Shown here piece after piece: positions 1 to 64,000 of a stretch of DNA of 64,000 bases. Positions within the stretch are counted from its first letter, which is position 1. Every line of letters starts with the position of its first letter. Made by a program: the position numbers and the translations under genes. The stretch comes from Sediminibacterium soli. Its GTDB lineage: Bacteria; Bacteroidota; Bacteroidia; Chitinophagales; Chitinophagaceae. The notes under the pieces were generated by a model. It worked only from the letters and a program-made list of their open reading frames with translations, was not told the DNA's origin and ran no database searches. The stretch is from positions 2,387-66,386 of the forward strand of contig NZ_JAACJR010000005.1 in assembly GCF_009939225.1 (NCBI RefSeq), in the 5' to 3' direction.

Positions 1-213
1 TCCCCCAAATTTTTCTTTCTCGAACCAGTGGCCTTCCCGCCACCGCGGGACGCTCTAGCCAACTGAGCTAATCCCCCAAATTTTTCTTTCTCGAACCAGT
101 GGCCTTCCCGCCACCGCGGGACGCTCTAGCCAACTGAGCTAATCCCCCAAATTTTTCTTTCTCGAACCAGTGGCCTTCCCGCCACCGCGGGACGCTCTGG
201 CCAACTGAGCTAA
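1..213 (-). repeat. Three tandem 71-bp tRNA-like repeat units (array runs off left edge)
   Basis: Three units start at 1, 72 and 143, and a partial fourth begins at 214. They are almost identical; the third has ctggcc where the others have ctagcc. On the minus strand each unit reads like the first two-thirds of a tRNA: a 5' acceptor strand GGGGGAT, a canonical D-arm (AGCTCAGTTGGCTAGAGC), an anticodon-like hairpin TCCCG/CGGGA with a 6-nt loop, and a T-loop core GGTTCGAG. The 3' T-stem strand and 3' acceptor strand are missing and replaced by an A/T-rich linker leading into the next unit, so no unit can fold as a working tRNA. I read it as a degenerate tRNA-derived satellite. Confidence 0.75.
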
Positions 214-300
214 TCCCCCAAATATTGCGCCTGATCAACGGTATAGGGCCGGTTGATAAGGACTGCAAATGTATAGGTTCGAGTCTATCAGCCCAAAAAA
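214..300 (+). other. Possible degenerate tRNA remnant next to the repeat array
   Basis: The plus strand carries GGACTGCAAAT, which resembles the anticodon region of tRNA-Cys (GCA). It is followed by a T-loop-like GGTTCGAGTC and by ATCAGCC, which can pair with GGTTGAT upstream. A D-arm and a normal anticodon stem are absent. On the opposite strand GGCGCAATA resembles a tRNA 5' end. This looks like a rearranged tRNA fragment, not a functional gene. Confidence 0.35.
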
Positions 301-338
301 ACGTTTGGAATCTGTAGCAGTGCCTTTGGCTGGTCCCC

Positions 339-403
339 TGACCGATATCAGCATCGCTTCTGATGCCTGTCACGAGCGCAAACAGGCACCTGCGGTAAGT
401 TTG
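339..403 (+). promoter_or_regulatory. FNR/CRP-type twin-operator promoter A
   Basis: Two TGA-N6-TCA palindromes lie at 339-350 (TGACCGATATCA) and 361-372 (TGATGCCTGTCA), with centres 22 bp apart. TAAGTTTG at 396-403 matches the Bacteroidota TAnnTTTG -7 box. Its final G is 36.5 bp from the proximal operator centre. A start about 5 nt later (near 408) would place the operators at -63.5 and -41.5, the class II activator position. The same geometry recurs at 2269-2333, 5727-5791, 8634-8698 and, inverted, 5637-5701. It should drive the three-gene operon beginning at 462. Confidence 0.8.
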
Positions 404-461
404 TGTTCATTCCTGCACAGCCGCGGGAATCCGTAAAACACACGTATTTTTGCAACCGCTT

Positions 462-848
462 ATGAACTGGAAACTCCCCGTTACGCTGTTACTGCTTGTG
501 GCGCTTGCCTGGCAGTCGCTGAACAAATCGGTGATCGTGGGAGAATACTATGCTTCGGTCTTTGAAAAAAACTGCGAAAACAAAAGCAAACCCCTGCTCA
601 AATGCCATGGACGCTGCCAGATGATGAAGCGGCTGCAGGCCGCAGAAAAAAAAGAACAGCAGGCACCCTCTTTCAGCCGCTTCGACCAGGTTCTTTCTTC
701 CAGGTCCTATTTTGCTTCTGTCAACCCGCTAAGCCTGATCAAACCAGTGCATATTGCCGGTTATATCAACACCAGTACCCGCGGTTTTGCGCGCGATTTT
801 TTCCATCCGCCCGGCCCGGGCATCTCACCGCGCCATTCATTGATATAA
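462..848 (+). CDS. Small exported cysteine-rich protein, function unknown
   Basis: The 128-residue product starts with a hydrophobic stretch (residues 5-20) that could be a signal anchor or uncleaved signal peptide. A compact cysteine cluster follows (C38, C48, C52, the last two spaced C-H-G-R-C), then a Lys/Glu-rich segment and a C-terminal FFHPPGPG motif. I recall similar small C-x(3)-C proteins near copper-related TonB receptors in Bacteroidota, so a metal role is possible but unproven. An in-frame TTG at 450 is an alternative start; ATG at 462 puts the hydrophobic segment at the N-terminus. It is first in an operon with the genes at 866 and 1772, under promoter A. Confidence 0.7.
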   Translation: MNWKLPVTLLLLVALAWQSLNKSVIVGEYYASVFEKNCENKSKPLLKCHGRCQMMKRLQAAEKKEQQAPSFSRFDQVLSSRSYFASVNPLSLIKPVHIAGYINTSTRGFARDFFHPPGPGISPRHSLI

Positions 849-865
849 CCCTGTAAAACCAATTT

Positions 866-1762
866 ATGAAAATGCTTATCCGCACTGCGCTTTGCGCTGT
901 TGCAGGGATATGTATGTCGATAAACGCCCGGGCCTGCGATATCTGCGGCTGCGCCATCGGCAACAATAACCCCTACCTTTTTCCCAATGCGTCCCGGCGG
1001 TTCGTTGGTGTTGCCTACTACCACCGGTTCTATCGTCTGCAACCCCCCCACGCTGCCCATGCCAGTATGCGCTCAGAAAACCTGCTGCTGAATGCGCAGG
1101 TTTCGCTCGGCGGCCGGTTCAGGCTGCAGGCCGTTCTGCCCTATATCGTTAACCGCTATACCTCTGACAGCAGGGCCGAAACCAAAAGCGGCCTGGGCGA
1201 TCTCAGCCTGCTGATCGGGTATAACCTGCTGAACAAAAAAACAGGCGCCACCGGCCATCTGGCAACAATTACCGCCGGTCTGAAACTGAATACGGCCAGT
1301 TCAACACCCGGACTTGTGTCTTCAACCGACGCGCTTGAGCTGCAGACAGGTTCGGGCAGCACCGACTACCTGGTTGCCGGCACCTATCGGCTTACGCAGG
1401 CTAACTGGATACTGTTGCTGCAGGGTAATTACCGTTACAATACCCAGGATAAAAAAAGCGGGCTCCGCTTTGGTGATGCGGCTTCCGCCTCGGTTGCCTT
1501 GTACCGGAAAATTCCGTTTTCGCTGTTTACGCTTATCCCCTATGCAACGGGCAGTACCGAGCGCCGGATGGATGATGCCCGCAACCATGTGCTGACAACC
1601 GGTTCGGGAGGCCATATTTCGCTGGCCGGTGCGGGACTGGATCTGAACACCCGCAGGCTCGCCTTTGGCATCAGCTGCCAGGTGCCTGTATCGCAGTCAC
1701 TGGCCGGCGGTATCATCCGCGAAGCAGCAAGATTTAATGCACATGCTTTTTTCACACTTTAA
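866..1762 (+). CDS. Predicted outer-membrane beta-barrel with N-terminal CxxCxC motif
   Basis: The 298-residue protein has a signal peptide (about residues 1-23, ending ARA). The mature end starts with a CDICGC motif (C24, C27, C29), which looks suited to binding a metal. The rest alternates polar and aromatic residues and ends in FFTL, as expected for an outer-membrane barrel. Related Bacteroidota proteins are usually called hypothetical or transporter. It lies 17 bp after the upstream small protein and 9 bp before the lipoprotein gene, so the three are probably co-transcribed. Barrel topology is inferred from sequence character; substrate is unknown. Confidence 0.7.
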   Translation: MKMLIRTALCAVAGICMSINARACDICGCAIGNNNPYLFPNASRRFVGVAYYHRFYRLQPPHAAHASMRSENLLLNAQVSLGGRFRLQAVLPYIVNRYTSDSRAETKSGLGDLSLLIGYNLLNKKTGATGHLATITAGLKLNTASSTPGLVSSTDALELQTGSGSTDYLVAGTYRLTQANWILLLQGNYRYNTQDKKSGLRFGDAASASVALYRKIPFSLFTLIPYATGSTERRMDDARNHVLTTGSGGHISLAGAGLDLNTRRLAFGISCQVPVSQSLAGGIIREAARFNAHAFFTL

Positions 1763-1771
1763 TCTTACCCA

Positions 1772-2155
1772 ATGAAATTTTTATATGTTATCACAATCAT
1801 GCTGGTTGCCGCATCCTGTGCCAAACACGCGGGCGACCGAATAGAAACAGCCCCCTCTGCCCTGCTCACCATTTCACGGCCAACCGCCGGTCAGCTGCTG
1901 AAGACAGGCGACAGTATACAAATTGTTGCCCTGGCCACCGCTACGGCGGTGATACACGGGTACGAGCTGTACCTTACCAGACAAAACGATACCACCCGTA
2001 TCTGTTCCCTGTCTGTACACGACCACAACGATACCCTGATTATTGACAGGCGTCTGCAGCCGCAGCCCAAAGGCGGATACGAGGCGCATATACTGTTGAA
2101 ACTGGATCACGAAGGCCATACCCTGCACAAACAGGTGCGCTTTGCAACCGAATAA
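1772..2155 (+). CDS. Small lipoprotein, function unknown
   Basis: The 127-residue product has a lipoprotein signal with VAAS-C16, so the mature protein should be lipid-anchored. The remainder looks like one beta-rich, Ig-like domain (alternating hydrophobics, no catalytic motif recognised). It has no cysteines in the mature part except the lipidated one and a single C near the middle. It is the last gene of the operon starting at 462 and is followed by a strong terminator at 2185. I do not recognise a named family. Its placement suggests a periplasmic accessory to the outer-membrane protein at 866. Confidence 0.65.
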   Translation: MKFLYVITIMLVAASCAKHAGDRIETAPSALLTISRPTAGQLLKTGDSIQIVALATATAVIHGYELYLTRQNDTTRICSLSVHDHNDTLIIDRRLQPQPKGGYEAHILLKLDHEGHTLHKQVRFATE

Positions 2156-2184
2156 AGTGCTGTAACAAGCACCGGTTTCATAAC

Positions 2185-2225
2185 GAACGACAATTTCTTT
2201 CACATGGAATTGTCGTTCACTTTTT
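2185..2225 (+). terminator. Rho-independent terminator of the 462-2155 operon
   Basis: A perfect 11-bp stem, GAACGACAATT (2185-2195) with AATTGTCGTTC (2208-2218), encloses a 12-nt loop and is followed by ACTTTTT. It separates the three-gene operon from promoter B. Confidence 0.85.
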
Positions 2226-2268
2226 AGGCAGGCACTTCCCATTCATCACAGGGTTAGCCGGGTAAAAC

Positions 2269-2333
2269 TGACCAGCGTCAGGTTACCGGCTGATGCCCGT
2301 CAGTAAGCGCAGCGGTTGGATTTGATAGGTTTG
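2269..2333 (+). promoter_or_regulatory. FNR/CRP-type twin-operator promoter B
   Basis: TGACCAGCGTCA (2269-2280) and TGATGCCCGTCA (2291-2302) are TGA-N6-TCA palindromes with centres 22 bp apart. TAGGTTTG (2326-2333) is a perfect TAnnTTTG box with its G 36.5 bp from the proximal centre. Predicted transcription start is near 2338, 34 bp before the gene at 2372. Transcription from here would also reach the kinase/regulator pair, making the circuit self-regulating. Confidence 0.82.
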
Positions 2334-2371
2334 TCGGTCAGCTTTTTCTTCCTCCACCTAAATCACCTATC

Positions 2372-2572
2372 ATGAAAACAAACATGGGCGCTATCGACAA
2401 ACTTCTCCGAATACTGGCCGCAACAGTTATCGTGGTGCTGTATTTTGCAGGTGTCCTTAACGGCGCCACGGCCATCGTACTGCTGGCCCTTGCCGGTATT
2501 TTTATCCTTTCATCCTTTACCGGCGTTTGTCCGCTGTATTCCCTTTTCGGCATACACACCAATAAAAAATAA
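2372..2572 (+). CDS. DUF2892 / YgaP-like small membrane protein
   Basis: The 66-residue protein has two hydrophobic helices (about residues 10-30 and 33-50) with a short turn. It opens with an N-terminal MGAIDKLLRI-type motif and ends with a CPLY motif plus a short basic tail. This is the pattern of the DUF2892 inner-membrane domain also found in YgaP. Function is not established; members often sit with rhodanese or redox genes. Promoter B lies directly upstream and the PAS kinase gene starts 82 bp downstream, so it is probably the first gene of the sensor operon. Confidence 0.8.
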   Translation: MKTNMGAIDKLLRILAATVIVVLYFAGVLNGATAIVLLALAGIFILSSFTGVCPLYSLFGIHTNKK

Positions 2573-2654
2573 CCCGACGCACGCTGAAAAGGAACCATTT
2601 TTACCGGTCCATTTTGGATACAGAAGACCTAATTTAGCAGGAAAGAAGATCGGG

Positions 2655-3914
2655 ATGGAGCATATGCAACAGTTTGAAGCGCTATTCGATCACGCAACGA
2701 TTGGCATTGTGCTTTGCAACAAAGATGCCGAGATCATCAATTTCAATGCGCAGGCCGAAGCCCAGTTCGGGTATACAAAAGACGAAGTGCTGGGGAAAAA
2801 AATAGAGGTGCTGCTGCCGGTCAAATACCGGCGGTCGCATGTATCTGACCGCAATCATTTTTATGCGCACCCCGAAAACAAAGTGATGGGGCATGGCCGC
2901 GACCTGCATGGCCAGAAAAAAGACGGCACCGAATTTCCGGTGGAAGTAAGTCTCAGCCATTACCATAACAAAAACGAAGTGTATGTGATCGCTTTCGTGA
3001 TCGATATTACCGTGCGCAAGAACAATGAACTGGTGGTGCTCAAACACCGGGAAGAACTGCAGCAGATCACACGACAGATCACCCAGCTTAACATAGACCT
3101 GGAACAGAAAGTGGAGAACCGCACCAAAATGCTTCGGGAGACCCTGGCCGAGCTGGAAAAATCAAAAAAAGAAGTCACCGATGCCCTTGAAAAAGAAAAG
3201 GAACTGGGCGATCTCAAAACCGGTTTTGTGACCATGGCCAGCCATGAGTTCCGCACGCCGCTGAGCACCATCATGTCTTCGGCATTTCTTCTCTCAAAAT
3301 ACGACAGTGCAGACGATGCACCCAAACGCGAGAAACATATCAACCGCATCAGGGAGGCGGTAAACGATATGAAAAGCATACTGGAAGATTTTCTATCGCT
3401 CGGCAAACTGGAAGAAGGATCCGTAAAACCCAGGATGCAGCTGGTGCCAAACGCCGAATACCTGCTGGAAATGCAGAATGCGGTGGATGCCATGATGCAG
3501 CTCACCAAAAAAGGACAGCGCATCCGCTTCACGCATGATGGCGCTGCAGCGGTCTTTACCGATCTGTCTCTGCTCAAGAACATCATCGTAAATCTCTGCT
3601 CCAATGCCATCAAGTTCTCGCCCGAGGGTACAGTGATACAGCTGCATTCCGCCTGCGACGGGCAGCTGTTTACGCTGAGCGTGAAAGACCAGGGCATCGG
3701 TATTTCGGAAGACGACCAGCAACATCTTTTCGAGCGGTTTTTCCGGGCAAAAAATGCCGCCAATATACAGGGTACGGGACTGGGTCTGCATATCGTGGCC
3801 AAATACCTCGAACTGATGCATGGACAGATCGAACTCAGAAGCGCACTTGACCAGGGAACCGAATTCATCATACAAATACCGCAATCCAACCATGAAAAAG
3901 ATCCTGCTGATTGA
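2655..3914 (+). CDS. PAS sensor histidine kinase, FixL-like
   Basis: The 419-residue cytoplasmic kinase has no membrane segment. Order: PAS domain (1-120), coiled coil (about 125-185), HisKA with H197 in SHEFRTPL, and an HATPase domain with N box (NLCSNAIKF), G1 (DQGIGI), F box (LFERFF) and G2 (GTGLGLH). In the PAS domain, H62 (YRRSH) and R82 (MGHGRD) align by my reading with heme-ligand H200 and O2-contacting R220 of Bradyrhizobium FixL, with the same 20-residue spacing. Position 68 is His where FixL has R206. Many PAS domains share parts of this pattern, so heme binding is inference. ATG 2655 follows a GGAAAGAAG-like site; the frame stays open upstream but runs over the gene at 2372. It overlaps the regulator gene by 23 bp. 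Confidence 0.85.
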   Translation: MEHMQQFEALFDHATIGIVLCNKDAEIINFNAQAEAQFGYTKDEVLGKKIEVLLPVKYRRSHVSDRNHFYAHPENKVMGHGRDLHGQKKDGTEFPVEVSLSHYHNKNEVYVIAFVIDITVRKNNELVVLKHREELQQITRQITQLNIDLEQKVENRTKMLRETLAELEKSKKEVTDALEKEKELGDLKTGFVTMASHEFRTPLSTIMSSAFLLSKYDSADDAPKREKHINRIREAVNDMKSILEDFLSLGKLEEGSVKPRMQLVPNAEYLLEMQNAVDAMMQLTKKGQRIRFTHDGAAAVFTDLSLLKNIIVNLCSNAIKFSPEGTVIQLHSACDGQLFTLSVKDQGIGISEDDQQHLFERFFRAKNAANIQGTGLGLHIVAKYLELMHGQIELRSALDQGTEFIIQIPQSNHEKDPAD

Positions 3915-4941
3915 AGACAACGATGATGTAAGAGAGAACACCGCCGAGATACTCGAACTTTCGAACTACCGGGTGGTAACCGCGCCCAACGGCAAACAGG
4001 GCATTGCACTGGCTTTACAGGAACTGCCCGACCTGATCATCTGCGATATCATGATGCCCGAACTGGATGGCTACGGTGTGTTGCATGCCCTGCACAAACA
4101 CCCGCAAACAGCTGCCATTCCTTTTATTTTCCTCACTGCCAAATCGGAGAAGACCGATTTCAGGAAAGGCATGGGAATGGGGGCGGACGATTATATCACC
4201 AAACCCTTTGATGGCACGGAGCTGCTGAACGCGGTGGAATCGAGGCTGAAAAAAACGGCTGCCATCAAACAACTGTTCAGCCAGGATATAAAAGGCGTAA
4301 CCGAGTTCCTGGACAGCGCACAGCAATCCGGTCACGTGCAACTGACCTCGGAAGAACGTGAAGTGAACAGTTACAAAAAGAAACAGGTGCTGTACACAGA
4401 GGGACAAAGACCCGTGGCCGTTTATTTTGTGGTGAGTGGAAAAGTGCTGGTGCGCAAAAGCAATGAAGACAGCAAGGAATTTGTAACCGATATCTGCATA
4501 CCCGGTGATTTTTTCGGGTTCACGGCCATGCTGGAGGAGATCAACTACCGCGAGGCAGCCGAGTTCCTGGAAGATTCCGAACTGATGATCATCCCCAAAA
4601 AAGATTTCCTGGAACTGATCAACCACGACCAGCAGGTAGCCAAACAGTTTATACGGCTGCTGGCCAAAAATGTGTCTGACAAGGAAGAGCGGCTGGTGAA
4701 CCTTGCGTATAATTCGCTGCGCAAAAAAGTGGCCAACGGTCTGCTGCACCTGGCGGAAAAATTCAGGGAATCAGGGCCTGTCATCGAGATCTCAAGAGAG
4801 CATCTTGCCCATATCGTAGGCTCCGCCACCGAATCGCTGATCCGTACGCTCAGCGATTTCAAAGCCGAAAAAATGATCGATATCAAAGGCAGCCGTATTA
4901 TGATACTGGATGAAAAAAGGCTGGTGAACCTGATCGGATAA
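3892..4941 (+). CDS. Response regulator fused to CRP/FNR-type cNMP-HTH domains
   Basis: The 349-residue protein has a receiver domain (1-120; acidic E8/D9, phosphoacceptor D52, T82, K104), a linker, a cyclic-nucleotide-binding-like beta-barrel (about 155-245), a dimer helix, and a CRP-type helix-turn-helix (about 285-345). The recognition helix has E314 and R318, at the positions of the Glu and Arg that in CRP and FNR read the TGA half-site. That agrees with the TGA-N6-TCA operators at five nearby promoters. There is no FNR-like N-terminal cysteine cluster, so phosphorylation by the upstream kinase is the likely input. The start lies inside the kinase gene, indicating translational coupling. 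It appears to merge the roles of FixJ and FixK. Confidence 0.88.
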   Translation: MKKILLIEDNDDVRENTAEILELSNYRVVTAPNGKQGIALALQELPDLIICDIMMPELDGYGVLHALHKHPQTAAIPFIFLTAKSEKTDFRKGMGMGADDYITKPFDGTELLNAVESRLKKTAAIKQLFSQDIKGVTEFLDSAQQSGHVQLTSEEREVNSYKKKQVLYTEGQRPVAVYFVVSGKVLVRKSNEDSKEFVTDICIPGDFFGFTAMLEEINYREAAEFLEDSELMIIPKKDFLELINHDQQVAKQFIRLLAKNVSDKEERLVNLAYNSLRKKVANGLLHLAEKFRESGPVIEISREHLAHIVGSATESLIRTLSDFKAEKMIDIKGSRIMILDEKRLVNLIG

Positions 4942-4961
4942 AGGATTTGCCGAAGGCCCGG

Positions 4962-5047
4962 CTTATTGAAAGGCTGGCAGGAGGTGCGTAAGCTATGGGT
5001 ATTCACTTAAACTCTTTTACCCTTCCGCCTGTCAACCTTTCAATAAG
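4962..5047. repeat. Imperfect inverted repeat between convergent genes
   Basis: CTTATTGAAAGG (4962-4973) is perfectly complementary to CCTTTCAATAAG (5036-5047). A second, imperfect match (GGCAGGAGG against CCGCCTG) extends the stem inward. The loop is long and there is no adjacent T-run, so it is not a standard terminator, though it sits between two converging genes. It could be a small palindromic repeat or an atypical bidirectional terminator. Confidence 0.6.
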
Positions 5048-5058
5048 TCCGCTGCCCG

Positions 5059-5535
5059 TTATACGGCAAAACACGGTGAGTGCATGCTGTTTTCGAAGCG
5101 GCCGGTTTTTTCAGTGACTTTTATACGGAACACGATGCCCGGTATTTCCTCGTTCAGGTTTTCCTGTATAAAAGGCCAGTGCCTGCCAAGATGGGTGGTT
5201 ACACTCGATATCAGCGGCAATGTCCGCGCTACCAGTAATTTCAGCGCCGCTTCCCGCCCGGCTGGTTCGGTCAGTTCTTCGTAGTTACCCCATACGATCA
5301 CACTCTCCCACTCTCCCATGCTGTGCATATGATCTGTCTGGAAACATACCCTGGGATTACGCCGCATGATCTCCGTTTTTTTGCCTTCCGAAGTATGGAA
5401 ATAGAGGTCTTTTCCGTCGTATGCATAACTGATCGGCGATATATAGGGCACATTATTATCGCTGCAGGCGATACGGCCGATAAGCTGCCCGGAGAGCAGT
5501 GATTCTATCTGTTGCGGACCGAGCAAACCTGTCAT
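5059..5535 (-). CDS. Pyridoxamine 5'-phosphate oxidase-like flavin-binding protein
   Basis: The protein (158 residues from ATG 5535) has the pattern of the PNPOx-like split-barrel family: an N-terminal IESLLSGQLIGRIA element, a PYISPISYAYDGKDLYFHT strand pair, and a KTEIMRRNPRVCFQTD segment. Such proteins usually bind FMN or heme; the substrate is unknown. A TTG-initiated extension to 5616 is open, but homology appears to begin near MTGLLGP. A divergent twin-operator promoter (5637-5701) faces this gene, so it probably belongs to the same microaerobic regulon, with an untranslated leader of roughly 100 nt. Confidence 0.8.
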   Translation of the reverse strand: MTGLLGPQQIESLLSGQLIGRIACSDNNVPYISPISYAYDGKDLYFHTSEGKKTEIMRRNPRVCFQTDHMHSMGEWESVIVWGNYEELTEPAGREAALKLLVARTLPLISSVTTHLGRHWPFIQENLNEEIPGIVFRIKVTEKTGRFENSMHSPCFAV

Positions 5536-5636
5536 AACATCTGTTTTAGGTGATTCAAATGGTATTCCCTGCGGGAAGTATTTCTGCCGAAACGGTTTCA
5601 AAATGCTCCCGGCCAAACCCCTCCCGTTCGGCGATA

Positions 5637-5701
5637 CAAACTTCGCAGCAAACCGGCGGCGGATAACTGACGGGGATCAGCCAGGCGCATGAATTCCGTT
5701 A
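5637..5701 (-). promoter_or_regulatory. FNR/CRP-type twin-operator promoter E (divergent)
   Basis: Read on the minus strand, the proximal operator is at 5668-5679 (plus strand TGACGGGGATCA). The distal one, at 5690-5701 (plus strand TGAATTCCGTTA), has one mismatch (TTA for TCA). Centres are 22 bp apart. Minus-strand TTTG at 5640-5637 lies 36.5 bp from the proximal centre, as in the other copies. The TA of the -7 box is absent (GAAGTTTG). Predicted transcription start is near 5632. Confidence 0.6.
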
Positions 5702-5726
5702 GGTATTGCGTTACGGCCGCCGGAAC

Positions 5727-5791
5727 TGATTTGATTCAGGTACAGATATGACCAAGGTCAGCTACTGTTTGTCTGCCATCTGCCAATTTTG
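5727..5791 (+). promoter_or_regulatory. FNR/CRP-type twin-operator promoter C
   Basis: TGATTTGATTCA (5727-5738) and TGACCAAGGTCA (5749-5760) have centres 22 bp apart. TTTG (5788-5791, in CAATTTTG) lies at the same 36.5-bp distance as in the other copies. The proximal operator is a perfect 5-2-5 palindrome. Predicted start is near 5796, 27 bp before the ATG at 5823. This promoter would launch the ccoI operon. Confidence 0.78.
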
Positions 5792-5822
5792 TCTACCCAT
5801 CCATTTTTATAATGCGCACGAT

Positions 5823-6218
5823 ATGACTTTGAAAATAGACCGGAGTACGAAACTGAAGGACCTGCAGGCGGCTTTCACGGATATGTTCCACTACCTGCGG
5901 ATCGAGTTCTTCCGGAAACCGCATAATGCCTACGAGGTCTCGCATAAGAAAGATATGCGCCTGGCCGAAGAAATTGCACTGGGATTCGACAGGCGGCATA
6001 CCGTTGCCGAGATAGCGGTGGAGGGTCACTGGAAAGTGGCGGAACTCGAGGAAATGTTTGCCAGGGAGGCAGGACTGTACGTGCAGGTATTCCGCAAATC
6101 GGGTAATCTATGGATCGAGACATCGCTTACAGACGACTGGACGCTTGAACAGCAGAACCGGGAAGGCGAATCACTGAGCCTGCCGCTTCCGGTTAAACCC
6201 ATCGACACAGACAGATAA
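5823..6218 (+). CDS. Conserved hypothetical protein upstream of ccoI
   Basis: The 131-residue soluble protein has no signal peptide or membrane helix. It has an N-terminal KIDRSTKLKDLQ segment, a central mix of helix and strand (TVAEIAVEG, VAELEEMFARE), and an acidic, Pro-rich C-terminus. I do not recognise a named domain; similar proteins occur in Bacteroidota near respiratory genes. The ATG at 5823 lies 27 nt past the predicted start of promoter C. An upstream in-frame ATG at 5748 would fall inside the operator, so it is unlikely. It ends 9 bp before ccoI, so the two are almost certainly co-transcribed. Confidence 0.65.
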   Translation: MTLKIDRSTKLKDLQAAFTDMFHYLRIEFFRKPHNAYEVSHKKDMRLAEEIALGFDRRHTVAEIAVEGHWKVAELEEMFAREAGLYVQVFRKSGNLWIETSLTDDWTLEQQNREGESLSLPLPVKPIDTDR

Positions 6219-6227
6219 CGAGCCGCC

Positions 6228-8636
6228 ATGAAAGAACCGAAAACACCCGCTGCTGTCTGCTGTTATCACTGTGGGCAGGACTGCGGTGACCATCCCCTGC
6301 ATGTACACGAAAAAGATTTCTGCTGCCAGGGATGCATTGCTGTTTACGAGATACTGAACCAGAGCGGCATGTGCGATTACTATACGTTGACGCACACACC
6401 GGGAACAAGTCAGAAAATAAAAGTGAGACCCGACAAATTCCGTTTTCTCGACGAAGCCGGTATTCACGATTCACTGATCAGCTACTGCGATAATACGCAA
6501 ACGCATATCACCTTTTACCTTCCCCAGATCCATTGCAGCAGCTGTCTGTGGCTGCTGGAAAACCTGCACCGGCTTAACGGGCACATACTGAGCAGCCGGG
6601 TCAATTTCTCGAGAAAAGAAGTGTCGGTGGTGTTCACACACGACCAGGTTTCGCTGCGGGGCGTTGCGGAACTGCTGACCAGTATCGGTTATGAACCCTA
6701 TATCAGCCTGCAGCAACTCTCCAAACGCAAGCGTTTTTTTGACCGGTCCAAGGTTTTCAAGCTGGGTGTGGCGGGGTTTTGTTTTGCCAATATCATGCTG
6801 TTCAGTTTTCCCGAATACCTGGGTATCGATGCCAATGAACAAAACCTGGTGGGTGTTTTCAGGCACCTCAACTTTGCATTGAGCCTGCCGGTACTGCTGT
6901 TCAGCGCCTCTGAATTCTATATCAGCGCCTGGAAAAGCCTGAAACACGGCGTGCTAAATATCGATGCACCGATTGTACTGGCCACGCTGGTTACCGTTGG
7001 CCGGAGTGTTTACGAGATGGCAACAGGCACCGGCGGCGGTTATTTTGATTCGATGACGGGTATTATCTTCTTTATGCTGATAGGCCGTATTCTTCAGCAA
7101 AGAACCTATGAACAGCTGGATTTTGAGCGCGACTATACCTCTTATTTTCCCGTAGCCGTTACACGGATAGCCGATCATACCGAGCAGATCATCACCCTTC
7201 CGGATATACGATTGAACGATACACTGCTGCTGCACAGCCAGGAACTGATACCTGCAGACGGCATCCTTACCAAGGGACGCGCGGTGATCGACTACAGTTT
7301 TGTAACCGGCGAAAGTGTGCCTGTTGTAAAAGAAATGGGCGAGATCGTATATGCAGGCGGCAAACAGCTGGAGGCTAATATCGAACTGCTCGTGATCAAG
7401 GAAGTGAACCAGAGCTATCTTACCCGTTTGTGGAACAACCACCGCTCCGCGGAAAAAAACATGCAGCGGTCTTTCGTGAACCTGCTCAGCCGTTATTTTA
7501 CGCTGATCCTTTTTTTCATAGCCGCCCTGGCGGTAACCTACTGGTCGGTGCATGACGCAGCAAGGATATGGAATGTGCTTACCGCCATCCTGATCGTAGC
7601 CTGCCCCTGCGCGCTGCTGCTCAGCAACACCTTCACCAACGGCAATATTCTGCGCATTCTTGGCAACAACGGTTTTTACCTCAAGAATGCACAGGTTATT
7701 GAAGACATTGCACAGACAGACCATATTGTTTTCGATAAAACGGGAACGCTTACCATCAGCCGCCAGCCCGATATCGAATACGAGGGCAAGCCCCTGATCC
7801 CTTCTGTCAGGTACCGTGTTGCCTCGCTTGCCAGCCAGTCTATTCACCCGGTAAGCCGCTCCATCGCGGCCTGGATCGGCGGTGAAGGCCGTATGGCGGT
7901 GCAGGCATACAAAGAGATCCCCGGCAAAGGCATCGAAGGTTTTGTGGGAAACGATCTTGTCAGTTTAGGCTCCGCCGGCTTTGTGCATGCGGAACCTGTC
8001 AGCGATCCCGCGAAATCCGCTGTCTTTCTCTCTATCGAAGGGCAGTTATGGGGTGTATTCCATCTCAAGAACCGGTACCGCGATCATATACCCGACCTGC
8101 TGCAAACACTGAAAGGAAAATACGGCATCACCATTCTCAGCGGCGATAATGCTGCCGAGCGGCCTTACCTGCAGAAAATGCTCGGCCAGGAAACCGAGAT
8201 GCTGTTTAACCAGGGTCCCGAACAGAAAATGAATTATATCAGGGCCCTGCAGCAGCAAGGCAAAAAAGTGATGATGGTAGGCGACGGATTGAACGATGCG
8301 GGGGCACTGCAGCAGGCCGATGCCGGCATTGCGGTATCTGATAGCCATAATAATTTTACGCCCGCCAGCGACGGTATTATACAGGCCGAGCAGTTGCCGC
8401 TGATGAATCGGTTTATCCGGCTCTGCCATGCCAACCGCAAGGTGGTGCTGATAGCCTTTGTGGTATCGATACTCTACAATATCGTTGGACTGTTCTTTGC
8501 CGTTCAGGGCGCGCTTTCTCCGATGATTGCCGCGATACTGATGCCGGCAAGCAGCCTGAGCATACTGCTGATCAGCTTCGGCACAAGCAACCTGATAGCG
8601 GCAAAATGGAAACTGGTTCGCAACACCAAAAACTGA
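6228..8636 (+). CDS. ccoI: CcoI-type copper-translocating P-type ATPase
   Basis: The 802-residue P1B-ATPase is predicted to export copper across the inner membrane for cbb3 oxidase assembly. It has a Cys-rich N-terminus (C11, C12, C15, C19, then CCQGC near 32-36), a heavy-metal-associated domain with C103-x-x-C106, paired membrane helices, the TGES-type actuator motif, C459-P-C461 in the transport helix, the phosphorylation motif DKTGT (D503), and the hinge GDGLND (D686). CPC and the Cys-rich N-terminus are typical of CcoI/FixI. Its stop codon overlaps the distal operator of promoter D, so downstream genes can be transcribed both by read-through and from their own promoter. Confidence 0.95.
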   Translation: MKEPKTPAAVCCYHCGQDCGDHPLHVHEKDFCCQGCIAVYEILNQSGMCDYYTLTHTPGTSQKIKVRPDKFRFLDEAGIHDSLISYCDNTQTHITFYLPQIHCSSCLWLLENLHRLNGHILSSRVNFSRKEVSVVFTHDQVSLRGVAELLTSIGYEPYISLQQLSKRKRFFDRSKVFKLGVAGFCFANIMLFSFPEYLGIDANEQNLVGVFRHLNFALSLPVLLFSASEFYISAWKSLKHGVLNIDAPIVLATLVTVGRSVYEMATGTGGGYFDSMTGIIFFMLIGRILQQRTYEQLDFERDYTSYFPVAVTRIADHTEQIITLPDIRLNDTLLLHSQELIPADGILTKGRAVIDYSFVTGESVPVVKEMGEIVYAGGKQLEANIELLVIKEVNQSYLTRLWNNHRSAEKNMQRSFVNLLSRYFTLILFFIAALAVTYWSVHDAARIWNVLTAILIVACPCALLLSNTFTNGNILRILGNNGFYLKNAQVIEDIAQTDHIVFDKTGTLTISRQPDIEYEGKPLIPSVRYRVASLASQSIHPVSRSIAAWIGGEGRMAVQAYKEIPGKGIEGFVGNDLVSLGSAGFVHAEPVSDPAKSAVFLSIEGQLWGVFHLKNRYRDHIPDLLQTLKGKYGITILSGDNAAERPYLQKMLGQETEMLFNQGPEQKMNYIRALQQQGKKVMMVGDGLNDAGALQQADAGIAVSDSHNNFTPASDGIIQAEQLPLMNRFIRLCHANRKVVLIAFVVSILYNIVGLFFAVQGALSPMIAAILMPASSLSILLISFGTSNLIAAKWKLVRNTKN

Positions 8637-8698
8637 TGACAATCAGTTTTTGGCTTGAGTGCTGTCAGCCCTGCACAGCAGCGGCAAAAATACTTTTG
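8634..8698 (+). promoter_or_regulatory. FNR/CRP-type twin-operator promoter D inside the cco cluster
   Basis: TGATGACAATCA (8634-8645) starts at the ccoI stop codon, and TGAGTGCTGTCA (8656-8667) follows with its centre 22 bp away. TACTTTTG (8691-8698) is a perfect TAnnTTTG box at the invariant 36.5-bp distance. Predicted start is near 8703, 15 bp before ccoS. It gives the structural oxidase genes a separate promoter with the same control as ccoI. Confidence 0.85.
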
Positions 8699-8717
8699 CC
8701 GTATCAATCAAACCCCT

Positions 8718-8882
8718 ATGAGCGTCATCATAGTTCTCATTTTCGCCAGTCTCAGTATCGCGCTTTTTTTTCTCGGTGCATTTATCTGGAACATACGCAA
8801 AGGCCAGTACGATGACCATACCGGGGCATCGCTGAGGATACTGTTTGACGATAACAAGGAAAACGAGGTTTCCAATCATTGA
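8718..8882 (+). CDS. ccoS: CcoS cbb3 oxidase assembly protein
   Basis: The 54-residue protein has one N-terminal membrane helix (about residues 3-24) followed by WNIRKGQYDD and a short acidic tail with RILFDD, the usual CcoS/FixS pattern. CcoS is needed for cofactor insertion into cbb3 oxidase. ATG 8718 is the first in-frame ATG after promoter D and gives the usual family length. It ends 19 bp before ccoNO. Confidence 0.92.
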   Translation: MSVIIVLIFASLSIALFFLGAFIWNIRKGQYDDHTGASLRILFDDNKENEVSNH

Positions 8883-8901
8883 TCACACTGATACCTACAC
8901 T

Positions 8902-11037
8902 ATGCAACTTGAAAAATTCTATTATGACAACAGGGTAGTTAAGTGGTTTGCCTACGCAACGATCTTCTGGGGTGCCGTTGGCATGCTGGCCGGTTTGCTT
9001 GCCGCGATACAGATCTATCTGCCCGGCGCCAATTTCAACCATCCCGTAACCACGTTCGGCCGTGTAAGACCGGTTCATACCAATGCCGTGGTTTTTGCTT
9101 TTGTGGGCAATGGCATTTTTATGGGCGTGTATTATTCACTGCAGCGTCTCTGTAAAGCAAGGATGTTCAGCAATATGCTGAGCAAACTGCATTTCTGGGG
9201 ATGGCAGACCATTATCGTAGTGGGAGCCATTACCCTGCTTGCCGGTTATACAACGGGTAAGGAATATGCAGAACTGGAATGGCCGGTGGATGTTGCCATC
9301 ACCATCGTGTGGGTATTGTTCGGCATCAATATGTTCGGCACCATACTGAAGCGGCGCGAAAGCCATCTGTATGTAGCCATCTGGTTCTATATCGCCACCT
9401 GGGTTACGGTGGCCATGCTGCATATCGTCAACTCCTTCGAGATACCTGTCAGCTTTATGAAAAGCTACAGCTGGTATGCAGGCGTACAGGATGCATTGGT
9501 GCAATGGTGGTACGGTCACAACGCAGTAGCCTTCTTTCTTACCACACCGTATCTCGGCGTCATGTATTATTTTCTGCCGAAGGCGGCCAACAGACCTGTT
9601 TACAGCTACCGTCTTTCCATCATACACTTCTGGGCGCTGATCTTTATTTATATCTGGGCCGGACCACACCATCTGCTGTATACGGCGCTTCCCGACTGGG
9701 CGCAAAGCCTTGGGGTGGTGTTCAGCGTAATGCTGATTGCACCCAGCTGGGGTGGTATGCTGAATGGTTTGTTCACGTTGCGGGGTGCATGGGACAGGGT
9801 ACGCGAAGATCCTGTGCTGAAATTCATGGTAGTGGCGATCACCGCCTACGGTATGGCCACTTTTGAAGGACCGATGCTGAGCCTGAAAAATGTAAACGCC
9901 ATCTCGCATTTCACAGACTGGACGATCGCACATGTGCATGTGGGCGCCCTGGGCTGGAATGGCTTTATGACATTCGCCGTTCTGTACTGGGTGATCCCGA
10001 AAATATTCAACACCACACTGTATTCCAAGAAACTGGCGGGCACGCATTTCTGGATAGGCACGCTGGGCATTGTATTGTATGCCGTGCCGATGTACTGGGC
10101 AGGTTTCAGCCAGGCCATGATGTGGAAGACCTTTACACCAGATGGCACGTTGAAATTCCAGTTCCTGGAAACCGTTACCCATATCGTACCGCTGTACATT
10201 ACACGCAGTCTCGGTGGCGGACTATACCTGATAGGCGTTTTCCTGATGGTATATAATTTATTCAAAACCGTGAAGAGCGGAAGCCTGGTAGCCAACGAAG
10301 CGGCCGAAGCAGCGCCCTTATCGGCCAAGCCGGAAATACACGGCAAACAATACTGGCACAGGTGGATCGAGAAAAGACCGATGCAGCTGCTGGTGTTCAG
10401 CCTGGTAGCGGTAGCCATCGGCGGTGTACTTGAACTGATCCCCACCTTCCTGATCAAAAGCAATGTGCCCACAATCGCGGCGGTAAAACCCTATACACCG
10501 CTTGAGCTGCAGGGCAGGGATATCTATGTGGCCGAGGGCTGTTATACCTGTCACTCGCAGATGGTGCGTCCTTTCCGCGATGAAGTGGCACGGTATGGTG
10601 AGTACAGCAAGGCGGGCGAGTTCGTTTACGATCACCCCTTCCAGTGGGGCAGTAAACGCACCGGACCCGATCTGGCGCGGATCGGAGGCAAATACCCCGA
10701 TAGCTGGCATTACAACCATATGATGGATCCAAGACTGATGAGCCCCGGTTCGATCATGCCTTCTTACCAGTGGATGCTGGATAAAAAACTGGATACCGGC
10801 AGCACGCCCGCCAAGATAAGGGCCATGCAAACACTGGGCGTTCCCTATCCCGCCGGATATGACCAACGGGCCAATGCAGACCTGATGAAACAGGCAAATG
10901 CGATCAAAGAAAACCTGAAAAAAGACAAGATCAGCACACCGGCCGATGTACAGGTCATTGCACTGATCGCCTACCTGCAGCGGGTGGGCACCGATATCAA
11001 GGCAGATAAAAAAACGACGGCAGACGCAAAACCATAA
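8902..11037 (+). CDS. ccoNO: Fused CcoN-CcoO subunits I/II of cbb3 cytochrome oxidase
   Basis: The 711-residue fusion has a CcoN heme-copper oxidase domain (about 1-470) with many membrane helices. Conserved histidines include RPVHTN (low-spin heme), WYGHN and GPHHLLY (CuB centre) and AHVHVG (heme ligands). After a linker and one anchor helix comes a CcoO domain (about 510-711) with one c-type heme motif, C547-Y-T-C550-H551, and M-containing segments for the axial ligand. It reduces O2 to water at high affinity in the inner membrane. The N-O fusion is common in Bacteroidota. ATG 8902 starts MQLEKFYYD; an upstream open frame overlaps ccoS and is rejected. Confidence 0.96.
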   Translation: MQLEKFYYDNRVVKWFAYATIFWGAVGMLAGLLAAIQIYLPGANFNHPVTTFGRVRPVHTNAVVFAFVGNGIFMGVYYSLQRLCKARMFSNMLSKLHFWGWQTIIVVGAITLLAGYTTGKEYAELEWPVDVAITIVWVLFGINMFGTILKRRESHLYVAIWFYIATWVTVAMLHIVNSFEIPVSFMKSYSWYAGVQDALVQWWYGHNAVAFFLTTPYLGVMYYFLPKAANRPVYSYRLSIIHFWALIFIYIWAGPHHLLYTALPDWAQSLGVVFSVMLIAPSWGGMLNGLFTLRGAWDRVREDPVLKFMVVAITAYGMATFEGPMLSLKNVNAISHFTDWTIAHVHVGALGWNGFMTFAVLYWVIPKIFNTTLYSKKLAGTHFWIGTLGIVLYAVPMYWAGFSQAMMWKTFTPDGTLKFQFLETVTHIVPLYITRSLGGGLYLIGVFLMVYNLFKTVKSGSLVANEAAEAAPLSAKPEIHGKQYWHRWIEKRPMQLLVFSLVAVAIGGVLELIPTFLIKSNVPTIAAVKPYTPLELQGRDIYVAEGCYTCHSQMVRPFRDEVARYGEYSKAGEFVYDHPFQWGSKRTGPDLARIGGKYPDSWHYNHMMDPRLMSPGSIMPSYQWMLDKKLDTGSTPAKIRAMQTLGVPYPAGYDQRANADLMKQANAIKENLKKDKISTPADVQVIALIAYLQRVGTDIKADKKTTADAKP

Positions 11038-11055
11038 AACCTTCAAAATAAAAGC

Positions 11056-11217
11056 ATGAAATTCATCAATTATCTCGAAAAAATAAGCGGCGTAGACATC
11101 TTCGGACTGACTTCGTTCATAATATTCTTTGGCTTTTTTGTGGTGATGGCTTTGTGGGCCTGGAAAGCCGACAAGAAGCTCATTGAAAAGCTCAACCATA
11201 TTCCGCTCGACAACTAG
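11056..11217 (+). CDS. ccoQ: CcoQ/FixQ-like small subunit
   Basis: The 53-residue single-helix protein begins MKFINYLEKISGVDIFG, followed by a membrane helix (about residues 17-36) and a charged tail (WKADKKLIEKL). Size, topology and position between ccoNO and ccoP match CcoQ, which stabilises the oxidase complex. The sequence is too short for strong homology, so the call rests mainly on context. It starts 18 bp after ccoNO and ends 21 bp before ccoP. Confidence 0.8.
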   Translation: MKFINYLEKISGVDIFGLTSFIIFFGFFVVMALWAWKADKKLIEKLNHIPLDN

Positions 11218-11238
11218 TATATCCCAAAACCACCCAAC

Positions 11239-12420
11239 ATGAAAAGGCGTTTGTCATCCATAATAGAAAGAGCGGTTGCGCTCACCATTTGTTTTCTTGC
11301 GTTGCCTTTTGCACTGCTTGCGGAAGGGCCGCCCAAAAAATCCACACTCGATAATCCGATGGCGGTGGTATTGCTGGTGGTGATCGTTGCATTGCTGATC
11401 GTTATTATACTGATGGCCAATGTGCTTATAGGCACCGCCCAGTTTTATGCCAAACGCGAAAAAGAATCGCGCACCGCCCTGCAGAACATTGCCGGTAAAA
11501 CAACACTGGTCCTTTTGTTTTGCTTAGGCAGTATCGGCAGTTTTGCGCAGGAAGCGGCGGCAGCGGCAACAGCAGCGGCGCCTAAGAGCCGGTCTGTTTC
11601 GGGTCTTTCCGAATCCACTTTCATCATGCTGATGTCGGTCATTTTCCTGGAACTGATCGTGATCCTTGCCATCGGCTTTTTTCTGAAAAGATTGTTGTCC
11701 AGGGAAGCAACGCCCGCAGTCGCCACTGAAGAAGCATTGGTCACCGCAACACCCAAGGAACGCGGTCTGAAAAAATGGTGGGCGAGGGCCAACAGTTTCC
11801 GCTCCATCAAAGAAGAAGCGGAGATCGATCTGGGCCACGATTACGACAGTATCCGCGAGCTCGATAACCGTCTGCCGCCATGGTGGCTGTACGGGTTTTA
11901 CTGCACCATCATTTTTGCTGTTGTGTACCTCTGGCGTTTCGAGATATCGCACAGCGCGCCCTCCAGTTTGCAGGAGTATACTGCATCGGTTGCCCAGGCG
12001 GAGGAAGAGAAAGAAGTTTCTCTTTCAAAAGCCGCCAGCAAAGTGGATGAGAATACAGTGCAGATGCTGGACGCCGCTGCCATTGCTTCGGGAAAAACCA
12101 TTTTTGCCGGCAGCTGCGCACCCTGTCATGGCGCCGATGGCGGCGGTGTGGTGGGCCCCAATCTCACCGATGACTACTGGCTGCACGGAGGATCGTTGAA
12201 AGATGTTTTCAAAACCATCAAATACGGCGTACAGGAAAAAGGCATGAAAGCATGGAAAGACGATTTTTCGCCGGTGCAGATCGCACAGCTGGCAAGCTTT
12301 ATCAAATCCATACATGGCACCAAAGTGGCAACTCCGAAAGAACCACAGGGAGAAATTTTTAAAGAAACCGCAGCGGCGGCAGCTGATTCAACACAGAAAA
12401 GCGGACAGACAAATCACTGA
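11239..12420 (+). CDS. ccoP: CcoP-like cytochrome c subunit III of cbb3 oxidase, mono-heme
   Basis: The 393-residue protein has several hydrophobic N-terminal segments (about 10-28, 41-66, 92-104 and 128-150), then the CcoP N-terminal domain (HDYDSIRELDNRLPPWW, helix near 220-235), then a single cytochrome c domain with C293-A-P-C296-H297. Proteobacterial CcoP normally has two hemes c, so one heme is a clear difference, though frequent in Bacteroidota. An Ala-rich stretch follows a second signal-like segment near residue 105, making the N-terminal 150 residues look like an added module. It should pass electrons to CcoO. The ccoG start lies 1 bp after its stop. Confidence 0.92.
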   Translation: MKRRLSSIIERAVALTICFLALPFALLAEGPPKKSTLDNPMAVVLLVVIVALLIVIILMANVLIGTAQFYAKREKESRTALQNIAGKTTLVLLFCLGSIGSFAQEAAAAATAAAPKSRSVSGLSESTFIMLMSVIFLELIVILAIGFFLKRLLSREATPAVATEEALVTATPKERGLKKWWARANSFRSIKEEAEIDLGHDYDSIRELDNRLPPWWLYGFYCTIIFAVVYLWRFEISHSAPSSLQEYTASVAQAEEEKEVSLSKAASKVDENTVQMLDAAAIASGKTIFAGSCAPCHGADGGGVVGPNLTDDYWLHGGSLKDVFKTIKYGVQEKGMKAWKDDFSPVQIAQLASFIKSIHGTKVATPKEPQGEIFKETAAAAADSTQKSGQTNH

Positions 12421-12421
12421 T

Positions 12422-13819
12422 ATGGCAACGGGAAACCAGTCGAAGGAGAGTTTTCGCGACAGTCTTGCAACACTCGACGAGAGCGGAAAGCGGAAATGGG
12501 TATACGCGGTACAGCCCAAAGGAAAACTGTACCGCATCAGGACCTATGTGAGTTATGCCTACTTTCTGCTGTTTTTCGGGTTGCCCTTTGTTGAAGTGAA
12601 TGGCCGGCCCCTGTTTCTGTTCAACATACCGGAAGCAAAATTTACGCTGTTTGGTAAAGTGTTCTGGCCGCAGGATTTTTTCATTTTCGGGCTGGCGATG
12701 GTCACCTTTATCTTCTTCATCGTATTGTTCACCGCTGCGTTCGGCCGTCTGTTTTGCGGGTGGGTATGCCCGCAGACCATCTTTATGGAGATGCTGTTCC
12801 GGAGAGTTGAATTCCTGGTACTGGGCAGCGCCAACAAACAGAAGATGCTGAAACAGCAGCCATGGACAACCAAGAAAATAGTACTGGTTACCACCAAACA
12901 TGTACTGTTCTTCCTGCTTGCGTTTATCATTGCCAATTTCTTTCTGGCGTATGTCATCGGTATACGCCAGCTCGAAAAGATCATCACGGAACCGCTGAGC
13001 GGGCACCTGATCGGTTTTTCATCCATCATCATCTTCAGTGCCGTATTCTATTCGGTATATGCCTTCTTCCGCGAGCAGGCCTGCACCGTGGCTTGTCCTT
13101 ACGGCAGGCTGCAAAGTGTGCTGCTGGATAAGAACTCGATGGTTGTTGCCTACGACTATACCCGCGGCGAACCCCGCGGTCATTCAAAACAGGCCACCGC
13201 CGGGTTTGGCGACTGCATCGATTGTTTCCAGTGCGTTCGGGTCTGTCCCACCGGTATCGATATCCGTAACGGCGTTCAGATGGAATGCGTAGGCTGTACC
13301 GCCTGTATAGACGCCTGCGACGATGTAATGATCAAGATCAACAAACCCACAAAACTGATCAGGTATGCCTCTGAAAACGGCATTGCCAAAGGAGAAAAAC
13401 TGCATTACACCACGCGGATGAAACTGTACACCGGTCTCTGTGTGCTGATGCTGGGTATATTGTCTGTATTGCTGATGACGCGGAAAGACATCGATGCCAC
13501 CATCATGCGTACCCCCGGTATTCTTTTCCAGGAAAGAGGAACAGACAGTGTATCTAACCTGTATAACATAAAAGTGGTTAACAAAACCGTGAAAGATGTG
13601 CCTTTGTCCATACGGATGGAAAACACAGCTGGCGATGTAAGGATTATTGGCAAAGACTATATACCTGTTGCCAAAGAAGGCCAGGGCAGCGGCACTTTCT
13701 TCGTGGTATTACCAAAAAGCAGCATCAAAACGAGAAAGACGGCGATCGAGCTCGGGCTGTACGACCGCAATAAAAAGATCGCCACCATTAAAACCAATTT
13801 CTTAGGCCCCGTGGGCTGA
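12422..13819 (+). CDS. ccoG: CcoG/RdxA cbb3 oxidase accessory ferredoxin-like protein
   Basis: The 465-residue membrane protein has about five helices, a CGWVCPQT motif near residue 118, and two [4Fe-4S] cluster motifs: C265, C268, C271, C275 and C289, C292, C295, C299. The C-terminal third is a periplasmic Ig-like domain. CcoG (RdxA, FixG) is proposed to reduce copper during CuB assembly. ATG 12422 directly follows the ccoP stop. A longer frame back to 12314 runs inside ccoP and is not used. Confidence 0.93.
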   Translation: MATGNQSKESFRDSLATLDESGKRKWVYAVQPKGKLYRIRTYVSYAYFLLFFGLPFVEVNGRPLFLFNIPEAKFTLFGKVFWPQDFFIFGLAMVTFIFFIVLFTAAFGRLFCGWVCPQTIFMEMLFRRVEFLVLGSANKQKMLKQQPWTTKKIVLVTTKHVLFFLLAFIIANFFLAYVIGIRQLEKIITEPLSGHLIGFSSIIIFSAVFYSVYAFFREQACTVACPYGRLQSVLLDKNSMVVAYDYTRGEPRGHSKQATAGFGDCIDCFQCVRVCPTGIDIRNGVQMECVGCTACIDACDDVMIKINKPTKLIRYASENGIAKGEKLHYTTRMKLYTGLCVLMLGILSVLLMTRKDIDATIMRTPGILFQERGTDSVSNLYNIKVVNKTVKDVPLSIRMENTAGDVRIIGKDYIPVAKEGQGSGTFFVVLPKSSIKTRKTAIELGLYDRNKKIATIKTNFLGPVG

Positions 13820-13837
13820 TCACCAAAAAACCGGAAT

Positions 13838-14269
13838 ATGAACTGGGGATACAGACTTACACTTGTGTTTATCGGATTCACCGCCATGATAGGCACGCTG
13901 GTGTACAAGGCAACACATACCAAATACGAACTGGTGAGCAAGGATTATTACTCCGAAGAACTGCGCTACCAGGAGAAGATAGACGGCAGTAACAATGCCA
14001 CGGAAGCAGGCGCACTGTTACTGCAGCAACAGGACAATACCCTGACCGTATCCGTGCCTGAAAACTTACGCGCCACCGCAGACTCTGCCAACGCCTGGTT
14101 TTACTGCAAAACCGATGCATCGAAAGACAAAAAGATAAAACTGGTTTTTGCCGAGGGAAACGCGGTGGTCAATACAAGCGGATTCGCCGCGGATACTTAC
14201 GAACTGCGACTGCAATTTACCATTGGCAGCAAGCCCTACTATTACACCAAATTCCTGACCATTCCCTGA
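13838..14269 (+). CDS. ccoH: FixH/CcoH family protein
   Basis: The 143-residue protein has an N-terminal membrane helix (about residues 5-24) and a periplasmic beta-rich domain. The KDYYSEELRYQEKIDG segment after the helix is characteristic of the FixH family. CcoH is needed for assembly or stability of cbb3 oxidase. It lies 18 bp after ccoG and one base before the TauE-like gene. Confidence 0.9.
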   Translation: MNWGYRLTLVFIGFTAMIGTLVYKATHTKYELVSKDYYSEELRYQEKIDGSNNATEAGALLLQQQDNTLTVSVPENLRATADSANAWFYCKTDASKDKKIKLVFAEGNAVVNTSGFAADTYELRLQFTIGSKPYYYTKFLTIP

Positions 14270-14270
14270 T

Positions 14271-14969
14271 ATGATACCCTATCTTTTAACAGGATTGAGT
14301 CTTGGACTTGCCAGCAGTCTTCACTGTGTGGGCATGTGCGGACCGCTGGCGCTGGCGCTGCCGGTGCAGGCATTCCCTCCTGCCAAAAAGATCTATGCAA
14401 TTGCGCTGTATCATACCGGCCGCATCGCCAGTTATACCGCGCTGGGACTGATCGCGGGTTTGATCGGGCAGCAGGTTTCGCTGGCGGGATACCAGCAGTG
14501 GTTTTCCATTGCAGTGGGTATCGGTTTGCTGGCCACCCTTTTCTTTTATGCGCGTAAACGGCATATCGGCAACCGTTCTTTTCTGTATCGCAAGGTGCAG
14601 GGGTTTATGGTGCAGCATATGCAGCATCCCACGCTGCGCGGTATATGGCTTACGGGTATGGGCAACGGGCTACTTCCCTGCGGTATGGTGTATATGGCCA
14701 TTGCCGCGGCACTCACTTCGGACAGTATGCTTGCCGCCTCGGGCACCATGTTGTTTTTTGGCCTGGGTACCCTGCCGCTGATGACGATGGTATCCCTGAC
14801 AGCCATGTACCTGCGGCCTTCGGCAAGAAACCGTATCCGCAAAATATCGCCGCTGATCACCGCTTTTCTTGGCGTGCTGCTGATCCTGAGAGGACTTAAC
14901 CTCGACATCCCCTACCTCAGTCCACTCCTGAGACCGCTGACCGGCGCGCCCATTTCCTGTCATCCGTGA
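14271..14969 (+). CDS. Sulfite exporter TauE/SafE-like membrane protein of the cco cluster
   Basis: The 232-residue protein has six or more membrane helices. Its first helix carries SLHCVGMCGP, the Cys-pair motif of the DsbD/UreH-like group annotated as TauE/SafE, which often closes cbb3 operons. A second Cys/Gly motif, GLLPCGMVYMA, lies near residues 133-143. These paired Cys motifs resemble the copper transporters associated with cbb3 oxidases (CcoA-independent group), so a role in metal or thiol transfer is plausible but inferred. It begins one base after ccoH and is the last gene of the cluster. Confidence 0.85.
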   Translation: MIPYLLTGLSLGLASSLHCVGMCGPLALALPVQAFPPAKKIYAIALYHTGRIASYTALGLIAGLIGQQVSLAGYQQWFSIAVGIGLLATLFFYARKRHIGNRSFLYRKVQGFMVQHMQHPTLRGIWLTGMGNGLLPCGMVYMAIAAALTSDSMLAASGTMLFFGLGTLPLMTMVSLTAMYLRPSARNRIRKISPLITAFLGVLLILRGLNLDIPYLSPLLRPLTGAPISCHP

Positions 14970-15144
14970 TAATTCGCGAATTACGGATTAGCGAATTGCG
15001 GATTGGCGCATTTTGTGATGTGGTTCGTTATCGATAAAAAATACAATTTAAACCCTGTAGATACGGACAGCCGGCAGCGCAAAATCTCCGGCACCCACCG
15101 ATCATCTGCCAATCCGCGAATCCATAATCCCCTAATCCAATATT
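14970..15144. repeat. Intergenic GGATTAGCG-type word repeat with direct and inverted arms
   Basis: A direct arm (about 14971-15007) is made of GCGAATTACGGATTAGCG and GCGGATTGGCG words. An inverted arm (about 15107-15139) reads CCAATCCGCGAATCC and CCTAATCC. The same words occur at 37037-37240 and 57371-57493. No gene or terminator with a T-run is seen. Confidence 0.65.
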
Positions 15145-15642
15145 TCAAACCCATCCTCGTTTCTTATACGCATCATACCCCAGCTTCAGCGATTCTTTGA
15201 TCTGCTGGTAGATAAGCGGATCGTCTTTTTTGATATGGAAGCAGGCTTTGCCTTTGAGGCATTTCAATAACTCCGGTTTGAACATGGCCTTTAGCTCTGT
15301 GTTGGAATACACCGGCATAAAATAAAATCCTACATATCCTTTTTGTATGAGTATGGATGCAAACCACAGCTCATCGCGTTTCCTTCCGTCGAACACAAAG
15401 GGTTTGTGGTTAATGAGTGTGAATTGTCCGGGTTTATCACCAAGGGAACGCATCACTCCTTTTTCATACGGCAGCATCAACGCTTTGATCTTGTTCCAGA
15501 TCGTTACCAGTTCCGGTGATTGTCCTTTGGATTTGTCCTCGTATTTTATAGAGAGCGCTTTCTTCTTCGCGGTCTTTTCCGGCACCGCTTTTTTTGCAGC
15601 GGCTTTCTTGACAGCCGTTTTCTTTGCAGCAGCTTTAGCCAT
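15145..15642 (-). CDS. DUF1801/YdhG-like protein with Lys/Ala-rich N-terminal tail
   Basis: The 165-residue protein starts with about 30 residues of Lys/Ala-rich tail resembling a histone H1 C-terminus. It continues into a small alpha/beta domain with IKALMLPYEKGVMRSLGD, KPFVFDGRKRDELWFA and GYVGFYFMPVY segments, which fits DUF1801/YdhG-type proteins. Function is unknown; the tail suggests nucleic-acid or acidic-polymer binding. The gene stands alone, on the opposite strand to the cco cluster. Confidence 0.7.
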   Translation of the reverse strand: MAKAAAKKTAVKKAAAKKAVPEKTAKKKALSIKYEDKSKGQSPELVTIWNKIKALMLPYEKGVMRSLGDKPGQFTLINHKPFVFDGRKRDELWFASILIQKGYVGFYFMPVYSNTELKAMFKPELLKCLKGKACFHIKKDDPLIYQQIKESLKLGYDAYKKRGWV

Positions 15643-15712
15643 AAGCAGGGTTTACGACTCCCAATTTACCAAACGATCCCAACACCCCCAATATCCCCAA
15701 CGCCCTCCCCAC

Positions 15713-15757
15713 AAAAAAAAAGAGGAACACCGAACCAAATTCGGCACCCCTCTTTCT
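15713..15757 (-). terminator. Terminator downstream of citrate synthase
   Basis: On the minus strand a GC-rich hairpin (AAGAGG...TGCCGAA paired with TTCGGTGTTCCTCTT, one or two mismatches) is followed by nine T residues (plus-strand A-run 15713-15721). It lies just past the citrate synthase gene. Confidence 0.8.
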
Positions 15758-15780
15758 CTTATTCAACCATTTAAGACCTT

Positions 15781-15850
15781 CTCCCCCTCTTACTCCCTCT
15801 ATTGTTCTATTGTTCCCTGTTCAATTGTTCCTCTGTTCCTTGTTCCCTCT
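15781..15850. repeat. Low-complexity TTGTTC/CCCTC word repeat
   Basis: Repeated words of the type TATTGTTC, CTGTTC, TTGTTCCTC occur in a pyrimidine-rich tract just beyond the citrate synthase stop. The reverse complement resembles the GAACAAGG words at 60457-60515 and 61191-61305. Confidence 0.5.
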
Positions 15851-15851
15851 T

Positions 15852-17174
15852 CTACTCCCATATCTCTCCCTTCCCTTCCAGCCAGAGCTTTACAGAATCG
15901 GTGGTAACGGATTTAGGACGTTCGATGGGGAATCCGAGCGCGCGGTCCCAGCAAAGACTGGCCAGTACGCCCAGTGCACGGCTTACCGCGAAGAGAACGG
16001 TGTAGAATTCGTATTCAATCAACCCGTAATGTACCAACAGGGCACCGCTGTGCGCGTCTACATTCGGCCAGGGGTTTTTTACTTTTCCGAGCGACTGGAG
16101 AATGGGCGGTACGGTTTCATAGATTTTCCATACGGTATTCACCAGTTTGTCATCGGGCATGTGTTTTTTGCCAAACTCCATCTGGGCTGTGAAACGGGGA
16201 TCTGTTTTACGCAACACCGCGTGACCGTAACCCGGAACCACTTTGCCCGATGCCAGTGTTTTCTGAACATAATCGGCGATCTGCGTTTTGTCGGGATCAT
16301 CGGTACCCAGTTGCTCCTGCATTTCGAAGATCCATTTCACCACTTCCTGGTTGGCCAGACCATGCAAGGGACCTGCAAGTCCGTTCATACCCGCGGCATA
16401 GCTCAGGTAGGGATCGCTCAGTGCGGAGCCCACCAGGTGCGTGGTATGTGCAGATACATTACCGCCTTCGTGGTCGGCATGTATGGTCATGTATAAACGC
16501 ATCAGTTCTTTAAAGCTCTCGTCCTGGAAGCCCATCATATGCGCCAGGTTACCGGCCCAGTCAAGCAGGCCGTCGGGCTGGATATGTTCGTTGTTCCGGT
16601 ATTTACGGCGGTAGATATAGGCGGCAATACGCGGCAGGCGGCCGATCAGGTCCATCGTATCGTCGAAGATCGGATCCCAGTAATCTTTTTTATTGATGCC
16701 TGCCGAATAGGCTTTGGCAAAATTGCTCTCGGTCTGCAATGCCATTACGCCGGTCACAAACATCGTCATGGGATGCGCGCTGATGGGCAGTGCATCGATG
16801 GTAGCGAACACATGGTTGGGCACATGACTGCGGCGCTGCCATATGCTGGTGATGGAATTTACATCTTCATCGGCCGGCAGTTCGTTAAGCAGCATCAGGA
16901 AGAAAAGACCTTCGGGCAAGGGTTCGCCACCGCCGGGCGCCTTGGGCAGTTTTTCCTGCAGTTCGGGAATGGAATAGCCGCGAAAGCGGATACCTTCCTG
17001 CGCATCGAGCAGACTTGTTTCGGTAACCAGGCCGGTAATGCCCCGCATGCCCTGGTAGGCCTGTGACAGTGTTACTTCGCCGATTTTTTTGGAGCCATGT
17101 TCTTTCAGCAGATTCCTGATCTCAACACCTGCTGCTTCCGCCTTTGATGTAAACCTTTCCTTGAGAGAGCCCAT
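15852..17174 (-). CDS. gltA: Citrate synthase, mitochondrial-like type
   Basis: The 440-residue enzyme condenses acetyl-CoA and oxaloacetate at the entry to the TCA cycle. It matches animal mitochondrial citrate synthase much more closely than the common bacterial type II enzyme, for example in EGIRFRGYSIPE, PLPEGLFFL, DHEGGNVSAHT and SRALGVLA. Catalytic residues are visible in GPLHGLANQEV (His), PGYGHAVLRKTDPR (His) and NPWPNVDAHSG (Asp). ATG 17174 (MGSLKERF) is preferred over a TTG 13 codons upstream. A terminator follows at 15713-15757. Gene symbol follows function, not close relation to E. coli GltA. Confidence 0.95.
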   Translation of the reverse strand: MGSLKERFTSKAEAAGVEIRNLLKEHGSKKIGEVTLSQAYQGMRGITGLVTETSLLDAQEGIRFRGYSIPELQEKLPKAPGGGEPLPEGLFFLMLLNELPADEDVNSITSIWQRRSHVPNHVFATIDALPISAHPMTMFVTGVMALQTESNFAKAYSAGINKKDYWDPIFDDTMDLIGRLPRIAAYIYRRKYRNNEHIQPDGLLDWAGNLAHMMGFQDESFKELMRLYMTIHADHEGGNVSAHTTHLVGSALSDPYLSYAAGMNGLAGPLHGLANQEVVKWIFEMQEQLGTDDPDKTQIADYVQKTLASGKVVPGYGHAVLRKTDPRFTAQMEFGKKHMPDDKLVNTVWKIYETVPPILQSLGKVKNPWPNVDAHSGALLVHYGLIEYEFYTVLFAVSRALGVLASLCWDRALGFPIERPKSVTTDSVKLWLEGKGEIWE

Positions 17175-17305
17175 GTCTGTTCTTTTTATGATATTCCCCT
17201 CCGTAGTAAACAAGCGCCAGGGGTATTTTTAAGAGGGCTAAAGGTAACGGAAGTTGCCTTGTGGAGCAAAACAATTAGGGTATAACCATCGAAATAACGG
17301 ATAAA

Positions 17306-18397
17306 TCATTTGGGCGCCTTGCGATAGAGGTACCAAAACACGAAAACAAAGATCAGGTTGGGTATCCAGGCGGCAATAACAGGCGGCAGATCGCCTTTTG
17401 TGGAGAATATGGTTGAGAACCTGTCGGCGATGATAAACAGGGCGGCCGTTACAAAACCAAGCGCCAGATGCACTCCGCTTCCGCCCCTTACTTTCCGTCC
17501 TGCCACCACCGCACCGATCACGGTAAGCAGCAACACTGTTACGCAAACCGCCTGTCTTCGGTACATTTCCACTTTCAGGTCGTTCAGCCCCTCCGATCCG
17601 CGCAGTTCTTCCAGGCTGATAAAACGCGCCAGTTCGGGACTGGTCAGTTTGTCCTTGGTGTATTTATCGCGACTGAGATCATAGGGTGTAAAATTAAAGT
17701 TCATTACCCTGGTGGGTTCCGACACCACGGTTTCGCCGAGGGGCGCGGTTACCCTGCTGATCACGGATTCGAATTTCCATTTTTTGATGGCGGTATCGTA
17801 GAGGATCACGGCCGCCCTGGTATTTTCCACCAGTTTTTCGCCGTTCACCCGATACAGGAATACCGGCCCGCCGCGTTTGGTCAGGGTATCGTACGAGTAA
17901 ATGCCGGCATAGGTAAAAGAGTCGATGCGCAGGTAGATATTACTGCTGGTGCTGAGCAGTCTTGTATACGATGAGTTGGCATCGATATACCGGGCTTCAA
18001 AATTACCCCGCACGTTATTGGCTTTCGGAACCACGTACATATTGGCCACGAACAGTATCGAAGCAAGTATCACCCCGCCTATCCAGTAAGGCCTTAACCA
18101 GCGCTGGTAAGAAACCCCGCTGGCCAGTATGGCTATGATCTCGCTGCGGCCCGCCATTTTGGAAGTAAAAAAGATCACCGATATAAACACGAACAACGGC
18201 AGCAGCAGCGCAATGATATGGGGAATGAACCCGAAATAATAATCGGTGATGATCTTTCTTACGCCCAGTCCGCTGCGCACAAAATCGTCTGTTTTCTCGC
18301 TTATATCCACCACAATCGCGATCACCGCAAACAGGAAGATCGAAAAGAAAAAAGTGGTCAGGAATTTCCTGAGTATGTACCAGTCGAGTTTTTTCAT
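17306..18397 (-). CDS. LptF/LptG-family lipopolysaccharide export permease
   Basis: The 363-residue inner-membrane protein of the YjgP/YjgQ family has three N-terminal helices (about 12-32, 55-80, 98-118), a long periplasmic beta-jellyroll (about 125-270), and three C-terminal helices. SEIIAILASGVSYQRWLRP near residues 85-103 is the typical cytoplasmic coupling segment. It should work with LptBC in LPS transport. Whether it is LptF or LptG cannot be settled. It is downstream of tgt on the same strand, a common pairing in Bacteroidota. Confidence 0.9.
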   Translation of the reverse strand: MKKLDWYILRKFLTTFFFSIFLFAVIAIVVDISEKTDDFVRSGLGVRKIITDYYFGFIPHIIALLLPLFVFISVIFFTSKMAGRSEIIAILASGVSYQRWLRPYWIGGVILASILFVANMYVVPKANNVRGNFEARYIDANSSYTRLLSTSSNIYLRIDSFTYAGIYSYDTLTKRGGPVFLYRVNGEKLVENTRAAVILYDTAIKKWKFESVISRVTAPLGETVVSEPTRVMNFNFTPYDLSRDKYTKDKLTSPELARFISLEELRGSEGLNDLKVEMYRRQAVCVTVLLLTVIGAVVAGRKVRGGSGVHLALGFVTAALFIIADRFSTIFSTKGDLPPVIAAWIPNLIFVFVFWYLYRKAPK

Positions 18398-18438
18398 ACC
18401 GCATGGTAAAGATACGGGAAGGGGAACTGGATTGTGTT

Positions 18439-18467
18439 ATTGTCAATTGCCGATTGCCGATTGTGCC
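18439..18467. repeat. Short ATTGCCG word repeat
   Basis: Tandem words ATTGTC-AATTGCCG-ATTGCCG-ATTGTGCC lie between tgt and the LptF/G gene. It belongs to the general pattern of word-repeat DNA at gene ends in this window. Confidence 0.45.
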
Positions 18468-18497
18468 ACCAACCCCTCTCCATCTGATTTTGTCGTT

Positions 18498-19637
18498 TTA
18501 CAGCCTGCGCTTTACCTGCAGGATCATTTCCCTGCTCCAGGAAGCATAGTCCCCTTCAAGGATATGCCTGCGTGCTTCTTTGACCAGCCAGAGATAAAAG
18601 CTGAGGTTCTGGATGCTCGCCAGCTGCAGGGCCAGTAGCTCGTCGGCAACGAAGAGGTGACGCAGGTAGGCTTTGGAATAGTACCGGCTCATTTCATTGG
18701 GCAGACCGGGATCTATCGGGGAGAAATCGCTTGCCCATTTTTTGTTGCGGATATTAACCACGCCTTCGGTGGTAAACAGCATACCGTTACGGCCGTTACG
18801 CGTGGGCATTACGCAGTCAAACATATCCACGCCAAGATGGATGCACTCCAGCAGGTTCCAGGGTGTGCCCACGCCCATCAGGTACCGCGGTTTATCTGCC
18901 GGCAGTATATCGCAGCAGCTTTCCGTAAAGGCATACATCATGTCTTCGGGCTCGCCCACGCTCAGTCCGCCGATGGCATTACCGGTGGCATTAGCGGATG
19001 CAATGTATTCACACGAGGCCTTGCGCAGGTCGGCATAGGTGCTTCCCTGTACAATGGGAAACAGGTTCTGCGTATATCCGTATCTGTCGGGTGTTTCACT
19101 GAGTCTTTTGAAACAGCGGTCCAGCCAGCGGTGCGTAAGCTCCATACTGGTTTTGGCATATGTGTAATCGCTCGGGTAAGGCGGGCATTCATCGAAAGCC
19201 ATGATGATATCGGCGCCGATGCTTCTTTGGATATCCATAACCGATTCGGGGGTGAAGAGGTGGCGGCTTCCGTCTATATGCGACTGGAACATCACGCCTT
19301 CTTCCTTTATCTTTCTGTTGGCGGCAAGCGAAAATACCTGGTATCCCCCGCTGTCTGTCAGGATGGGCCTGTCCCAGCCATTGAATGCATGCAGACCGCC
19401 CGCCGCCTCCAGCACTTCGGTTCCCGGGCGAAGGTACAGGTGGTAGGTATTGCCCAAAATGACCTGCGCCTGTACATCCTGTTTCAGCTGCTGCTGCGTA
19501 ACCGCTTTTACGCTGCCCACGGTACCCACGGGCATAAAAATAGGTGTCTGTATCTCCCCATGGTCGGTGCCTATCGTGCCCGCCCTTGCCTTGGAGCCTG
19601 TTGCGTTCGCTTCTAACCGGAATGTCAATGCAGCCAT
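18498..19637 (-). CDS. tgt: tRNA-guanine transglycosylase lacking zinc-site cysteines
   Basis: The 379-residue enzyme exchanges guanine 34 for a queuine precursor in GUN-anticodon tRNAs. Motifs: DSGGYQVFSL (D95, general acid/base), MAFDECPPYP, GGLSVGEP, RYLMGVGTP and the nucleophile D274 in MFDCVMPTRNG. The region that normally holds C-x-C-x2-C before the SRAY segment reads DPGLPNEMSRYYSKAY (310-324), so all three Cys are replaced; the following His (H327) remains. I recall similar zinc-less forms in other Bacteroidota. ATG 19637 is 5 nt after a minus-strand TACTTTTG box, so the transcript may be leaderless. Confidence 0.93.
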   Translation of the reverse strand: MAALTFRLEANATGSKARAGTIGTDHGEIQTPIFMPVGTVGSVKAVTQQQLKQDVQAQVILGNTYHLYLRPGTEVLEAAGGLHAFNGWDRPILTDSGGYQVFSLAANRKIKEEGVMFQSHIDGSRHLFTPESVMDIQRSIGADIIMAFDECPPYPSDYTYAKTSMELTHRWLDRCFKRLSETPDRYGYTQNLFPIVQGSTYADLRKASCEYIASANATGNAIGGLSVGEPEDMMYAFTESCCDILPADKPRYLMGVGTPWNLLECIHLGVDMFDCVMPTRNGRNGMLFTTEGVVNIRNKKWASDFSPIDPGLPNEMSRYYSKAYLRHLFVADELLALQLASIQNLSFYLWLVKEARRHILEGDYASWSREMILQVKRRL

Positions 19638-19641
19638 CCGG

Positions 19642-19649
19642 CAAAAGTA
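19642..19649 (-). promoter_or_regulatory. -7 box of tgt, leaderless spacing
   Basis: Minus-strand TACTTTTG (TAnnTTTG) ends 5 nt before the tgt ATG, the same spacing as three other genes here. It is back to back with the promoter of the divergent gene at 19671. Confidence 0.6.
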
Positions 19650-19658
19650 GGGAATCAT

Positions 19659-19666
19659 TATTTTTG
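19659..19666 (+). promoter_or_regulatory. -7 box of glycosyltransferase gene, leaderless spacing
   Basis: TATTTTTG matches TAnnTTTG and its G is 5 nt before the ATG at 19671. It predicts transcription starting at or within a base of the start codon. Confidence 0.6.
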
Positions 19667-19670
19667 CCGC

Positions 19671-20795
19671 ATGACCATACCACCCATCGTACCGCTTACC
19701 GTTTTCTATTCGTTCTGCGCCATCATTCTCATACAGCTTTTTTATTACCTCTATTTTTTCTGCAGACTGGCTTTTTATACGGAAAAAGAGCGCGTTTTAC
19801 AAAACGAACACCCTGTTTCCGTGGTGATCTGCGCCAGGGACGAGGCCGAAAACCTCAGCCGTAACCTGCCCGGCGTGCTGGTACAGGATTACAAAACCAC
19901 GCACGAGATCGTACTGGTGAACGATAACTCCACCGATGAAGGCAAATACGTGATCGAGGAATTCCAGAAATCCTTCAAGAACATCAACCATATACAGCTT
20001 ACCCAGGAGGCCAAGATGATCAGCGGTAAGAAATTCCCCCTGTCCATGGGTATCCGGAGCGCCAAATACGAGATCGTATTGCTGACGGATGCAGACTGCG
20101 TGCCTGCCTCGGAATTCTGGATGCAGAAGATGCAGAACGCCTACGACGAACATACCGAAATCGTATTGGGATATGGCGCCTACCATAAAAAACGCGGGTT
20201 ACTGAATAAACTGATACGCTTCGAAACCTTTCATACGGCGCTGCAGTATCTTTCGTATGCGCTGGCCGGTATACCATATATGGGCGTGGGGAGAAACCTG
20301 AGCTACAAGAAAGATGTTTTTATCCGCAACAAAGGATTTTCATCCATCAACCATATCCCCAGCGGCGACGATGACCTGTTTATTAACCAGGTGGCCACCC
20401 AACACAATACGGCGGTGGTCATAGACCCCGATACCCATACGCTGAGCGATCCAAAGAAAAGATGGAGCGACTGGATGCGGCAGAAATACCGGCACTATAC
20501 CACCAGCAAATACTATAAACCGCTGCACAAATTCCTGCTGGGACTGTACTCGCTTTCTTTGTTCCTGGTATACCCGCTGCTGGCGGCATCGATCGTGCTC
20601 TTTAACTGGTGGCTGCCGCTGGCGGTATTTGGCCTGCGGATGGTATTGCAGGGGGTTGTATTTTACCGCAGCATGCGCAAACTGAACGAAGCCGATCTGT
20701 GGCCCTGGTTCTGGCTACTGGATATCTGGACATTTTTTTACTATATCGTTACACTACCCGCCATATGGAAAGCACCCCGCAAAAGCTGGAACTGA
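19671..20795 (+). CDS. Membrane glycosyltransferase, family 2
   Basis: The 374-residue protein has an N-terminal membrane helix (about 8-32), a GT-A catalytic domain with VSVVICARDEAENL and VLVNDNSTDEG (nucleotide binding), DADC (D-x-D-like metal site near residue 142), and a GDDDLFIN acceptor-side motif, then two or three C-terminal helices. It should transfer a sugar from a nucleotide donor on the cytoplasmic face; donor and acceptor cannot be told. rsmG starts 31 bp before its stop, so the two genes are coupled. Confidence 0.88.
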   Translation: MTIPPIVPLTVFYSFCAIILIQLFYYLYFFCRLAFYTEKERVLQNEHPVSVVICARDEAENLSRNLPGVLVQDYKTTHEIVLVNDNSTDEGKYVIEEFQKSFKNINHIQLTQEAKMISGKKFPLSMGIRSAKYEIVLLTDADCVPASEFWMQKMQNAYDEHTEIVLGYGAYHKKRGLLNKLIRFETFHTALQYLSYALAGIPYMGVGRNLSYKKDVFIRNKGFSSINHIPSGDDDLFINQVATQHNTAVVIDPDTHTLSDPKKRWSDWMRQKYRHYTTSKYYKPLHKFLLGLYSLSLFLVYPLLAASIVLFNWWLPLAVFGLRMVLQGVVFYRSMRKLNEADLWPWFWLLDIWTFFYYIVTLPAIWKAPRKSWN

Positions 20796-21409
20796 TCCGC
20801 AAATATTTCGATGATTTTACAGACACACAGCTGCAGCAGTTTGCAGCGCTGGAAGAACTGTACACGGAATGGAATACAAAGATCAACGTGATCTCGAGAA
20901 AGGATATTGACAGTATTTACCTGCACCATGTACTCCATTCGCTCAGTATAGCCGCGGTTGCCCGGTTTCAGCCGGGCATGCAGGTGATCGATATCGGCTG
21001 CGGCGGCGGCTTTCCGGGTGTTCCGCTGGCCATTTTTTTTCCCGGTGTACGTTTTCACCTGGCAGACAGCATCGCCAAAAAACTGAAAGTGGTGGATGCT
21101 GTCTGCGAGGGCGCAAATATCAAAAACATCACCACGCAGCATACCCGTGCGGAAGACATCAAAAACAAAAAATTCGACTACGCCATTTCAAGGGCCGTTG
21201 CCCCACTGAAAGAACTGTGGAAATGGGCATCACCGCTGCTGAAAAAAGACCATACGCATACACCGCCCAACGGACTTATCTGCCTGAAAGGCGGCGACCT
21301 GGCCCAGGAAATATTCGAAAGCGGTCTTCGTCCCAAAATGATGCCCGTAGACAAAATATTCGCCGAACCCTATTTTGAAGAAAAATATGTGCTGCATGTA
21401 GCAAAATAG
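20765..21409 (+). CDS. rsmG: 16S rRNA (guanine-527 N7) methyltransferase RsmG
   Basis: The 214-residue enzyme methylates G527 of 16S rRNA with S-adenosylmethionine. It has the N-terminal LEELYTEWNTKINVISR element, the Rossmann motif I VIDIGCGGGFPGVPLAI, and the AISRAVAPLKEL segment typical of the GidB family. The start lies within the glycosyltransferase gene (31-bp overlap). A strong bidirectional terminator follows at 21431. Confidence 0.95.
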   Translation: MESTPQKLELIRKYFDDFTDTQLQQFAALEELYTEWNTKINVISRKDIDSIYLHHVLHSLSIAAVARFQPGMQVIDIGCGGGFPGVPLAIFFPGVRFHLADSIAKKLKVVDAVCEGANIKNITTQHTRAEDIKNKKFDYAISRAVAPLKELWKWASPLLKKDHTHTPPNGLICLKGGDLAQEIFESGLRPKMMPVDKIFAEPYFEEKYVLHVAK

Positions 21410-21430
21410 GTCGAAGCAACCAGTCAAAAA

Positions 21431-21478
21431 AAGCGAATGGCGAATGAAAAACAACTTCCATTCGCCATTCGCTTTTAA
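21431..21478. terminator. Bidirectional terminator between rsmG and M1 peptidase genes
   Basis: A perfect 16-bp stem, AAGCGAATGGCGAATG (21431-21446) with its complement at 21459-21474, has A-residues before and T-residues after. It can end transcription from both sides. Confidence 0.88.
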
Positions 21479-21508
21479 GTCAGTGCCCCGTTTTTGTTTT
21501 ACCTCTTA

Positions 21509-23389
21509 CTAATCCGGGATCACCAGTTTATTGTTTCCCCTGTTCAGATCGGCCAGCCGCTGGCTGGGATCTATTTCGATGGATTTGATATCCTGTATGC
21601 TTTTTGTGATCGGGAAGGAATAGTCGGGATGCGTCCATTTCCATTCGGGATGTACGGTACGCGGTATACGGTCCTCCGCAGGTTTGGCGCCATACATCAG
21701 GTTAAGCGGCAGATAATGCATTTCCTGCGATCCGTCTTTATAGGTTACCAGCACATCAACCGGCATCGGCATTTTACCTATGCGTCTGATGGTGATATTG
21801 GGTTTGCCATCGATGGTATTGATATCTCCCACCGCGTAATCGATCGTTTTGGTGCTGTTGATCCAGTATTCCTTGTACCAGTCGAGCTCCATCCCGCTTT
21901 CTTTTTCGGCCACACGGATAAAATCGTTCGGGTTGGGATGTTTGAAACGCCACTGGTTGTAATAGGAAAGCAGTATCCTGTCGCGGATGCTGTCGCCCAC
22001 GATATAACCCAGTTGCACCATGAACACCGAACCCTTGCTGTAGGCCGCATTGCCATAAGCATAGTTGGTATTGTAGTGATCGGAATGCGTGCTTGCAGGT
22101 TCTTCGAGCCCGCTTTTGGCCAGATTAATATAACCGCGGTAGGACCCGTTGAACCAGAAACCTTTTGTATCACGCAGCGTGGCCATTACACGGGTAGAGC
22201 CATAGTCGGTAAAACCTTCGTCCATCCAGGGATACAGCGATTCATTGCTGCCCATGAGCATCTGGTACCAGGTATGCATCCATTCGTGCAGCGCCGTGCC
22301 AACACTGGCACTTTTGATCAGCGTGCCCATGGGGTATTCCATGCCGCCGTCGCCGCCCTGTATAAAAGAATAGGTTTTATAGGGATATGCGCCGAATGTT
22401 CTGGCGATAACCGGATAGGCAAGTGCGGCGGTATCGGCCACGCTGTTCCAGCGTCTGTCGTTCTCTGCATCGCCCGGCTTGTCTTTATACACAATGCGCA
22501 GCAAGGGACCTCCACCCTGCGGTATGCGTGTCAGCATTTTGTAGTGCGGGTCTGCGGCCCACATAAAATCGTGCACATTGTATGCCTGCCATTTCCAGGT
22601 ACTGGTGGCACCGGTGCTGTTCTTCGGAGCCGAGCCTGCTGCCTGGTATCCCCTGCCGATCTCGTTGGCATTGACCAGGTCGCCGCCGGCCACCACAAAA
22701 TAATTTTTGTCAATGGTAATGTTCACATCATAATCTCCCCATACACCGTAAAATTCACGGGCGATATAGGGATTGGCATTCCATCCCTGGTAATCATACT
22801 CCACCATTTTGGGATACCACTGGCTCATGCTGTAACGCACACCCTCCGCATTATCACGCCCGCTGCGGCGTATCTGCACCGGCACCTGCGCTTCAAAGAC
22901 AACATCCATAGCTACTTTTGATTTTGGCAGGAGGGGTTTGGCCAGTACCACTTCCAGGATGGTTTCGTGTTCTTTCAGTGTTTGCTCCGCACCATTGATA
23001 CGGATGCTTTTTACACGCTGGTAGCCGATCTCATCGGGACTGAGTTTGCTGATGCGGTCTTTTACCCTTGCATCCCAGTCAAGACCATCACTCTGCCCGC
23101 GGGGCTCCGCAATACGTGTCTTGCCCAGTTCGCGGCTGCGTACATCCATGCTGCTGTTGGGCTGAAAGGCGTTCCAGTACAGGTGAAAGAACACCCTGCC
23201 AAGTGTATCGGGTGAGTTATTGGTGTACTCGATTTTTTCGGTGCCGCTGAAACGGTTGGCGGTCACATCCATATTCACATTGATCACATATTTGATCCTT
23301 TGCTGCCAGCGGTCGGGCTGCGCCGAAAGCGCTGTGAAGGAACCCATAGCAAAAGACAGCCATACGAATGGGAGGAAATGTTTTCTCAT
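21509..23389 (-). CDS. M1-family metallopeptidase
   Basis: The 626-residue exported protein has a signal peptide (about 1-23, ending ALSA). An N-terminal saddle domain is followed by a thermolysin-like catalytic domain with the zinc motif H368-E369-W-M-H372 and the third ligand E391, exactly 18 residues on. The substrate-binding GAMEN-like motif is GGMEY. It probably trims peptides in the periplasm or on the cell surface. No sorting domain is seen at the C-terminus. Confidence 0.92.
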   Translation of the reverse strand: MRKHFLPFVWLSFAMGSFTALSAQPDRWQQRIKYVINVNMDVTANRFSGTEKIEYTNNSPDTLGRVFFHLYWNAFQPNSSMDVRSRELGKTRIAEPRGQSDGLDWDARVKDRISKLSPDEIGYQRVKSIRINGAEQTLKEHETILEVVLAKPLLPKSKVAMDVVFEAQVPVQIRRSGRDNAEGVRYSMSQWYPKMVEYDYQGWNANPYIAREFYGVWGDYDVNITIDKNYFVVAGGDLVNANEIGRGYQAAGSAPKNSTGATSTWKWQAYNVHDFMWAADPHYKMLTRIPQGGGPLLRIVYKDKPGDAENDRRWNSVADTAALAYPVIARTFGAYPYKTYSFIQGGDGGMEYPMGTLIKSASVGTALHEWMHTWYQMLMGSNESLYPWMDEGFTDYGSTRVMATLRDTKGFWFNGSYRGYINLAKSGLEEPASTHSDHYNTNYAYGNAAYSKGSVFMVQLGYIVGDSIRDRILLSYYNQWRFKHPNPNDFIRVAEKESGMELDWYKEYWINSTKTIDYAVGDINTIDGKPNITIRRIGKMPMPVDVLVTYKDGSQEMHYLPLNLMYGAKPAEDRIPRTVHPEWKWTHPDYSFPITKSIQDIKSIEIDPSQRLADLNRGNNKLVIPD

Positions 23390-23532
23390 GTATACTTACC
23401 ATTTTTAAGAATGGTAAATGTAACGGGATTTTGGAATCCGGCATTGCGCAATTCGCCGATAAAACCGGGGCGTACTGCCGCTTTTCCGGTTTGGGGACTG
23501 TTTTAACCAACTATTCTGACGGGAGACTGTTG

Positions 23533-23560
23533 CCACAGATTACACAGATTGGCACAGATG
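23533..23560. repeat. CACAGATT triplicate repeat
   Basis: Three copies of CACAGAT, spaced 9-10 bp, occur in the 203-bp gap between two minus-strand genes. No other feature is seen in this gap. Confidence 0.55.
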
Positions 23561-23592
23561 GGGTTTCTGTTTTTCGTTGCATGCCGGTGTTC

Positions 23593-24048
23593 TTAGATCC
23601 CCTTCCCGCGCAGCAATTTACCCTTCGAATCATACAACAGGTATTTCTCCGTCTGGGTTTCTGCATGACGGATCAGGATACGATACCGGGGCTCTTTATC
23701 GGGCAGCAGGATCTCGTTTACCTCAAACGCCTGCCAACTGGCAAACGGCCCCTGGCTGAAGGCATCGCGTACATTGTTCCGCAGATCGCCAAAAGTCATT
23801 TTTCGCACACCGTCGAGCCATCGGCCCCCTGCGCTGTAACGTACGGTACAGGGTTCTCCGCGCTGGTAAAAACGGGCAGCGTAAGAGCCGTCCCCGTCCT
23901 GAAGCCAGCTGACTTTAACTTTATCTATGGTGGGGTATTTCAGGGAGAAGGAACTGGTAACAACCTGGGGAACATGTACCCTGGACTGGCCGGATAGTAT
24001 GGCAAACGGAAATACTAACGCGAACATCCATAAGTAAAACTGTTTCAT
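23593..24048 (-). CDS. Exported PepSY-like (BLIP-fold) protein
   Basis: The 151-residue protein has a signal peptide (about 1-20). Repeated strand-helix units with FSLKYPTIDKVKVSW, GSYAARFYQRG and LRGKGI match the PepSY-like/DUF2874 group (beta-lactamase-inhibitor-like fold) common in Bacteroidota. Function is unknown; members are thought to sit in the periplasm and bind proteins. It appears to stand alone. Confidence 0.75.
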   Translation of the reverse strand: MKQFYLWMFALVFPFAILSGQSRVHVPQVVTSSFSLKYPTIDKVKVSWLQDGDGSYAARFYQRGEPCTVRYSAGGRWLDGVRKMTFGDLRNNVRDAFSQGPFASWQAFEVNEILLPDKEPRYRILIRHAETQTEKYLLYDSKGKLLRGKGI

Positions 24049-24092
24049 ACCGCACCGGTTTACCCTATTGGTAAATCAAGTGCTATGCCAGT

Positions 24093-24758
24093 TCAATCCT
24101 TACCTGCCACCACGATAACAATCTCTCCTTTTACGGTTTTATTGTTGAAATGATTACACACTTCCTGCAGGGAGCCGCGTTTGTTTTCTTCGAACAGCTT
24201 GGTGAGTTCCCTGCTTACGCAGCATTGCCGCTCAGGCCCGAAGTATTCGATAAACTGTTCCAGTGTTTTGACAAGCCGCATCGGGCTTTCGTAAAAGATC
24301 ATGGTGCGTTCCTCATCGGCCAGTTGTTTAAGCAGTGTCTGCCTGCCTTTTTTCAGGGGCAAAAACCCTTCGAATACAAACCGGGTGGCGGGCAGGCCGC
24401 TGTTTACCAGTGCGGGTACAAAAGCAGTGGCGCCGGGAAGACATTCCACCCTGATCTCCTGCCTGGCGCATTCCCTTACCAGCAGAAAGGCGGGATCCGA
24501 TATGCCCGGTGTGCCTGCATCGGTGATCAGCGCCATGGTTTTACCCGCACGCAGCTGGTCTACGATATGCGCTACGATCTTATGTTCGTTGTGCTGGTGA
24601 TAGGGCGACAGCGGCTTCTGGATATGATAATGCGTAAGCAGCTTTGAAGAGGTCCGGGTATCCTCGCAAAGAATCAGGTCTACCTGCTGCAACACCTCGA
24701 GCGAGCGAAGCGTGATGTCCTTGAGGTTGCCGAGTGGTGTGGGAACGAGGTATAACAT
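24093..24758 (-). CDS. rsmI: 16S rRNA (cytidine-1402 2'-O) methyltransferase RsmI
   Basis: The 221-residue protein of the tetrapyrrole-methylase fold has LYLVPTPLGNLKDIT at the N-terminus, LCEDTRTSSKLL, ALITDAGTPGISDP and the LPGATAFVPALVNSGL segment, all diagnostic of RsmI. It methylates the 2'-O of C1402 in 16S rRNA. ATG 24758 fits the family start; the 25-codon upstream extension reads through repeat DNA and is rejected. The protein is shorter than E. coli RsmI because the C-terminal extension is absent. Confidence 0.94.
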   Translation of the reverse strand: MLYLVPTPLGNLKDITLRSLEVLQQVDLILCEDTRTSSKLLTHYHIQKPLSPYHQHNEHKIVAHIVDQLRAGKTMALITDAGTPGISDPAFLLVRECARQEIRVECLPGATAFVPALVNSGLPATRFVFEGFLPLKKGRQTLLKQLADEERTMIFYESPMRLVKTLEQFIEYFGPERQCCVSRELTKLFEENKRGSLQEVCNHFNNKTVKGEIVIVVAGKD

Positions 24759-24769
24759 AGGGTTGAGGA

Positions 24770-24842
24770 TCTGTGGCCTGTGGTCTGTAATCTGTGGTTT
24801 GGTTAAACAACCACCAACAAGCACAGACCACAAACCACAGAC
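24770..24842. repeat. CTGTGGTCTGTAATC word repeat with inverted arm
   Basis: Direct words CTGTGGCCTGTGGTCTGTAATCTGTGG are followed by the inverted arm CACAGACCACAAACCACAGAC. It lies between purS and rsmI and could form a long imperfect hairpin. Confidence 0.6.
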
Positions 24843-24856
24843 GATAACTTACCGAC

Positions 24857-25105
24857 CTAATTGATCATTTCAATCTCATAAAATTCCATCACCGGGTTGG
24901 CGAGCAGTTTTTTGCTGGCATCTTCCGCCAGTTGCTTGGCCTGGGTTTCGCTTTCGGCTTCTACCTGCAGTGTGATGTGTTTTCCGACACGTACATCGGA
25001 TACTGCGCCAAGGCCAAGATTCCGGAGCCCGCCCAGCACGGCTTTACCCTGGGGATCCAGCAAGTCTTTTAACGGCATTACTTTGATCTGAACATTATAG
25101 GTCAT
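24857..25105 (-). CDS. purS: Phosphoribosylformylglycinamidine synthase subunit PurS
   Basis: The 82-residue protein has the PurS pattern: VQIKVMPLKDLLDPQGKAV at the N-terminus, LGLGAVSDVRVGKHI in the middle and NPVMEFYEIEM at the end. PurS bridges PurL and PurQ and channels ammonia in purine synthesis. Its start overlaps the pssA stop by 4 bp, so it is translated after pssA, an uncommon partner. Confidence 0.93.
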   Translation of the reverse strand: MTYNVQIKVMPLKDLLDPQGKAVLGGLRNLGLGAVSDVRVGKHITLQVEAESETQAKQLAEDASKKLLANPVMEFYEIEMIN

Positions 25106-25866
25106 GATTCGGTCTGTTTAAGCGACAAAGATAAAATTACATAGGCAATAAAGGAGATGGAAACTGCCAGCCAGCCAAAACTGAGTGCCCCGAGCAGGGT
25201 TACCAGTGCCAGTATCAGGAAGGGCGTGGCTTTTTTCAGCGTGAGCTGGGAGAATTTCAGCGCCAGCATCGGCAGGGTGGATACCATCAGGTAACTGATC
25301 ACCGCGATCAGCGCATACCAGAACCATTTGTTCAGCAGTATATCGATGATAAAAGCGTGGCTGGTATACCAGTACACCAGCGGCAGCGAAGCAATAAACA
25401 GTCCTGCTGCGGGAATGGGTACACCCTTAAAACTATACCCCTGCGCCGGATCGATATTGAACCTGGCCAGGCGGTAGGCGCCGGCACAGGGCAGGATAAA
25501 TGCGGGCAGCAGCCAGAGTATGCTGGTATCCAGACCGCCAGCCTCCTTTGCAAAGCTGAGCCTGAGAAACTGGTATACGATCAGTCCCGGCGCCACACCA
25601 AAACTCACCCCATCCGCCAGTGAATCGAGCTGCTTGCCGAGTTCGGACGGCACTTTCAGCAGACGCGCCATAAACCCGTCGAGAAAATCGATCAGCGCGG
25701 CCAGTGCGATGAACAGGCTGGCCCAGGTAACCCTTTCGGGAAGCGATACCAGGTTCTCGCCGTTTGCATCGAGGGTAAAACTCAGACCCGGCTGCATAAT
25801 GCAAACAATGGCGATACAACCAAAAAACAAATTCAAAAGGGTAAACAGGTTGGGGATCTGTTTCAT
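25102..25866 (-). CDS. pssA: CDP-diacylglycerol-serine O-phosphatidyltransferase
   Basis: The 254-residue inner-membrane enzyme makes phosphatidylserine from CDP-diacylglycerol and serine. The CDP-alcohol phosphatidyltransferase signature D-G-x2-A-R-x8-G-x3-D-x3-D is visible as DGFMARLL...GKQLDSLAD, near residues 64-86, followed by GVSFGVAPG. About seven hydrophobic helices are seen. It is the first gene of the pssA-purS pair. Confidence 0.94.
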   Translation of the reverse strand: MKQIPNLFTLLNLFFGCIAIVCIMQPGLSFTLDANGENLVSLPERVTWASLFIALAALIDFLDGFMARLLKVPSELGKQLDSLADGVSFGVAPGLIVYQFLRLSFAKEAGGLDTSILWLLPAFILPCAGAYRLARFNIDPAQGYSFKGVPIPAAGLFIASLPLVYWYTSHAFIIDILLNKWFWYALIAVISYLMVSTLPMLALKFSQLTLKKATPFLILALVTLLGALSFGWLAVSISFIAYVILSLSLKQTES

Positions 25867-25908
25867 ATCAGTTACTGCTACAGGTTGTCAAATAAGGGGT
25901 TGGCGTTT

Positions 25909-27198
25909 CTATTTCTTCATCAGTCTTTCTATCTCTTCTGCCTTAACCGGTATATTCTTCATCAGGTCGGTGTTGCCATTGCGGGTTATCCAGACATTGT
26001 TCTCTATACGCACACCCATCTGCTCTTCTTCTATATAAATACCCGGCTCGATCGTAAGCAGCATACCCTGCCTGATCGGTTCCGTTCGGGTGCCCAGGTC
26101 GTGTATGTCAAGACCCAGGTGATGCGAAATACCATGGTACAGGTATTTGCGGTATGCGCGGTTCTCGTTGTCTTCGTTCTTTATATCCGATTTACGCAGC
26201 AGACCGATCTTCAGGAATTGTTTGGTTGCCTCCGCTCCCACCATATCGGTATAATGGGTGATGGCGATGCCCGGCTTCAGGATACTTTTTGCATAATCGT
26301 GGAGATGCAGACAGGCATTGTACACGGTCTTCTGTCTCGCAGTAAATTTGCCGTTTACAGGAACGGTGCGGGTAAGGTCTGCCGAATAGGCGCCGTATTC
26401 CGCGCCAAAATCCATCAGCACCATATCACCGTTTTTGCATTGTTCGCTGTTGCTCACATAGTGCAGTACCCTGGCATTGTCGCCGCTTGCAATAATGCTG
26501 TTATAACCCGGCCCGGTGGCACGCTGGCTGAGGAAACTGTGAAATATCTCCGCTTCGATCTCGTATTCCCATACACCGGGTTTGATAAATGCCAGTAACC
26601 GGCGAAAAGCATTTTCGGTGATGTCAATCGCTTTCTGCACCACGGCAATTTCTTCCTTTGTTTTGATGGCACGCAGTTCCTTCATGATCCTGGCTGCACG
26701 ATGAAAGGCATGCAGCGGGTAGGCCGCTCTCATCTCATCTGCAAAACGGTAGGCACGGCTCCGGATAGGCGTGGCCTTGCGGTCGTTTTCGTTGGAACCG
26801 AGGTAAATATTGTCTGCCAGGTGCACCCATGCCTGCAGCAGCGCATCCAGGCTGTCGACCCATACAATGGTCCGGATGCCAGAAATATCCGTGGCCTCTT
26901 TTACACGCAGCCTCCTGCCATCCCATTTTTCTTTCAGTTCGTTGGGACGAACCAGTACCAGCACCTCCCGGTATTTGGGATCGGGGTTGTCGGGAAACAG
27001 CACCACCGTGGAGTCTTCCTGTTCTATGCCGCTGAGCCAGAACAGGTCGCTGTTCTGTTTGAACCTGTGCAGCGCGTCCCCGTTGTAAGGCCATTCATCG
27101 TTGCTCACAAATACCGCGATGCTGTTGGGAAGCATCTCCTTGACAAATCTTTTCCGGTTATTCACGAAAATGGCGGTATCCAGGGGAAGATATTTCAT
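25909..27198 (-). CDS. pepP: Xaa-Pro aminopeptidase
   Basis: The 429-residue M24B metallopeptidase has an N-terminal creatinase-like domain (about 1-160) and a pita-bread catalytic domain. Metal ligands are visible in DFGAEYGAYSADLTRT (two Asp), GISHHLGLDIHD (His), TIEPGIYIE (Glu) and VRIENN (Glu). It removes N-terminal residues that precede proline. No signal peptide is seen, so it is cytoplasmic. Confidence 0.94.
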   Translation of the reverse strand: MKYLPLDTAIFVNNRKRFVKEMLPNSIAVFVSNDEWPYNGDALHRFKQNSDLFWLSGIEQEDSTVVLFPDNPDPKYREVLVLVRPNELKEKWDGRRLRVKEATDISGIRTIVWVDSLDALLQAWVHLADNIYLGSNENDRKATPIRSRAYRFADEMRAAYPLHAFHRAARIMKELRAIKTKEEIAVVQKAIDITENAFRRLLAFIKPGVWEYEIEAEIFHSFLSQRATGPGYNSIIASGDNARVLHYVSNSEQCKNGDMVLMDFGAEYGAYSADLTRTVPVNGKFTARQKTVYNACLHLHDYAKSILKPGIAITHYTDMVGAEATKQFLKIGLLRKSDIKNEDNENRAYRKYLYHGISHHLGLDIHDLGTRTEPIRQGMLLTIEPGIYIEEEQMGVRIENNVWITRNGNTDLMKNIPVKAEEIERLMKK

Positions 27199-27286
27199 GC
27201 GCGTCAGGGGTTGAAGGTTGCAAGATAAAAAAAGGCAGTCAGCTTTCTGTCGCCCCTACCCCTTATCGCAGAAAAATGATGAACGG

Positions 27287-27335
27287 TTTGATTTATTTAC
27301 GAACACAATCGTACATTTACTACGAAATCGTTCGT
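27287..27335 (+). promoter_or_regulatory. Promoter with two ACGA-N6-TCGT operators
   Basis: TTG (27287-27289) and TACATTTA (27312-27319) resemble -33 and -7 elements. Two palindromes, ACGA-ACACAA-TCGT (27299-27312) and ACGA-AATCGT-TCGT (27322-27335), have centres 23 bp apart and flank the -7 box. That suggests a dimeric repressor. A longer inverted repeat, AATGATGAACG (27274-27284) with CGTTCATCATT, encloses the region. Confidence 0.55.
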
Positions 27336-27359
27336 TCATCATTATCAAAACACCATACT

Positions 27360-28136
27360 ATGAAACACAACACCAAAAAATGGCTGGCAGCGGGCAGTTT
27401 ACTGGCTGCGGCCATCACCTTTTGCGCCTGGCGTGCAGAAAACAAAGGTTTTCAGGGAAAGGATTCAGCACCTGAGGCAGCACAGGATACCCTCCCTTCC
27501 AAAAAACACAGTGACAGAAACGAATTCAGAAGCGGAGACCTGGACCATGCATTACAGGATATAGACCGCGCCATGCAGCAACTGAACAGGGAGATGAAAC
27601 TCGATATGGGCCGTATGGAGAAAGAGATCAGGACCGCGATGGAAGAAGTGAAAAAGATCGATCTGGAAAAGATCCACACCGATCTCCGGGCCTCGCTGAA
27701 AGAGATCGACTGGACCAAAACCCGCGGGGAAGTGGACAGGGCCATGCGGCAGGCAGAGCAGGAACTGAAAAAAGTGGATATGGAACAGGTAAAAAAGAAC
27801 GTGGAAAAAGCAATGGAGCAGGTAAATACGGAACAGCTGCTGTCCGGGATTGATTTCGACAAAATCCATCAAAACGTAACTGATGGGATGGCGCATGCCC
27901 GAACCGGTCTGGAAAAAGCCAAAAAAGAACTTACCCTGCTGAAGGAATTCCTGGGCGAGCTGGAAAAAGACGGCCTGATCGATTCAAAAAAAGCGTACAA
28001 AATCGAGATCAAAGACAGGGAAATGTATATCAACGGAACCAGGCAATCCAAAGAGGTAAACGATAAATACCGCAAATATTTTAAAGACGAGGACTATACC
28101 ATTAAAAACGATGGTGAAGGGCTGACCAGGATCTGA
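27360..28136 (+). CDS. Membrane-anchored coiled-coil protein, function unknown
   Basis: The 258-residue protein has an N-terminal hydrophobic segment (about 8-24) followed by long charged helices with repeated heptad-like units (DRAMQQLNREMKLDMGRM, EVKKIDLEKIHTDL, VDRAMRQAEQELKKVDMEQV), so most is predicted coiled coil. The C-terminal part (IEIKDREMYINGTRQSKEVN) resembles segments in envelope-stress-related Bacteroidota proteins. No enzyme motif is seen. ATG 27360 lies after a promoter with two operator-like palindromes, so the gene is probably tightly regulated. Confidence 0.7.
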   Translation: MKHNTKKWLAAGSLLAAAITFCAWRAENKGFQGKDSAPEAAQDTLPSKKHSDRNEFRSGDLDHALQDIDRAMQQLNREMKLDMGRMEKEIRTAMEEVKKIDLEKIHTDLRASLKEIDWTKTRGEVDRAMRQAEQELKKVDMEQVKKNVEKAMEQVNTEQLLSGIDFDKIHQNVTDGMAHARTGLEKAKKELTLLKEFLGELEKDGLIDSKKAYKIEIKDREMYINGTRQSKEVNDKYRKYFKDEDYTIKNDGEGLTRI

Positions 28137-28182
28137 TCGATAAAACCGGAACTCCCGGACAGTAACCCGTGAAACGCGCTGC

Positions 28183-29214
28183 CTAAAACCTTACCGTTGG
28201 GCAGCGCACGGATCTGCCGGAAGTGGAGGGGAACACACCGCTTTTGACAATAGACAGCTCATAGGCACCGCGTGTGCCGTTGAAACTGTTGAGGGTGGAT
28301 ACGGTGGCATCGTAGCTGAGCGTAATGCGGAGGTCGTTGATCTCGTAACCCGCCATCGGTACCAGGGCATCTTTTGCGCGGTAATACAAACCCAGTATCA
28401 ACTGCTTGGATCCGTCGCCGCTCAGGTCGCGGTTGGCATTAAAGCCCACAACCGTTTCCCATGCATTGCCCATTTTACTCACATAGATATTCGGGTTCAG
28501 GATCCAGGTATCCTGCAGCTTGATATTGCTGTTCACAAAAGCGGTATACCTCCGGTACAGACGGTCATCGGAAACAGAGGGATCAAAAAAACTTTCTCTC
28601 GGTCTGTTTACATGCATGATGCTGACGCCTGCATTCAGGTAAACATTTTCAGAAGCGAAATAGGCATAGTTCAGACCCACCTGCAGATCCAGGTACGAGG
28701 TCTGGCTGTACGCAAAAGGCTCGTTGCTGGGGATGGTTACATCAAAGAACTTTCCGTTCCACTGGTTGTCAAAACTCAGCTTGGATATATCCACCCGTTT
28801 ACTGGTAAAGCCAAGACTGAACCCGCCGCTGAGCAGACTGTTATAACCCAGCATCTGGTGATAGGCAACGGATGCATATCCGCTGGTGCGGTTCAGGTTG
28901 CCGCTGCCGGCCGCATCTTTGTAAAGCGCCGCACCGATACCCATCCAGCCATTCTCAAAACGATTGGCAAACACTTTTACATCGCCCCAGGCACTCATGG
29001 TCCGGTAAGGGTTGCCCACATTGGCCCATTGGTTGCGGTAGTTGCCGCCTATCCGGTAATCGTAATCGGGATTGAAACCTGTATTAGCCGGGTTGATCAG
29101 CAGGGGGCTATGGAAATACTGCGAAAAATGGAGATCCTGTGCATAGCTGGGGCCTGCCGTTAAAACAGCCAGTACGCCAATACATAAAACTTTTCTTAAC
29201 CGATTCTGCCTCAT
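28183..29214 (-). CDS. Type IX secretion membrane protein, PorP/SprF family
   Basis: The 343-residue outer-membrane protein has a signal peptide (about 1-25). The family start QDLHFSQYFHSPLLINPA is followed by a repeating barrel pattern with GNYRNQW, SLGFTSKRVDISKL and GYEINDLRITLSYD. PorP/SprF proteins are usually paired with a type B T9SS cargo and help deliver it. Here the cargo gene lies directly upstream on the same strand, 10 bp away. ATG 29214 is chosen because it starts the signal peptide. Confidence 0.93.
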   Translation of the reverse strand: MRQNRLRKVLCIGVLAVLTAGPSYAQDLHFSQYFHSPLLINPANTGFNPDYDYRIGGNYRNQWANVGNPYRTMSAWGDVKVFANRFENGWMGIGAALYKDAAGSGNLNRTSGYASVAYHQMLGYNSLLSGGFSLGFTSKRVDISKLSFDNQWNGKFFDVTIPSNEPFAYSQTSYLDLQVGLNYAYFASENVYLNAGVSIMHVNRPRESFFDPSVSDDRLYRRYTAFVNSNIKLQDTWILNPNIYVSKMGNAWETVVGFNANRDLSGDGSKQLILGLYYRAKDALVPMAGYEINDLRITLSYDATVSTLNSFNGTRGAYELSIVKSGVFPSTSGRSVRCPTVRF

Positions 29215-29224
29215 CTTCCCTGCT

Positions 29225-32200
29225 TTATCGTAACAACGTGATATCTCCCTTCTTGACCATCTTTTCTTTTCCACTGAACTCTATCTGCAACGTATAATGG
29301 TAAACATCCTGCGGCTGCGGAACGCCTTTGTAAGTGCCGTCCCACCCATCGGCCTGGTTGCTGCTGACATACACCAGCGCGCCCCACCGGTTATATATGC
29401 GCCAGCTCATTTTTGCAATGCCGTAACCGCGTACATAGACCCGGTCGTTCTTACCATCGCCATTGGGCGTAAATGCATTGGGAACATCCGCACCGTCAAC
29501 AATCGTCACGGAAATGGCCTGGCAACTCGTATCGATACAGCCGTAACTGTTGAATGTGATCAGGCAGGCTTTGTACGTGCCGCTTGCATTGTACAAATGT
29601 TGTACCAAGGTATCCTGTCTGAGCGTAAACAAGGTATCGCCATCGCCGAACTGCCATTTATAGGCGCTGCCGCCGCTGGCGTTATTGATAAAGCTGACCG
29701 GCGTATTGGATTCCGTTGGGTTGGGTGAATAGGTAAATGCCGAAACCGGGTTAGGACTCACCACGATCGAAAAATACGCCGAAGTGTCCACCCTGTTGCA
29801 ACTCGAGGTATCCGTTGCAATCAACCGCACGCGGTAAGTGCCCGGCGTGTTGTACAGGTGTGTAGGATCCGACATGGTGGAGGTTGTACCATCGCCAAAA
29901 TCCCACACAAAATCGGTTCCACCCATCGATGTATTTTCAAACACCGCCGTATAGGGCGCGCAGCCCGATGGCGCGGTACTGAACTGCGCTTTTACGGTGG
30001 GCGAAATACGCACCTGTTTTACCAGGCTGTCGGGTTCATTGCAATAATTGGTATCCACCAGCACCAGCTTTACAGAATAGGTTCCCGATGCGGCATAGGT
30101 ATGCGTTACAGGCCCCAGTCCTGCCAGCTGTGTATTACCGTCGCCAAAATCCCATCGGAAACTGGTGCCCGTAAACGGTTTTATGGCCGTTGAAATATTA
30201 TTGAACGAATACCCCAGCGAAGTACAGGGCTGCAGTTTGGTGGTGGTGAAATTGAGAAAAGCCTGGTCGTTCCGTACACGCATGGTCACATACGCGGTAT
30301 CGGCCACATTACAGGTATTGGAGTCGATGGAGACCACACTTACACGGTAAAAACCAACCGTATTGAACGTATGCGACACCGTTGGCCCGGTGGTGGTTTC
30401 CTTGGGACTTCCATCGTTAAAATCCCATATGTATTTTTTACCCTGCGCCAGTGTATCTGTAAACACCACCTGCATAGGCACACAGCCCGATGTATCGCGT
30501 ACGCCGTTGATGCTTGCCGCAATACCGGCGCCCACACCGGCCAGGTTAAAAGCCATTTTTACCGCGGCAAGGTTACATTCTTTGGAACCATTGTATTCAG
30601 ACCAGGCGCCGGGTGTGGTGGGAAAACGCGCCCCGCCCATGCAGTTGGCGCAGATCGACTGGTAAATAACGCCACTGGCATCAAAACGGCTGGTACCGCC
30701 ATCCACATGCTCGCCGTATCCGCCGTTCTGGCCGAAGAAAGAACCGTATAACTGCGAGGAAGCATTCTTTGCCAGCACGAAAAAATAGAAGTCGCTGCCA
30801 TCCGTATCTTTCTGATAGGCATCCGCGGTTACGCTGAGCCCTTTTGTAAAAGCGGAGGGATAGGTCTGGTTCTGGTTGGCAGATCCGCCCCATCCCGATA
30901 CATATACATTCTCACACCTGTCTACCAGGAAAGCTATCGGCGAAATATTCGGCTGCGTGGAATTTGTTCCGAAAACGGTTGAGTAAACATAGTCAGACAG
31001 ATCGGGTTTCAGTTTAATGATAAACTGTTTGCCGCCCGGCTGCGAAAACGCGGCATTCGACACCGGCCAGTTGCCTGTAGTGGTGCCCGTGATATAAGGA
31101 AACCCGGCTTTGTCGAACTGGATACCATAGATCATATCGATTGCAGGAGTGCCGATAAACGTGGTTCGCACCGCCACCCCATCGCTGGTAAGTTCCATGA
31201 TAAATCCATCTGCACCACCGCCCTGGTAAGTAGGGTATTTAACACCGGCGCCGGCAACAGGAAAGTCGGCACTTGCCGTTGCGCCCGCCACAAAAATATT
31301 CCCGTTGGATGGATTCCGCGCCAGCACAAAAGCGGCATCGTCGTTTTTACCGCCTGCAAGTATGCTGAAGTGCACCGAAGACAGATCGGGACTGAATTTC
31401 ATCACCACCGCATCCTGGGTGCGGCCGTTTGTAACACCGCCGGTGGTCTGGTTGGACTGGGAAGTAACGGGAAAATCGGTTGACTGTGTACAGGAAGCCA
31501 GGTAAACATTACCGGCCGGGTCCAGGTTGACTTCGCTGCGGGCATCGTCGCCATAATTGCGGCGGATGGATTCAGCGCCGCTGGGGGGACAGTATTTGGA
31601 CCTGATGTTTACCCCATCGTTACCCGATCCGCCAATACGCACCGAACCCACCAGCGCAGAACCCGATGCATTGAGTTTGGTGACAACAATGTCCCAAAGC
31701 CCGCCCTGCGGTCCGTATTTCTGCAGCGCGCCTTTCAGCGGGTAATTGGGAGAAGTGGTTCTTCCGCCGATCACCAGGTTTCCGGCGGCGTCTACAATAA
31801 GGCTGTGCGGTTGCTCATTGCCCGAGCCGCCGATATAGGTTGCATACACCCGGTTGGCACCGGTGGGATCAAATTTCATGATGGCGATATCAAAACCCGA
31901 CTGTTCGCAGGTAGCGGTATTACCACCCTGAAAACTCGTCTGAAAAGCGCCGTTGCTGACAGGGAAAGAACCGCTGCCGGCAAAAGAAATGCTGCCCGAA
32001 TAAAAATTTCCTTTACCGTCATAAGTGGCGGTATACCCCCAGTTGCTGGCCGTGCTGCCCGAAAAAGTGGAAAATACCAGGGAGGGATCGATCACCAGGG
32101 TGGCGTTGCGTGTATAGGAAGCATCCAGTTTGAAACGTACGATGTTCCCCTTCAGTTCAAAATGAGCGGGGATCTCCTTTCGCTGGTTATTCACAAGCTG

Positions 32201-32896
32201 GAAAGTATAGGGTGCTTTTTCAATTACCTTGTCTACCGACACCTTAACCGTAAGATTGCCTTTGTCGATCGACAGTTTGTCCACGCCATCGAAGTACATG
32301 GCAATGACACCGGGATCGGCGCCGGGATGAACGATAAAATCGTATTTCAGCAAACCGTCTGCGGTATAATACCGGATATCGATACCGGGGTACATATTCA
32401 GGAAGGTAACGGCCTGGTAGATACCGCAGTTACCGGCCCATTGCGAGGGATCATCGCCCAGTATATAGTTGTTGTAACCCGGCAGCGGTTTGTCCGGAAC
32501 GATCACGGGTTCCGGGTTGGCATTCAGGAAACGCACTTCGTAAGCATGCGAACGCAATACCCCCGGCACATAGCCGCCGCTGCTGCCACCGCCCCCTGTT
32601 TCCGGCGTGGGACGCAATTCTTCAGCCGTACGGAAAGCGGCACTGGCGCCGGGCTGCACCGAAGCATCGGGGTGCCCCGCTTCGTATAAGGCAGAAAGGT
32701 CTTTCTGGTTATGCAGCAATACCCGGTAACCGTTTTTCTGAAGTGCAAACGCCCCCGAACTCATTTCACCCTTGAAGCGGATGGCGGGGTCCCATTGACC
32801 TTTGTTTTCTACAAACTGGAGATAGTTCTGGCCATACCCCTGCAGGGAGAGCAGAAAAAATGCGCTGATTTTTCCTATTGTTCTTAACCAACCCAA
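29225..32896 (-). CDS. Large secreted PKD-repeat protein with T9SS type B sorting domain
   Basis: The 1223-residue exported protein has a signal peptide (about 1-22) and an N-terminal region (about 25-270) of the type annotated DUF7948. A beta-propeller-like stretch with SBBP-type repeats (GGSGN, AGNVYLAS, DAAGNLVIGG) follows, then several PKD domains (YIWDFNDG, FRWDFGDG, FVWDFGDG, YKWQFGDG), and the gliding-motility-associated C-terminal domain (PNAFTPNGDGKNDRV, IYNRWGALVY, GTYKGVPQPQDVYHY). It should be exported by T9SS with help from the adjacent PorP/SprF protein. The binding target is unknown. Confidence 0.93.
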   Translation of the reverse strand: MGWLRTIGKISAFFLLSLQGYGQNYLQFVENKGQWDPAIRFKGEMSSGAFALQKNGYRVLLHNQKDLSALYEAGHPDASVQPGASAAFRTAEELRPTPETGGGGSSGGYVPGVLRSHAYEVRFLNANPEPVIVPDKPLPGYNNYILGDDPSQWAGNCGIYQAVTFLNMYPGIDIRYYTADGLLKYDFIVHPGADPGVIAMYFDGVDKLSIDKGNLTVKVSVDKVIEKAPYTFQLVNNQRKEIPAHFELKGNIVRFKLDASYTRNATLVIDPSLVFSTFSGSTASNWGYTATYDGKGNFYSGSISFAGSGSFPVSNGAFQTSFQGGNTATCEQSGFDIAIMKFDPTGANRVYATYIGGSGNEQPHSLIVDAAGNLVIGGRTTSPNYPLKGALQKYGPQGGLWDIVVTKLNASGSALVGSVRIGGSGNDGVNIRSKYCPPSGAESIRRNYGDDARSEVNLDPAGNVYLASCTQSTDFPVTSQSNQTTGGVTNGRTQDAVVMKFSPDLSSVHFSILAGGKNDDAAFVLARNPSNGNIFVAGATASADFPVAGAGVKYPTYQGGGADGFIMELTSDGVAVRTTFIGTPAIDMIYGIQFDKAGFPYITGTTTGNWPVSNAAFSQPGGKQFIIKLKPDLSDYVYSTVFGTNSTQPNISPIAFLVDRCENVYVSGWGGSANQNQTYPSAFTKGLSVTADAYQKDTDGSDFYFFVLAKNASSQLYGSFFGQNGGYGEHVDGGTSRFDASGVIYQSICANCMGGARFPTTPGAWSEYNGSKECNLAAVKMAFNLAGVGAGIAASINGVRDTSGCVPMQVVFTDTLAQGKKYIWDFNDGSPKETTTGPTVSHTFNTVGFYRVSVVSIDSNTCNVADTAYVTMRVRNDQAFLNFTTTKLQPCTSLGYSFNNISTAIKPFTGTSFRWDFGDGNTQLAGLGPVTHTYAASGTYSVKLVLVDTNYCNEPDSLVKQVRISPTVKAQFSTAPSGCAPYTAVFENTSMGGTDFVWDFGDGTTSTMSDPTHLYNTPGTYRVRLIATDTSSCNRVDTSAYFSIVVSPNPVSAFTYSPNPTESNTPVSFINNASGGSAYKWQFGDGDTLFTLRQDTLVQHLYNASGTYKACLITFNSYGCIDTSCQAISVTIVDGADVPNAFTPNGDGKNDRVYVRGYGIAKMSWRIYNRWGALVYVSSNQADGWDGTYKGVPQPQDVYHYTLQIEFSGKEKMVKKGDITLLR

Positions 32897-32949
32897 GTGT
32901 ATTTTTTTTATAAGGTACGACTATTCTATGGTCAAACGTTACACAGTGT

Positions 32950-35010
32950 TCAGGATATACGACTCCAGCCGTTTTTGTGTTTTTGGGAACGAAGAAATAG
33001 TTTGAGTGGTGAATTTATCGTCAATTTCAATTCGGTATCTTCTTTCACCAGCATTTCTGCTTCGCTCCGGGCCAATTCTAACAATCCTTTATCATTCACG
33101 ATATTGGCCAGTTTAAAATTCAGTGCGCCGCTCTGCCGGGTGCCTTCTATATCGCCGGGGCCCCGCAGCTCCAGGTCTTTTTCCGCCACCGCAAAACCGT
33201 CGTTGGTGGCGCACATTATCTTGATACGTTCTCGGGCCTCTTTGCTGGCTGTACTACCCGTTAATAAAATGCAAAAGCTTTTTTCACTGCCCCGGCCCAC
33301 CCTGCCCCTTAACTGGTGCAGTTGCGATAAACCGAATTTTTCGGCGCTCTCTATCACCATCACCGATGCATTGGGTACGTTCACACCCACTTCAATCACC
33401 GTGGTGCCCACCATGATCTGTGTATCGCCTTTTACAAAGCGCTGCATATTGGTTTCTTTCTGCCCGGCGGGTTGCCGTCCGTGCACCATACTGATACGGT
33501 ACTTCGGTTCGGGGAAAAAACTCTTTACCTGCTCGTACCCCTGCATCAGGTCCTCGTAACTGAGCTTCTCGCTTTCTTCGATCAACGGGTAAATGAAATA
33601 GGCCTGCCGGCCTTTTTCGATTTCGGTGCGTACAAAATCCATCACGCTGGCCCTTGCCGTTTCGGAACGGTGAACCGTGGTTACCGGTTGCCTTCCCGGC
33701 GGCAGCTCGTCCATGATACTGTAATCCAGATCGCCGTAAGCCGTCATCGCCAGTGTACGCGGTATCGGTGTTGCGGTCATCACCAGCACATGCGGCGGAA
33801 CGGCGGCTTTTTCCCATAGCCTCGCCCGCTGCGCCACACCAAAGCGATGCTGCTCGTCTACCACCACCAGTCCCAGATTGCGGAATTGCACCGTATCCTC
33901 TATCACCGCATGGGTACCTACCACAAAATGTATGCTATCCTCCAGCAGGCCTTTTAGTATCCTTTTTCTTTCGGCCGATCTGGTGCTGCCCGTAAGCAAG
34001 GCCACTTCCACCGGCATTTCCCGCAGCAGTTCGCTGATGGACTGGTAATGCTGCTGCGCCAGTATTTCCGTGGGCGCCATGATGCAGCTCTGGTAGCCGT
34101 TGTCTGCCGCAAGCAGCATGCTCAGCAGCGCTACGATTGTTTTACCGCTGCCCACATCGCCCTGCAGCAGCCGGTTCATCTGGTGCCCCCTTCCCGTATC
34201 GGTGCGGATCTCTTTGAGCACCCGCTTCTGCGCGCCTGTAAGCGAAAAAGGAAGATGCTGCGAATAGAATGTATTGAAATACTCCCCCACTTTTTCAAAC
34301 ACCACTCCCTTGCTGTACTGGTTACGCTGCAGTTTTACCAGGTTCAGCCTTACCTGCGCAATAAACAGCTCCTCGAATTTGAGCCGTTTCACTGCCCGCT
34401 CGTATTCCTGCGCAGCGCCGGGAAAATGCACCTGGCGGTATGCCTGGAAACGGTCTGCAAGCTTCAGTTTATCGATCAGCGGCTGCGGAAGGTTCTCGGG
34501 GATATCTGCCGGCTGCAGCTGCGACAGCAGCGCGTAGGTGAATTTACCCAGCTGCCTGCCGTTCAGTCCCCTGGCTTTTAATTTTTCGGTTGTGGGATAA
34601 ACCGGCTCCAGATAGGTTTTGCCCCCGGCTTTGGCCGGTACAAATGGTTCTATTTCCGGGTGAACGATCTGCGGTTTGCCGTTAAAAAAACCGGTTTTGC
34701 CAAACACCAGGTAATCGCTGCCCACATGCAGGTTCCTGGTTACCCAGCTGATGCCCTGGAACCAGGTAAGCTCCAGTATACCGCTGCGGTCGCGCAGCTG
34801 GGCAACCAGCCGCCGGCCTCTTTTTTCGCCCAGCGTATCCATGCTCACCAGCGTTCCGGCCACCTGGATGTATTCCGTCTGCGGATGGATATCGCCTATG
34901 CTGCTTACCTGTGTTTTGTCGATATGCCGGTTCGGAAAATGTTCCAGCAGATCGCCGAAACGGTAAATTCCCAATTCTTTTTTCAGCATATCCGCGCGCA
35001 ACGGTCCCAC
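32950..35010 (-). CDS. recG: ATP-dependent DNA helicase RecG
   Basis: The 686-residue annotated part has an OB-fold wedge domain and the helicase motifs I (GDVGSGKT), Ia (MAPTEILAQQHY), II (DEQH), III (TATPIPRT), V and VI (QLRGRVGRG). RecG remodels stalled replication forks. GTG 35010 is the first standard start in frame, yet conserved RecG sequence (DSPIEYLKGVGPL) clearly begins upstream of it. The frame is open to a TAA at about 35073 and contains no ATG, GTG or TTG before 35010. The real start is probably a rare codon such as ATC (35061-35059) or ATA, or the sequence holds an error. Confidence 0.93.
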   Translation of the reverse strand: MGPLRADMLKKELGIYRFGDLLEHFPNRHIDKTQVSSIGDIHPQTEYIQVAGTLVSMDTLGEKRGRRLVAQLRDRSGILELTWFQGISWVTRNLHVGSDYLVFGKTGFFNGKPQIVHPEIEPFVPAKAGGKTYLEPVYPTTEKLKARGLNGRQLGKFTYALLSQLQPADIPENLPQPLIDKLKLADRFQAYRQVHFPGAAQEYERAVKRLKFEELFIAQVRLNLVKLQRNQYSKGVVFEKVGEYFNTFYSQHLPFSLTGAQKRVLKEIRTDTGRGHQMNRLLQGDVGSGKTIVALLSMLLAADNGYQSCIMAPTEILAQQHYQSISELLREMPVEVALLTGSTRSAERKRILKGLLEDSIHFVVGTHAVIEDTVQFRNLGLVVVDEQHRFGVAQRARLWEKAAVPPHVLVMTATPIPRTLAMTAYGDLDYSIMDELPPGRQPVTTVHRSETARASVMDFVRTEIEKGRQAYFIYPLIEESEKLSYEDLMQGYEQVKSFFPEPKYRISMVHGRQPAGQKETNMQRFVKGDTQIMVGTTVIEVGVNVPNASVMVIESAEKFGLSQLHQLRGRVGRGSEKSFCILLTGSTASKEARERIKIMCATNDGFAVAEKDLELRGPGDIEGTRQSGALNFKLANIVNDKGLLELARSEAEMLVKEDTELKLTINSPLKLFLRSQKHKNGWSRIS

Positions 35011-35275
35011 ACCTTTCAGGTATTCGATGGGTGAGTCGAGTATGGTCTGGGGATGGCTGATGGCGAAGGATTATGGGTTAGCGATTCTGTGGTTGAAACA
35101 ATAAAAAGTTGGTTGGCTGCATGGTTCTGTTGAATGGCTGCCGGGATACTGGCGTTGGTGCTGCAATAATAAGTAAGAATACGTTGCAGTAAAAAAGATC
35201 GGTCAGCAGCGCCGCGCTTTGCCGGATCTGGCCTTCCACTTATCAACCAATCCTGCTACCAACCAACAAGCTCCT

Positions 35276-35283
35276 TATCTTCG
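35276..35283 (+). promoter_or_regulatory. -7 box of trpS, leaderless spacing
   Basis: TATCTTCG, a variant of TAnnTTTG, ends 5 nt before the trpS ATG. The spacing equals that of three other genes here with likely leaderless transcripts. Confidence 0.5.
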
Positions 35284-35287
35284 CGGC

Positions 35288-36298
35288 ATGGAAAAAGAGG
35301 TTGTACTGAGCGGCATCAGGCCCACGGGTTTTCTGCACCTGGGCAATTATTTCGGCGCCATGCGCAATTATGTGCGCATGCAGGATGACTATACCTGTTA
35401 TTTCTTCGTTGCCAACTGGCACAGCCTCACCACCCATCCCGATACCCGTCAGCTGCAGGAAAGCGTGCACAGGGTGATCGCGGAAAATGTTGCCTGCGGA
35501 CTGGATCCCGATAAAGTGGCATTATACATTCAAAGCGATGTGCCCGAAATTGCCGAGTTGTACCTATACCTCAATATGCTGGCCTACAAAGGCGAGCTGG
35601 AAAAAACGGTGACCTTCAAGGAAAAAGTAAGACTGCAGCCCGATAATGTAAATGCCGGACTGCTTACCTATCCCGTATTGCAGGCCGCCGACATACTGAT
35701 ACACCGCGCGGTAAAAGTGCCGGTGGGAAAAGACCAGGAACAGCACCTGGAAATGGCCCGCAATTTTGCCGAGCGTTTCAACTACCGCTATGGCGACGTT
35801 TTTCCATTGCCCTATGCTTTCAATTACCACAGCGAGCTGGTGCGTATCATGAGTCTCGACGGCAACGGCAAGATGAGCAAGAGCGAAAACCAGATGGCCA
35901 CTTTATACCTGGCCGATGACGATGACAGCATCCGCAAAAAAATCATGAAGGCCAAAACGGATGCCGGCCCGGCCATGCCCAACGCCGAAAAACCGGATTA
36001 TATCCAGAACCTGTTTACCATGATGCATCTTGTCAGCGCACAAAGCACCATACAGAAATTTGAAGACGATTTCAACGCCAGCAGTGCGGGCAACGTGGTG
36101 ATACGCTATGGCGATATGAAAAAACAGCTGGCGGAGGATATGGCCAATTTCATCAAACCCATACGCGAAAAAGCGGCCGACATACAGGCCGATACAACCC
36201 GGCTCTCCCGTATCATCCGGCAGGGCGCCGAAAAAGCCCGTGCCAACGCCGATGCCACACTGCAGCTGGTACGCAAAACCATGAACATGAACTATTAA
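35288..36298 (+). CDS. trpS: Tryptophan-tRNA ligase
   Basis: The 336-residue class I aminoacyl-tRNA synthetase charges tRNA-Trp. The HIGH-like motif is H17-L-G-N20 in GFLHLGNYFG; the KMSKS motif is at 195-199 (GKMSKS). LQAADILIHRA and PVGKDQEQHLEMAR are typical TrpS segments. ATG 35288 gives the standard N-terminus (VVLSGIRPTG); an upstream extension to 35219 is rejected. Confidence 0.96.
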   Translation: MEKEVVLSGIRPTGFLHLGNYFGAMRNYVRMQDDYTCYFFVANWHSLTTHPDTRQLQESVHRVIAENVACGLDPDKVALYIQSDVPEIAELYLYLNMLAYKGELEKTVTFKEKVRLQPDNVNAGLLTYPVLQAADILIHRAVKVPVGKDQEQHLEMARNFAERFNYRYGDVFPLPYAFNYHSELVRIMSLDGNGKMSKSENQMATLYLADDDDSIRKKIMKAKTDAGPAMPNAEKPDYIQNLFTMMHLVSAQSTIQKFEDDFNASSAGNVVIRYGDMKKQLAEDMANFIKPIREKAADIQADTTRLSRIIRQGAEKARANADATLQLVRKTMNMNY

Positions 36299-36360
36299 CA
36301 ATTGCGGGCCGGGAACCGGCAATGGGTTATTGGTCGCGGCGGTTAAAAAAAATCCTGCCC

Positions 36361-36394
36361 ACTTCATACTTCGTACTTCGTATTTCGTATTTTC
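36361..36394. repeat. ACTTCGTA tandem word repeat
   Basis: Four near-copies of ACTTCATACTTCGTA/TTTCGTATT lie in the gap between trpS and the deoxynucleoside kinase gene. Confidence 0.5.
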
Positions 36395-36400
36395 ATTGAT

Positions 36401-37036
36401 ATGGCAAAAGCAAGAAAACCAAAACATATAGCGGTAGCAGGAAACATCGGTGCAGGCAAGACTACCTTAACGGAAATGCTGTCCAAACACTATCGCTGGA
36501 TACCGCAGTTTGAAGATGTTGACCACAATCCTTACCTGATGGATTTTTACGAGGACATGCCGCGCTGGAGCTTCAACCTGCAGATCTATTTCCTGAACAG
36601 CCGCCTCAACCAACTGCTCGATATTCACCGCGGAACAGAAACCGTGATACAGGACCGCACCATCTACGAAGACGCCAACATCTTTGCACCCAACCTGCAT
36701 GAGATGGGACTGATGAGCAAACGCGATTTCGACAACTATTTTCTTTTCTTCCAGACACTGAAAACCATGGTGCAGCCGCCGGACCTGCTGGTCTATCTCA
36801 AAGCTTCAGTGCCCACGCTGGTATCGCAGATACAGAAACGGGGCCGCGAATACGAAGAAAATATCCGTCTCGATTACCTCAAACGCCTCAACGAGCACTA
36901 CACCAAATGGATCGACAGTTACAAAGAAGGTCCCCTGCTGGTTATCGACTGCGACAAGAACAAATTTGCCGAAAACGACGAGCACTTCGGCGATATCATC
37001 GGGAAGGTGGACAGTACACTGTTCGGGTTGTTCTGA
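36401..37036 (+). CDS. Deoxynucleoside kinase
   Basis: The 211-residue soluble kinase has the P-loop GNIGAGKTT (14-22), the DVDHNPYL and QDRTIYEDANIF segments (substrate binding and the conserved Asp-Arg pair), and the arginine-bearing lid IQKRGREYE near residue 148. It phosphorylates deoxynucleosides for salvage. Base specificity (dA, dG or dC) cannot be told from the sequence. Confidence 0.9.
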   Translation: MAKARKPKHIAVAGNIGAGKTTLTEMLSKHYRWIPQFEDVDHNPYLMDFYEDMPRWSFNLQIYFLNSRLNQLLDIHRGTETVIQDRTIYEDANIFAPNLHEMGLMSKRDFDNYFLFFQTLKTMVQPPDLLVYLKASVPTLVSQIQKRGREYEENIRLDYLKRLNEHYTKWIDSYKEGPLLVIDCDKNKFAENDEHFGDIIGKVDSTLFGLF

Positions 37037-37240
37037 ACAATTACGGATTAGTGGATTCCGGATTGGCGGATTATGAATTGCGAATTATTGAATTGCGGAT
37101 CGCGGATTGATGTGGTGCGCATCCTAATTTGCCTTTGAAGCTTTCCAACATAAGTAAGAGGCAGCCCGCAAGCATGGCACGCACGGGTCCTCCCGCAGCG
37201 CCAACACAAAAAATCCACTAATCCAATCGCAATCCCCCAA
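37037..37240. repeat. Intergenic GGATTAG/GGATTGG word repeat with inverted arm
   Basis: A direct arm (about 37040-37108) is built of GGATTAGTGGATTCCGG, GGATTGGCGGATT and GAATTGCGGAT words. An inverted arm lies at about 37211-37238 (AATCCACTAATCCAATCGC). The whole 37037-37370 gap has no gene; besides this repeat it holds only the pckA terminator. Confidence 0.65.
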
Positions 37241-37244
37241 CTAA

Positions 37245-37270
37245 AAGCCCCGTCCAGAAGAACGGGGCTT
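37245..37270 (-). terminator. Terminator of pckA
   Basis: A perfect 9-bp stem, AAGCCCCGT (37245-37253) with ACGGGGCTT (37262-37270), is followed on the minus strand by a short T-run (TTTTAG). It lies 101 bp past the pckA stop. Confidence 0.8.
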
Positions 37271-37370
37271 ACCGTAACAAACAAAGCAATCGAAGAGACC
37301 GTTTTGTCCATCCCCGACCAAAGAAATGGACCCAAGCGCGTTAGTTTTGGTTGCGGTCTTCGTGTTCTGT

Positions 37371-38963
<1,593 letters not shown>

Positions 38964-39227
38964 AAAAACAAACAAACGTTAGTTAAAAAGCAAAAATAGC
39001 AGAATCCCCCGTTTGGCAAAGCAGACGTGTCTGCCCCACACGTTGCATTTTATCAAGGCTTTACCGCAGATATTGAATATTATCTACAAGACCCGAAAGA
39101 TTGGCATACGGGTTTTTAGCAAGTGGAAGAACTATTTGAATGTTTTGTAAAAAAATAAGAACAAACCGCTGATTTACGCCACCCATCTCCCTGCAAGCCA
39201 GTATTTTTACAAAAAAAGAGACAGGCG

Positions 39228-40640
39228 ATGGCAGCTACCGGATTGATCACCACCGAACAGCTCGAGAATTTCAAAAACATCGTGGGCAGCGATTTTGTAC
39301 TGGCCGACGAAGAGAACCTGCACAAATACGGCCGCGACGAGACCGAGGAACTGCTCTTTCTGCCCGAAGTGGTGCTGAAACCCGGCAGCACCGGTGAAAT
39401 CGCCGCTATCCTGAAAATATGCAACAGGGAAAAAATACCCGTTACGCCCCGGGGCGCTGGCACAGGCCTGAGCGGCGGCGCCCTGCCCCATCTTGGCGGT
39501 GTGTTGCTGTCTACCGAAAGACTCAATAAAATACGCCATATCGATGAACGCAACCTGCAGGTAATCACCGAGCCCGGTGTGATCACCGAGGTATTGCAGG
39601 ACGCGGTAAAAGCCAAGGGACTGTTCTATCCCCCCGATCCGAGCAGCCGCGGCAGCTGTTTTATCGGCGGCAATATTGCCGAGAACAGCGGCGGACCCAA
39701 AGCCGTAAAATACGGCGTGGTAAAAGACTATGTGCTGAACCTGGAACTGGTGCTGCCGAACGGCGAGATCATCTGGACCGGCGCCAATGTACTGAAGAAT
39801 TCCACCGGTTATAACCTTACCCAGCTTGTTGTGGGCAGCGAAGGAACCCTGGGTATTGTTACCCAGATCGTGTTAAAACTGATACCCCTTCCGAAATACG
39901 ACCTGCTGATGCTGGTTCCCTTTGCCTCTCTTGAAAAAGCAAGCGAGGCGGTGAGCGCCATTTTCCGTGCAGGGTTTGTACCCAGCGCACTTGAGCTGAT
40001 GGAAATAGATGCGCTGATGCTGGTAAGCAAAATGGTAGACAGCACCGCCGTTCCGGTGAACGATTCGATAGAAGCGCACCTGATCATCGAAGTGGATGGC
40101 AATAACCTGGACGTACTGATGTCGGAAATGGAAGCCATTGCCGAACTGCTTACCCGGTTTGATGCGGGCGATGTGTTCTTTGCCGATGATGCGCAGCAGA
40201 AAGCGGAACTCTGGAAACTGCGCAGGCGCGTGGCCGAAGCCGCCAAATCGAGCGGTTATACCATCGAGGAAGACGCCGTGGTGCCAAGGGCCGAATTACC
40301 CGCGCTGGTAAGGGGCGTAAAGGACCTGGGCAAACAGCACGGATTTGAAGCAGTGTGTTATGGGCATGCCGGCGACGGCAACCTGCACATACGCATCAAT
40401 CACCCAACCATTAAGAACAGTCATGGTAATGCCGAAATGAACAAGGTACTGATGGACCTCTTCAGGCTGGTGAGCCAGCTTGGCGGAACCATCAGCGGCG
40501 AACATGGTGTGGGATTGATACAGAAACCTTACCTGGACACGGTTTTCAGGCAACAGAACCTGGAGCTGATGCGCGGTATCAAAAGAACATTCGATCCTAA
40601 CAATATTTTAAATGCGGGTAAGATTTTTGATCTTACCTGA
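39228..40640 (+). CDS. FAD-linked oxidase, GlcD (glycolate/lactate oxidase) type
   Basis: The 470-residue flavoprotein has the FAD-binding PCMH domain (about 40-220), with PRGAGTGLSGG (74-84) and SSRGSCFIGGNIAENSGG, and the C-terminal FAD-oxidase domain with H380-A-G-D-G-N-L-H and SGEHGVGL. The family oxidises 2-hydroxy acids (glycolate, D-lactate, 2-hydroxyglutarate). No GlcE or GlcF gene follows, so the acceptor and exact substrate are open. Confidence 0.9.
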   Translation: MAATGLITTEQLENFKNIVGSDFVLADEENLHKYGRDETEELLFLPEVVLKPGSTGEIAAILKICNREKIPVTPRGAGTGLSGGALPHLGGVLLSTERLNKIRHIDERNLQVITEPGVITEVLQDAVKAKGLFYPPDPSSRGSCFIGGNIAENSGGPKAVKYGVVKDYVLNLELVLPNGEIIWTGANVLKNSTGYNLTQLVVGSEGTLGIVTQIVLKLIPLPKYDLLMLVPFASLEKASEAVSAIFRAGFVPSALELMEIDALMLVSKMVDSTAVPVNDSIEAHLIIEVDGNNLDVLMSEMEAIAELLTRFDAGDVFFADDAQQKAELWKLRRRVAEAAKSSGYTIEEDAVVPRAELPALVRGVKDLGKQHGFEAVCYGHAGDGNLHIRINHPTIKNSHGNAEMNKVLMDLFRLVSQLGGTISGEHGVGLIQKPYLDTVFRQQNLELMRGIKRTFDPNNILNAGKIFDLT

Positions 40641-40644
40641 TAAG

Positions 40645-40652
40645 TAGGTTTG
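40645..40652 (+). promoter_or_regulatory. -7 box upstream of beta-barrel gene
   Basis: TAGGTTTG matches TAnnTTTG and lies 17 bp before the ATG at 40669, just after the stop of the oxidase gene. The -33 region is weak. Confidence 0.4.
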
Positions 40653-40668
40653 CATAAACAATTCCTGT

Positions 40669-41277
40669 ATGAAAAACTCCCACTGGATCTTAACATCGCT
40701 GTTCCTGCTCTGCGCGCTGGTATCATTTGCGCAGGATACAGAACCCGATGACACAAAAGGACAGTTCAAACGCGAGCGTATTTACCTTGGCACCGGTTTG
40801 AACCTGGGTCTTTCCAACCGCTCTTTCAACGTGGGCGTAAACCCCGAGATCGGCTACAGCATTACGCGCTGGCTGGATGCGGGTATCGGCATCAATTTCA
40901 ACTATTTCTCGCAGAATTTTGTTGATTTCAACAACCAGGTGGTTGAAAAAAGAAAAAGCTTTACCTATGGCGGCGGTCCTTACCTGCGTATCTGGCCGCT
41001 GGATTTTCTGCATGTACAGGTTCAGGCCGAACAAAACTGGATCAGCCAGTCCGTTAAAGATGTGCCTTCCAATATCAGTTACAAAAACAATTACAATGTG
41101 GGCAGCCTGTTGCTGGGTATCGGCTACGGATCGCGGGTTGTGGGCAGCAGGCTCTCGTATATTACACTGATGATCGATGTACTCGATAACCGCAATTCGC
41201 CGTACCGGGATTTCAACAACGATCCCATACCTGTGTTCCGTGCGGGTTTCGGTTTCTATCTCAGGCCAAAACGCTGA
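40669..41277 (+). CDS. Outer-membrane beta-barrel protein
   Basis: The 202-residue protein has a signal peptide (about 1-22, ending SFAQ). An acidic linker leads into repeated amphipathic strands (YLGTGLNLGLSNRSFNV, YSITRWLDAGIGINFNYF, VFRAGFGFYLRPKR). The pattern fits the eight-stranded outer-membrane barrel family common in Bacteroidota. Function is unknown. Its 3' end overlaps the convergent gene at 41261 by 17 bp. Confidence 0.8.
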   Translation: MKNSHWILTSLFLLCALVSFAQDTEPDDTKGQFKRERIYLGTGLNLGLSNRSFNVGVNPEIGYSITRWLDAGIGINFNYFSQNFVDFNNQVVEKRKSFTYGGGPYLRIWPLDFLHVQVQAEQNWISQSVKDVPSNISYKNNYNVGSLLLGIGYGSRVVGSRLSYITLMIDVLDNRNSPYRDFNNDPIPVFRAGFGFYLRPKR

Positions 41278-41800
41278 TTGCTTCCTCGGGACCGGCGCAA
41301 ACGATCAGCCGCTCCCGCCAGTCGCTGTAAAGAAACCCTTCGGCAGCCATCCGCTCGATATGACTGATCAGGTGGTCGTAAAACCCCGAGGTATTCAGCA
41401 GTACGATCTTCCTGTTATGGATATTGAGTGTATTCCAGGTCAGCATTTCGAACAGTTCATCAAGCGTGCCGTTGCCGCCCGGCAATACCACCGCCGCATC
41501 GCATAATTCGTACATCATTCTTTTGCGTACATGCATGTCATCCACCACACGCAGGTCGGTGATGCCTTCGTGCTGGTGCTCCCATTCGAGCAGCAGCCGG
41601 GGTATTACACCCGTCACCGCCCCCCCGCCGCTCATCACCGCATTGGCCACCGCGCCCATCAGCCCCTTGTTACCGCCGCCGTATACGAGCCTGATACCCC
41701 GTTCTGCCATCAGTTTGCCCAGCATAGCGGCATGCCCCTCGTACAAAGGATCGGTTCCGCTTTTGGAGCCACAGAAAACGGCGATACTTTTCAGCTTCAT
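41261..41800 (-). CDS. LOG-family protein (TIGR00730)
   Basis: The 179-residue Rossmann-fold protein has the signature PGGNGTLDELFEMLTW near residues 107-122 and an N-terminal IAVFCGSKSGTDP. Family members are nucleotide 5'-monophosphate phosphoribohydrolases, some of which release cytokinins. The motif normally reads PGGxGTxxE, with E117 here retained. Physiological role in this bacterium is unknown. Confidence 0.9.
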   Translation of the reverse strand: MKLKSIAVFCGSKSGTDPLYEGHAAMLGKLMAERGIRLVYGGGNKGLMGAVANAVMSGGGAVTGVIPRLLLEWEHQHEGITDLRVVDDMHVRKRMMYELCDAAVVLPGGNGTLDELFEMLTWNTLNIHNRKIVLLNTSGFYDHLISHIERMAAEGFLYSDWRERLIVCAGPEEAISVLA

Positions 41801-41883
41801 AAAACAGTTTTTCCAGAGGCAAAATAGGTGAAATATTTTTACTACTTTTCAAACCCGTTTCATTAACGATTTAATCACAGGAT

Positions 41884-43338
41884 ATGTCTCCAGCGATATT
41901 GTTCACATTTGTCATTGCCTACTTCCTCATACTGCTTACAGTGGCCTGGTATACAGGCAAGAACAGCAACAATGAATCTTTCTTTATCGGCAACCGCAAC
42001 AGTAACTGGATGCTGGTGGCTTTTGGCATGATCGGCACCTCTTTAAGCGGCGTTACCTTTGTAAGCGTGCCCGGCGCCGTAGCGCGCGAGTCGTTCGCTT
42101 ATTTCCAAATCACCATCGGCTACCTGATCGGTTATATCATGATCGCATTCGTGCTGTTACCGCTTTACTACCGCCTCAACCTTACATCGATCTACAATTA
42201 TCTCCAGACAAGACTTGGCTTTACCTCCTATAAAACCGGCGCGGGCTTTTTCATCCTGTCGCGCATACTGGGCGCAACGGCCAGGCTTTACCTTGTGGTG
42301 AATATATTGCAGGATGCTATCCTGAACAGCTTTGGCATCCCCTTCTGGGTAACCACGCTAATCATACTTGTTATGATCCTGCTGTACACCTATGAAGGCG
42401 GTGTAAAGACGATCGTATGGACCGATACCCTGCAGACCACCTGCATGCTGGCCGGACTGATCATCTGCGTGATATACATCCTGAACAGCCTTGGCATAGG
42501 TCTGGGGGAAAGCCTGCAGGCGATGGGGGAAAAAGGATATTCCAAAATATTCTTCACCGATCCCGGCAGCAAGCTGTTTTTTGTAAAGCAGATACTGGCC
42601 GGCGCCTTTATCACCGTTACCATGACGGGTATGGACCAGGAGATGATGCAGAAGAACATCTCCGTAAAAACACTGAAGGATTCCCAGAAGAATGTGATCA
42701 CCATGTCGATGATCCTGCTGGGCGTGATCCTGCTGTTCCTGTTCCTGGGCGGTTTACTGTATCTATACGCGGATAAGATCGGGATCAGCGCCACCGGCGA
42801 TAAACTGTTCCCGGCACTGGCGCTGAACCATATGCCTCCTGCCATTTCGGTGATATTCATCATAGCCCTGATATCCGCCCTGTTCCCCAGCGCCGATGGC
42901 GCAATTACGGCGCTTACCTCGAGTTTCTGCATCGATATCATCGGTATGCAGCGCAGAACGGATATGAGCGAAACGCAAAAGAAAAAAACCAGACAGCGCG
43001 TACACCTGGTCTTTGCCTTTTTGTTCCTGCTGTTCGTAATGATGTTCAAATGGATCAGCGATCCGAGTATGATCGGCGTAATACTGAAAGTGGCAGGCTT
43101 TACTTACGGCCCGCTGCTGGGATTGTTTACGTTCGGCATCGTGCTGAAAAGAAAAGTGAACGACCGTCTTGTACCGATTATCTGTATCGCTTCCCCCGTC
43201 ATCTGCTTCTTTATCGACAAATACCAGAAATACATTTTCGGCTCCTTCGAGATCGGACTGGAACTGCTCATCATCAACGGACTGATCACATTTGGGGGAT
43301 TGTTGCTGATATCCCGGAGCGGGAAAGCTGAGGTGTGA
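41884..43338 (+). CDS. Sodium:solute symporter family protein
   Basis: The 484-residue membrane protein of the SSS family has about 13 helices. It contains FGMIGTSLSGVTFVSVPG near residues 45-62, a sodium-site-like ALFPSADGAITALTSSF near residue 330, and a QEMMQKN segment typical of the family. The substrate cannot be inferred from sequence; no catabolic genes flank it. It is the first of a likely run with the O-methyltransferase and glucosaminidase genes. Confidence 0.88.
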   Translation: MSPAILFTFVIAYFLILLTVAWYTGKNSNNESFFIGNRNSNWMLVAFGMIGTSLSGVTFVSVPGAVARESFAYFQITIGYLIGYIMIAFVLLPLYYRLNLTSIYNYLQTRLGFTSYKTGAGFFILSRILGATARLYLVVNILQDAILNSFGIPFWVTTLIILVMILLYTYEGGVKTIVWTDTLQTTCMLAGLIICVIYILNSLGIGLGESLQAMGEKGYSKIFFTDPGSKLFFVKQILAGAFITVTMTGMDQEMMQKNISVKTLKDSQKNVITMSMILLGVILLFLFLGGLLYLYADKIGISATGDKLFPALALNHMPPAISVIFIIALISALFPSADGAITALTSSFCIDIIGMQRRTDMSETQKKKTRQRVHLVFAFLFLLFVMMFKWISDPSMIGVILKVAGFTYGPLLGLFTFGIVLKRKVNDRLVPIICIASPVICFFIDKYQKYIFGSFEIGLELLIINGLITFGGLLLISRSGKAEV

Positions 43339-43386
43339 GACCTGAGGCGGAGAAAGGGGCTATGGGGGATAAAACGGGTCGGCTGT

Positions 43387-43394
43387 TATTTTTG
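43387..43394 (+). promoter_or_regulatory. -7 box upstream of O-methyltransferase gene
   Basis: TATTTTTG matches TAnnTTTG, 28 bp before the ATG at 43422. It gives this gene its own promoter after the symporter stop. Confidence 0.45.
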
Positions 43395-43421
43395 CTGTTA
43401 ACATTTACCAATCTATCCGCC

Positions 43422-44066
43422 ATGGAACTGATCAACCCCTTTGCCGAAGCATATGCCCAGCGGTTTACCTCGCCTGAAAACGATCTGTTAAAACAGGTCA
43501 GCGAGGACACTTTCCGGCATCATCCCAAGCACCATATGCTCAGCGGGCATGTGCAGGGAAAATTTCTTTCCTTCCTGAGTACTATGCTGCAGCCAAAATA
43601 CGTTCTGGAGATAGGCAGCTTTACGGGCTACAGCGCGCTTTGTCTTGCCGAGGGGCTGACCCCGGACGGAGCGCTCCATACCCTGGAGCTGCGGGAGGAC
43701 GATGCCGCCACGGCGAAACAAAATTTTAGCAAATCTGAAAGAGACAGACAGATACATTTGCATATCGGCAACGCCAGGGAGATCATACCCCGATTGCCTT
43801 ATGCCTGGGACCTGGTGTTTATAGATGCGGACAAGACAAGCTATATAGACTATTACGAACTGGCGGTACCAAGACTAAGCAGCAGGGGCATCATCATAGC
43901 AGATAATATGCTGTTTCACGGAGAAGTACTGGAACAGCCGATGAGCGGAAAGAATGCAAAAGCCATTCATGCCTTCAACGAGCATGTACAGGCCGATCCA
44001 AGGACCGAACAAGTATTTCTAACGATCAGGGATGGAATCCAGCTGATCAAAAAAAAGACTGAATGA
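43422..44066 (+). CDS. O-methyltransferase, catechol type
   Basis: The 214-residue class I SAM-dependent methyltransferase of the Methyltransf_3 family has motif I VLEIGSFTGYSALCLAEGL, the acidic HTLELREDDA, and the metal-site motif VFIDADKTSYIDYYE plus GIIIADNML. It should methylate a catechol-like hydroxyl with a divalent cation; the substrate is unknown. ATG 43422 gives the family-typical start. It overlaps the next gene by 4 bp (ATGA), so the two are translationally coupled. Confidence 0.9.
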   Translation: MELINPFAEAYAQRFTSPENDLLKQVSEDTFRHHPKHHMLSGHVQGKFLSFLSTMLQPKYVLEIGSFTGYSALCLAEGLTPDGALHTLELREDDAATAKQNFSKSERDRQIHLHIGNAREIIPRLPYAWDLVFIDADKTSYIDYYELAVPRLSSRGIIIADNMLFHGEVLEQPMSGKNAKAIHAFNEHVQADPRTEQVFLTIRDGIQLIKKKTE

Positions 44067-45166
44067 AAAAAATCTTTTTCTTTTTATGCCTGCCGCTGGG
44101 TTTGGCCGTGCACGCACAGAAACAAAAGACAGAAGCTTACATCGACAATTACAAAGAGACCGCCATCGTGGAAATGATGCGTTCCGGCGTTCCGGCAGCC
44201 ATCACCCTTGCGCAGGGTATCCTCGAATCGAAATCCGGGGAGAGCGAGCTGGTAAAGAATTCCAATAACCATTTCGGCATCAAATGCAAAACAGAGTGGA
44301 CAGGCGAAAAAACCTACCATGATGACGATGAAAAAGGAGAATGCTTTCGGGTATATCCCTCGGCGGCAGATTCGTATAAAGACCACTCGGATTTTCTGAA
44401 GACACGTCCGCATTACGCTTTCCTTTTCAAACTTGACCCCACCGATTTTGAAGGATGGGCCAAAGGATTGAAAAAAGCGGGCTATGCCACAAGTCCTGCC
44501 TACCCGCAAAAACTGCTTAAACTGATTAACGAATACCGCCTGCAGCAGTACAGCCTGGAAGCCATGGCCCGTTTGAAGAACGGCATACAACCCGATAACA
44601 GCACCGTGATTGCGGCCGCAGCAACAGGGCCCGCCCCGATACCGGCAGCCGCAGTGATTGAAAAACCAACCGGCCGGGGCGAACAGCCGGAAGAAACAAA
44701 AGAGCCGGAAGCCAAAGCCGGCGCAGCCGTTGCTGAAACAGTTGCGGCTCCACTGTTGAAAAAAGCCAGTTACCCGCAGGGTGTATTCACCATCAACCAC
44801 ACAAAAGTGGTCTATGCAACTGCAGGCACTTCTTTGCTGTCGCTGGCCAACGACTACGATCTGCCCCTGGTGAAACTGGTGGAATACAACGATCTAAAGG
44901 AAATGGACATACTCGATGCCGACAGGCTGATGTTTATCGAGAAAAAACAGAAAAAAGGCGCCAGTGATTTTCATACCGTGGCAGAGGGAGAAACCCTTCA
45001 CGATGTATGCCAGCTCGAGGGCATCCGTATGGAGAACCTGCTCGATTACAACGATAACCTCAGCAAAGATTCCCGTGTGCTGAAAAAAGGCGATAAGATA
45101 TATTTGCGAACGGTGGCCGCTGCAGCCAATACCAAACCTCTGCGCAACAGTGCAAGAAAAAGCTGA
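44063..45166 (+). CDS. Glucosaminidase with LysM domains
   Basis: The 367-residue exported peptidoglycan hydrolase has a signal peptide (about 1-18). An endo-beta-N-acetylglucosaminidase domain (about 25-170) contains LAQGILESKSGES (catalytic Glu region), NNHFGIKCK and RVYPSAADSYKDHSDFL. A Pro/Ala-rich linker with many Ala-Glu residues follows, then two LysM-like domains (TAGTSLLSLANDYDLPLVKLVEYN and VAEGETLHDVCQLEGI parts). Probably involved in cell-wall turnover. It overlaps the O-methyltransferase gene by 4 bp. Confidence 0.9.
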   Translation: MKKIFFFLCLPLGLAVHAQKQKTEAYIDNYKETAIVEMMRSGVPAAITLAQGILESKSGESELVKNSNNHFGIKCKTEWTGEKTYHDDDEKGECFRVYPSAADSYKDHSDFLKTRPHYAFLFKLDPTDFEGWAKGLKKAGYATSPAYPQKLLKLINEYRLQQYSLEAMARLKNGIQPDNSTVIAAAATGPAPIPAAAVIEKPTGRGEQPEETKEPEAKAGAAVAETVAAPLLKKASYPQGVFTINHTKVVYATAGTSLLSLANDYDLPLVKLVEYNDLKEMDILDADRLMFIEKKQKKGASDFHTVAEGETLHDVCQLEGIRMENLLDYNDNLSKDSRVLKKGDKIYLRTVAAAANTKPLRNSARKS

Positions 45167-45185
45167 GAGAACCCATCGATACCGT

Positions 45186-45728
45186 ATGGCAAAACTGACT
45201 GTTCATAACAAGACCTTTGTTCCTTACCTGCCCGAGGCGCTGATCCTGGAAAAAGTAAGAGCGCTTGCCGCACAGCTGCGTGCGGATTATGCGGACAAAA
45301 GACCGCTGTTCATCGCCATACTGAATGGCTCTTTTATGTTTGCATCCGACCTGTTCAAGGAACTCGATTTTGATGCGGAGATCTGTTTTATCAAACTGGC
45401 TTCGTACAAAGGCACAAAATCCACCGGACAGGTGCTGACGGCAATCGGTCTTGATACCGATATCACCAACAGGCATGTTGTGATCTTGGAAGACATCATT
45501 GATACCGGCAAGACCATGTTCGAATTTCTGCCGCAGCTGCAGAACCAGCAACCCGCTTCACTCCGGATTGCCGTGCTGCTGCATAAACCCGATGCCACGG
45601 TGCACCCTATCCGGATCGATTACTGCTGCTTTTCCATTCCCGACAAATTCGTGCTCGGTTATGGCCTCGACTTCGACGGACTGGGAAGAAATATCCGGGA
45701 GTTGTACCAGCTGGAAGACGAGGTGTAG
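45186..45728 (+). CDS. hpt: Hypoxanthine phosphoribosyltransferase
   Basis: The 180-residue enzyme converts hypoxanthine or guanine to IMP or GMP with PRPP. The PRPP-binding loop VILEDIIDTGKT (99-110) and the substrate-flap ILNGSFMF plus FIKLASYKG (67-75) identify it. ATG 45186 gives the usual family length. It starts 19 bp after the glucosaminidase stop and may be part of that operon. Confidence 0.93.
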   Translation: MAKLTVHNKTFVPYLPEALILEKVRALAAQLRADYADKRPLFIAILNGSFMFASDLFKELDFDAEICFIKLASYKGTKSTGQVLTAIGLDTDITNRHVVILEDIIDTGKTMFEFLPQLQNQQPASLRIAVLLHKPDATVHPIRIDYCCFSIPDKFVLGYGLDFDGLGRNIRELYQLEDEV

Positions 45729-45863
45729 GTCAGAACATGCCTGGTATTGTCAATTCAGTCATGCAGCCATACCCCCTTAAACTATACTTAAAGTTTCCCC
45801 AATATCCTTCCTTGCAGTATGAATTCTGCGTTTTCCATGTTAGATTGAGGTAAACTATGCCAG

Positions 45864-47633
45864 GTGAAACCACTCATTTGGTTATTGCTGTGCCTGCTTG
45901 CCTGTAATGCGCTCTGGGGTCAGTTTTACCTGCGGGGAGAAGTGAGAGACAACCGCGGAAAACTGCTTGGCGGCGTAAGGATCAATATTGCCTCAAGAGG
46001 AGCCAATCCATTCTTTACAGGCGCTACGGGCACCTTTGGCATTCCGCTTTCTGCACCGGCCGATACGATCCGTTTTACCCTCGAAGGTTATGAAACACTC
46101 AAAACAGTGGTGGATGCGCGCAGGTACCAGGTGTTTGTGCTGAAGATGCTTTCGTCCACCGCACAGCAATATACCGCCAAGCTGTCTTCTGTTACCACCA
46201 ACCTCAAAACAAATAACAACGCACTGTTTTCCTCGCTGGGAGAAAGCTATACCAACCTGATTGAAAATGGATTTGTACAGGCAACCAATTATCCCGAAAC
46301 AGGTTTTGCCCTGCATATCGATAAAGCATCCTACAGCAATATCCGCCGCTTCCTGAACAACGATATGCGTATCCCGAAAGATGCCATCAGGATCGAGGAG
46401 ATGCTGAATTATTTCGATTTCGGCAGACAGAACGGGGTCGCCGCCGGTGGTTTTTTTCAATGCAGGACGCAACTGACCACCTGTCCCTGGAATACAGTGA
46501 ACAGCCTGTTCTTTATCAATTTCAATGCGCCAAAGCTTGGTATCGACAGCATTCCTGCTTCCAACCTGGTATTCCTCATCGATGTATCGGGGTCGATGGA
46601 CAAGCCCAACAGGCTGCCCCTGCTGCAATCCGCCTTCAAACTGCTGATCGGCAACCTGCGTGAAAAAGATACCATCAGCATCGTTACTTATGGAGGCGGC
46701 GTGGGCATTGCCCTGGGCGCAACCAGCGGTAAAGAAAAACAGAGGATAAGGGATATCATCGATTCACTTTATGCCAGCGGCGATACACCCGGTTCAGGCG
46801 CCATTACAACAGCCTATTCTCTTGCGCGCAGATCCTTTATCCCCAATGGCAATAACCGCGTGATACTGGCAACAGACGGTGATTTTAACGTGGGCCAGTC
46901 AACCGAGCGCGAACTGGAAGATATGATCGCGGGATTTCGGCAAACAGGCATCTACCTCACCTGCCTGGGAGTGGGTATGGGCAATTACAAAGACAGCAAA
47001 CTCGAAACACTTGCCAAAAAAGGGAACGGTAATTTTGCTTATATCGATAACCAGTCCGAAGCGGAGAAAGTGCTGGTCACAGAACTTACGCAAACACTGT
47101 ATGCCGTGGCAAACAATGCTTTTGCCAGGGTAAACTTTGACCCCTCGGTGGTGAACAAATACCGGCTGATCGGTTTTGACAATAAGAAGAATGCGGCCGC
47201 AGACAGCAGCGGCGAACTGGAAGGCGGCGAGGTAGGAAGCGGGCACACTGCGATGGCTGTTTTTGAAATAGAACCGAAATCCGGCGACGCAGGCCTGCTC
47301 AACAAACATTTCGCAGACATCCGGCTGCAATACAAATTACCGGGCGCCGACAGGAATACCCAGCAGTTGTTCACGGCGGACTACCACCCCGTGGCCATAG
47401 AAAAAGCCGACAGCAGCTACCGGTTTGCCGCAAGCATCGCGCTGTTCGGATCGTTGCTGAAACAGTCGCCTTATGTAAAAGGCAAACGCTTCGAAGACCT
47501 CAGGGCGCTGGCCAATACGGCTGTTAATCCCATGAGCAAAGGACAGCTGGAATTTCTGATGCTTATTGACAAAGCCGCGCATATTTACCAGCCGGAAAAA
47601 AGAAGGGTAAAAAAGAAAAAAGAAGAGGAATAA
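45864..47633 (+). CDS. Exported VWA-domain protein with carboxypeptidase-like N-terminal domain
   Basis: The 589-residue protein has a signal peptide (about 1-19). A CarboxypepD_reg-like domain (about 22-95) leads into a von Willebrand A domain with the MIDAS motif DVSGSMD (D240), TDGDFNVGQ, and a C-terminal DUF3520-type region. It resembles YfbK-like proteins. It lacks the central TonB box and barrel, so it is not a receptor. The frame starts with GTG at 45864; the ATG at 45857 is out of frame. The role is unknown. Confidence 0.85.
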   Translation: MKPLIWLLLCLLACNALWGQFYLRGEVRDNRGKLLGGVRINIASRGANPFFTGATGTFGIPLSAPADTIRFTLEGYETLKTVVDARRYQVFVLKMLSSTAQQYTAKLSSVTTNLKTNNNALFSSLGESYTNLIENGFVQATNYPETGFALHIDKASYSNIRRFLNNDMRIPKDAIRIEEMLNYFDFGRQNGVAAGGFFQCRTQLTTCPWNTVNSLFFINFNAPKLGIDSIPASNLVFLIDVSGSMDKPNRLPLLQSAFKLLIGNLREKDTISIVTYGGGVGIALGATSGKEKQRIRDIIDSLYASGDTPGSGAITTAYSLARRSFIPNGNNRVILATDGDFNVGQSTERELEDMIAGFRQTGIYLTCLGVGMGNYKDSKLETLAKKGNGNFAYIDNQSEAEKVLVTELTQTLYAVANNAFARVNFDPSVVNKYRLIGFDNKKNAAADSSGELEGGEVGSGHTAMAVFEIEPKSGDAGLLNKHFADIRLQYKLPGADRNTQQLFTADYHPVAIEKADSSYRFAASIALFGSLLKQSPYVKGKRFEDLRALANTAVNPMSKGQLEFLMLIDKAAHIYQPEKRRVKKKKEEE

Positions 47634-47660
47634 ATCTGGAATTATTCCGGCACAATCCCC

Positions 47661-47688
47661 AAAAAAGAAAACCGCTGGTCAGCGGTTT
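47661..47688 (-). terminator. Terminator of dnaJ
   Basis: An 8-bp stem, AAACCGCT (47669-47676) with AGCGGTTT (47681-47688), is followed on the minus strand by TTCTTTTTT. It lies 22 bp past the dnaJ stop. Confidence 0.82.
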
Positions 47689-47709
47689 CCGGTATCAGGC
47701 AGATGATGA

Positions 47710-48876
47710 TCAATTGAATGCTTCCTTCAACTTATCAAAAAAGCTCTTATCTGATTTATGCGGTTTGGGTTTGAAGTTCTCGCTGCCGGATAATTTTTCC
47801 AGCATTGTTTTTTCTTCCGCGCTTATATGCTGCGGCGTCCATACATTTACCTCTATCAGCTGGTCGCCTTTACCGTAGCCCTGCACTTCAGGAAACCCTT
47901 TTCCTTTCAGACGGAATATTTTACCGCTCTGTGTGCCGGGCGGGATTTTGATCTTGGCCCGGCCATCGATCGTGGGCACTTCCACCTGTGTGCCGAATAC
48001 GGCATCGATAAACGAAATATGCAATTCGTACGCCACATTCAGCCCGTCGCGATGCAGTTCTGCATGCGATTCTTCCTCTATCTGGATGATCAGGTCGCCG
48101 GGCATTCCGCCGCGCTCGCCTGCATTGCCTTTTCCGCCCATGCTCAGCTGCATACCTTCCTGTACACCGGCCGGTATTTCTATGGTGATGGTTTCTTCGC
48201 CGTATACCCTACCCTCGCCTTTGCAGGAGCCGCATTTTGCCGTAACCGTAGTGCCTTCGCCGTTACACGTCGGACAGGTGGTCACCGTTTGCATCTGACC
48301 CAGAAAAGTGTTGGTCATCTTCCGCACCTGGCCCGAACCGTTACAGGTGCTGCAGGTTTGAACACTGCTTTTGTCTTTTGCGCCGTTGCCGCCGCAGGTG
48401 GAACAAACAATGTATTTTTTTACTTTAACGTTCTTGGTAACGCCCTTGGCCATCTCCTCAAAATTCAGTTTGAGTTTGATGCGCAGGTTGCTGCCGCGCT
48501 GGCCGCGCGCCCTTCCGCCACCGCCCCGGCGCGAACCGCCGCCGCCGAAGAAACTGCCGAATACATCATCGCCGAAAATATCGCCGAACTGGCTGAAGAT
48601 ATCTTCGGTATTCATATTGTGAAAACCACCGCCGCCACCGGCGCCGGGTGCAAATGCCGCATGACCAAAACGGTCGTATTTGGCTTTTTTATCCGCATCA
48701 CTCAGCACCTCGTAAGCTTCTGCAGCCTCCTTGAATTTATCTTCCGCGGCTTTATCGCCGGGATTGCGGTCAGGGTGGTATTGCATCGCCACTTTGCGGT
48801 AAGCTTTCTTGATCTCGTCCGCACCGGCCGATTTGCTTACACCCAGTATTTCATAGTAATCTCTCTTGGTAGACAT
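47710..48876 (-). CDS. dnaJ: Chaperone DnaJ
   Basis: The 388-residue type I J-protein has the J-domain with H34-P-D, a Gly-rich region (about 80-130), four CxxCxGxG zinc-finger repeats ([32 protein letters not shown]), and the C-terminal substrate-binding domain. It stimulates DnaK in protein folding. ATG 48876 ([13 protein letters not shown]) is standard; an 11-codon upstream extension is rejected. grpE lies upstream on the same strand. Confidence 0.96.
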
Positions 48877-48933
48877 ATGGTAAGTCAAAAATGAAAAGTC
48901 AAAATTCAAAACACAATACCAATCCGGTCGGCG

Positions 48934-49503
48934 CTACTTGCCTACAACCACTTTGGCAAAACGGATAAGCTTGTCGTTGAGGTAGTAACCTTTTACCACT
49001 TCGTCGATCACTTTTCCTTTCAGCTCTTCTGCGGGAGCCGGGATCTCTGTGATGGCCTCGTGTTTTTCCACGTCAAAATCCGTATGAACGCTTTCCAGCG
49101 GTTTAACGCCTTTGGATTGCAGCGCCGAACGGAGTTTGTTAAACACCAGCAGCACACCTTCCTTGTCTGCCCCGAGTGCATCGTTGTTTTGCAGTTGTTT
49201 TTCTGCACGGTCACAGTCATCGAGCACATCCAGCAGCGAAACGATCACATCCCTGCCGGCGGTCTGCATCAGGTCTATCCTTTCCTTGGCCGTTCTTCTG
49301 CGGAAATTATCGAACTCCGCCATCAGACGCAGGTATTTGTCTTTCTGCTCTTTCAGCTCCTCTTCCAGTTTGCCCAGTTTGTTCTCTTCGGTAACGGGAT
49401 CGTTCAAATGTGAGGTACCGGCTGCATTTTCGTCAGCATTGATATCAAATTCTGCCGTATTTCCGTTCATTTCAGGGTTTTCCTGCATTTCTTTCTCGTT
49501 CAT
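48934..49503 (-). CDS. grpE: Nucleotide exchange factor GrpE
   Basis: The 189-residue protein has an acidic disordered N-terminus (about 1-45), a long coiled coil (about 46-110) with KYLRLMAEFDNFRRRTAKER, and the C-terminal beta-domain (EAITEIPAP, VIDEVVKGYYLNDKLIRFAKV). It exchanges nucleotide on DnaK. It is the first gene of the grpE-dnaJ pair; 57 bp separate it from dnaJ. Confidence 0.95.
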   Translation of the reverse strand: MNEKEMQENPEMNGNTAEFDINADENAAGTSHLNDPVTEENKLGKLEEELKEQKDKYLRLMAEFDNFRRRTAKERIDLMQTAGRDVIVSLLDVLDDCDRAEKQLQNNDALGADKEGVLLVFNKLRSALQSKGVKPLESVHTDFDVEKHEAITEIPAPAEELKGKVIDEVVKGYYLNDKLIRFAKVVVGK

Positions 49504-49567
49504 AGTTATCGATTCGTTGTCTGGCTATATGTCAAAAATATTGCCGGGGCAAAGAAACGGGAAAAAA

Positions 49568-49710
49568 TGGCAGGTTGGGGGAACGGATTGGGAAATTGGG
49601 GGACCTGCTTCGCCGGCAGGCGGGCTGGGAATTTTGAAATTGACATGAATCCGCAAATCCAATTCAAAATTCCCCGGTTCCCCATTCTAAAATTTCCTGC
49701 TCCCCGCCGC
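49568..49710. repeat. Intergenic GGGAATTTTGAA repeat with inverted arm
   Basis: GGGAATTTTGAA (49627-49638) pairs perfectly with TTCAAAATTCCC (49663-49674). Related words (GGGGAACGGATTGGG against CCCCGGTTCCCC) extend the arms. A small CCTGC/GCAGG hairpin sits between. It lies between divergent grpE and the methyltransferase gene. Confidence 0.6.
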
Positions 49711-49712
49711 CG

Positions 49713-49720
49713 TATCTTTG
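49713..49720 (+). promoter_or_regulatory. -7 box of rRNA methyltransferase gene, leaderless spacing
   Basis: TATCTTTG matches TAnnTTTG and ends 5 nt before the ATG at 49725. It predicts a leaderless transcript. Confidence 0.6.
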
Positions 49721-49724
49721 CCGG

Positions 49725-50900
49725 ATGACCAAACTTTTCCTTAAAAAACAGATTGCGCCCAGGATAGCCAACGGGCATCCCTGGGTATATGGCAACGAGG
49801 TGAACCGGGTGGAGGGACCGATCGATGGCGGCGATATCGTGGATGTATTTTATTATGATGGCAAATTTGCCGGCAGGGCCTATGCCAACCCCAAATCGCA
49901 GATCATTGCCCGTATCCTTACCCGGAGGCAGGAACCGGTCGATAACCAGTTTTTCTTTACCCGCATACGCGAGGCATGGGAATACCGCAAAAAGATCGGG
50001 TATACAGAAAACTGCCGCCTGGTATTCGGCGAAGCCGATCTGCTGCCCGCGCTGGTAATCGATAAATTCAACGATTATTTTGTGATACAGACCCTCTCGC
50101 TGGGCATGGATAAATGGAAACCCGCCATTGTGGATGCGCTGGTATCGCTTTTTGCCCCGAAGGGCATTTATGAACGCAACGATGTTCCTGTAAGAGAGCT
50201 GGAGGGGTTACCGCAGCAGAAAGGATTTTTAACCGCACCCTTCGACACACGTATCCTTATCCGGGAAAACGGACTGACATTTCATGTGGATATCGAGAAC
50301 GGGCAGAAAACCGGGTATTTCCTGGACCAGCAGGATAACCGGAGGGCCATCAGGCATATCGTAAAAGATGCCGAGGTACTCGGGGCGTTTACCTATACCG
50401 GCACATTCGAGATCCATGCCGCTCATTACGGGGCAAAATCTGTTTTAGGACTTGATATTTCCGAGAGCGCCGTTTCACAGGCCAACCGTAATGCGGCTTT
50501 GAACGGCCTGGATCATATCTGCCGGTTTGAAACGGTGAACGCATTCGATGTGCTTAAGCAATGGGGCAAGGAAGGAAGATCCTATGATGTGGTAATGCTC
50601 GATCCGCCTGCATTCACCAAAAGCCGCGAGAATATCCAGAAAGCGATCACGGGTTATAAGGAGATCAACCTGCGCGGCATGAAACTGGTGCGCAATGGCG
50701 GATTCCTGGTTACCTCAAGCTGTACCAATCTTGTTCAACCAGATCTTTTCCTGCAAACGATCGATATGGCGGCGAGGGATGCGCGTAAACGCATCCGTCA
50801 GGTCACTTTCCAGGCACAGGCCAGCGATCATCCGATCATCTGGGGAATAGAAAATACGAACTACCTGAAGTTTCTGATCGTGGAAGTATGCGATAAATAA
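49725..50900 (+). CDS. Class I SAM-dependent rRNA methyltransferase (RlmI-like)
   Basis: The 391-residue protein has an N-terminal PUA domain (about 1-75), an EEHUD-like middle, and a C-terminal Rossmann methyltransferase domain with motif I GAFTYTGTF, motif IV MLDPPAFTKS, and TSSCTN. This is the RlmI (23S rRNA m5C1962) type, but the motif I Asp and Cys of many relatives (usually DCFxYTG) read GA here. Exact target base is inferred. It is probably translated from a leaderless mRNA. Confidence 0.88.
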   Translation: MTKLFLKKQIAPRIANGHPWVYGNEVNRVEGPIDGGDIVDVFYYDGKFAGRAYANPKSQIIARILTRRQEPVDNQFFFTRIREAWEYRKKIGYTENCRLVFGEADLLPALVIDKFNDYFVIQTLSLGMDKWKPAIVDALVSLFAPKGIYERNDVPVRELEGLPQQKGFLTAPFDTRILIRENGLTFHVDIENGQKTGYFLDQQDNRRAIRHIVKDAEVLGAFTYTGTFEIHAAHYGAKSVLGLDISESAVSQANRNAALNGLDHICRFETVNAFDVLKQWGKEGRSYDVVMLDPPAFTKSRENIQKAITGYKEINLRGMKLVRNGGFLVTSSCTNLVQPDLFLQTIDMAARDARKRIRQVTFQAQASDHPIIWGIENTNYLKFLIVEVCDK

Positions 50901-50987
50901 GGGCAGGTGCGATGAACGAAATAAAACAGCCCGTACGATAGATAGTCTGCACTTTACCAGTTATAAATCGCACCCGGTAAATTTCGT

Positions 50988-51329
50988 TTATTTGGAAACC
51001 TGGAATTTGCCCGATTCCACGATCCTGCTGCTGGCATCGCGGAGCTGGTAGATGTAGAGACCGCGCAGGTAATTATCGTCGAGGGTGATGGTAAGCTTGC
51101 CGTCGGTTATTTTCATCTCCGTCATTTTACGGCCGATAAAATTGTAGACCTGGAGAGAATAGGTTTTGTCGACAGACTTATCAAAAGTGAAATTGATAAA
51201 ACTGGTGGCGGGGTTTGGATAAAAATGCGTCACCTTGGCACCATCCGTAAACGGCGAGGTATTGTCCGAAACATAACTGTTCAGGAACAGGGGAAATACC
51301 AGTAAACAGGCCAGGTACAGTTTACGCAT
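50988..51329 (-). CDS. Minimal protein consisting of a signal peptide and T9SS sorting domain
   Basis: The 113-residue product has a signal peptide (about 1-19) and about 10 linker residues. The rest, from residue 35, looks like a type A T9SS C-terminal domain: HFYPNPATSFINFTF, YSLQVYNFIGRKM, and LRGLYIYQLRDASSRIVESG. There is almost no space for a cargo domain. Either the sorting domain is the functional product or this is the remnant of a longer gene. It is not in an operon. Confidence 0.85.
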   Translation of the reverse strand: MRKLYLACLLVFPLFLNSYVSDNTSPFTDGAKVTHFYPNPATSFINFTFDKSVDKTYSLQVYNFIGRKMTEMKITDGKLTITLDDNYLRGLYIYQLRDASSRIVESGKFQVSK

Positions 51330-51404
51330 AGAGCCAATTAACGTGATAAAGCTACTGCATATTGCAGAATTTTAGCAAAACCGCCATTTTTTTTAACAAA
51401 TGTG

Positions 51405-51887
51405 TCATCCGTTGGTTCGCAGCCCGGCCAGCACCCGCTGGATGGCCGCAAAATCGGGCTGTTCTTTTGGCGTAGGGCAGATTTCAGCATAGCGTACGAT
51501 GCCCTGCTTATCGATCACGAAAGCTGCACGCTTGCTCACACCCTGCATTTCAAAAGAAGGAAAGGTATCGTACAACACCCCGAAGGCGCGCGATGCCTCT
51601 TTGTTGAAATCGCTCAGTAACGGAAAATTCAGCTGCTGCTCGGCTTTGAACCTGCCCAGTGTGTAGAGCGAGTCTACAGAAATACCGAATACCCGCGCAT
51701 CGGCCTGGTTGTACAGACTGATATTGTCCCTTACACTGCACAATTCCGCGGTGCATACACTGGTAAAAGCCAGCGGGAAGAACAGCAATACGATGTTGCT
51801 GCCCTGCTGCTCATGTAATACCCGTTTTTGTTTATCGGTATCAAACAGCGCAAAGTCTGGCGCTTTCTGACCAGTGGTGATCGTCAT
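51405..51887 (-). CDS. Peroxiredoxin (AhpC/TSA family)
   Basis: The 160-residue thiol peroxidase has the thioredoxin-like fold with peroxidatic C45 in PLAFTSVCTAEL (T42-x-x-C45) and a second Cys at 50. The C-terminal part has a DKQGIVRYAE strand. The C45/C50 spacing resembles the Q/AhpE-type subgroup. It reduces peroxides in the cytoplasm. It stands alone, separated by a short non-coding stretch with no recognised site. Confidence 0.9.
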   Translation of the reverse strand: MTITTGQKAPDFALFDTDKQKRVLHEQQGSNIVLLFFPLAFTSVCTAELCSVRDNISLYNQADARVFGISVDSLYTLGRFKAEQQLNFPLLSDFNKEASRAFGVLYDTFPSFEMQGVSKRAAFVIDKQGIVRYAEICPTPKEQPDFAAIQRVLAGLRTNG

Positions 51888-52046
51888 AAAAAAAATTTAG
51901 TGATTGCAGTAGTGGTTTCTGACAGGCAAACAGGCAGAAACACCCAAGATACAAAAACGATGCCCCGCCTTTGCCTGATGTCGGAACATCCAATGCAAGC
52001 GATCACTTATTTTATTTTCCTCGAATTTCGCTGTTGCTGTTCCGTT

Positions 52047-52706
52047 CTATGCCTGCAATGCCATTTCGGGAACATGCGAAGGCAGCAGCAGCCTGCCTGC
52101 GGTTTTGGCCTGTATTTCCGCAACGGACACACCGGGTGCTCTTTCTGTCAGCAGAAACCCATCGGGGGTAATAGCGAGCACCGCAAGTTCTGTCACCACT
52201 TTTTTTACGCAGCCCATGCCTGTCAATGGCAGTGTACAGGCGGGCAGCAGTTTGCTTTCTCCTTTGGGATTGGTATGCATCATGGCAACGATGATGTTTT
52301 TGGCGCTGGCAACCAGATCCATGGCGCCGCCCATGCCTTTGACCATTTTGCCGGGTATCTTCCAGTTGGCGATATCGCCTTTCTCGCTTACTTCCATAGC
52401 GCCCAGCACCGTAAGATCGATCTTTCCTGCGCGGATCATGCCAAAACTTTCCGCGCTGTCAAAGAAAGCCCCGCCGGGGATCACGGTCACCGTTTCCTTG
52501 CCCGCGTTGATCAGGTCTGCATCAACCGCTGCCTCTTCGGGGTAAGGCCCCATTCCCAGCAGACCGTTCTCGCTCTGGAATACCACCGTCATCCCTTGTG
52601 GTATATAATTCGCTACAAGTGTGGGTATACCTATTCCCAGGTTTACATACATGCCGTCTTTCAGTTCCTGTGCAATGCGTTTGGCTATTCCGAATTTGTC
52701 GAGCAT
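52047..52706 (-). CDS. 3-oxoacid CoA-transferase subunit B
   Basis: The 219-residue subunit has [13 protein letters not shown], the catalytic glutamate motif [10 protein letters not shown] (E46) and the [14 protein letters not shown] segment typical of succinyl-CoA:3-ketoacid CoA-transferase B subunits. It moves CoA between succinyl-CoA and acetoacetate, linking ketone bodies or short acids to the TCA cycle. The A subunit gene lies upstream on the same strand, 131 bp away, with repeat DNA between. Confidence 0.93.
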
Positions 52707-52750
52707 AGGGATTGGTTAAACGGGTGATTAGTTATTGATCGAGGGGGATA

Positions 52751-52850
52751 TTGTTGCGTGGCTGCATGGCTGAATTGTTGCATTGCTTTTATTGTTTTTG
52801 GACATACCACCATTTAACAATCCAGCCATGCAACTATTCAACCATTCAGC
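52751..52850. repeat. GGCTGCATGGCTGAATTG word repeat between CoA-transferase genes
   Basis: A direct arm (TGGCTGCATGGCTGAATTGTTGCA) and an inverted arm (AACAATCCAGCCATGCAAC, ATTCAACCATTCAGC) flank a short spacer. The repeat interrupts an otherwise tight two-gene operon and touches the end of the A-subunit gene. Similar words occur at 35100-35150. Confidence 0.6.
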
Positions 52851-53536
52851 TTCACCGTCCTTCTCTCTATCCTTTTCTCATAGTGGCTGCCCTGGAATAT
52901 CCTGTGTACATACACACCGGCCACATGCACTTCATCGGGATCGATCTGTCCGGGTGGCACCAGTTCTTCCACTTCGGCTATGGTAACGGTGCCGGCCTTG
53001 GCCATGGAGGTGGAGAAATTGCGGGTGGTTTTCCTGAATACCAGGTTACCCATCGTATCTCCTTTCCAGGCTTTGACGATGGAAAAATCTGCGTGCAACG
53101 CTTTTTCCATCAGGTACATTTTGCCTTCAAATTCACGGGTTTCTTTACCTGCCGCTATTTCCGTTCCATAACCGGCGGATGTATAAAATGCAGGAATGCC
53201 CATACCGGCCATCTGTATCCGCGTGGCCAGGGTACCCTGTGGTATCAGGTCTACCTCCAGCTCGCCGCTAAGCAGCTGCCGCTCGAACTCTGCGTTCTCG
53301 CCAACATAACTGCTCATCATTTTTTTGATCTGTTTTGTCTGCAGCAACAGTCCCAGTCCAAACCCGTCAACACCCGCATTGTTGGAGATACAGGTAAGAT
53401 CGCGGGTATTTTTACGCACCAGCGCGGCAATACAGTTCTCGGGTATGCCGTTCAGACCAAATCCGCCCAGCATAAGGGTGGCGCCATCGGATATATCGTG
53501 GATGGCTTCGTCGGCGTTGTCAAATACTTTGTTCAT
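52838..53536 (-). CDS. 3-oxoacid CoA-transferase subunit A
   Basis: The 232-residue subunit has the GATLMLGGFGLNGIPE nucleotide-fold motif near residues 18-33, SNNAGVDGFGLG, and the CoA-binding AGKETREFEGKMYLME region, as in the A subunits of succinyl-CoA:3-ketoacid CoA-transferases. It forms a heterodimer with the B subunit encoded downstream. Together they would activate acetoacetate or a related acid. Confidence 0.93.
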   Translation of the reverse strand: MNKVFDNADEAIHDISDGATLMLGGFGLNGIPENCIAALVRKNTRDLTCISNNAGVDGFGLGLLLQTKQIKKMMSSYVGENAEFERQLLSGELEVDLIPQGTLATRIQMAGMGIPAFYTSAGYGTEIAAGKETREFEGKMYLMEKALHADFSIVKAWKGDTMGNLVFRKTTRNFSTSMAKAGTVTIAEVEELVPPGQIDPDEVHVAGVYVHRIFQGSHYEKRIERRTVKLNG

Positions 53537-53554
53537 AGGCGGTCATTCGTTGGG

Positions 53555-53908
53555 TCAATGCGATTTTGCTTTTCGTTCGCTCTCTGCATTTTTCTCACGT
53601 GCCGAATAGGCATCCAGCGAGTCTATCAGCACTTTGAACTCCACGGGATGCGCTTCATAATATTTATAACTGCTGTAGAATTCATCGCGTGTAATGCCAT
53701 GCACGGTCAGTACCTGCGAGAACAGCCGGATATCTTCCTTTCTTTTTCTGGCGGTGGTATCTTTTACGGTGGTCACATTATACCATTCGCCGGCCTTGAT
53801 CATATCCCATACGATCAGCTTCATATCGTTCAGCGGAATATGCTTCTTTGCTTTCTTACCCGAGCAGGCCACCAGCAATACGCATACGCAATACAACACT
53901 GTTCTCAT
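53555..53908 (-). CDS. DUF4296 lipoprotein
   Basis: The 117-residue lipoprotein has a signal and lipobox LVAC15. A helical DUF4296 domain follows, with MKLIVWDMIKAGEWYN and SSYKYYEAHPVEFKVLIDSL. The C-terminal 20 residues are Lys/Glu-rich. Function is unknown, but the family is conserved after porD in Bacteroidota. It overlaps porD by 4 bp. Confidence 0.85.
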   Translation of the reverse strand: MRTVLYCVCVLLVACSGKKAKKHIPLNDMKLIVWDMIKAGEWYNVTTVKDTTARKRKEDIRLFSQVLTVHGITRDEFYSSYKYYEAHPVEFKVLIDSLDAYSAREKNAESERKAKSH

Positions 53909-54828
53909 CGCAACTCCTGTTTATAGCGTGATGCATTTACAATATCCAGCGTACCCAGTACCTCTACGGCCCTGGCTTTCTGCTCTGCCGTTCCTTTTTT
54001 GAAAATACCAACGATCTCCTGGTACTTGCCCTGCATAAAGAATTCTGCGATCATGGTATTGGCATTCTCTTTTGTAAATGCCTGTAACTGCGTCAGCGCC
54101 TGTAATACACCGGCACGTGCTTCGGCTTCCTTATCATACAGTTTATCGAGACCGTTTCTGTAATAAGTATAGTAAATATCGTGGATCAGGTTATAACGGG
54201 TATTGATCATATTCTCATTCAGCCAGTACCTGTTCCGCAATCCGTCAAATACACGCCAGCCGGAAATGCCTTTGCCTTCGGGCGCATTGGTGATGATGTT
54301 CTGCGCTTTCCTGAAATAGGCTTCTCCGCCCTTTGGCGAAAACGAATCGTAGTCCAGCGCCACGATCATATAGGCATAATACGCAAACAGCGCCGCTATA
54401 TTGGCTGCCGTGGCATCGGTTCCCTGAATGCGATTCTCGTTGAATTCAACCGGCTGGAACTCCTGGTATTTGAAACTGATATCAGGATCTACAAAATTGA
54501 CCAGCGCCGCCTGGTAAGAAGAATTGTATACCGGTCTTGCCACCTGCACGGTCAGGGTTCCACGGTACATATTGGCATCATCCGTGCTTTCGATATTCAG
54601 GATAAAACTGCAGTTGATCCGCTCGGCGGGCTGAAAATTATCGGCCGTCCAGCGGCGGTTGTTCAGCAGGTTGTTCAATTGCTGCTGCAGGGTTAAAAAC
54701 ACTTTCCGGTCGGTGTTTGACGTAACACGCTGCGCGATCACGCTCACTTTTGCCTGCAACTCCTGCGCTTCCGCCCTGCCGCAAAGCGCACAGGCTAACA
54801 CAGCCATCCATATGATCTTCCTAGGCAT
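53905..54828 (-). CDS. porD: Type IX secretion protein PorD (DUF4835)
   Basis: The 307-residue exported protein has a signal peptide (about 1-21). The DUF4835/PorD pattern is seen in LQAKVSVIAQRVTSNTDRKVF, NCSFILNI and YYAYMIVALDYDSFSPKGGE. PorD is one of the proteins needed for T9SS-dependent secretion; its exact role is unclear. ATG 54828 is inside the end of coaBC (8-bp overlap), so the genes are coupled. Confidence 0.9.
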   Translation of the reverse strand: MPRKIIWMAVLACALCGRAEAQELQAKVSVIAQRVTSNTDRKVFLTLQQQLNNLLNNRRWTADNFQPAERINCSFILNIESTDDANMYRGTLTVQVARPVYNSSYQAALVNFVDPDISFKYQEFQPVEFNENRIQGTDATAANIAALFAYYAYMIVALDYDSFSPKGGEAYFRKAQNIITNAPEGKGISGWRVFDGLRNRYWLNENMINTRYNLIHDIYYTYYRNGLDKLYDKEAEARAGVLQALTQLQAFTKENANTMIAEFFMQGKYQEIVGIFKKGTAEQKARAVEVLGTLDIVNASRYKQELR

Positions 54829-56014
54829 ATTGCTGAATGATAAATGAAACAATCTCATGGGCGATCTCTTTTTTTGAACGCAGACCGATCACGCGCTCCT
54901 CTCCCGATCTGCTGAGGACCGTCACCTGGTTGGTATCCGTTGCAAAACCCGCTCCTTTATCGCGGAGCGAATTGAGTACGATGGCATCGAGGTTCTTCGA
55001 CTGCAGTTTTTTCTGCGCGAATTCTTTTTCGTTATGGGTTTCGAGTGCAAAGCCGATCAGCAGCTGGCCGTCTTTTTTCCGCTGTCCCAGTGTTTTCAAT
55101 ATATCTGTTGTCTTCTTCAGCGTCAGTACCAGCTCACCCGATTCTTTCTTGATCTTTTCCGGCGCCTGGGTAACAGGACTGTAATCTGCCACTGCGGCCG
55201 ACATAACGGTTATTTCCGAATCATCAAACTCCCGCTCTGCGGCTGCCAGCATATCGGCGGCAGACACCACGTCGATCACACGGATACCTTCATACGCGGC
55301 GCGCTGCCGGGTGGGGCCGGTGACCAGCACCACATCTGCGCCCTGTTCGTACAAAGCTTCCGCGATGGCGAAACCCATTTTTCCCGAAGAATGGTTGCCC
55401 ACAAAACGAACAGGGTCTATTGCTTCATAGGTAGGGCCGGCGGTTACCAGCGCTTTCCTGCCTTTCAGTTTATCCGAGCGAAAAAAAAATGTGTTGAGGT
55501 AGGTGATGACCGCTTCGGGCTCGGCCATCCGGCCATCGCCGTACAGGCCGCTGGCAAGTTCTCCCCTGTTTACGGGAACAAGGTGGTTACCGTAGCCTTT
55601 GATCAGTTCTATGTTTCGCTGCGTGGCAGGATGGTGCCACATATCTTCATCCATTGCAGGAACCGCCACCACCGGGCAGGTGGCAGATAGGTAAACGGCC
55701 AGCAGCAGGTTATCGCATTGTCCATGCGCCATCTTAGCCAGGGTATTACAGCTAAGCGGCGCCATCACAAACACATCCGCCCACCTGCCCAGCATTACAT
55801 GGTTGGCCCATTCATCGCCTTCGGTCAGTTCTATCGTAACCCTGTTTTTGGAGAGAGTGGACAATACAAGCGGGGAAACAAAATCCTTTGCGGCGGGGGT
55901 CATCACCACCCTTACTTCCGCGCCCGCTTTCACCAGCAGGCGAACCAGCAGGATGCTTTTATAAGCAGCGATGCTGGCGGTGATGCCGATAAGGATTTTT
56001 TTGTCGTTTAGCAT
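54821..56014 (-). CDS. coaBC: Bifunctional CoaBC: phosphopantothenoylcysteine synthetase/decarboxylase
   Basis: The 397-residue protein has an N-terminal CoaC flavin decarboxylase domain (about 1-175), with GITASIAAYKS, WANHVMLGRWADVFVMAP and PAMDEDMW. The C-terminal CoaB synthetase domain (about 180-397) has VTAGPTYEAIDPVRFVGN, MSAAVADYSP and KIKKES. It makes 4'-phosphopantetheine in CoA synthesis. It sits in the bamD-rpoZ-coaBC-porD cluster. Confidence 0.96.
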   Translation of the reverse strand: MLNDKKILIGITASIAAYKSILLVRLLVKAGAEVRVVMTPAAKDFVSPLVLSTLSKNRVTIELTEGDEWANHVMLGRWADVFVMAPLSCNTLAKMAHGQCDNLLLAVYLSATCPVVAVPAMDEDMWHHPATQRNIELIKGYGNHLVPVNRGELASGLYGDGRMAEPEAVITYLNTFFFRSDKLKGRKALVTAGPTYEAIDPVRFVGNHSSGKMGFAIAEALYEQGADVVLVTGPTRQRAAYEGIRVIDVVSAADMLAAAEREFDDSEITVMSAAVADYSPVTQAPEKIKKESGELVLTLKKTTDILKTLGQRKKDGQLLIGFALETHNEKEFAQKKLQSKNLDAIVLNSLRDKGAGFATDTNQVTVLSRSGEERVIGLRSKKEIAHEIVSFIIQQYA

Positions 56015-56025
56015 ACTGTGAGCGT

Positions 56026-56070
56026 GAGGTCTGAGACCTGAGAGAATGTATCCGCATACCTCAGGTCTGC
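56026..56070. repeat. Palindromic GAGGTCTGAGACCTGAG element
   Basis: GAGGTCTGAGACCTGAG (56026-56042) contains the palindrome AGGTCT-G-AGACCT; ACCTCAGGTCTGC (56058-56070) is an inverted copy. A similar GAGGTGTGAGACCTGAGG lies at about 43330-43347. Confidence 0.55.
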
Positions 56071-56094
56071 GGTATTGCCGCAGATAAAATTAAC

Positions 56095-56123
56095 AAAAAA
56101 CGACAGCAATGTTGCTGTCGTTT
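56095..56123 (-). terminator. Terminator of rpoZ
   Basis: An 11-bp stem, AAACGACAGCA with TGCTGTCGTTT (56098-56123), is followed on the minus strand by a run of T residues. It lies between rpoZ and coaBC, so coaBC likely depends on read-through or its own promoter. Confidence 0.82.
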
Positions 56124-56146
56124 CTATGATTTGAGAAAGCTTTTGC

Positions 56147-56491
56147 TTATCTGAACAGGTCGTTATCGTTGTTCTTCCTGTGGTACACCTTGGCCTCCAT
56201 GAATTCCTGGGTGGCAAGGATAGCAGGGTTTGGCATTTTCTCGTAGGCCCTTGATATCTCGATCTGCTCTTTGTTCTCGTGGATCTCTTCCAGGCTGTCG
56301 GTGTGGCTGGCAAACTCTTCGAGTTTGTTGTGCAGTTCTTCCCGCAGGGAAATATTGATCTGGTTAGCTCTCCTGGCAATGATCGCAATAGACTCATACA
56401 GATTGCCTGTTTTAGCCTTAATATCAACCAGGCTTTTGGTTTCCACCACGCTGGCGGTATTGGCGCTAAGCTGCCTTCTTAGTTTGCTCAT
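56147..56491 (-). CDS. rpoZ: RNA polymerase subunit omega
   Basis: The 114-residue protein has the omega core: TGNLYESIAIIARRANQI near residues 28-45, then REELHNKLEEFAS. The C-terminal part is an extension with EAKVYHRKNNDNDLFR. Omega helps RNA polymerase assembly. Its start lies inside the end of bamD (26-bp overlap), so it is translated after it. Confidence 0.9.
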   Translation of the reverse strand: MSKLRRQLSANTASVVETKSLVDIKAKTGNLYESIAIIARRANQINISLREELHNKLEEFASHTDSLEEIHENKEQIEISRAYEKMPNPAILATQEFMEAKVYHRKNNDNDLFR

Positions 56492-57287
56492 TCTTCAGGT
56501 TTTTTAAAATATTAACGGTTTCTGTTTTGTACTTGTTCACTTCTTCGAGGTATTTGCTTTCGGCAAACCGCTCTGTAAAATCGTTGCACTCGCTCACTAC
56601 CTTTTCATAACGTTCCACCTGTTTTTCTGCCAGGCTCATTCCCGCGTAGCGGTAGTACGATTTGATCACCTGCAGTTTGTATTCATCTGCTTTCTTGGAA
56701 TCGGGGAAATTCTCCGAAACGGTTCCGAAAGCGATGGCTGCCGCCTTGTAAAAACCCAGGTTATAATACAACTCCGCGCTTTTGTATTCTTTCGTTTCCA
56801 GTTTGGCGCGGCACAGGTCAATGATATTGGCCGCCTCTGCCGATCTTGCCGAATTGGGATGCGTGTTGATAAAAGCCTGCATCAGCTGCATGGTCTTATT
56901 CGTATTCGTCTGGTCAAGCTCCACTTTGGGCGACTGTTTGTAATAACAGAACGCACGCATATAATCGCATTCCTCGTTGCGCACGCTGGTGGGGAAATTC
57001 TCCACAAAGCTTTTGAACAGGTTCTCCGCGTTGGCATAGTCCTTCTGGTAATAGTAGGAATACGCCAGTTTGTAATACATATCCTCGTAGCGGGTGGTAC
57101 CTTTTACATACGGGAATATGTCTTCGAACAACTGCTGCGCATACACGTATTTCTTGTTGGCATAGTATTGCTCCGCCATTTTGTACTTGTACTCGTAATC
57201 CTTACTCTTCATGATCCTGCCAAATTTATTGGCGCAGGAAGAAGCCGCAACAGACAGTACTACCAGAAACAGAGCGATCCTATTCAT
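56466..57287 (-). CDS. bamD: Outer-membrane assembly lipoprotein BamD
   Basis: The 273-residue lipoprotein has a signal and lipobox VAASSC18. Five tetratricopeptide repeats follow, for example YKYKMAEQYYANKKYVYAQQL, MYYKLAYSYYYQKDYANAEN and ELYYNLGFYKAAAIAFG. BamD works with BamA to insert outer-membrane proteins. It is the first gene of the bamD-rpoZ-coaBC-porD-DUF4296 run. Confidence 0.93.
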   Translation of the reverse strand: MNRIALFLVVLSVAASSCANKFGRIMKSKDYEYKYKMAEQYYANKKYVYAQQLFEDIFPYVKGTTRYEDMYYKLAYSYYYQKDYANAENLFKSFVENFPTSVRNEECDYMRAFCYYKQSPKVELDQTNTNKTMQLMQAFINTHPNSARSAEAANIIDLCRAKLETKEYKSAELYYNLGFYKAAAIAFGTVSENFPDSKKADEYKLQVIKSYYRYAGMSLAEKQVERYEKVVSECNDFTERFAESKYLEEVNKYKTETVNILKNLKNEQTKKAA

Positions 57288-57370
57288 ACAAGGGGGCGAA
57301 ATTAGTTAATTGCGGGCAATTTATGCATATCCGCTTGCCCGATTCGTTAAGAAATCGCAAAAAGGGGCAG

Positions 57371-57493
57371 GATTCCCGGATTAGTGGATGGTGGATTAGC
57401 GGATTAGAGAACTGAATGACCATCCGGCACCAGGAACCCGACGACAAATCCACCATCCACAAATCCGCTAATCCGGAATCCGTTAGTCCGCTA
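57371..57493. repeat. Large inverted GGATTAGCGGATTAG word repeat
   Basis: The arm at about 57371-57406 has GATTCCCGGATTAGTGGATGG and TGGATTAGCGGATTAG. The inverted arm at about 57450-57490 has CCACCATCCAC, AAATCCGCTAATCCGGAATCC. Together they could form a long imperfect hairpin in the 270-bp bamD-rpsA gap, which otherwise holds only the rpsA terminator. Confidence 0.7.
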
Positions 57494-57510
57494 AATCGTT
57501 CCCAAAAACA

Positions 57511-57539
57511 AAGCCACCCTGCATAACACAGGGTGGCTT
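57511..57539 (-). terminator. Terminator of rpsA
   Basis: A perfect 11-bp stem, AAGCCACCCTG (57511-57521) with CAGGGTGGCTT (57529-57539), is followed on the minus strand by TGTTTTTGGG. It lies 19 bp past the rpsA stop. Confidence 0.88.
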
Positions 57540-57557
57540 CTGTATAGATAATAATGC

Positions 57558-59450
57558 TTATTTATTATCGTTTTCTCCTTCCTGGAGCTTGGCTTTGATC
57601 TCGGCCAGGGCACCCAGGTCGCCAAGGGTGGTTTTTTCAACCTTGGACTGGATATTCTTCACTGCTTTACGCGTGCTTTCGGATTCAGCTTTCTGCTCTT
57701 TCTTGGCAGCTTCGCGGGTTTCCGCTTCATGCTGTTCCCAGATACGGGCATGGCTCAATACGATGCGTTTTTCATTGCGGTCGAATTCGATCACCATGAA
57801 CTGTGCAGTTTCGTCGGCCTGTACCTGTTTGCCGTCTTCCTTGTTCAGGTGGCGGTTAGGTGCAAAACCTTCGAGGCCGTAGGGCAACTGTACGATCGCG
57901 CCTTTTTCATCCTTGCGGATAACGGTGCCTTCGTGGAGGGTACCGATTGCAAAGGTATCTTCCAGGGCATTCCAGGGATCTTCTTCCAGTTGTTTGTGGC
58001 CTAACTGCAGTTTGCGGTTTTCTTTATCGATGCTCAGGATCATCACGTCGATCTGCTCGCCAACTTTTGTATAATCGGTGGGGTGGTTGAAGCGCTTCAG
58101 CCAGCTCAGGTCGCTGATATGGATCATACCACCGATGCCTGGTTCGAGTTCTACGAATACACCGTACGGCGTGATGTTTTTCACCAGGCCTTTGTGTTTG
58201 CTGCCTTCGGGGAATTTGGTCTCGATGGTGCTCCAAGGGTCCTGTGTCATCTGTTTGATGCTCAGGCTCATTTTACGTGCATCTTTATCAAGGGTAACCA
58301 CTTTGGCTTCGTATTCATCGCCCAGCTTGAAGAATTCCTTCGCGTTGATCGGCGTATTGGCCCAGGTGATTTCTGATACGTGCACCAGACCTTCCACACC
58401 AGGCTGTATTTCGAGGAACGCACCGTAGTCTTCGATGTTCACCACTTTGCCTTTCACTACAGAACCTTCTGACAGACCTTCAGGCAGCACATCCCATGGA
58501 TGCGGGGTCAGCTGTTTCAGACCCAGGCTGATACGTTTTTTGTCGTCGTCGAAATCCAGTACCACCACGTTCAGTTTCTGGTCCAGCTTCACCACTTCGC
58601 TTGGGTGAGAGATACGTCCCCATGAAATATCGGTGATGTACAGCAGGCCGTCCAGACCACCGAGGTCCATGAACGCACCGAAATCGGTGATGTTCTTCAC
58701 CACACCTTCCAGTACCTGGCCTTTCTCGAGTTTGCTCATGATCTCTGCACGCTGTGCTTCGATATCGCTTTCGATAAGGGCTTTGTGGGATACTACGGCG
58801 TTCTTGATGGCTTCGTTGATCTTCACCACTTTGAATTCCATGGTCTTTCCTACAAACTGGTCGTAGTCTGTAACAGGCTTCACGTCGATCTGGGAACCGG
58901 GCAGGAAGGTTTCCATGCCGAATACGTCCACGATCAGGCCGCCTTTTGTTTTGCTGGTAACGGTACCGGTGATAACCTCCCCGGTTTTGTGTACTTCCAC
59001 GATCCTCTCCCATGCACGGAAAATACGGGCAGATTTGCGGCTGAGGTGCAGGTTGCCATTGCGGTCTTCTTTCTCAACAACCATCACTTCCACTTCGTCG
59101 CCGATCTTCAGACCGGGAACATCACGGAATTCGTTCAGTGAAACCAGGCCGTCGCTTTTGAAACCGATGTTCACCACCACGTCTGTTTTCGTCATGGCCA
59201 CCACACCGCCTCTCACGATCTCGCCGTCTTCGATCTGAACAAATGTACCGTCGTACACTTTGTCGTATTTCTCTCTTTCTGAAGCTGCATAATGACTTAC
59301 GTTACGTTTGTCGATGCTCCAGTCGAAATCATCATGTGCTGTTTCCACAGCTACAGGTGCATTTGTTGTCGCAGTAGCAACTTCAGGTGCTGTTTCAGCG
59401 CCCGTGTTGTCCTGTGCATCTGCGTTTAGTTGTTTGTTAATGAGATTCAT
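57558..59450 (-). CDS. rpsA: 30S ribosomal protein S1
   Basis: The 630-residue protein has an acidic N-terminal region (about 1-50) and six S1 OB-fold repeats, for example GVVAMTKTDVVVNIGFKSDG, VVKNITDFGAFMDLGG and LVKNITPYGVFVELEPG. S1 binds mRNA at the small subunit and is important where Shine-Dalgarno signals are weak, as here. ATG 59450 (MNLINKQLNAD) is used; a 36-codon upstream extension runs through the leader. The N-terminal extension is longer than in E. coli S1. Confidence 0.96.
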   Translation of the reverse strand: MNLINKQLNADAQDNTGAETAPEVATATTNAPVAVETAHDDFDWSIDKRNVSHYAASEREKYDKVYDGTFVQIEDGEIVRGGVVAMTKTDVVVNIGFKSDGLVSLNEFRDVPGLKIGDEVEVMVVEKEDRNGNLHLSRKSARIFRAWERIVEVHKTGEVITGTVTSKTKGGLIVDVFGMETFLPGSQIDVKPVTDYDQFVGKTMEFKVVKINEAIKNAVVSHKALIESDIEAQRAEIMSKLEKGQVLEGVVKNITDFGAFMDLGGLDGLLYITDISWGRISHPSEVVKLDQKLNVVVLDFDDDKKRISLGLKQLTPHPWDVLPEGLSEGSVVKGKVVNIEDYGAFLEIQPGVEGLVHVSEITWANTPINAKEFFKLGDEYEAKVVTLDKDARKMSLSIKQMTQDPWSTIETKFPEGSKHKGLVKNITPYGVFVELEPGIGGMIHISDLSWLKRFNHPTDYTKVGEQIDVMILSIDKENRKLQLGHKQLEEDPWNALEDTFAIGTLHEGTVIRKDEKGAIVQLPYGLEGFAPNRHLNKEDGKQVQADETAQFMVIEFDRNEKRIVLSHARIWEQHEAETREAAKKEQKAESESTRKAVKNIQSKVEKTTLGDLGALAEIKAKLQEGENDNK

Positions 59451-59648
59451 AAAATACCCGACGGTTTTAAATCGGGGGAGCAAAGGTAGGGAATATTGAG
59501 CAGGGGAACAAGGAATAGCGAATACCGAAGTCGAATTTTGTAATTGAAAACCAACCACTTATGAGTAATCCCGGTAAAATCTGCGAATCTGCGGCAGAAA
59601 ATTCCGATAACCCGGGCTCCCGATACAATCTGTTCTTATTTTGCGGCT

Positions 59649-60458
59649 ATGCAAGTATCCATTTTATACCTGGTGTCTTTTCTGCTGCTTTCCTTCGGCA
59701 TAAAAGACCATACTGCTTCCAGGCAGCACCCGCCACAACCGGAAAAAAGCTGGGTCAGTTTATTCAACGGAAAGGATATCAACGACTGGTTTGTGAAGAT
59801 ACAGCACCATGAAACGGGTGATAATTACGGAAACACGTTTCGTGTGGAAGACGGGATACTGAAAGTTCGCTACGACCGGTACGATTCATTTAACAACCGG
59901 TTCGGACACCTGTATTACAAAAAGCCTTTCGCTTACTACCATCTGAAATTCGAATACCGCTTTGTTCCCGAATGGAGAAAGGATGCGCCTTCCTATACGG
60001 AACTCAACAGCGGGGTGATGTTCCATTCGCAGGATCCGCGGACGATGCCGAAAGAGCAGGACTGGCCGATATCGATAGAAATGCAATTGCTGGCAGGACT
60101 GAAAGACGGCAAACCGAGACCCACCGGCAATATGTGTTCGCCCGGAACCCATATCGTGTACCAGGGAAAACTGGATACCAGGCATTGCATCAATTCTGTT
60201 TCCAAAACCTATCCCGCCGACTATGGCTGGATAAAAGCGGAACTCGTTGTACTGGGTGATTCACTGATCACGCATATCATCAACGGCGATACCGTACTGC
60301 AATATTCCAAACCCCAGATCGGCGGCGATGTGGTGAACCGCAACGACCCCAAACAGAAGCCCGATGGAAAATTACTCAGCAGCGGCTTTATCGCGCTTCA
60401 GAGCGAAGGACAGCCGGTGGATTTCAGGAATATCAGGATTAGGGAATTAAGGAAATAG
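59649..60458 (+). CDS. DUF1080 domain protein (3-keto-disaccharide hydrolase family)
   Basis: The 269-residue exported protein has a signal peptide (about 1-18). A concanavalin-like DUF1080 domain follows, with SLFNGKDINDWFVKI near residues 37-51, YHLKFEYRF, SGVMFHSQDP and LSSGFIALQSEGQPVDFRNI. Family members act on 3-keto-glycosides. It may work with the downstream uronate genes, but this is only proximity. Confidence 0.9.
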   Translation: MQVSILYLVSFLLLSFGIKDHTASRQHPPQPEKSWVSLFNGKDINDWFVKIQHHETGDNYGNTFRVEDGILKVRYDRYDSFNNRFGHLYYKKPFAYYHLKFEYRFVPEWRKDAPSYTELNSGVMFHSQDPRTMPKEQDWPISIEMQLLAGLKDGKPRPTGNMCSPGTHIVYQGKLDTRHCINSVSKTYPADYGWIKAELVVLGDSLITHIINGDTVLQYSKPQIGGDVVNRNDPKQKPDGKLLSSGFIALQSEGQPVDFRNIRIRELRK

Positions 60459-60515
60459 AGAACAGATGAGCAGGGAATACCGAACAGATGAACAAGGAAT
60501 ATCGAACAGATGATC
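60457..60515. repeat. GAACAGATGAACAAGGAATATC tandem word repeat
   Basis: Words of the type GAACAGATGAGCAGGGAATACC and GAACAGATGAACAAGGAATATC are repeated two to three times directly after the DUF1080 stop. The same words recur at 61191-61305 in both orientations. Confidence 0.65.
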
Positions 60516-60551
60516 GGATTGTGAGGGGGTGCTGATGGTTGGGCAACAGAC

Positions 60552-61130
60552 TTAACTGATCCAGGCACAGTATTGTTTGATGGGTTTCCATTGGCTGTTT
60601 TCCTTTTTGTAAAGGGTCAGATCACCTTCGCCGCAGAGCATACCGCAGTTGTATTCGGAATAAAAAAGACAGTAGGTATCGTTCCGCAGAAAAACAGGCA
60701 TCGAAAACCCGTGTACACCGGAACCGATGCGGTTATAGAAATACATCCAATCTTTACCTCCCCTCTCAAAAACGGCCTGGATACTGTCGCTGCGCAGGAC
60801 CCTGGTGTTTGGTATCAACTTCTCCGGCCATTTTTGCAGGGAAGGATATTGCCGGTCACGCAAATAACTCAGTTCTTCCTTCGTATAGAAATTTGTATCG
60901 GCCAATACCTCTTTCAGGCAGCCATCGCCGGTAAGTAAGCTCGGGGCGTCCGACAGGATCAGACCGGCTCCATTCAGCCGCCGGTGCGCCACCTGCTGCA
61001 GAAAATCAATACAGGCAGCCAGGTAGGAGGCACTGTCCTTTTTCGCTGTCGGTGGCATATTACTGCCACCTGTTTGTCTGCAGGACAGTACCGTAATCAG
61101 CAAAACCGGCAGGAACAGCGATTTTCGCAT
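60552..61130 (-). CDS. Small lipoprotein, function unknown
   Basis: The 192-residue product has a lipoprotein signal (TVLSC17). The rest is a soluble domain with YLAACIDFLQQVAHRRLNG, DWMYFYNRIGSG, and a cysteine-containing CLFYSEYNCGMLCGEGD segment. No named domain is recognised. It is flanked by repeat DNA on both sides and stands alone. Confidence 0.65.
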   Translation of the reverse strand: MRKSLFLPVLLITVLSCRQTGGSNMPPTAKKDSASYLAACIDFLQQVAHRRLNGAGLILSDAPSLLTGDGCLKEVLADTNFYTKEELSYLRDRQYPSLQKWPEKLIPNTRVLRSDSIQAVFERGGKDWMYFYNRIGSGVHGFSMPVFLRNDTYCLFYSEYNCGMLCGEGDLTLYKKENSQWKPIKQYCAWIS

Positions 61131-61190
61131 AGGTGTTTTTCATACAGATGCCGCCGGAGACCTTTTTACACAAAACAACCCGTGGGAATA

Positions 61191-61305
61191 TCCAATATCG
61201 AACAGATGAACAAGGAATATCGAATGATGAAATAGAATGTCGACCTCAAAACTCCGATCGATATTCATTATTCCTTGTTCATCTGTTCGATATTCCCTTC
61301 TCCTC
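61191..61305. repeat. AACAAGGAATATCGAACAG repeat with inverted arm
   Basis: The direct arm (about 61191-61232) reads CAATATCGAACAGATGAACAAGG and AATATCGAATGATGAAATAG. The inverted arm (about 61255-61305) reads CGATATTCATTATTCCTTG and TTCATCTGTTCGATATTCC. The arms are complementary over most of their length, so a long hairpin is possible. Confidence 0.7.
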
Positions 61306-61308
61306 TGT

Positions 61309-62472
61309 TCAACTCCCTCTCACAATCCCCATCTCCAGCCCTCTCAGTTCTGCAAGCCCCCTGAGTCTTCCGATAGCGCTGTAGCCGGGGTAGGTTGTTT
61401 TTTTCAGGTCATCGAGCATCTGGTGACCGTGGTCGGGACGCATGGGAACGGAAACACTGCGGCGGCGGCTCATGCGTACGATCTCTTTGATCACGGCATA
61501 CATATCCACATCACCGTCGAGATGGTCGGCTTCGAAGAAATTGCCCTCTGCATCCCGCTTGGTGCTGCGCAGGTGGATGAAATGAATATGATCGCCCAGT
61601 CGCTGAATGATCCCTGTCAGGTCGTTATCGCTTCGAACGCCCAGCGAACCGGTGCAGTAGCATAACCCGTTTGCCGGCGAAGGTGCACAGTCGATGATCT
61701 CCTTTGCATCCTGCTCGGTGCTCATGATACGGGGCAGACCCAGCACGGAATACGGCGGGTCGTCGGGGTGAATCGCCATCTTCAGTCCGCCTGCTTCCGC
61801 AACAGGCACCACCTGCTGCAGGAAATAAAAAAGATGCTGTTTCAGTCTGGCGGTATCGATGCCTTCGTAATTTTTCAGTGCGGCATGTATCTGCTCTGCC
61901 GTAAACTGTTCCTTACTGCCGGGTAAGCCCAGCAATGCGTTTTTGAACAGGGTATCTTTTTCCTGCTGCGGCATCTGACCAAACCGAAGGGTGGCTTTTT
62001 CGATCTCGTCTTTGCTGTAATCCTTTTCCGCACCCGGTCGCTTCAGCAAAAAAAGATCGAAAGCCACAAACGCAGCCCGCTCGTAAAAAAGCGCTTTGCT
62101 GCCGTCGGGCATTTCGTAGTTCACATCGGTACGCACCCAGTCGAGAACAGGCATGAAATTGTAGGTCACCACTTTCAGTCCGCAGGCGGCCAGGTTGAGC
62201 AGACTGGTCTTGTAATTATCGATATGCTGCAGGTAATTACCCGACTGGCGTTTGATGTCTTCACTTACCGGCAGACTTTCGATCACGGTCCATGTCAGAC
62301 CGGCGGCTTCGATCACCGATTTGCGTTTGTTGATCTCTTCCACTGTCCACACCTCTCCCACGGGAATATGATGCAGTGCGGTTACAACGCCCGCGCAGCC
62401 CGCCTGTCGTATGTCTGCCAGACTCACCGGGTCATCCGGACCGAACCAGCGCATGGTTTGATGCATTAACAT
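61309..62472 (-). CDS. uxuA: Mannonate dehydratase
   Basis: The protein (387 residues from ATG 62472) converts D-mannonate to 2-keto-3-deoxygluconate in uronate breakdown. It has the TIM-barrel pattern with [29 protein letters not shown], the metal-binding [18 protein letters not shown], and [11 protein letters not shown]. An in-frame ATG at 62514 would add 14 residues; the shorter form matches the usual start. The adjacent symporter (62626) may bring in the sugar acid. Confidence 0.95.
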
Positions 62473-62625
62473 AGGTATGGTTGAATTGGTAAAAGTTGAT
62501 GGGTTGTTTGACATATTGAATAGTCAGGGGGAAATGGAAGACTGATTGCTGAAACGGATTGTTCATCGGAAAATCAATGACCAATGAAACATGTCAACCA
62601 GCCAATATTCCCTTTCCCCGGCAGG

Positions 62626-64000
62626 CTACCAGAAAATAGTGTACAGCGCTGTCAGTATCCCGCACACGATCAGCAGGCCGACGGTGAAACCGGGACTGAG
62701 TTTGAACATTTTGGTGTCCACCTCCAGTCCGTGTGGTGTAACGCCATGCCTGTTTTCTATCCTGCTGATGATCCACATACCGAGTATGCACAGGATGAAT
62801 ACAAAACCCATCCTGTCGAGGAAGGGTATCTCGTATACGCCTTCCGCATTGGGTACCGAGAACCCGTAAGGCTGCAGGAATGCCAGGTTGGCGAATGAGG
62901 GCAGGAATTTAAAAAAGATGGAAAAGGCAAACCCGCCCACCGTTGCAAACAGGGCCGCATTGGAAGTGGTTTTTTTCCAGAAGAAACCGAGTATGAACAT
63001 GGCGAAAATACCGGGCGATACAAAGCCGGTATATTCCTGTATGAATTCAAATCCGCCTTTTTTGTCGATTCCCATGAATGGTGCAATCACCACCGCTACG
63101 ATCAATGATACCACCACGGCTATTTTACCGATGCTTACGATTTTTTTCTCATCGGCTTCGGTGTTGATTTTCTTTTTATAGATATCCAGCGCAAAGATGG
63201 TGGCGATGCTGTTGGCTTTACCGGCCAGCGAAGCCACCACGGCTGCGGTCAGCGCGGCAAAAGCCAGACCTTTGAGACCGGGATTCAAAAGATTCATCAT
63301 TACGGGATAGGCATTGTCCTGTACAAGTTCTCCGCCCACCATCATCTCGCTCTGAAAAGCACCTTCCTTGTACAGTACATAGGCAGCAATACCGGGCAAC
63401 ACCACGATCACGGGCATCAGCAGTTTCAGGAATGCTGCAAACAGGATGCCGTTGCGGGCGGTCTTAAGATCGGCGCCCAGGGCACGCTGCGTGATGTACT
63501 GGTTACAGCCCCAGTAGTTGAGGTTCACGATCCACATACCGCCGATGAGTACGGTGAGACCCGGCAGGCTGATATAATTGGCGTTATCCTGTTTGAGTAT
63601 CATGTGAAAATGGTCATCCGCTTTTTGTGTAAGCAGTTTCAGTCCGCTCAGCACACCATCGCCGCCGAATTTATCCGACACCAGTGACAATGCCAGGTAA
63701 GTGGTGGCAAGACCGCCTACGATCAGGAAAAATACCTGTATCACATCTGTGTATCCGATCACTTTCATACCGCCCAGTGTAATGACCAGCGCAAACACAG
63801 CGAGGAAGATCATGCAGAGATACAGATCCACACCCGATATGGCATGTATGGCCAGTGCGCCAAGGTATAGGATAGAGGTCAGGTTCACCACCACGTACAA
63901 CAGCAGCCAGAATACCGCCATGATCATGGCCACCGTGCCGTTATACCGCTGGTTAAGGAACTGCGGCATGGTGTAAATCTTGTTTTTCAGGTAAACCGGG
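62626..64000 (-). CDS. Sodium:solute symporter, 5' end cut by window edge
   Basis: At least 457 residues of an SSS/SGLT-like symporter are present; the frame continues past the right edge, so the N-terminus is missing. It shows the MPQFLNQRYNGTVA segment typical of the family near helix 3, GGMKVIGYTDVIQVFFLI, LNYWGCNQYITQRALGA and AALTAAVVASLAGKANS sodium-site elements. About ten helices are seen. Location next to uxuA suggests a uronate-related substrate. Confidence 0.9.
   Translation of the reverse strand, partial: PVYLKNKIYTMPQFLNQRYNGTVAMIMAVFWLLLYVVVNLTSILYLGALAIHAISGVDLYLCMIFLAVFALVITLGGMKVIGYTDVIQVFFLIVGGLATTYLALSLVSDKFGGDGVLSGLKLLTQKADDHFHMILKQDNANYISLPGLTVLIGGMWIVNLNYWGCNQYITQRALGADLKTARNGILFAAFLKLLMPVIVVLPGIAAYVLYKEGAFQSEMMVGGELVQDNAYPVMMNLLNPGLKGLAFAALTAAVVASLAGKANSIATIFALDIYKKKINTEADEKKIVSIGKIAVVVSLIVAVVIAPFMGIDKKGGFEFIQEYTGFVSPGIFAMFILGFFWKKTTSNAALFATVGGFAFSIFFKFLPSFANLAFLQPYGFSVPNAEGVYEIPFLDRMGFVFILCILGMWIISRIENRHGVTPHGLEVDTKMFKLSPGFTVGLLIVCGILTALYTIFW

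Follow-up and report, generated by a model that had tools for sequence, protein, structure and literature searches.

The window, by which we mean the whole 64,000-nucleotide stretch of DNA analysed here, carries genes for a cbb3 oxidase and its assembly, a histidine kinase and a fused receiver-CRP protein (REC-CRP), interspersed with five copies of the pattern TGA-N6-TCA, N10, TGA-N6-TCA, N27, TTTG. Each copy spans 65 bp and consists of two operators (a twin) followed by a -7 box. The features of the cluster are as follows:

339..403, plus strand: twin promoter A, operators TGACCGATATCA (339-350) and TGATGCCTGTCA (361-372), box TAAGTTTG (396-403), exact match; predicted start 408 (from PMC9723704), predicted to drive ORFs 462-848, 866-1762 and 1772-2155.
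462..2155, plus strand: three-gene unit after promoter A, comprising a small protein (462-848), a CDICGC-motif protein (866-1762) and a second small protein (1772-2155); no significant family in a Pfam search of the three.
2269..2333, plus strand: twin promoter B, operators 2269-2280 and 2291-2302, box TAGGTTTG (2326-2333), exact match; predicted start 2338, predicted to drive the YgaP-like gene, the kinase and REC-CRP.
2372..2572, plus strand: YgaP-like transmembrane protein (Pfam PF11127, E=1.8e-19).
2655..3914, plus strand: histidine kinase, PAS-HisKA-HATPase_c (Pfam), probable heme-PAS sensor.
3892..4941, plus strand: REC-CRP fusion with receiver, cNMP-binding fold and HTH_Crp_2, proposed reader of the twins (Pfam, alignment, co-occurrence).
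5059..5616, minus strand: pyridoxamine-5'-phosphate-oxidase-like flavoprotein (Pfam PF12900, E=3.8e-22), putative target of promoter C; one relative also lies behind a twin, in L135.
5637..5701, minus strand: twin promoter C, distal operator TAACGGAATTCA with one mismatch (TAA for TGA at its start), proximal operator TGATCCCCGTCA, box GAAGTTTG; predicted start 5632.
5727..5791, plus strand: twin promoter D, operators 5727-5738 and 5749-5760, box CAATTTTG, exact match to the pattern; predicted start 5796, predicted to drive ORF 5823-6218 and ccoI.
5823..6218, plus strand: small conserved protein, present in 25 of the 80 neighbourhoods of REC-CRP genes and recurrently preceded by a twin promoter; no match in a Pfam search.
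6228..8636, plus strand: CcoI/FixI copper P-type ATPase (Pfam).
8634..8698, plus strand: twin promoter E, operators 8634-8645 and 8656-8667, box TACTTTTG, exact match; predicted start 8703, predicted to drive ccoS, ccoNO, ccoP, ccoG and ccoH-like genes.
8718..8882, plus strand: CcoS/FixS (Pfam PF03597, E=1.4e-17).
8902..11037, plus strand: CcoNO, fused cbb3 oxidase subunits (ORF and motifs, assigned by eye).
Downstream of CcoNO: CcoP (11239-12420), CcoG-like (12314-13819) and CcoH-like (13838-14269) proteins (ORFs and motifs, assigned by eye).

An earlier note on this DNA had described the five promoters, four exact on the plus strand (from 339, 2269, 5727 and 8634) and one with a single mismatch on the minus strand (5701-5637), and had counted a perfect TAnnTTTG in three of them (A, B and E). 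This observation is correct and is stronger than was stated there. In the 3.88-Mb genome the four exact matches and the one-mismatch copy all lie within 8.4 kb, no further 65-bp match with up to one mismatch was found in the rest of the whole genome, and the reversed control gave none. The scattered intragenic matches that the note had named as evidence against its idea were thus not seen, the pattern being confined to this cluster. When the TTTG was not required, exact operator pairs were again found only in those four places. Allowing two mismatches, the window has eight matches against 0.02 in dinucleotide shuffles, three of the eight being the same near-palindromic pairs read on the opposite strand. 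The -7 box is imperfect, lacking the TA, at 5727 and at 5701 on the minus strand, and the TGA stop codon of ccoI (8634-8636) doubles as the first half-site of promoter E.

The sigmaA promoter of Bacteroidota is unusual, and a class II CRP/FNR-dependent promoter is one in which the activator site is centred at -41.5 from the start. A mapped Bacteroidota sigmaA box extends from -12 to -5 (PMC9723704), so that a start 5 nt past the G, with operators at -41.5 (proximal) and -63.5 (distal) as the earlier note had proposed, is well founded, the starts themselves being predicted. The five sites appear to be activator promoters of class II type with an obligatory second operator.

The kinase gene overlaps the REC-CRP gene at 3892-3914, and the latter sits between twin sites. 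The best PDB matches of the kinase PAS domain were the heme oxygen sensors FixL (E=1e-17) and DosP. The domain is homologous to that of FixL and has a candidate proximal heme ligand, His62. An alignment of 72 PAS domains has this His in 69, and the kinase is probably a heme-PAS sensor. The column of the FixL distal Arg (R220) holds Arg in 23 of the 72, including the kinase of the window; since most others have Met or Leu, NO, CO or redox state may take the place of O2 as the ligand. As in a two-component system, the HisKA/HATPase_c kinase adjoins a Response_reg domain with a phospho-acceptor Asp and catalytic residues, D9, D52 and K104 being invariant in the REC-CRP alignment. Pfam hits to PF00027 (E=1.5e-18) and PF13545 (E=2.1e-13) place the fusion in the CRP/FNR superfamily, and its AF2 model (pLDDT 78.6) has the expected secondary structure. 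Its output is thus of CRP type and not the LuxR/NarL-type HTH of FixJ. The DNA-contact Glu and Arg of the helix that reads TGA (CRP E181 and R185) show no variation among 18 REC-CRP proteins. All five cAMP-contact positions of CRP (E72, R82, S83, T127, S128) differ according to the alignment, being mostly Y/F, Y, K/R/T, K and E, which disfavours control by cAMP; the N-terminal three-Cys cluster motif of FNR and its C122 are absent from REC-CRP. The earlier note had left the activator unnamed, and the REC-CRP gene lies within the cluster.

Across 197 genomes of the same family the exact pattern occurred 405 times, in 127 genomes, with no match in the reversed control; the reversed control in a phylum sample likewise gave none. 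In 1.38 Mb around relatives of REC-CRP, other spacings between operators averaged 0.9 pairs each, whereas a spacing of 22 bp was found in 80 pairs, and TTTG follows 56 of these pairs at a gap of 27. The allowed spacing is 22 bp, rarely 21 or 23, and the distal and proximal operators share one consensus. Flexible helical phasing was rejected, as no peak appeared at 33 or 44 bp. Among proximal operators rightly placed before TAnnTTTG, 33 of 49 had a perfect distal partner (0.2 expected), which together with the fixed spacing bears out the suggestion that the distal operator is nearly obligatory. TTTG flanks 9 of 79 twins on both sides, about the expectation for independent sides, so a dedicated bidirectional device is unsupported. 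Chance or repeat-derived similarity without function has a negligible probability despite the short half-site consensus; no result favoured it, and it is refuted by the whole-genome scan, the empty reversed controls and the 22-bp spacing count, and the letters between the fixed positions vary among copies, so these are not repeats.

The kinase gene is directly upstream of REC-CRP in 70 of 80 loci. Of the 80 named REC-CRP genes, 48 have twins at a distance of up to 10 kb, mostly of up to 1.5 kb, and these twins often begin a few bases past the REC-CRP stop codon. They are likewise placed before the kinase/REC-CRP operons of relatives, and promoter B probably serves autoregulation of that operon. 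The genes preceded by twins in relatives (n=68) included CcoN (10), PAS kinase (9), FixO (8), Usp (8), CcoI-type ATPase (5) and ScdA_N (4), and relatives of ccoNO occur in 25 of the 80 REC-CRP loci. Elsewhere the twins would thus serve the cbb3 oxidase together with its assembly ATPase, the operon of the kinase and regulator, stress proteins and Fe-S repair, and the microaerobic gene set foreseen by the earlier note is recovered across genomes.

Twins and REC-CRP tend to occur together within the family (odds ratio 9.8, p=2e-11, kinship ignored) and in other families of the same class, where twins were found in 28 of 48 genomes with REC-CRP versus 2 of 42 without (p=2.5e-8, kinship again ignored). 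Within the family, 29 of 140 REC-CRP genomes have no exact twin, and 16 genomes that lack REC-CRP nonetheless carry twins, so the operator is not confined to this regulator. The family also has many class II promoters in which the same half-sites form just one operator, so that single sites alone cannot identify the regulator. Nearly all twin-positive genomes without REC-CRP carry a stand-alone FNR-like protein with CxxCx8C and a Cys aligned to FNR C122 (four cysteines), whose recognition helix, GTATES/TxIRxLSxFK, is nearly identical to that of REC-CRP. Among complete genomes, twins were present in 13 of 25 with the FNR-like protein only, which excludes REC-CRP as sole reader everywhere, and in 0 of 22 with neither regulator. 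These genomes would fit a scheme in which a stand-alone FNR-like [4Fe-4S] oxygen sensor reads the twins, with REC-CRP as no more than a further gene of its regulon. We consider this unlikely: of 99 complete genomes with REC-CRP and no FNR-like protein at the threshold used, 78 have twins (mean 2.65 per genome), and in the sole FNR-like homologue in the genome of the window (G000 C11:554881) Tyr replaces the third Cys and Ala the DNA-contact Glu, which disfavours FNR as the reader there.

Both regulators might instead share the twins, for example with one dimer of each at the distal and proximal operators, merging two signals. Complete genomes with both are indeed the richest in twins (21 of 23, mean 3.9), and the near identity of the helices also speaks for such sharing. 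It is nevertheless quite improbable, because most twin-bearing genomes have only one regulator type, the FNR-like partner looks degenerate in the genome of the window, and identical dimers fit better the twins with TTTG on both sides, where each dimer is proximal for one gene. That the distal operator serves a repressor or unrelated factor and not a cooperating activator dimer has a precedent in the tandem anaeroboxes with opposite effects at rhizobial fnrN (PMC7888657), but the common consensus, the single spacing and the location of the distal site upstream of the activating position make it very unlikely.

From these comparisons, the activator of the five promoters is most likely the REC-CRP fusion, paired with the heme-PAS-like kinase. 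The earlier proposal of a single activator shared by all five holds in the comparison across genomes, as does its assignment to the CRP/FNR class II type; FNR itself does not fit, as REC-CRP is without the FNR cysteines. We regard as likely a low-oxygen circuit resembling FixL/FixJ/FixK but contained in two proteins, in which the twins would be read by REC-CRP as adjacent dimers. Low oxygen would lead the kinase to phosphorylate the receiver, so that the CRP-type module would more readily dimerise or become ordered; a pair of dimers would then bind side by side, touching at the fixed distance and possibly cooperating, and the promoter-proximal one would bring RNA polymerase with sigmaA to the TAnnTTTG box. 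In this way the circuit would turn on the cbb3 oxidase, its assembly genes, the flavoprotein and its own kinase-regulator operon.

To our knowledge, low-oxygen control is poorly described in Bacteroidota. Searches of the open-access literature turned up neither an account of the REC-CRP/heme-PAS pair nor one of the 22-bp twin spacing, and the fused regulator beside an oxygen-sensor-like kinase is apparently so far unstudied. On balance we lean towards a broader reading, in which the rigid two-dimer operator, with its fixed distance to the -7 box, would be a standard low-oxygen module across much of Bacteroidota, read interchangeably by Fe-S FNR-like proteins or by receiver-CRP proteins driven by heme-PAS kinases; the sensor would have been swapped and the operator kept, and the FixL-FixJ-FixK relay collapsed into two proteins. 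This gives Bacteroidota a regulator, a sensor, an operator code and a regulon that can be tested and that hold across many genera, and a natural case in which species differ in their sensor but share the operator geometry, making the role of geometry directly addressable.

The closest known systems are the FixL-FixJ-FixK and hFixL-FxkR-FixK cascades of rhizobia (PMC7888657), which share a heme-PAS-like kinase adjoining the regulator, a CRP/FNR-type DNA-binding module and cbb3 oxidase and fixGHIS-type assembly targets. They differ in that here a single protein combines receiver and CRP/FNR module, collapsing the regulator relay, and in the two operators at fixed spacing with a Bacteroidota -7 box in place of a single anaerobox. 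FNR/ANR [4Fe-4S] regulators have in common the TGA-N6-TCA core, the DNA-contact Glu/Arg, the operator position (here a predicted -41.5) and microaerobic targets; REC-CRP, however, has no cluster cysteines, would receive its signal through the receiver domain and has an apparently obligatory operator at -63.5. E. coli CRP at class II and tandem-site (class III) promoters shows the class II position predicted here and two dimers per promoter, whereas REC-CRP is without the cAMP-contact residues and its twins keep one spacing instead of a range of helical phases. HcpR, DNR and NnrR (PMC1274295), the source of the correlation of residue 180/181 with the base applied here, belong to the same CRP/FNR superfamily and share some targets related to NO stress (ScdA-type); their effector domains differ, and the consulted portion of that work contains no fixed twin architecture.

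The earlier note had described five promoters of one architecture, a 65-bp twin made of a distal and a proximal TGA-N6-TCA operator with TTTG at a fixed distance, and all five were found where it had placed them, four exact and one with a single mismatch. The features of this region are:

339-403, plus strand, promoter A, exact
2269-2333, plus strand, promoter B, exact
2655-3914, PAS histidine kinase gene, between promoters B and C
3892-4941, gene for a fusion of a receiver domain with a CRP/FNR module (REC-CRP, hereafter the fusion), overlapping the kinase gene, between promoters B and C
5701 to 5637, minus strand, promoter C, one mismatch
5727-5791, plus strand, promoter D, exact
8634-8698, plus strand, promoter E, exact

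A scan of the whole 3.88-Mb genome allowing at most one mismatch, as the earlier note had proposed, returned nothing further except one pair read in mirror image; the reversed control pattern gave no matches in the same genome. When the promoter box was dropped from the pattern, exact operator pairs were still confined, genome-wide, to the four exact sites. If the TTTG box is matched to the position published for the sigmaA element of Bacteroidota, -12 to -5 (PMC9723704), the predicted operator centres fall at -63.5 and -41.5. The first half-site of promoter E is the TGA stop codon of ccoI (8634-8636), and in many relatives no more than a few tens of bases separate the start of the twin from the stop codon of REC-CRP.

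The exact 65-bp pattern was present in 127 of 197 Chitinophagaceae genomes (405 matches altogether) and, in a phylum sample, in 47 of 392 genomes, nearly all of the same class (Bacteroidia); the reversed control had no matches in either set. In 1.38 Mb of DNA surrounding relatives of the local regulator, 80 pairs of TGA-N6-TCA sites showed the 22-bp spacing against a mean of 0.9 per other spacing, with a few pairs at 21 and 23 bp, no peak at 33 or 44, and 56 cases of a gap of 27 followed by TTTG. Since one distance alone is allowed, the geometry points to two neighbouring dimers that would touch directly rather than bind independently. The upstream operator, which had been proposed as a required part, proved near-obligatory: among 49 proximal operators rightly positioned ahead of TAnnTTTG, 33 had a perfect distal partner (background 0.2) and 40 had one with two mismatches or fewer (background about 2).

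Orthologues of the fusion were identified in 140 of the 197 family genomes, where they co-occurred with twins (odds ratio 9.8, p=2e-11, kinship ignored). In other families of the class, twins were found in 28 of 48 fusion-bearing genomes vs 2 of 42 lacking the fusion, kinship again being ignored. At 48 of 80 loci, twins lay no more than 10 kb from the fusion gene, in most cases no more than 1.5 kb, and the kinase gene was immediately upstream of the fusion gene at 70 of 80 named loci. In a tree, the fusion forms a single clade (support 100/100) that groups with FNR-like proteins, separate from most other CRP homologues (86/97). Its TGA-reading Glu and Arg are kept in 18/18 sequences, and the TGA half-site fits the correlation between residues 180/181 and operator bases published for the CRP/FNR superfamily (PMC1274295). 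An AlphaFold2 model (pLDDT 78.6, pTM 0.50) supports the predicted domain order.

Genomes that have twins but lack the fusion pointed to another putative reader: an FNR-like protein that stands alone, contains CxxCx8C and has a Cys aligning to C122 of E. coli FNR. The two recognition helices are nearly alike (GTATES/TxIRxLSxFK in the FNR-like protein, ATESLIRTLSDFK in the fusion). Among complete genomes, to which this tally was restricted, twins occurred in 21 of 23 with both regulators, 78 of 99 with the fusion only, 13 of 25 with the FNR-like protein only and none of 22 with neither. One genus of the same phylum but outside the class (genomes G458, G491, G563 and G567) carries 4-6 twins per genome and the FNR-like protein without the fusion; the twin geometry may thus predate the fusion or have been transferred. 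In the genome studied here, the only FNR-like homologue has Tyr for the third Cys and Ala for the DNA-contact Glu in the alignment, which leaves the fusion as the best candidate reader of its twins. Single TGAYN4RTCA sites at -41.5 ahead of TAnnTTTG are common in the 197 family genomes (e.g. G103); because they are also found where both regulators are missing, such single-site class II promoters are probably used by other CRP homologues.

None of the CRP cAMP-contact residues or FNR cysteines was found in the 18 aligned fusion sequences, while the Asp and Lys residues of the receiver are retained, from which we infer that the signal should enter by phosphorylation. The best known-structure matches of the kinase PAS domain are FixL (E=1e-17) and DosP. 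At the position of the heme-ligand His of FixL, 69 of 72 aligned sequences have His, while Met or Leu often stands at that of the distal Arg; heme binding is therefore likely and the gas sensed uncertain.

In the window, the twin promoters are predicted to drive the ccoS-NO-P-G-H-like genes, ccoI together with the gene of a small conserved protein, the gene of a PNPOx-like flavoprotein, the YgaP-like/kinase/regulator operon and a three-gene unit with no significant Pfam match. Genes behind twins in relatives (n=68) included CcoN (10), PAS kinase (9), FixO (8), universal stress protein (8), CcoI-type ATPase (5) and ScdA_N (4), and apparent autoregulation of the sensor operon recurs. The small protein at 5823-6218 has no Pfam match; its family, which occurs near REC-CRP at 25 of 80 loci and frequently follows a twin promoter, is a conserved member of the predicted low-oxygen regulon. 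In a same-genus genome without REC-CRP (locus L266:4599-7346), the genes behind a twin encode a short CRP homologue, a protein resembling NnrS and a ScdA-like protein of Fe-S repair, which suggests a link to NO stress. At the window start (1-223, with 2226-2286 of contig C10 just upstream) there are three tandem 71-bp tRNA-like copies, 99% alike. ARAGORN called no tRNA in them, and a partial Rfam tRNA match lies immediately upstream of the window; these repeats beside the cbb3 cluster may represent an array derived from tRNA or a scar left by integration.

Overall, the earlier reading of the twins is supported; the candidate regulator, its probable sensor, the rigid geometry across the family and the putative alternative FNR-like reader are added to it. 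No description of the kinase/fusion pair or the twin geometry was found in the open-access papers searched. The fusion is not a FixJ, as its output domain differs, nor an FNR or a CRP, as it is missing the cysteines of the one and the cAMP site of the other. We propose that it works similarly to the rhizobial FixL-FixJ-FixK and hFixL-FxkR-FixK relays (PMC7888657), with the receiver and the FixK-like module in one protein.
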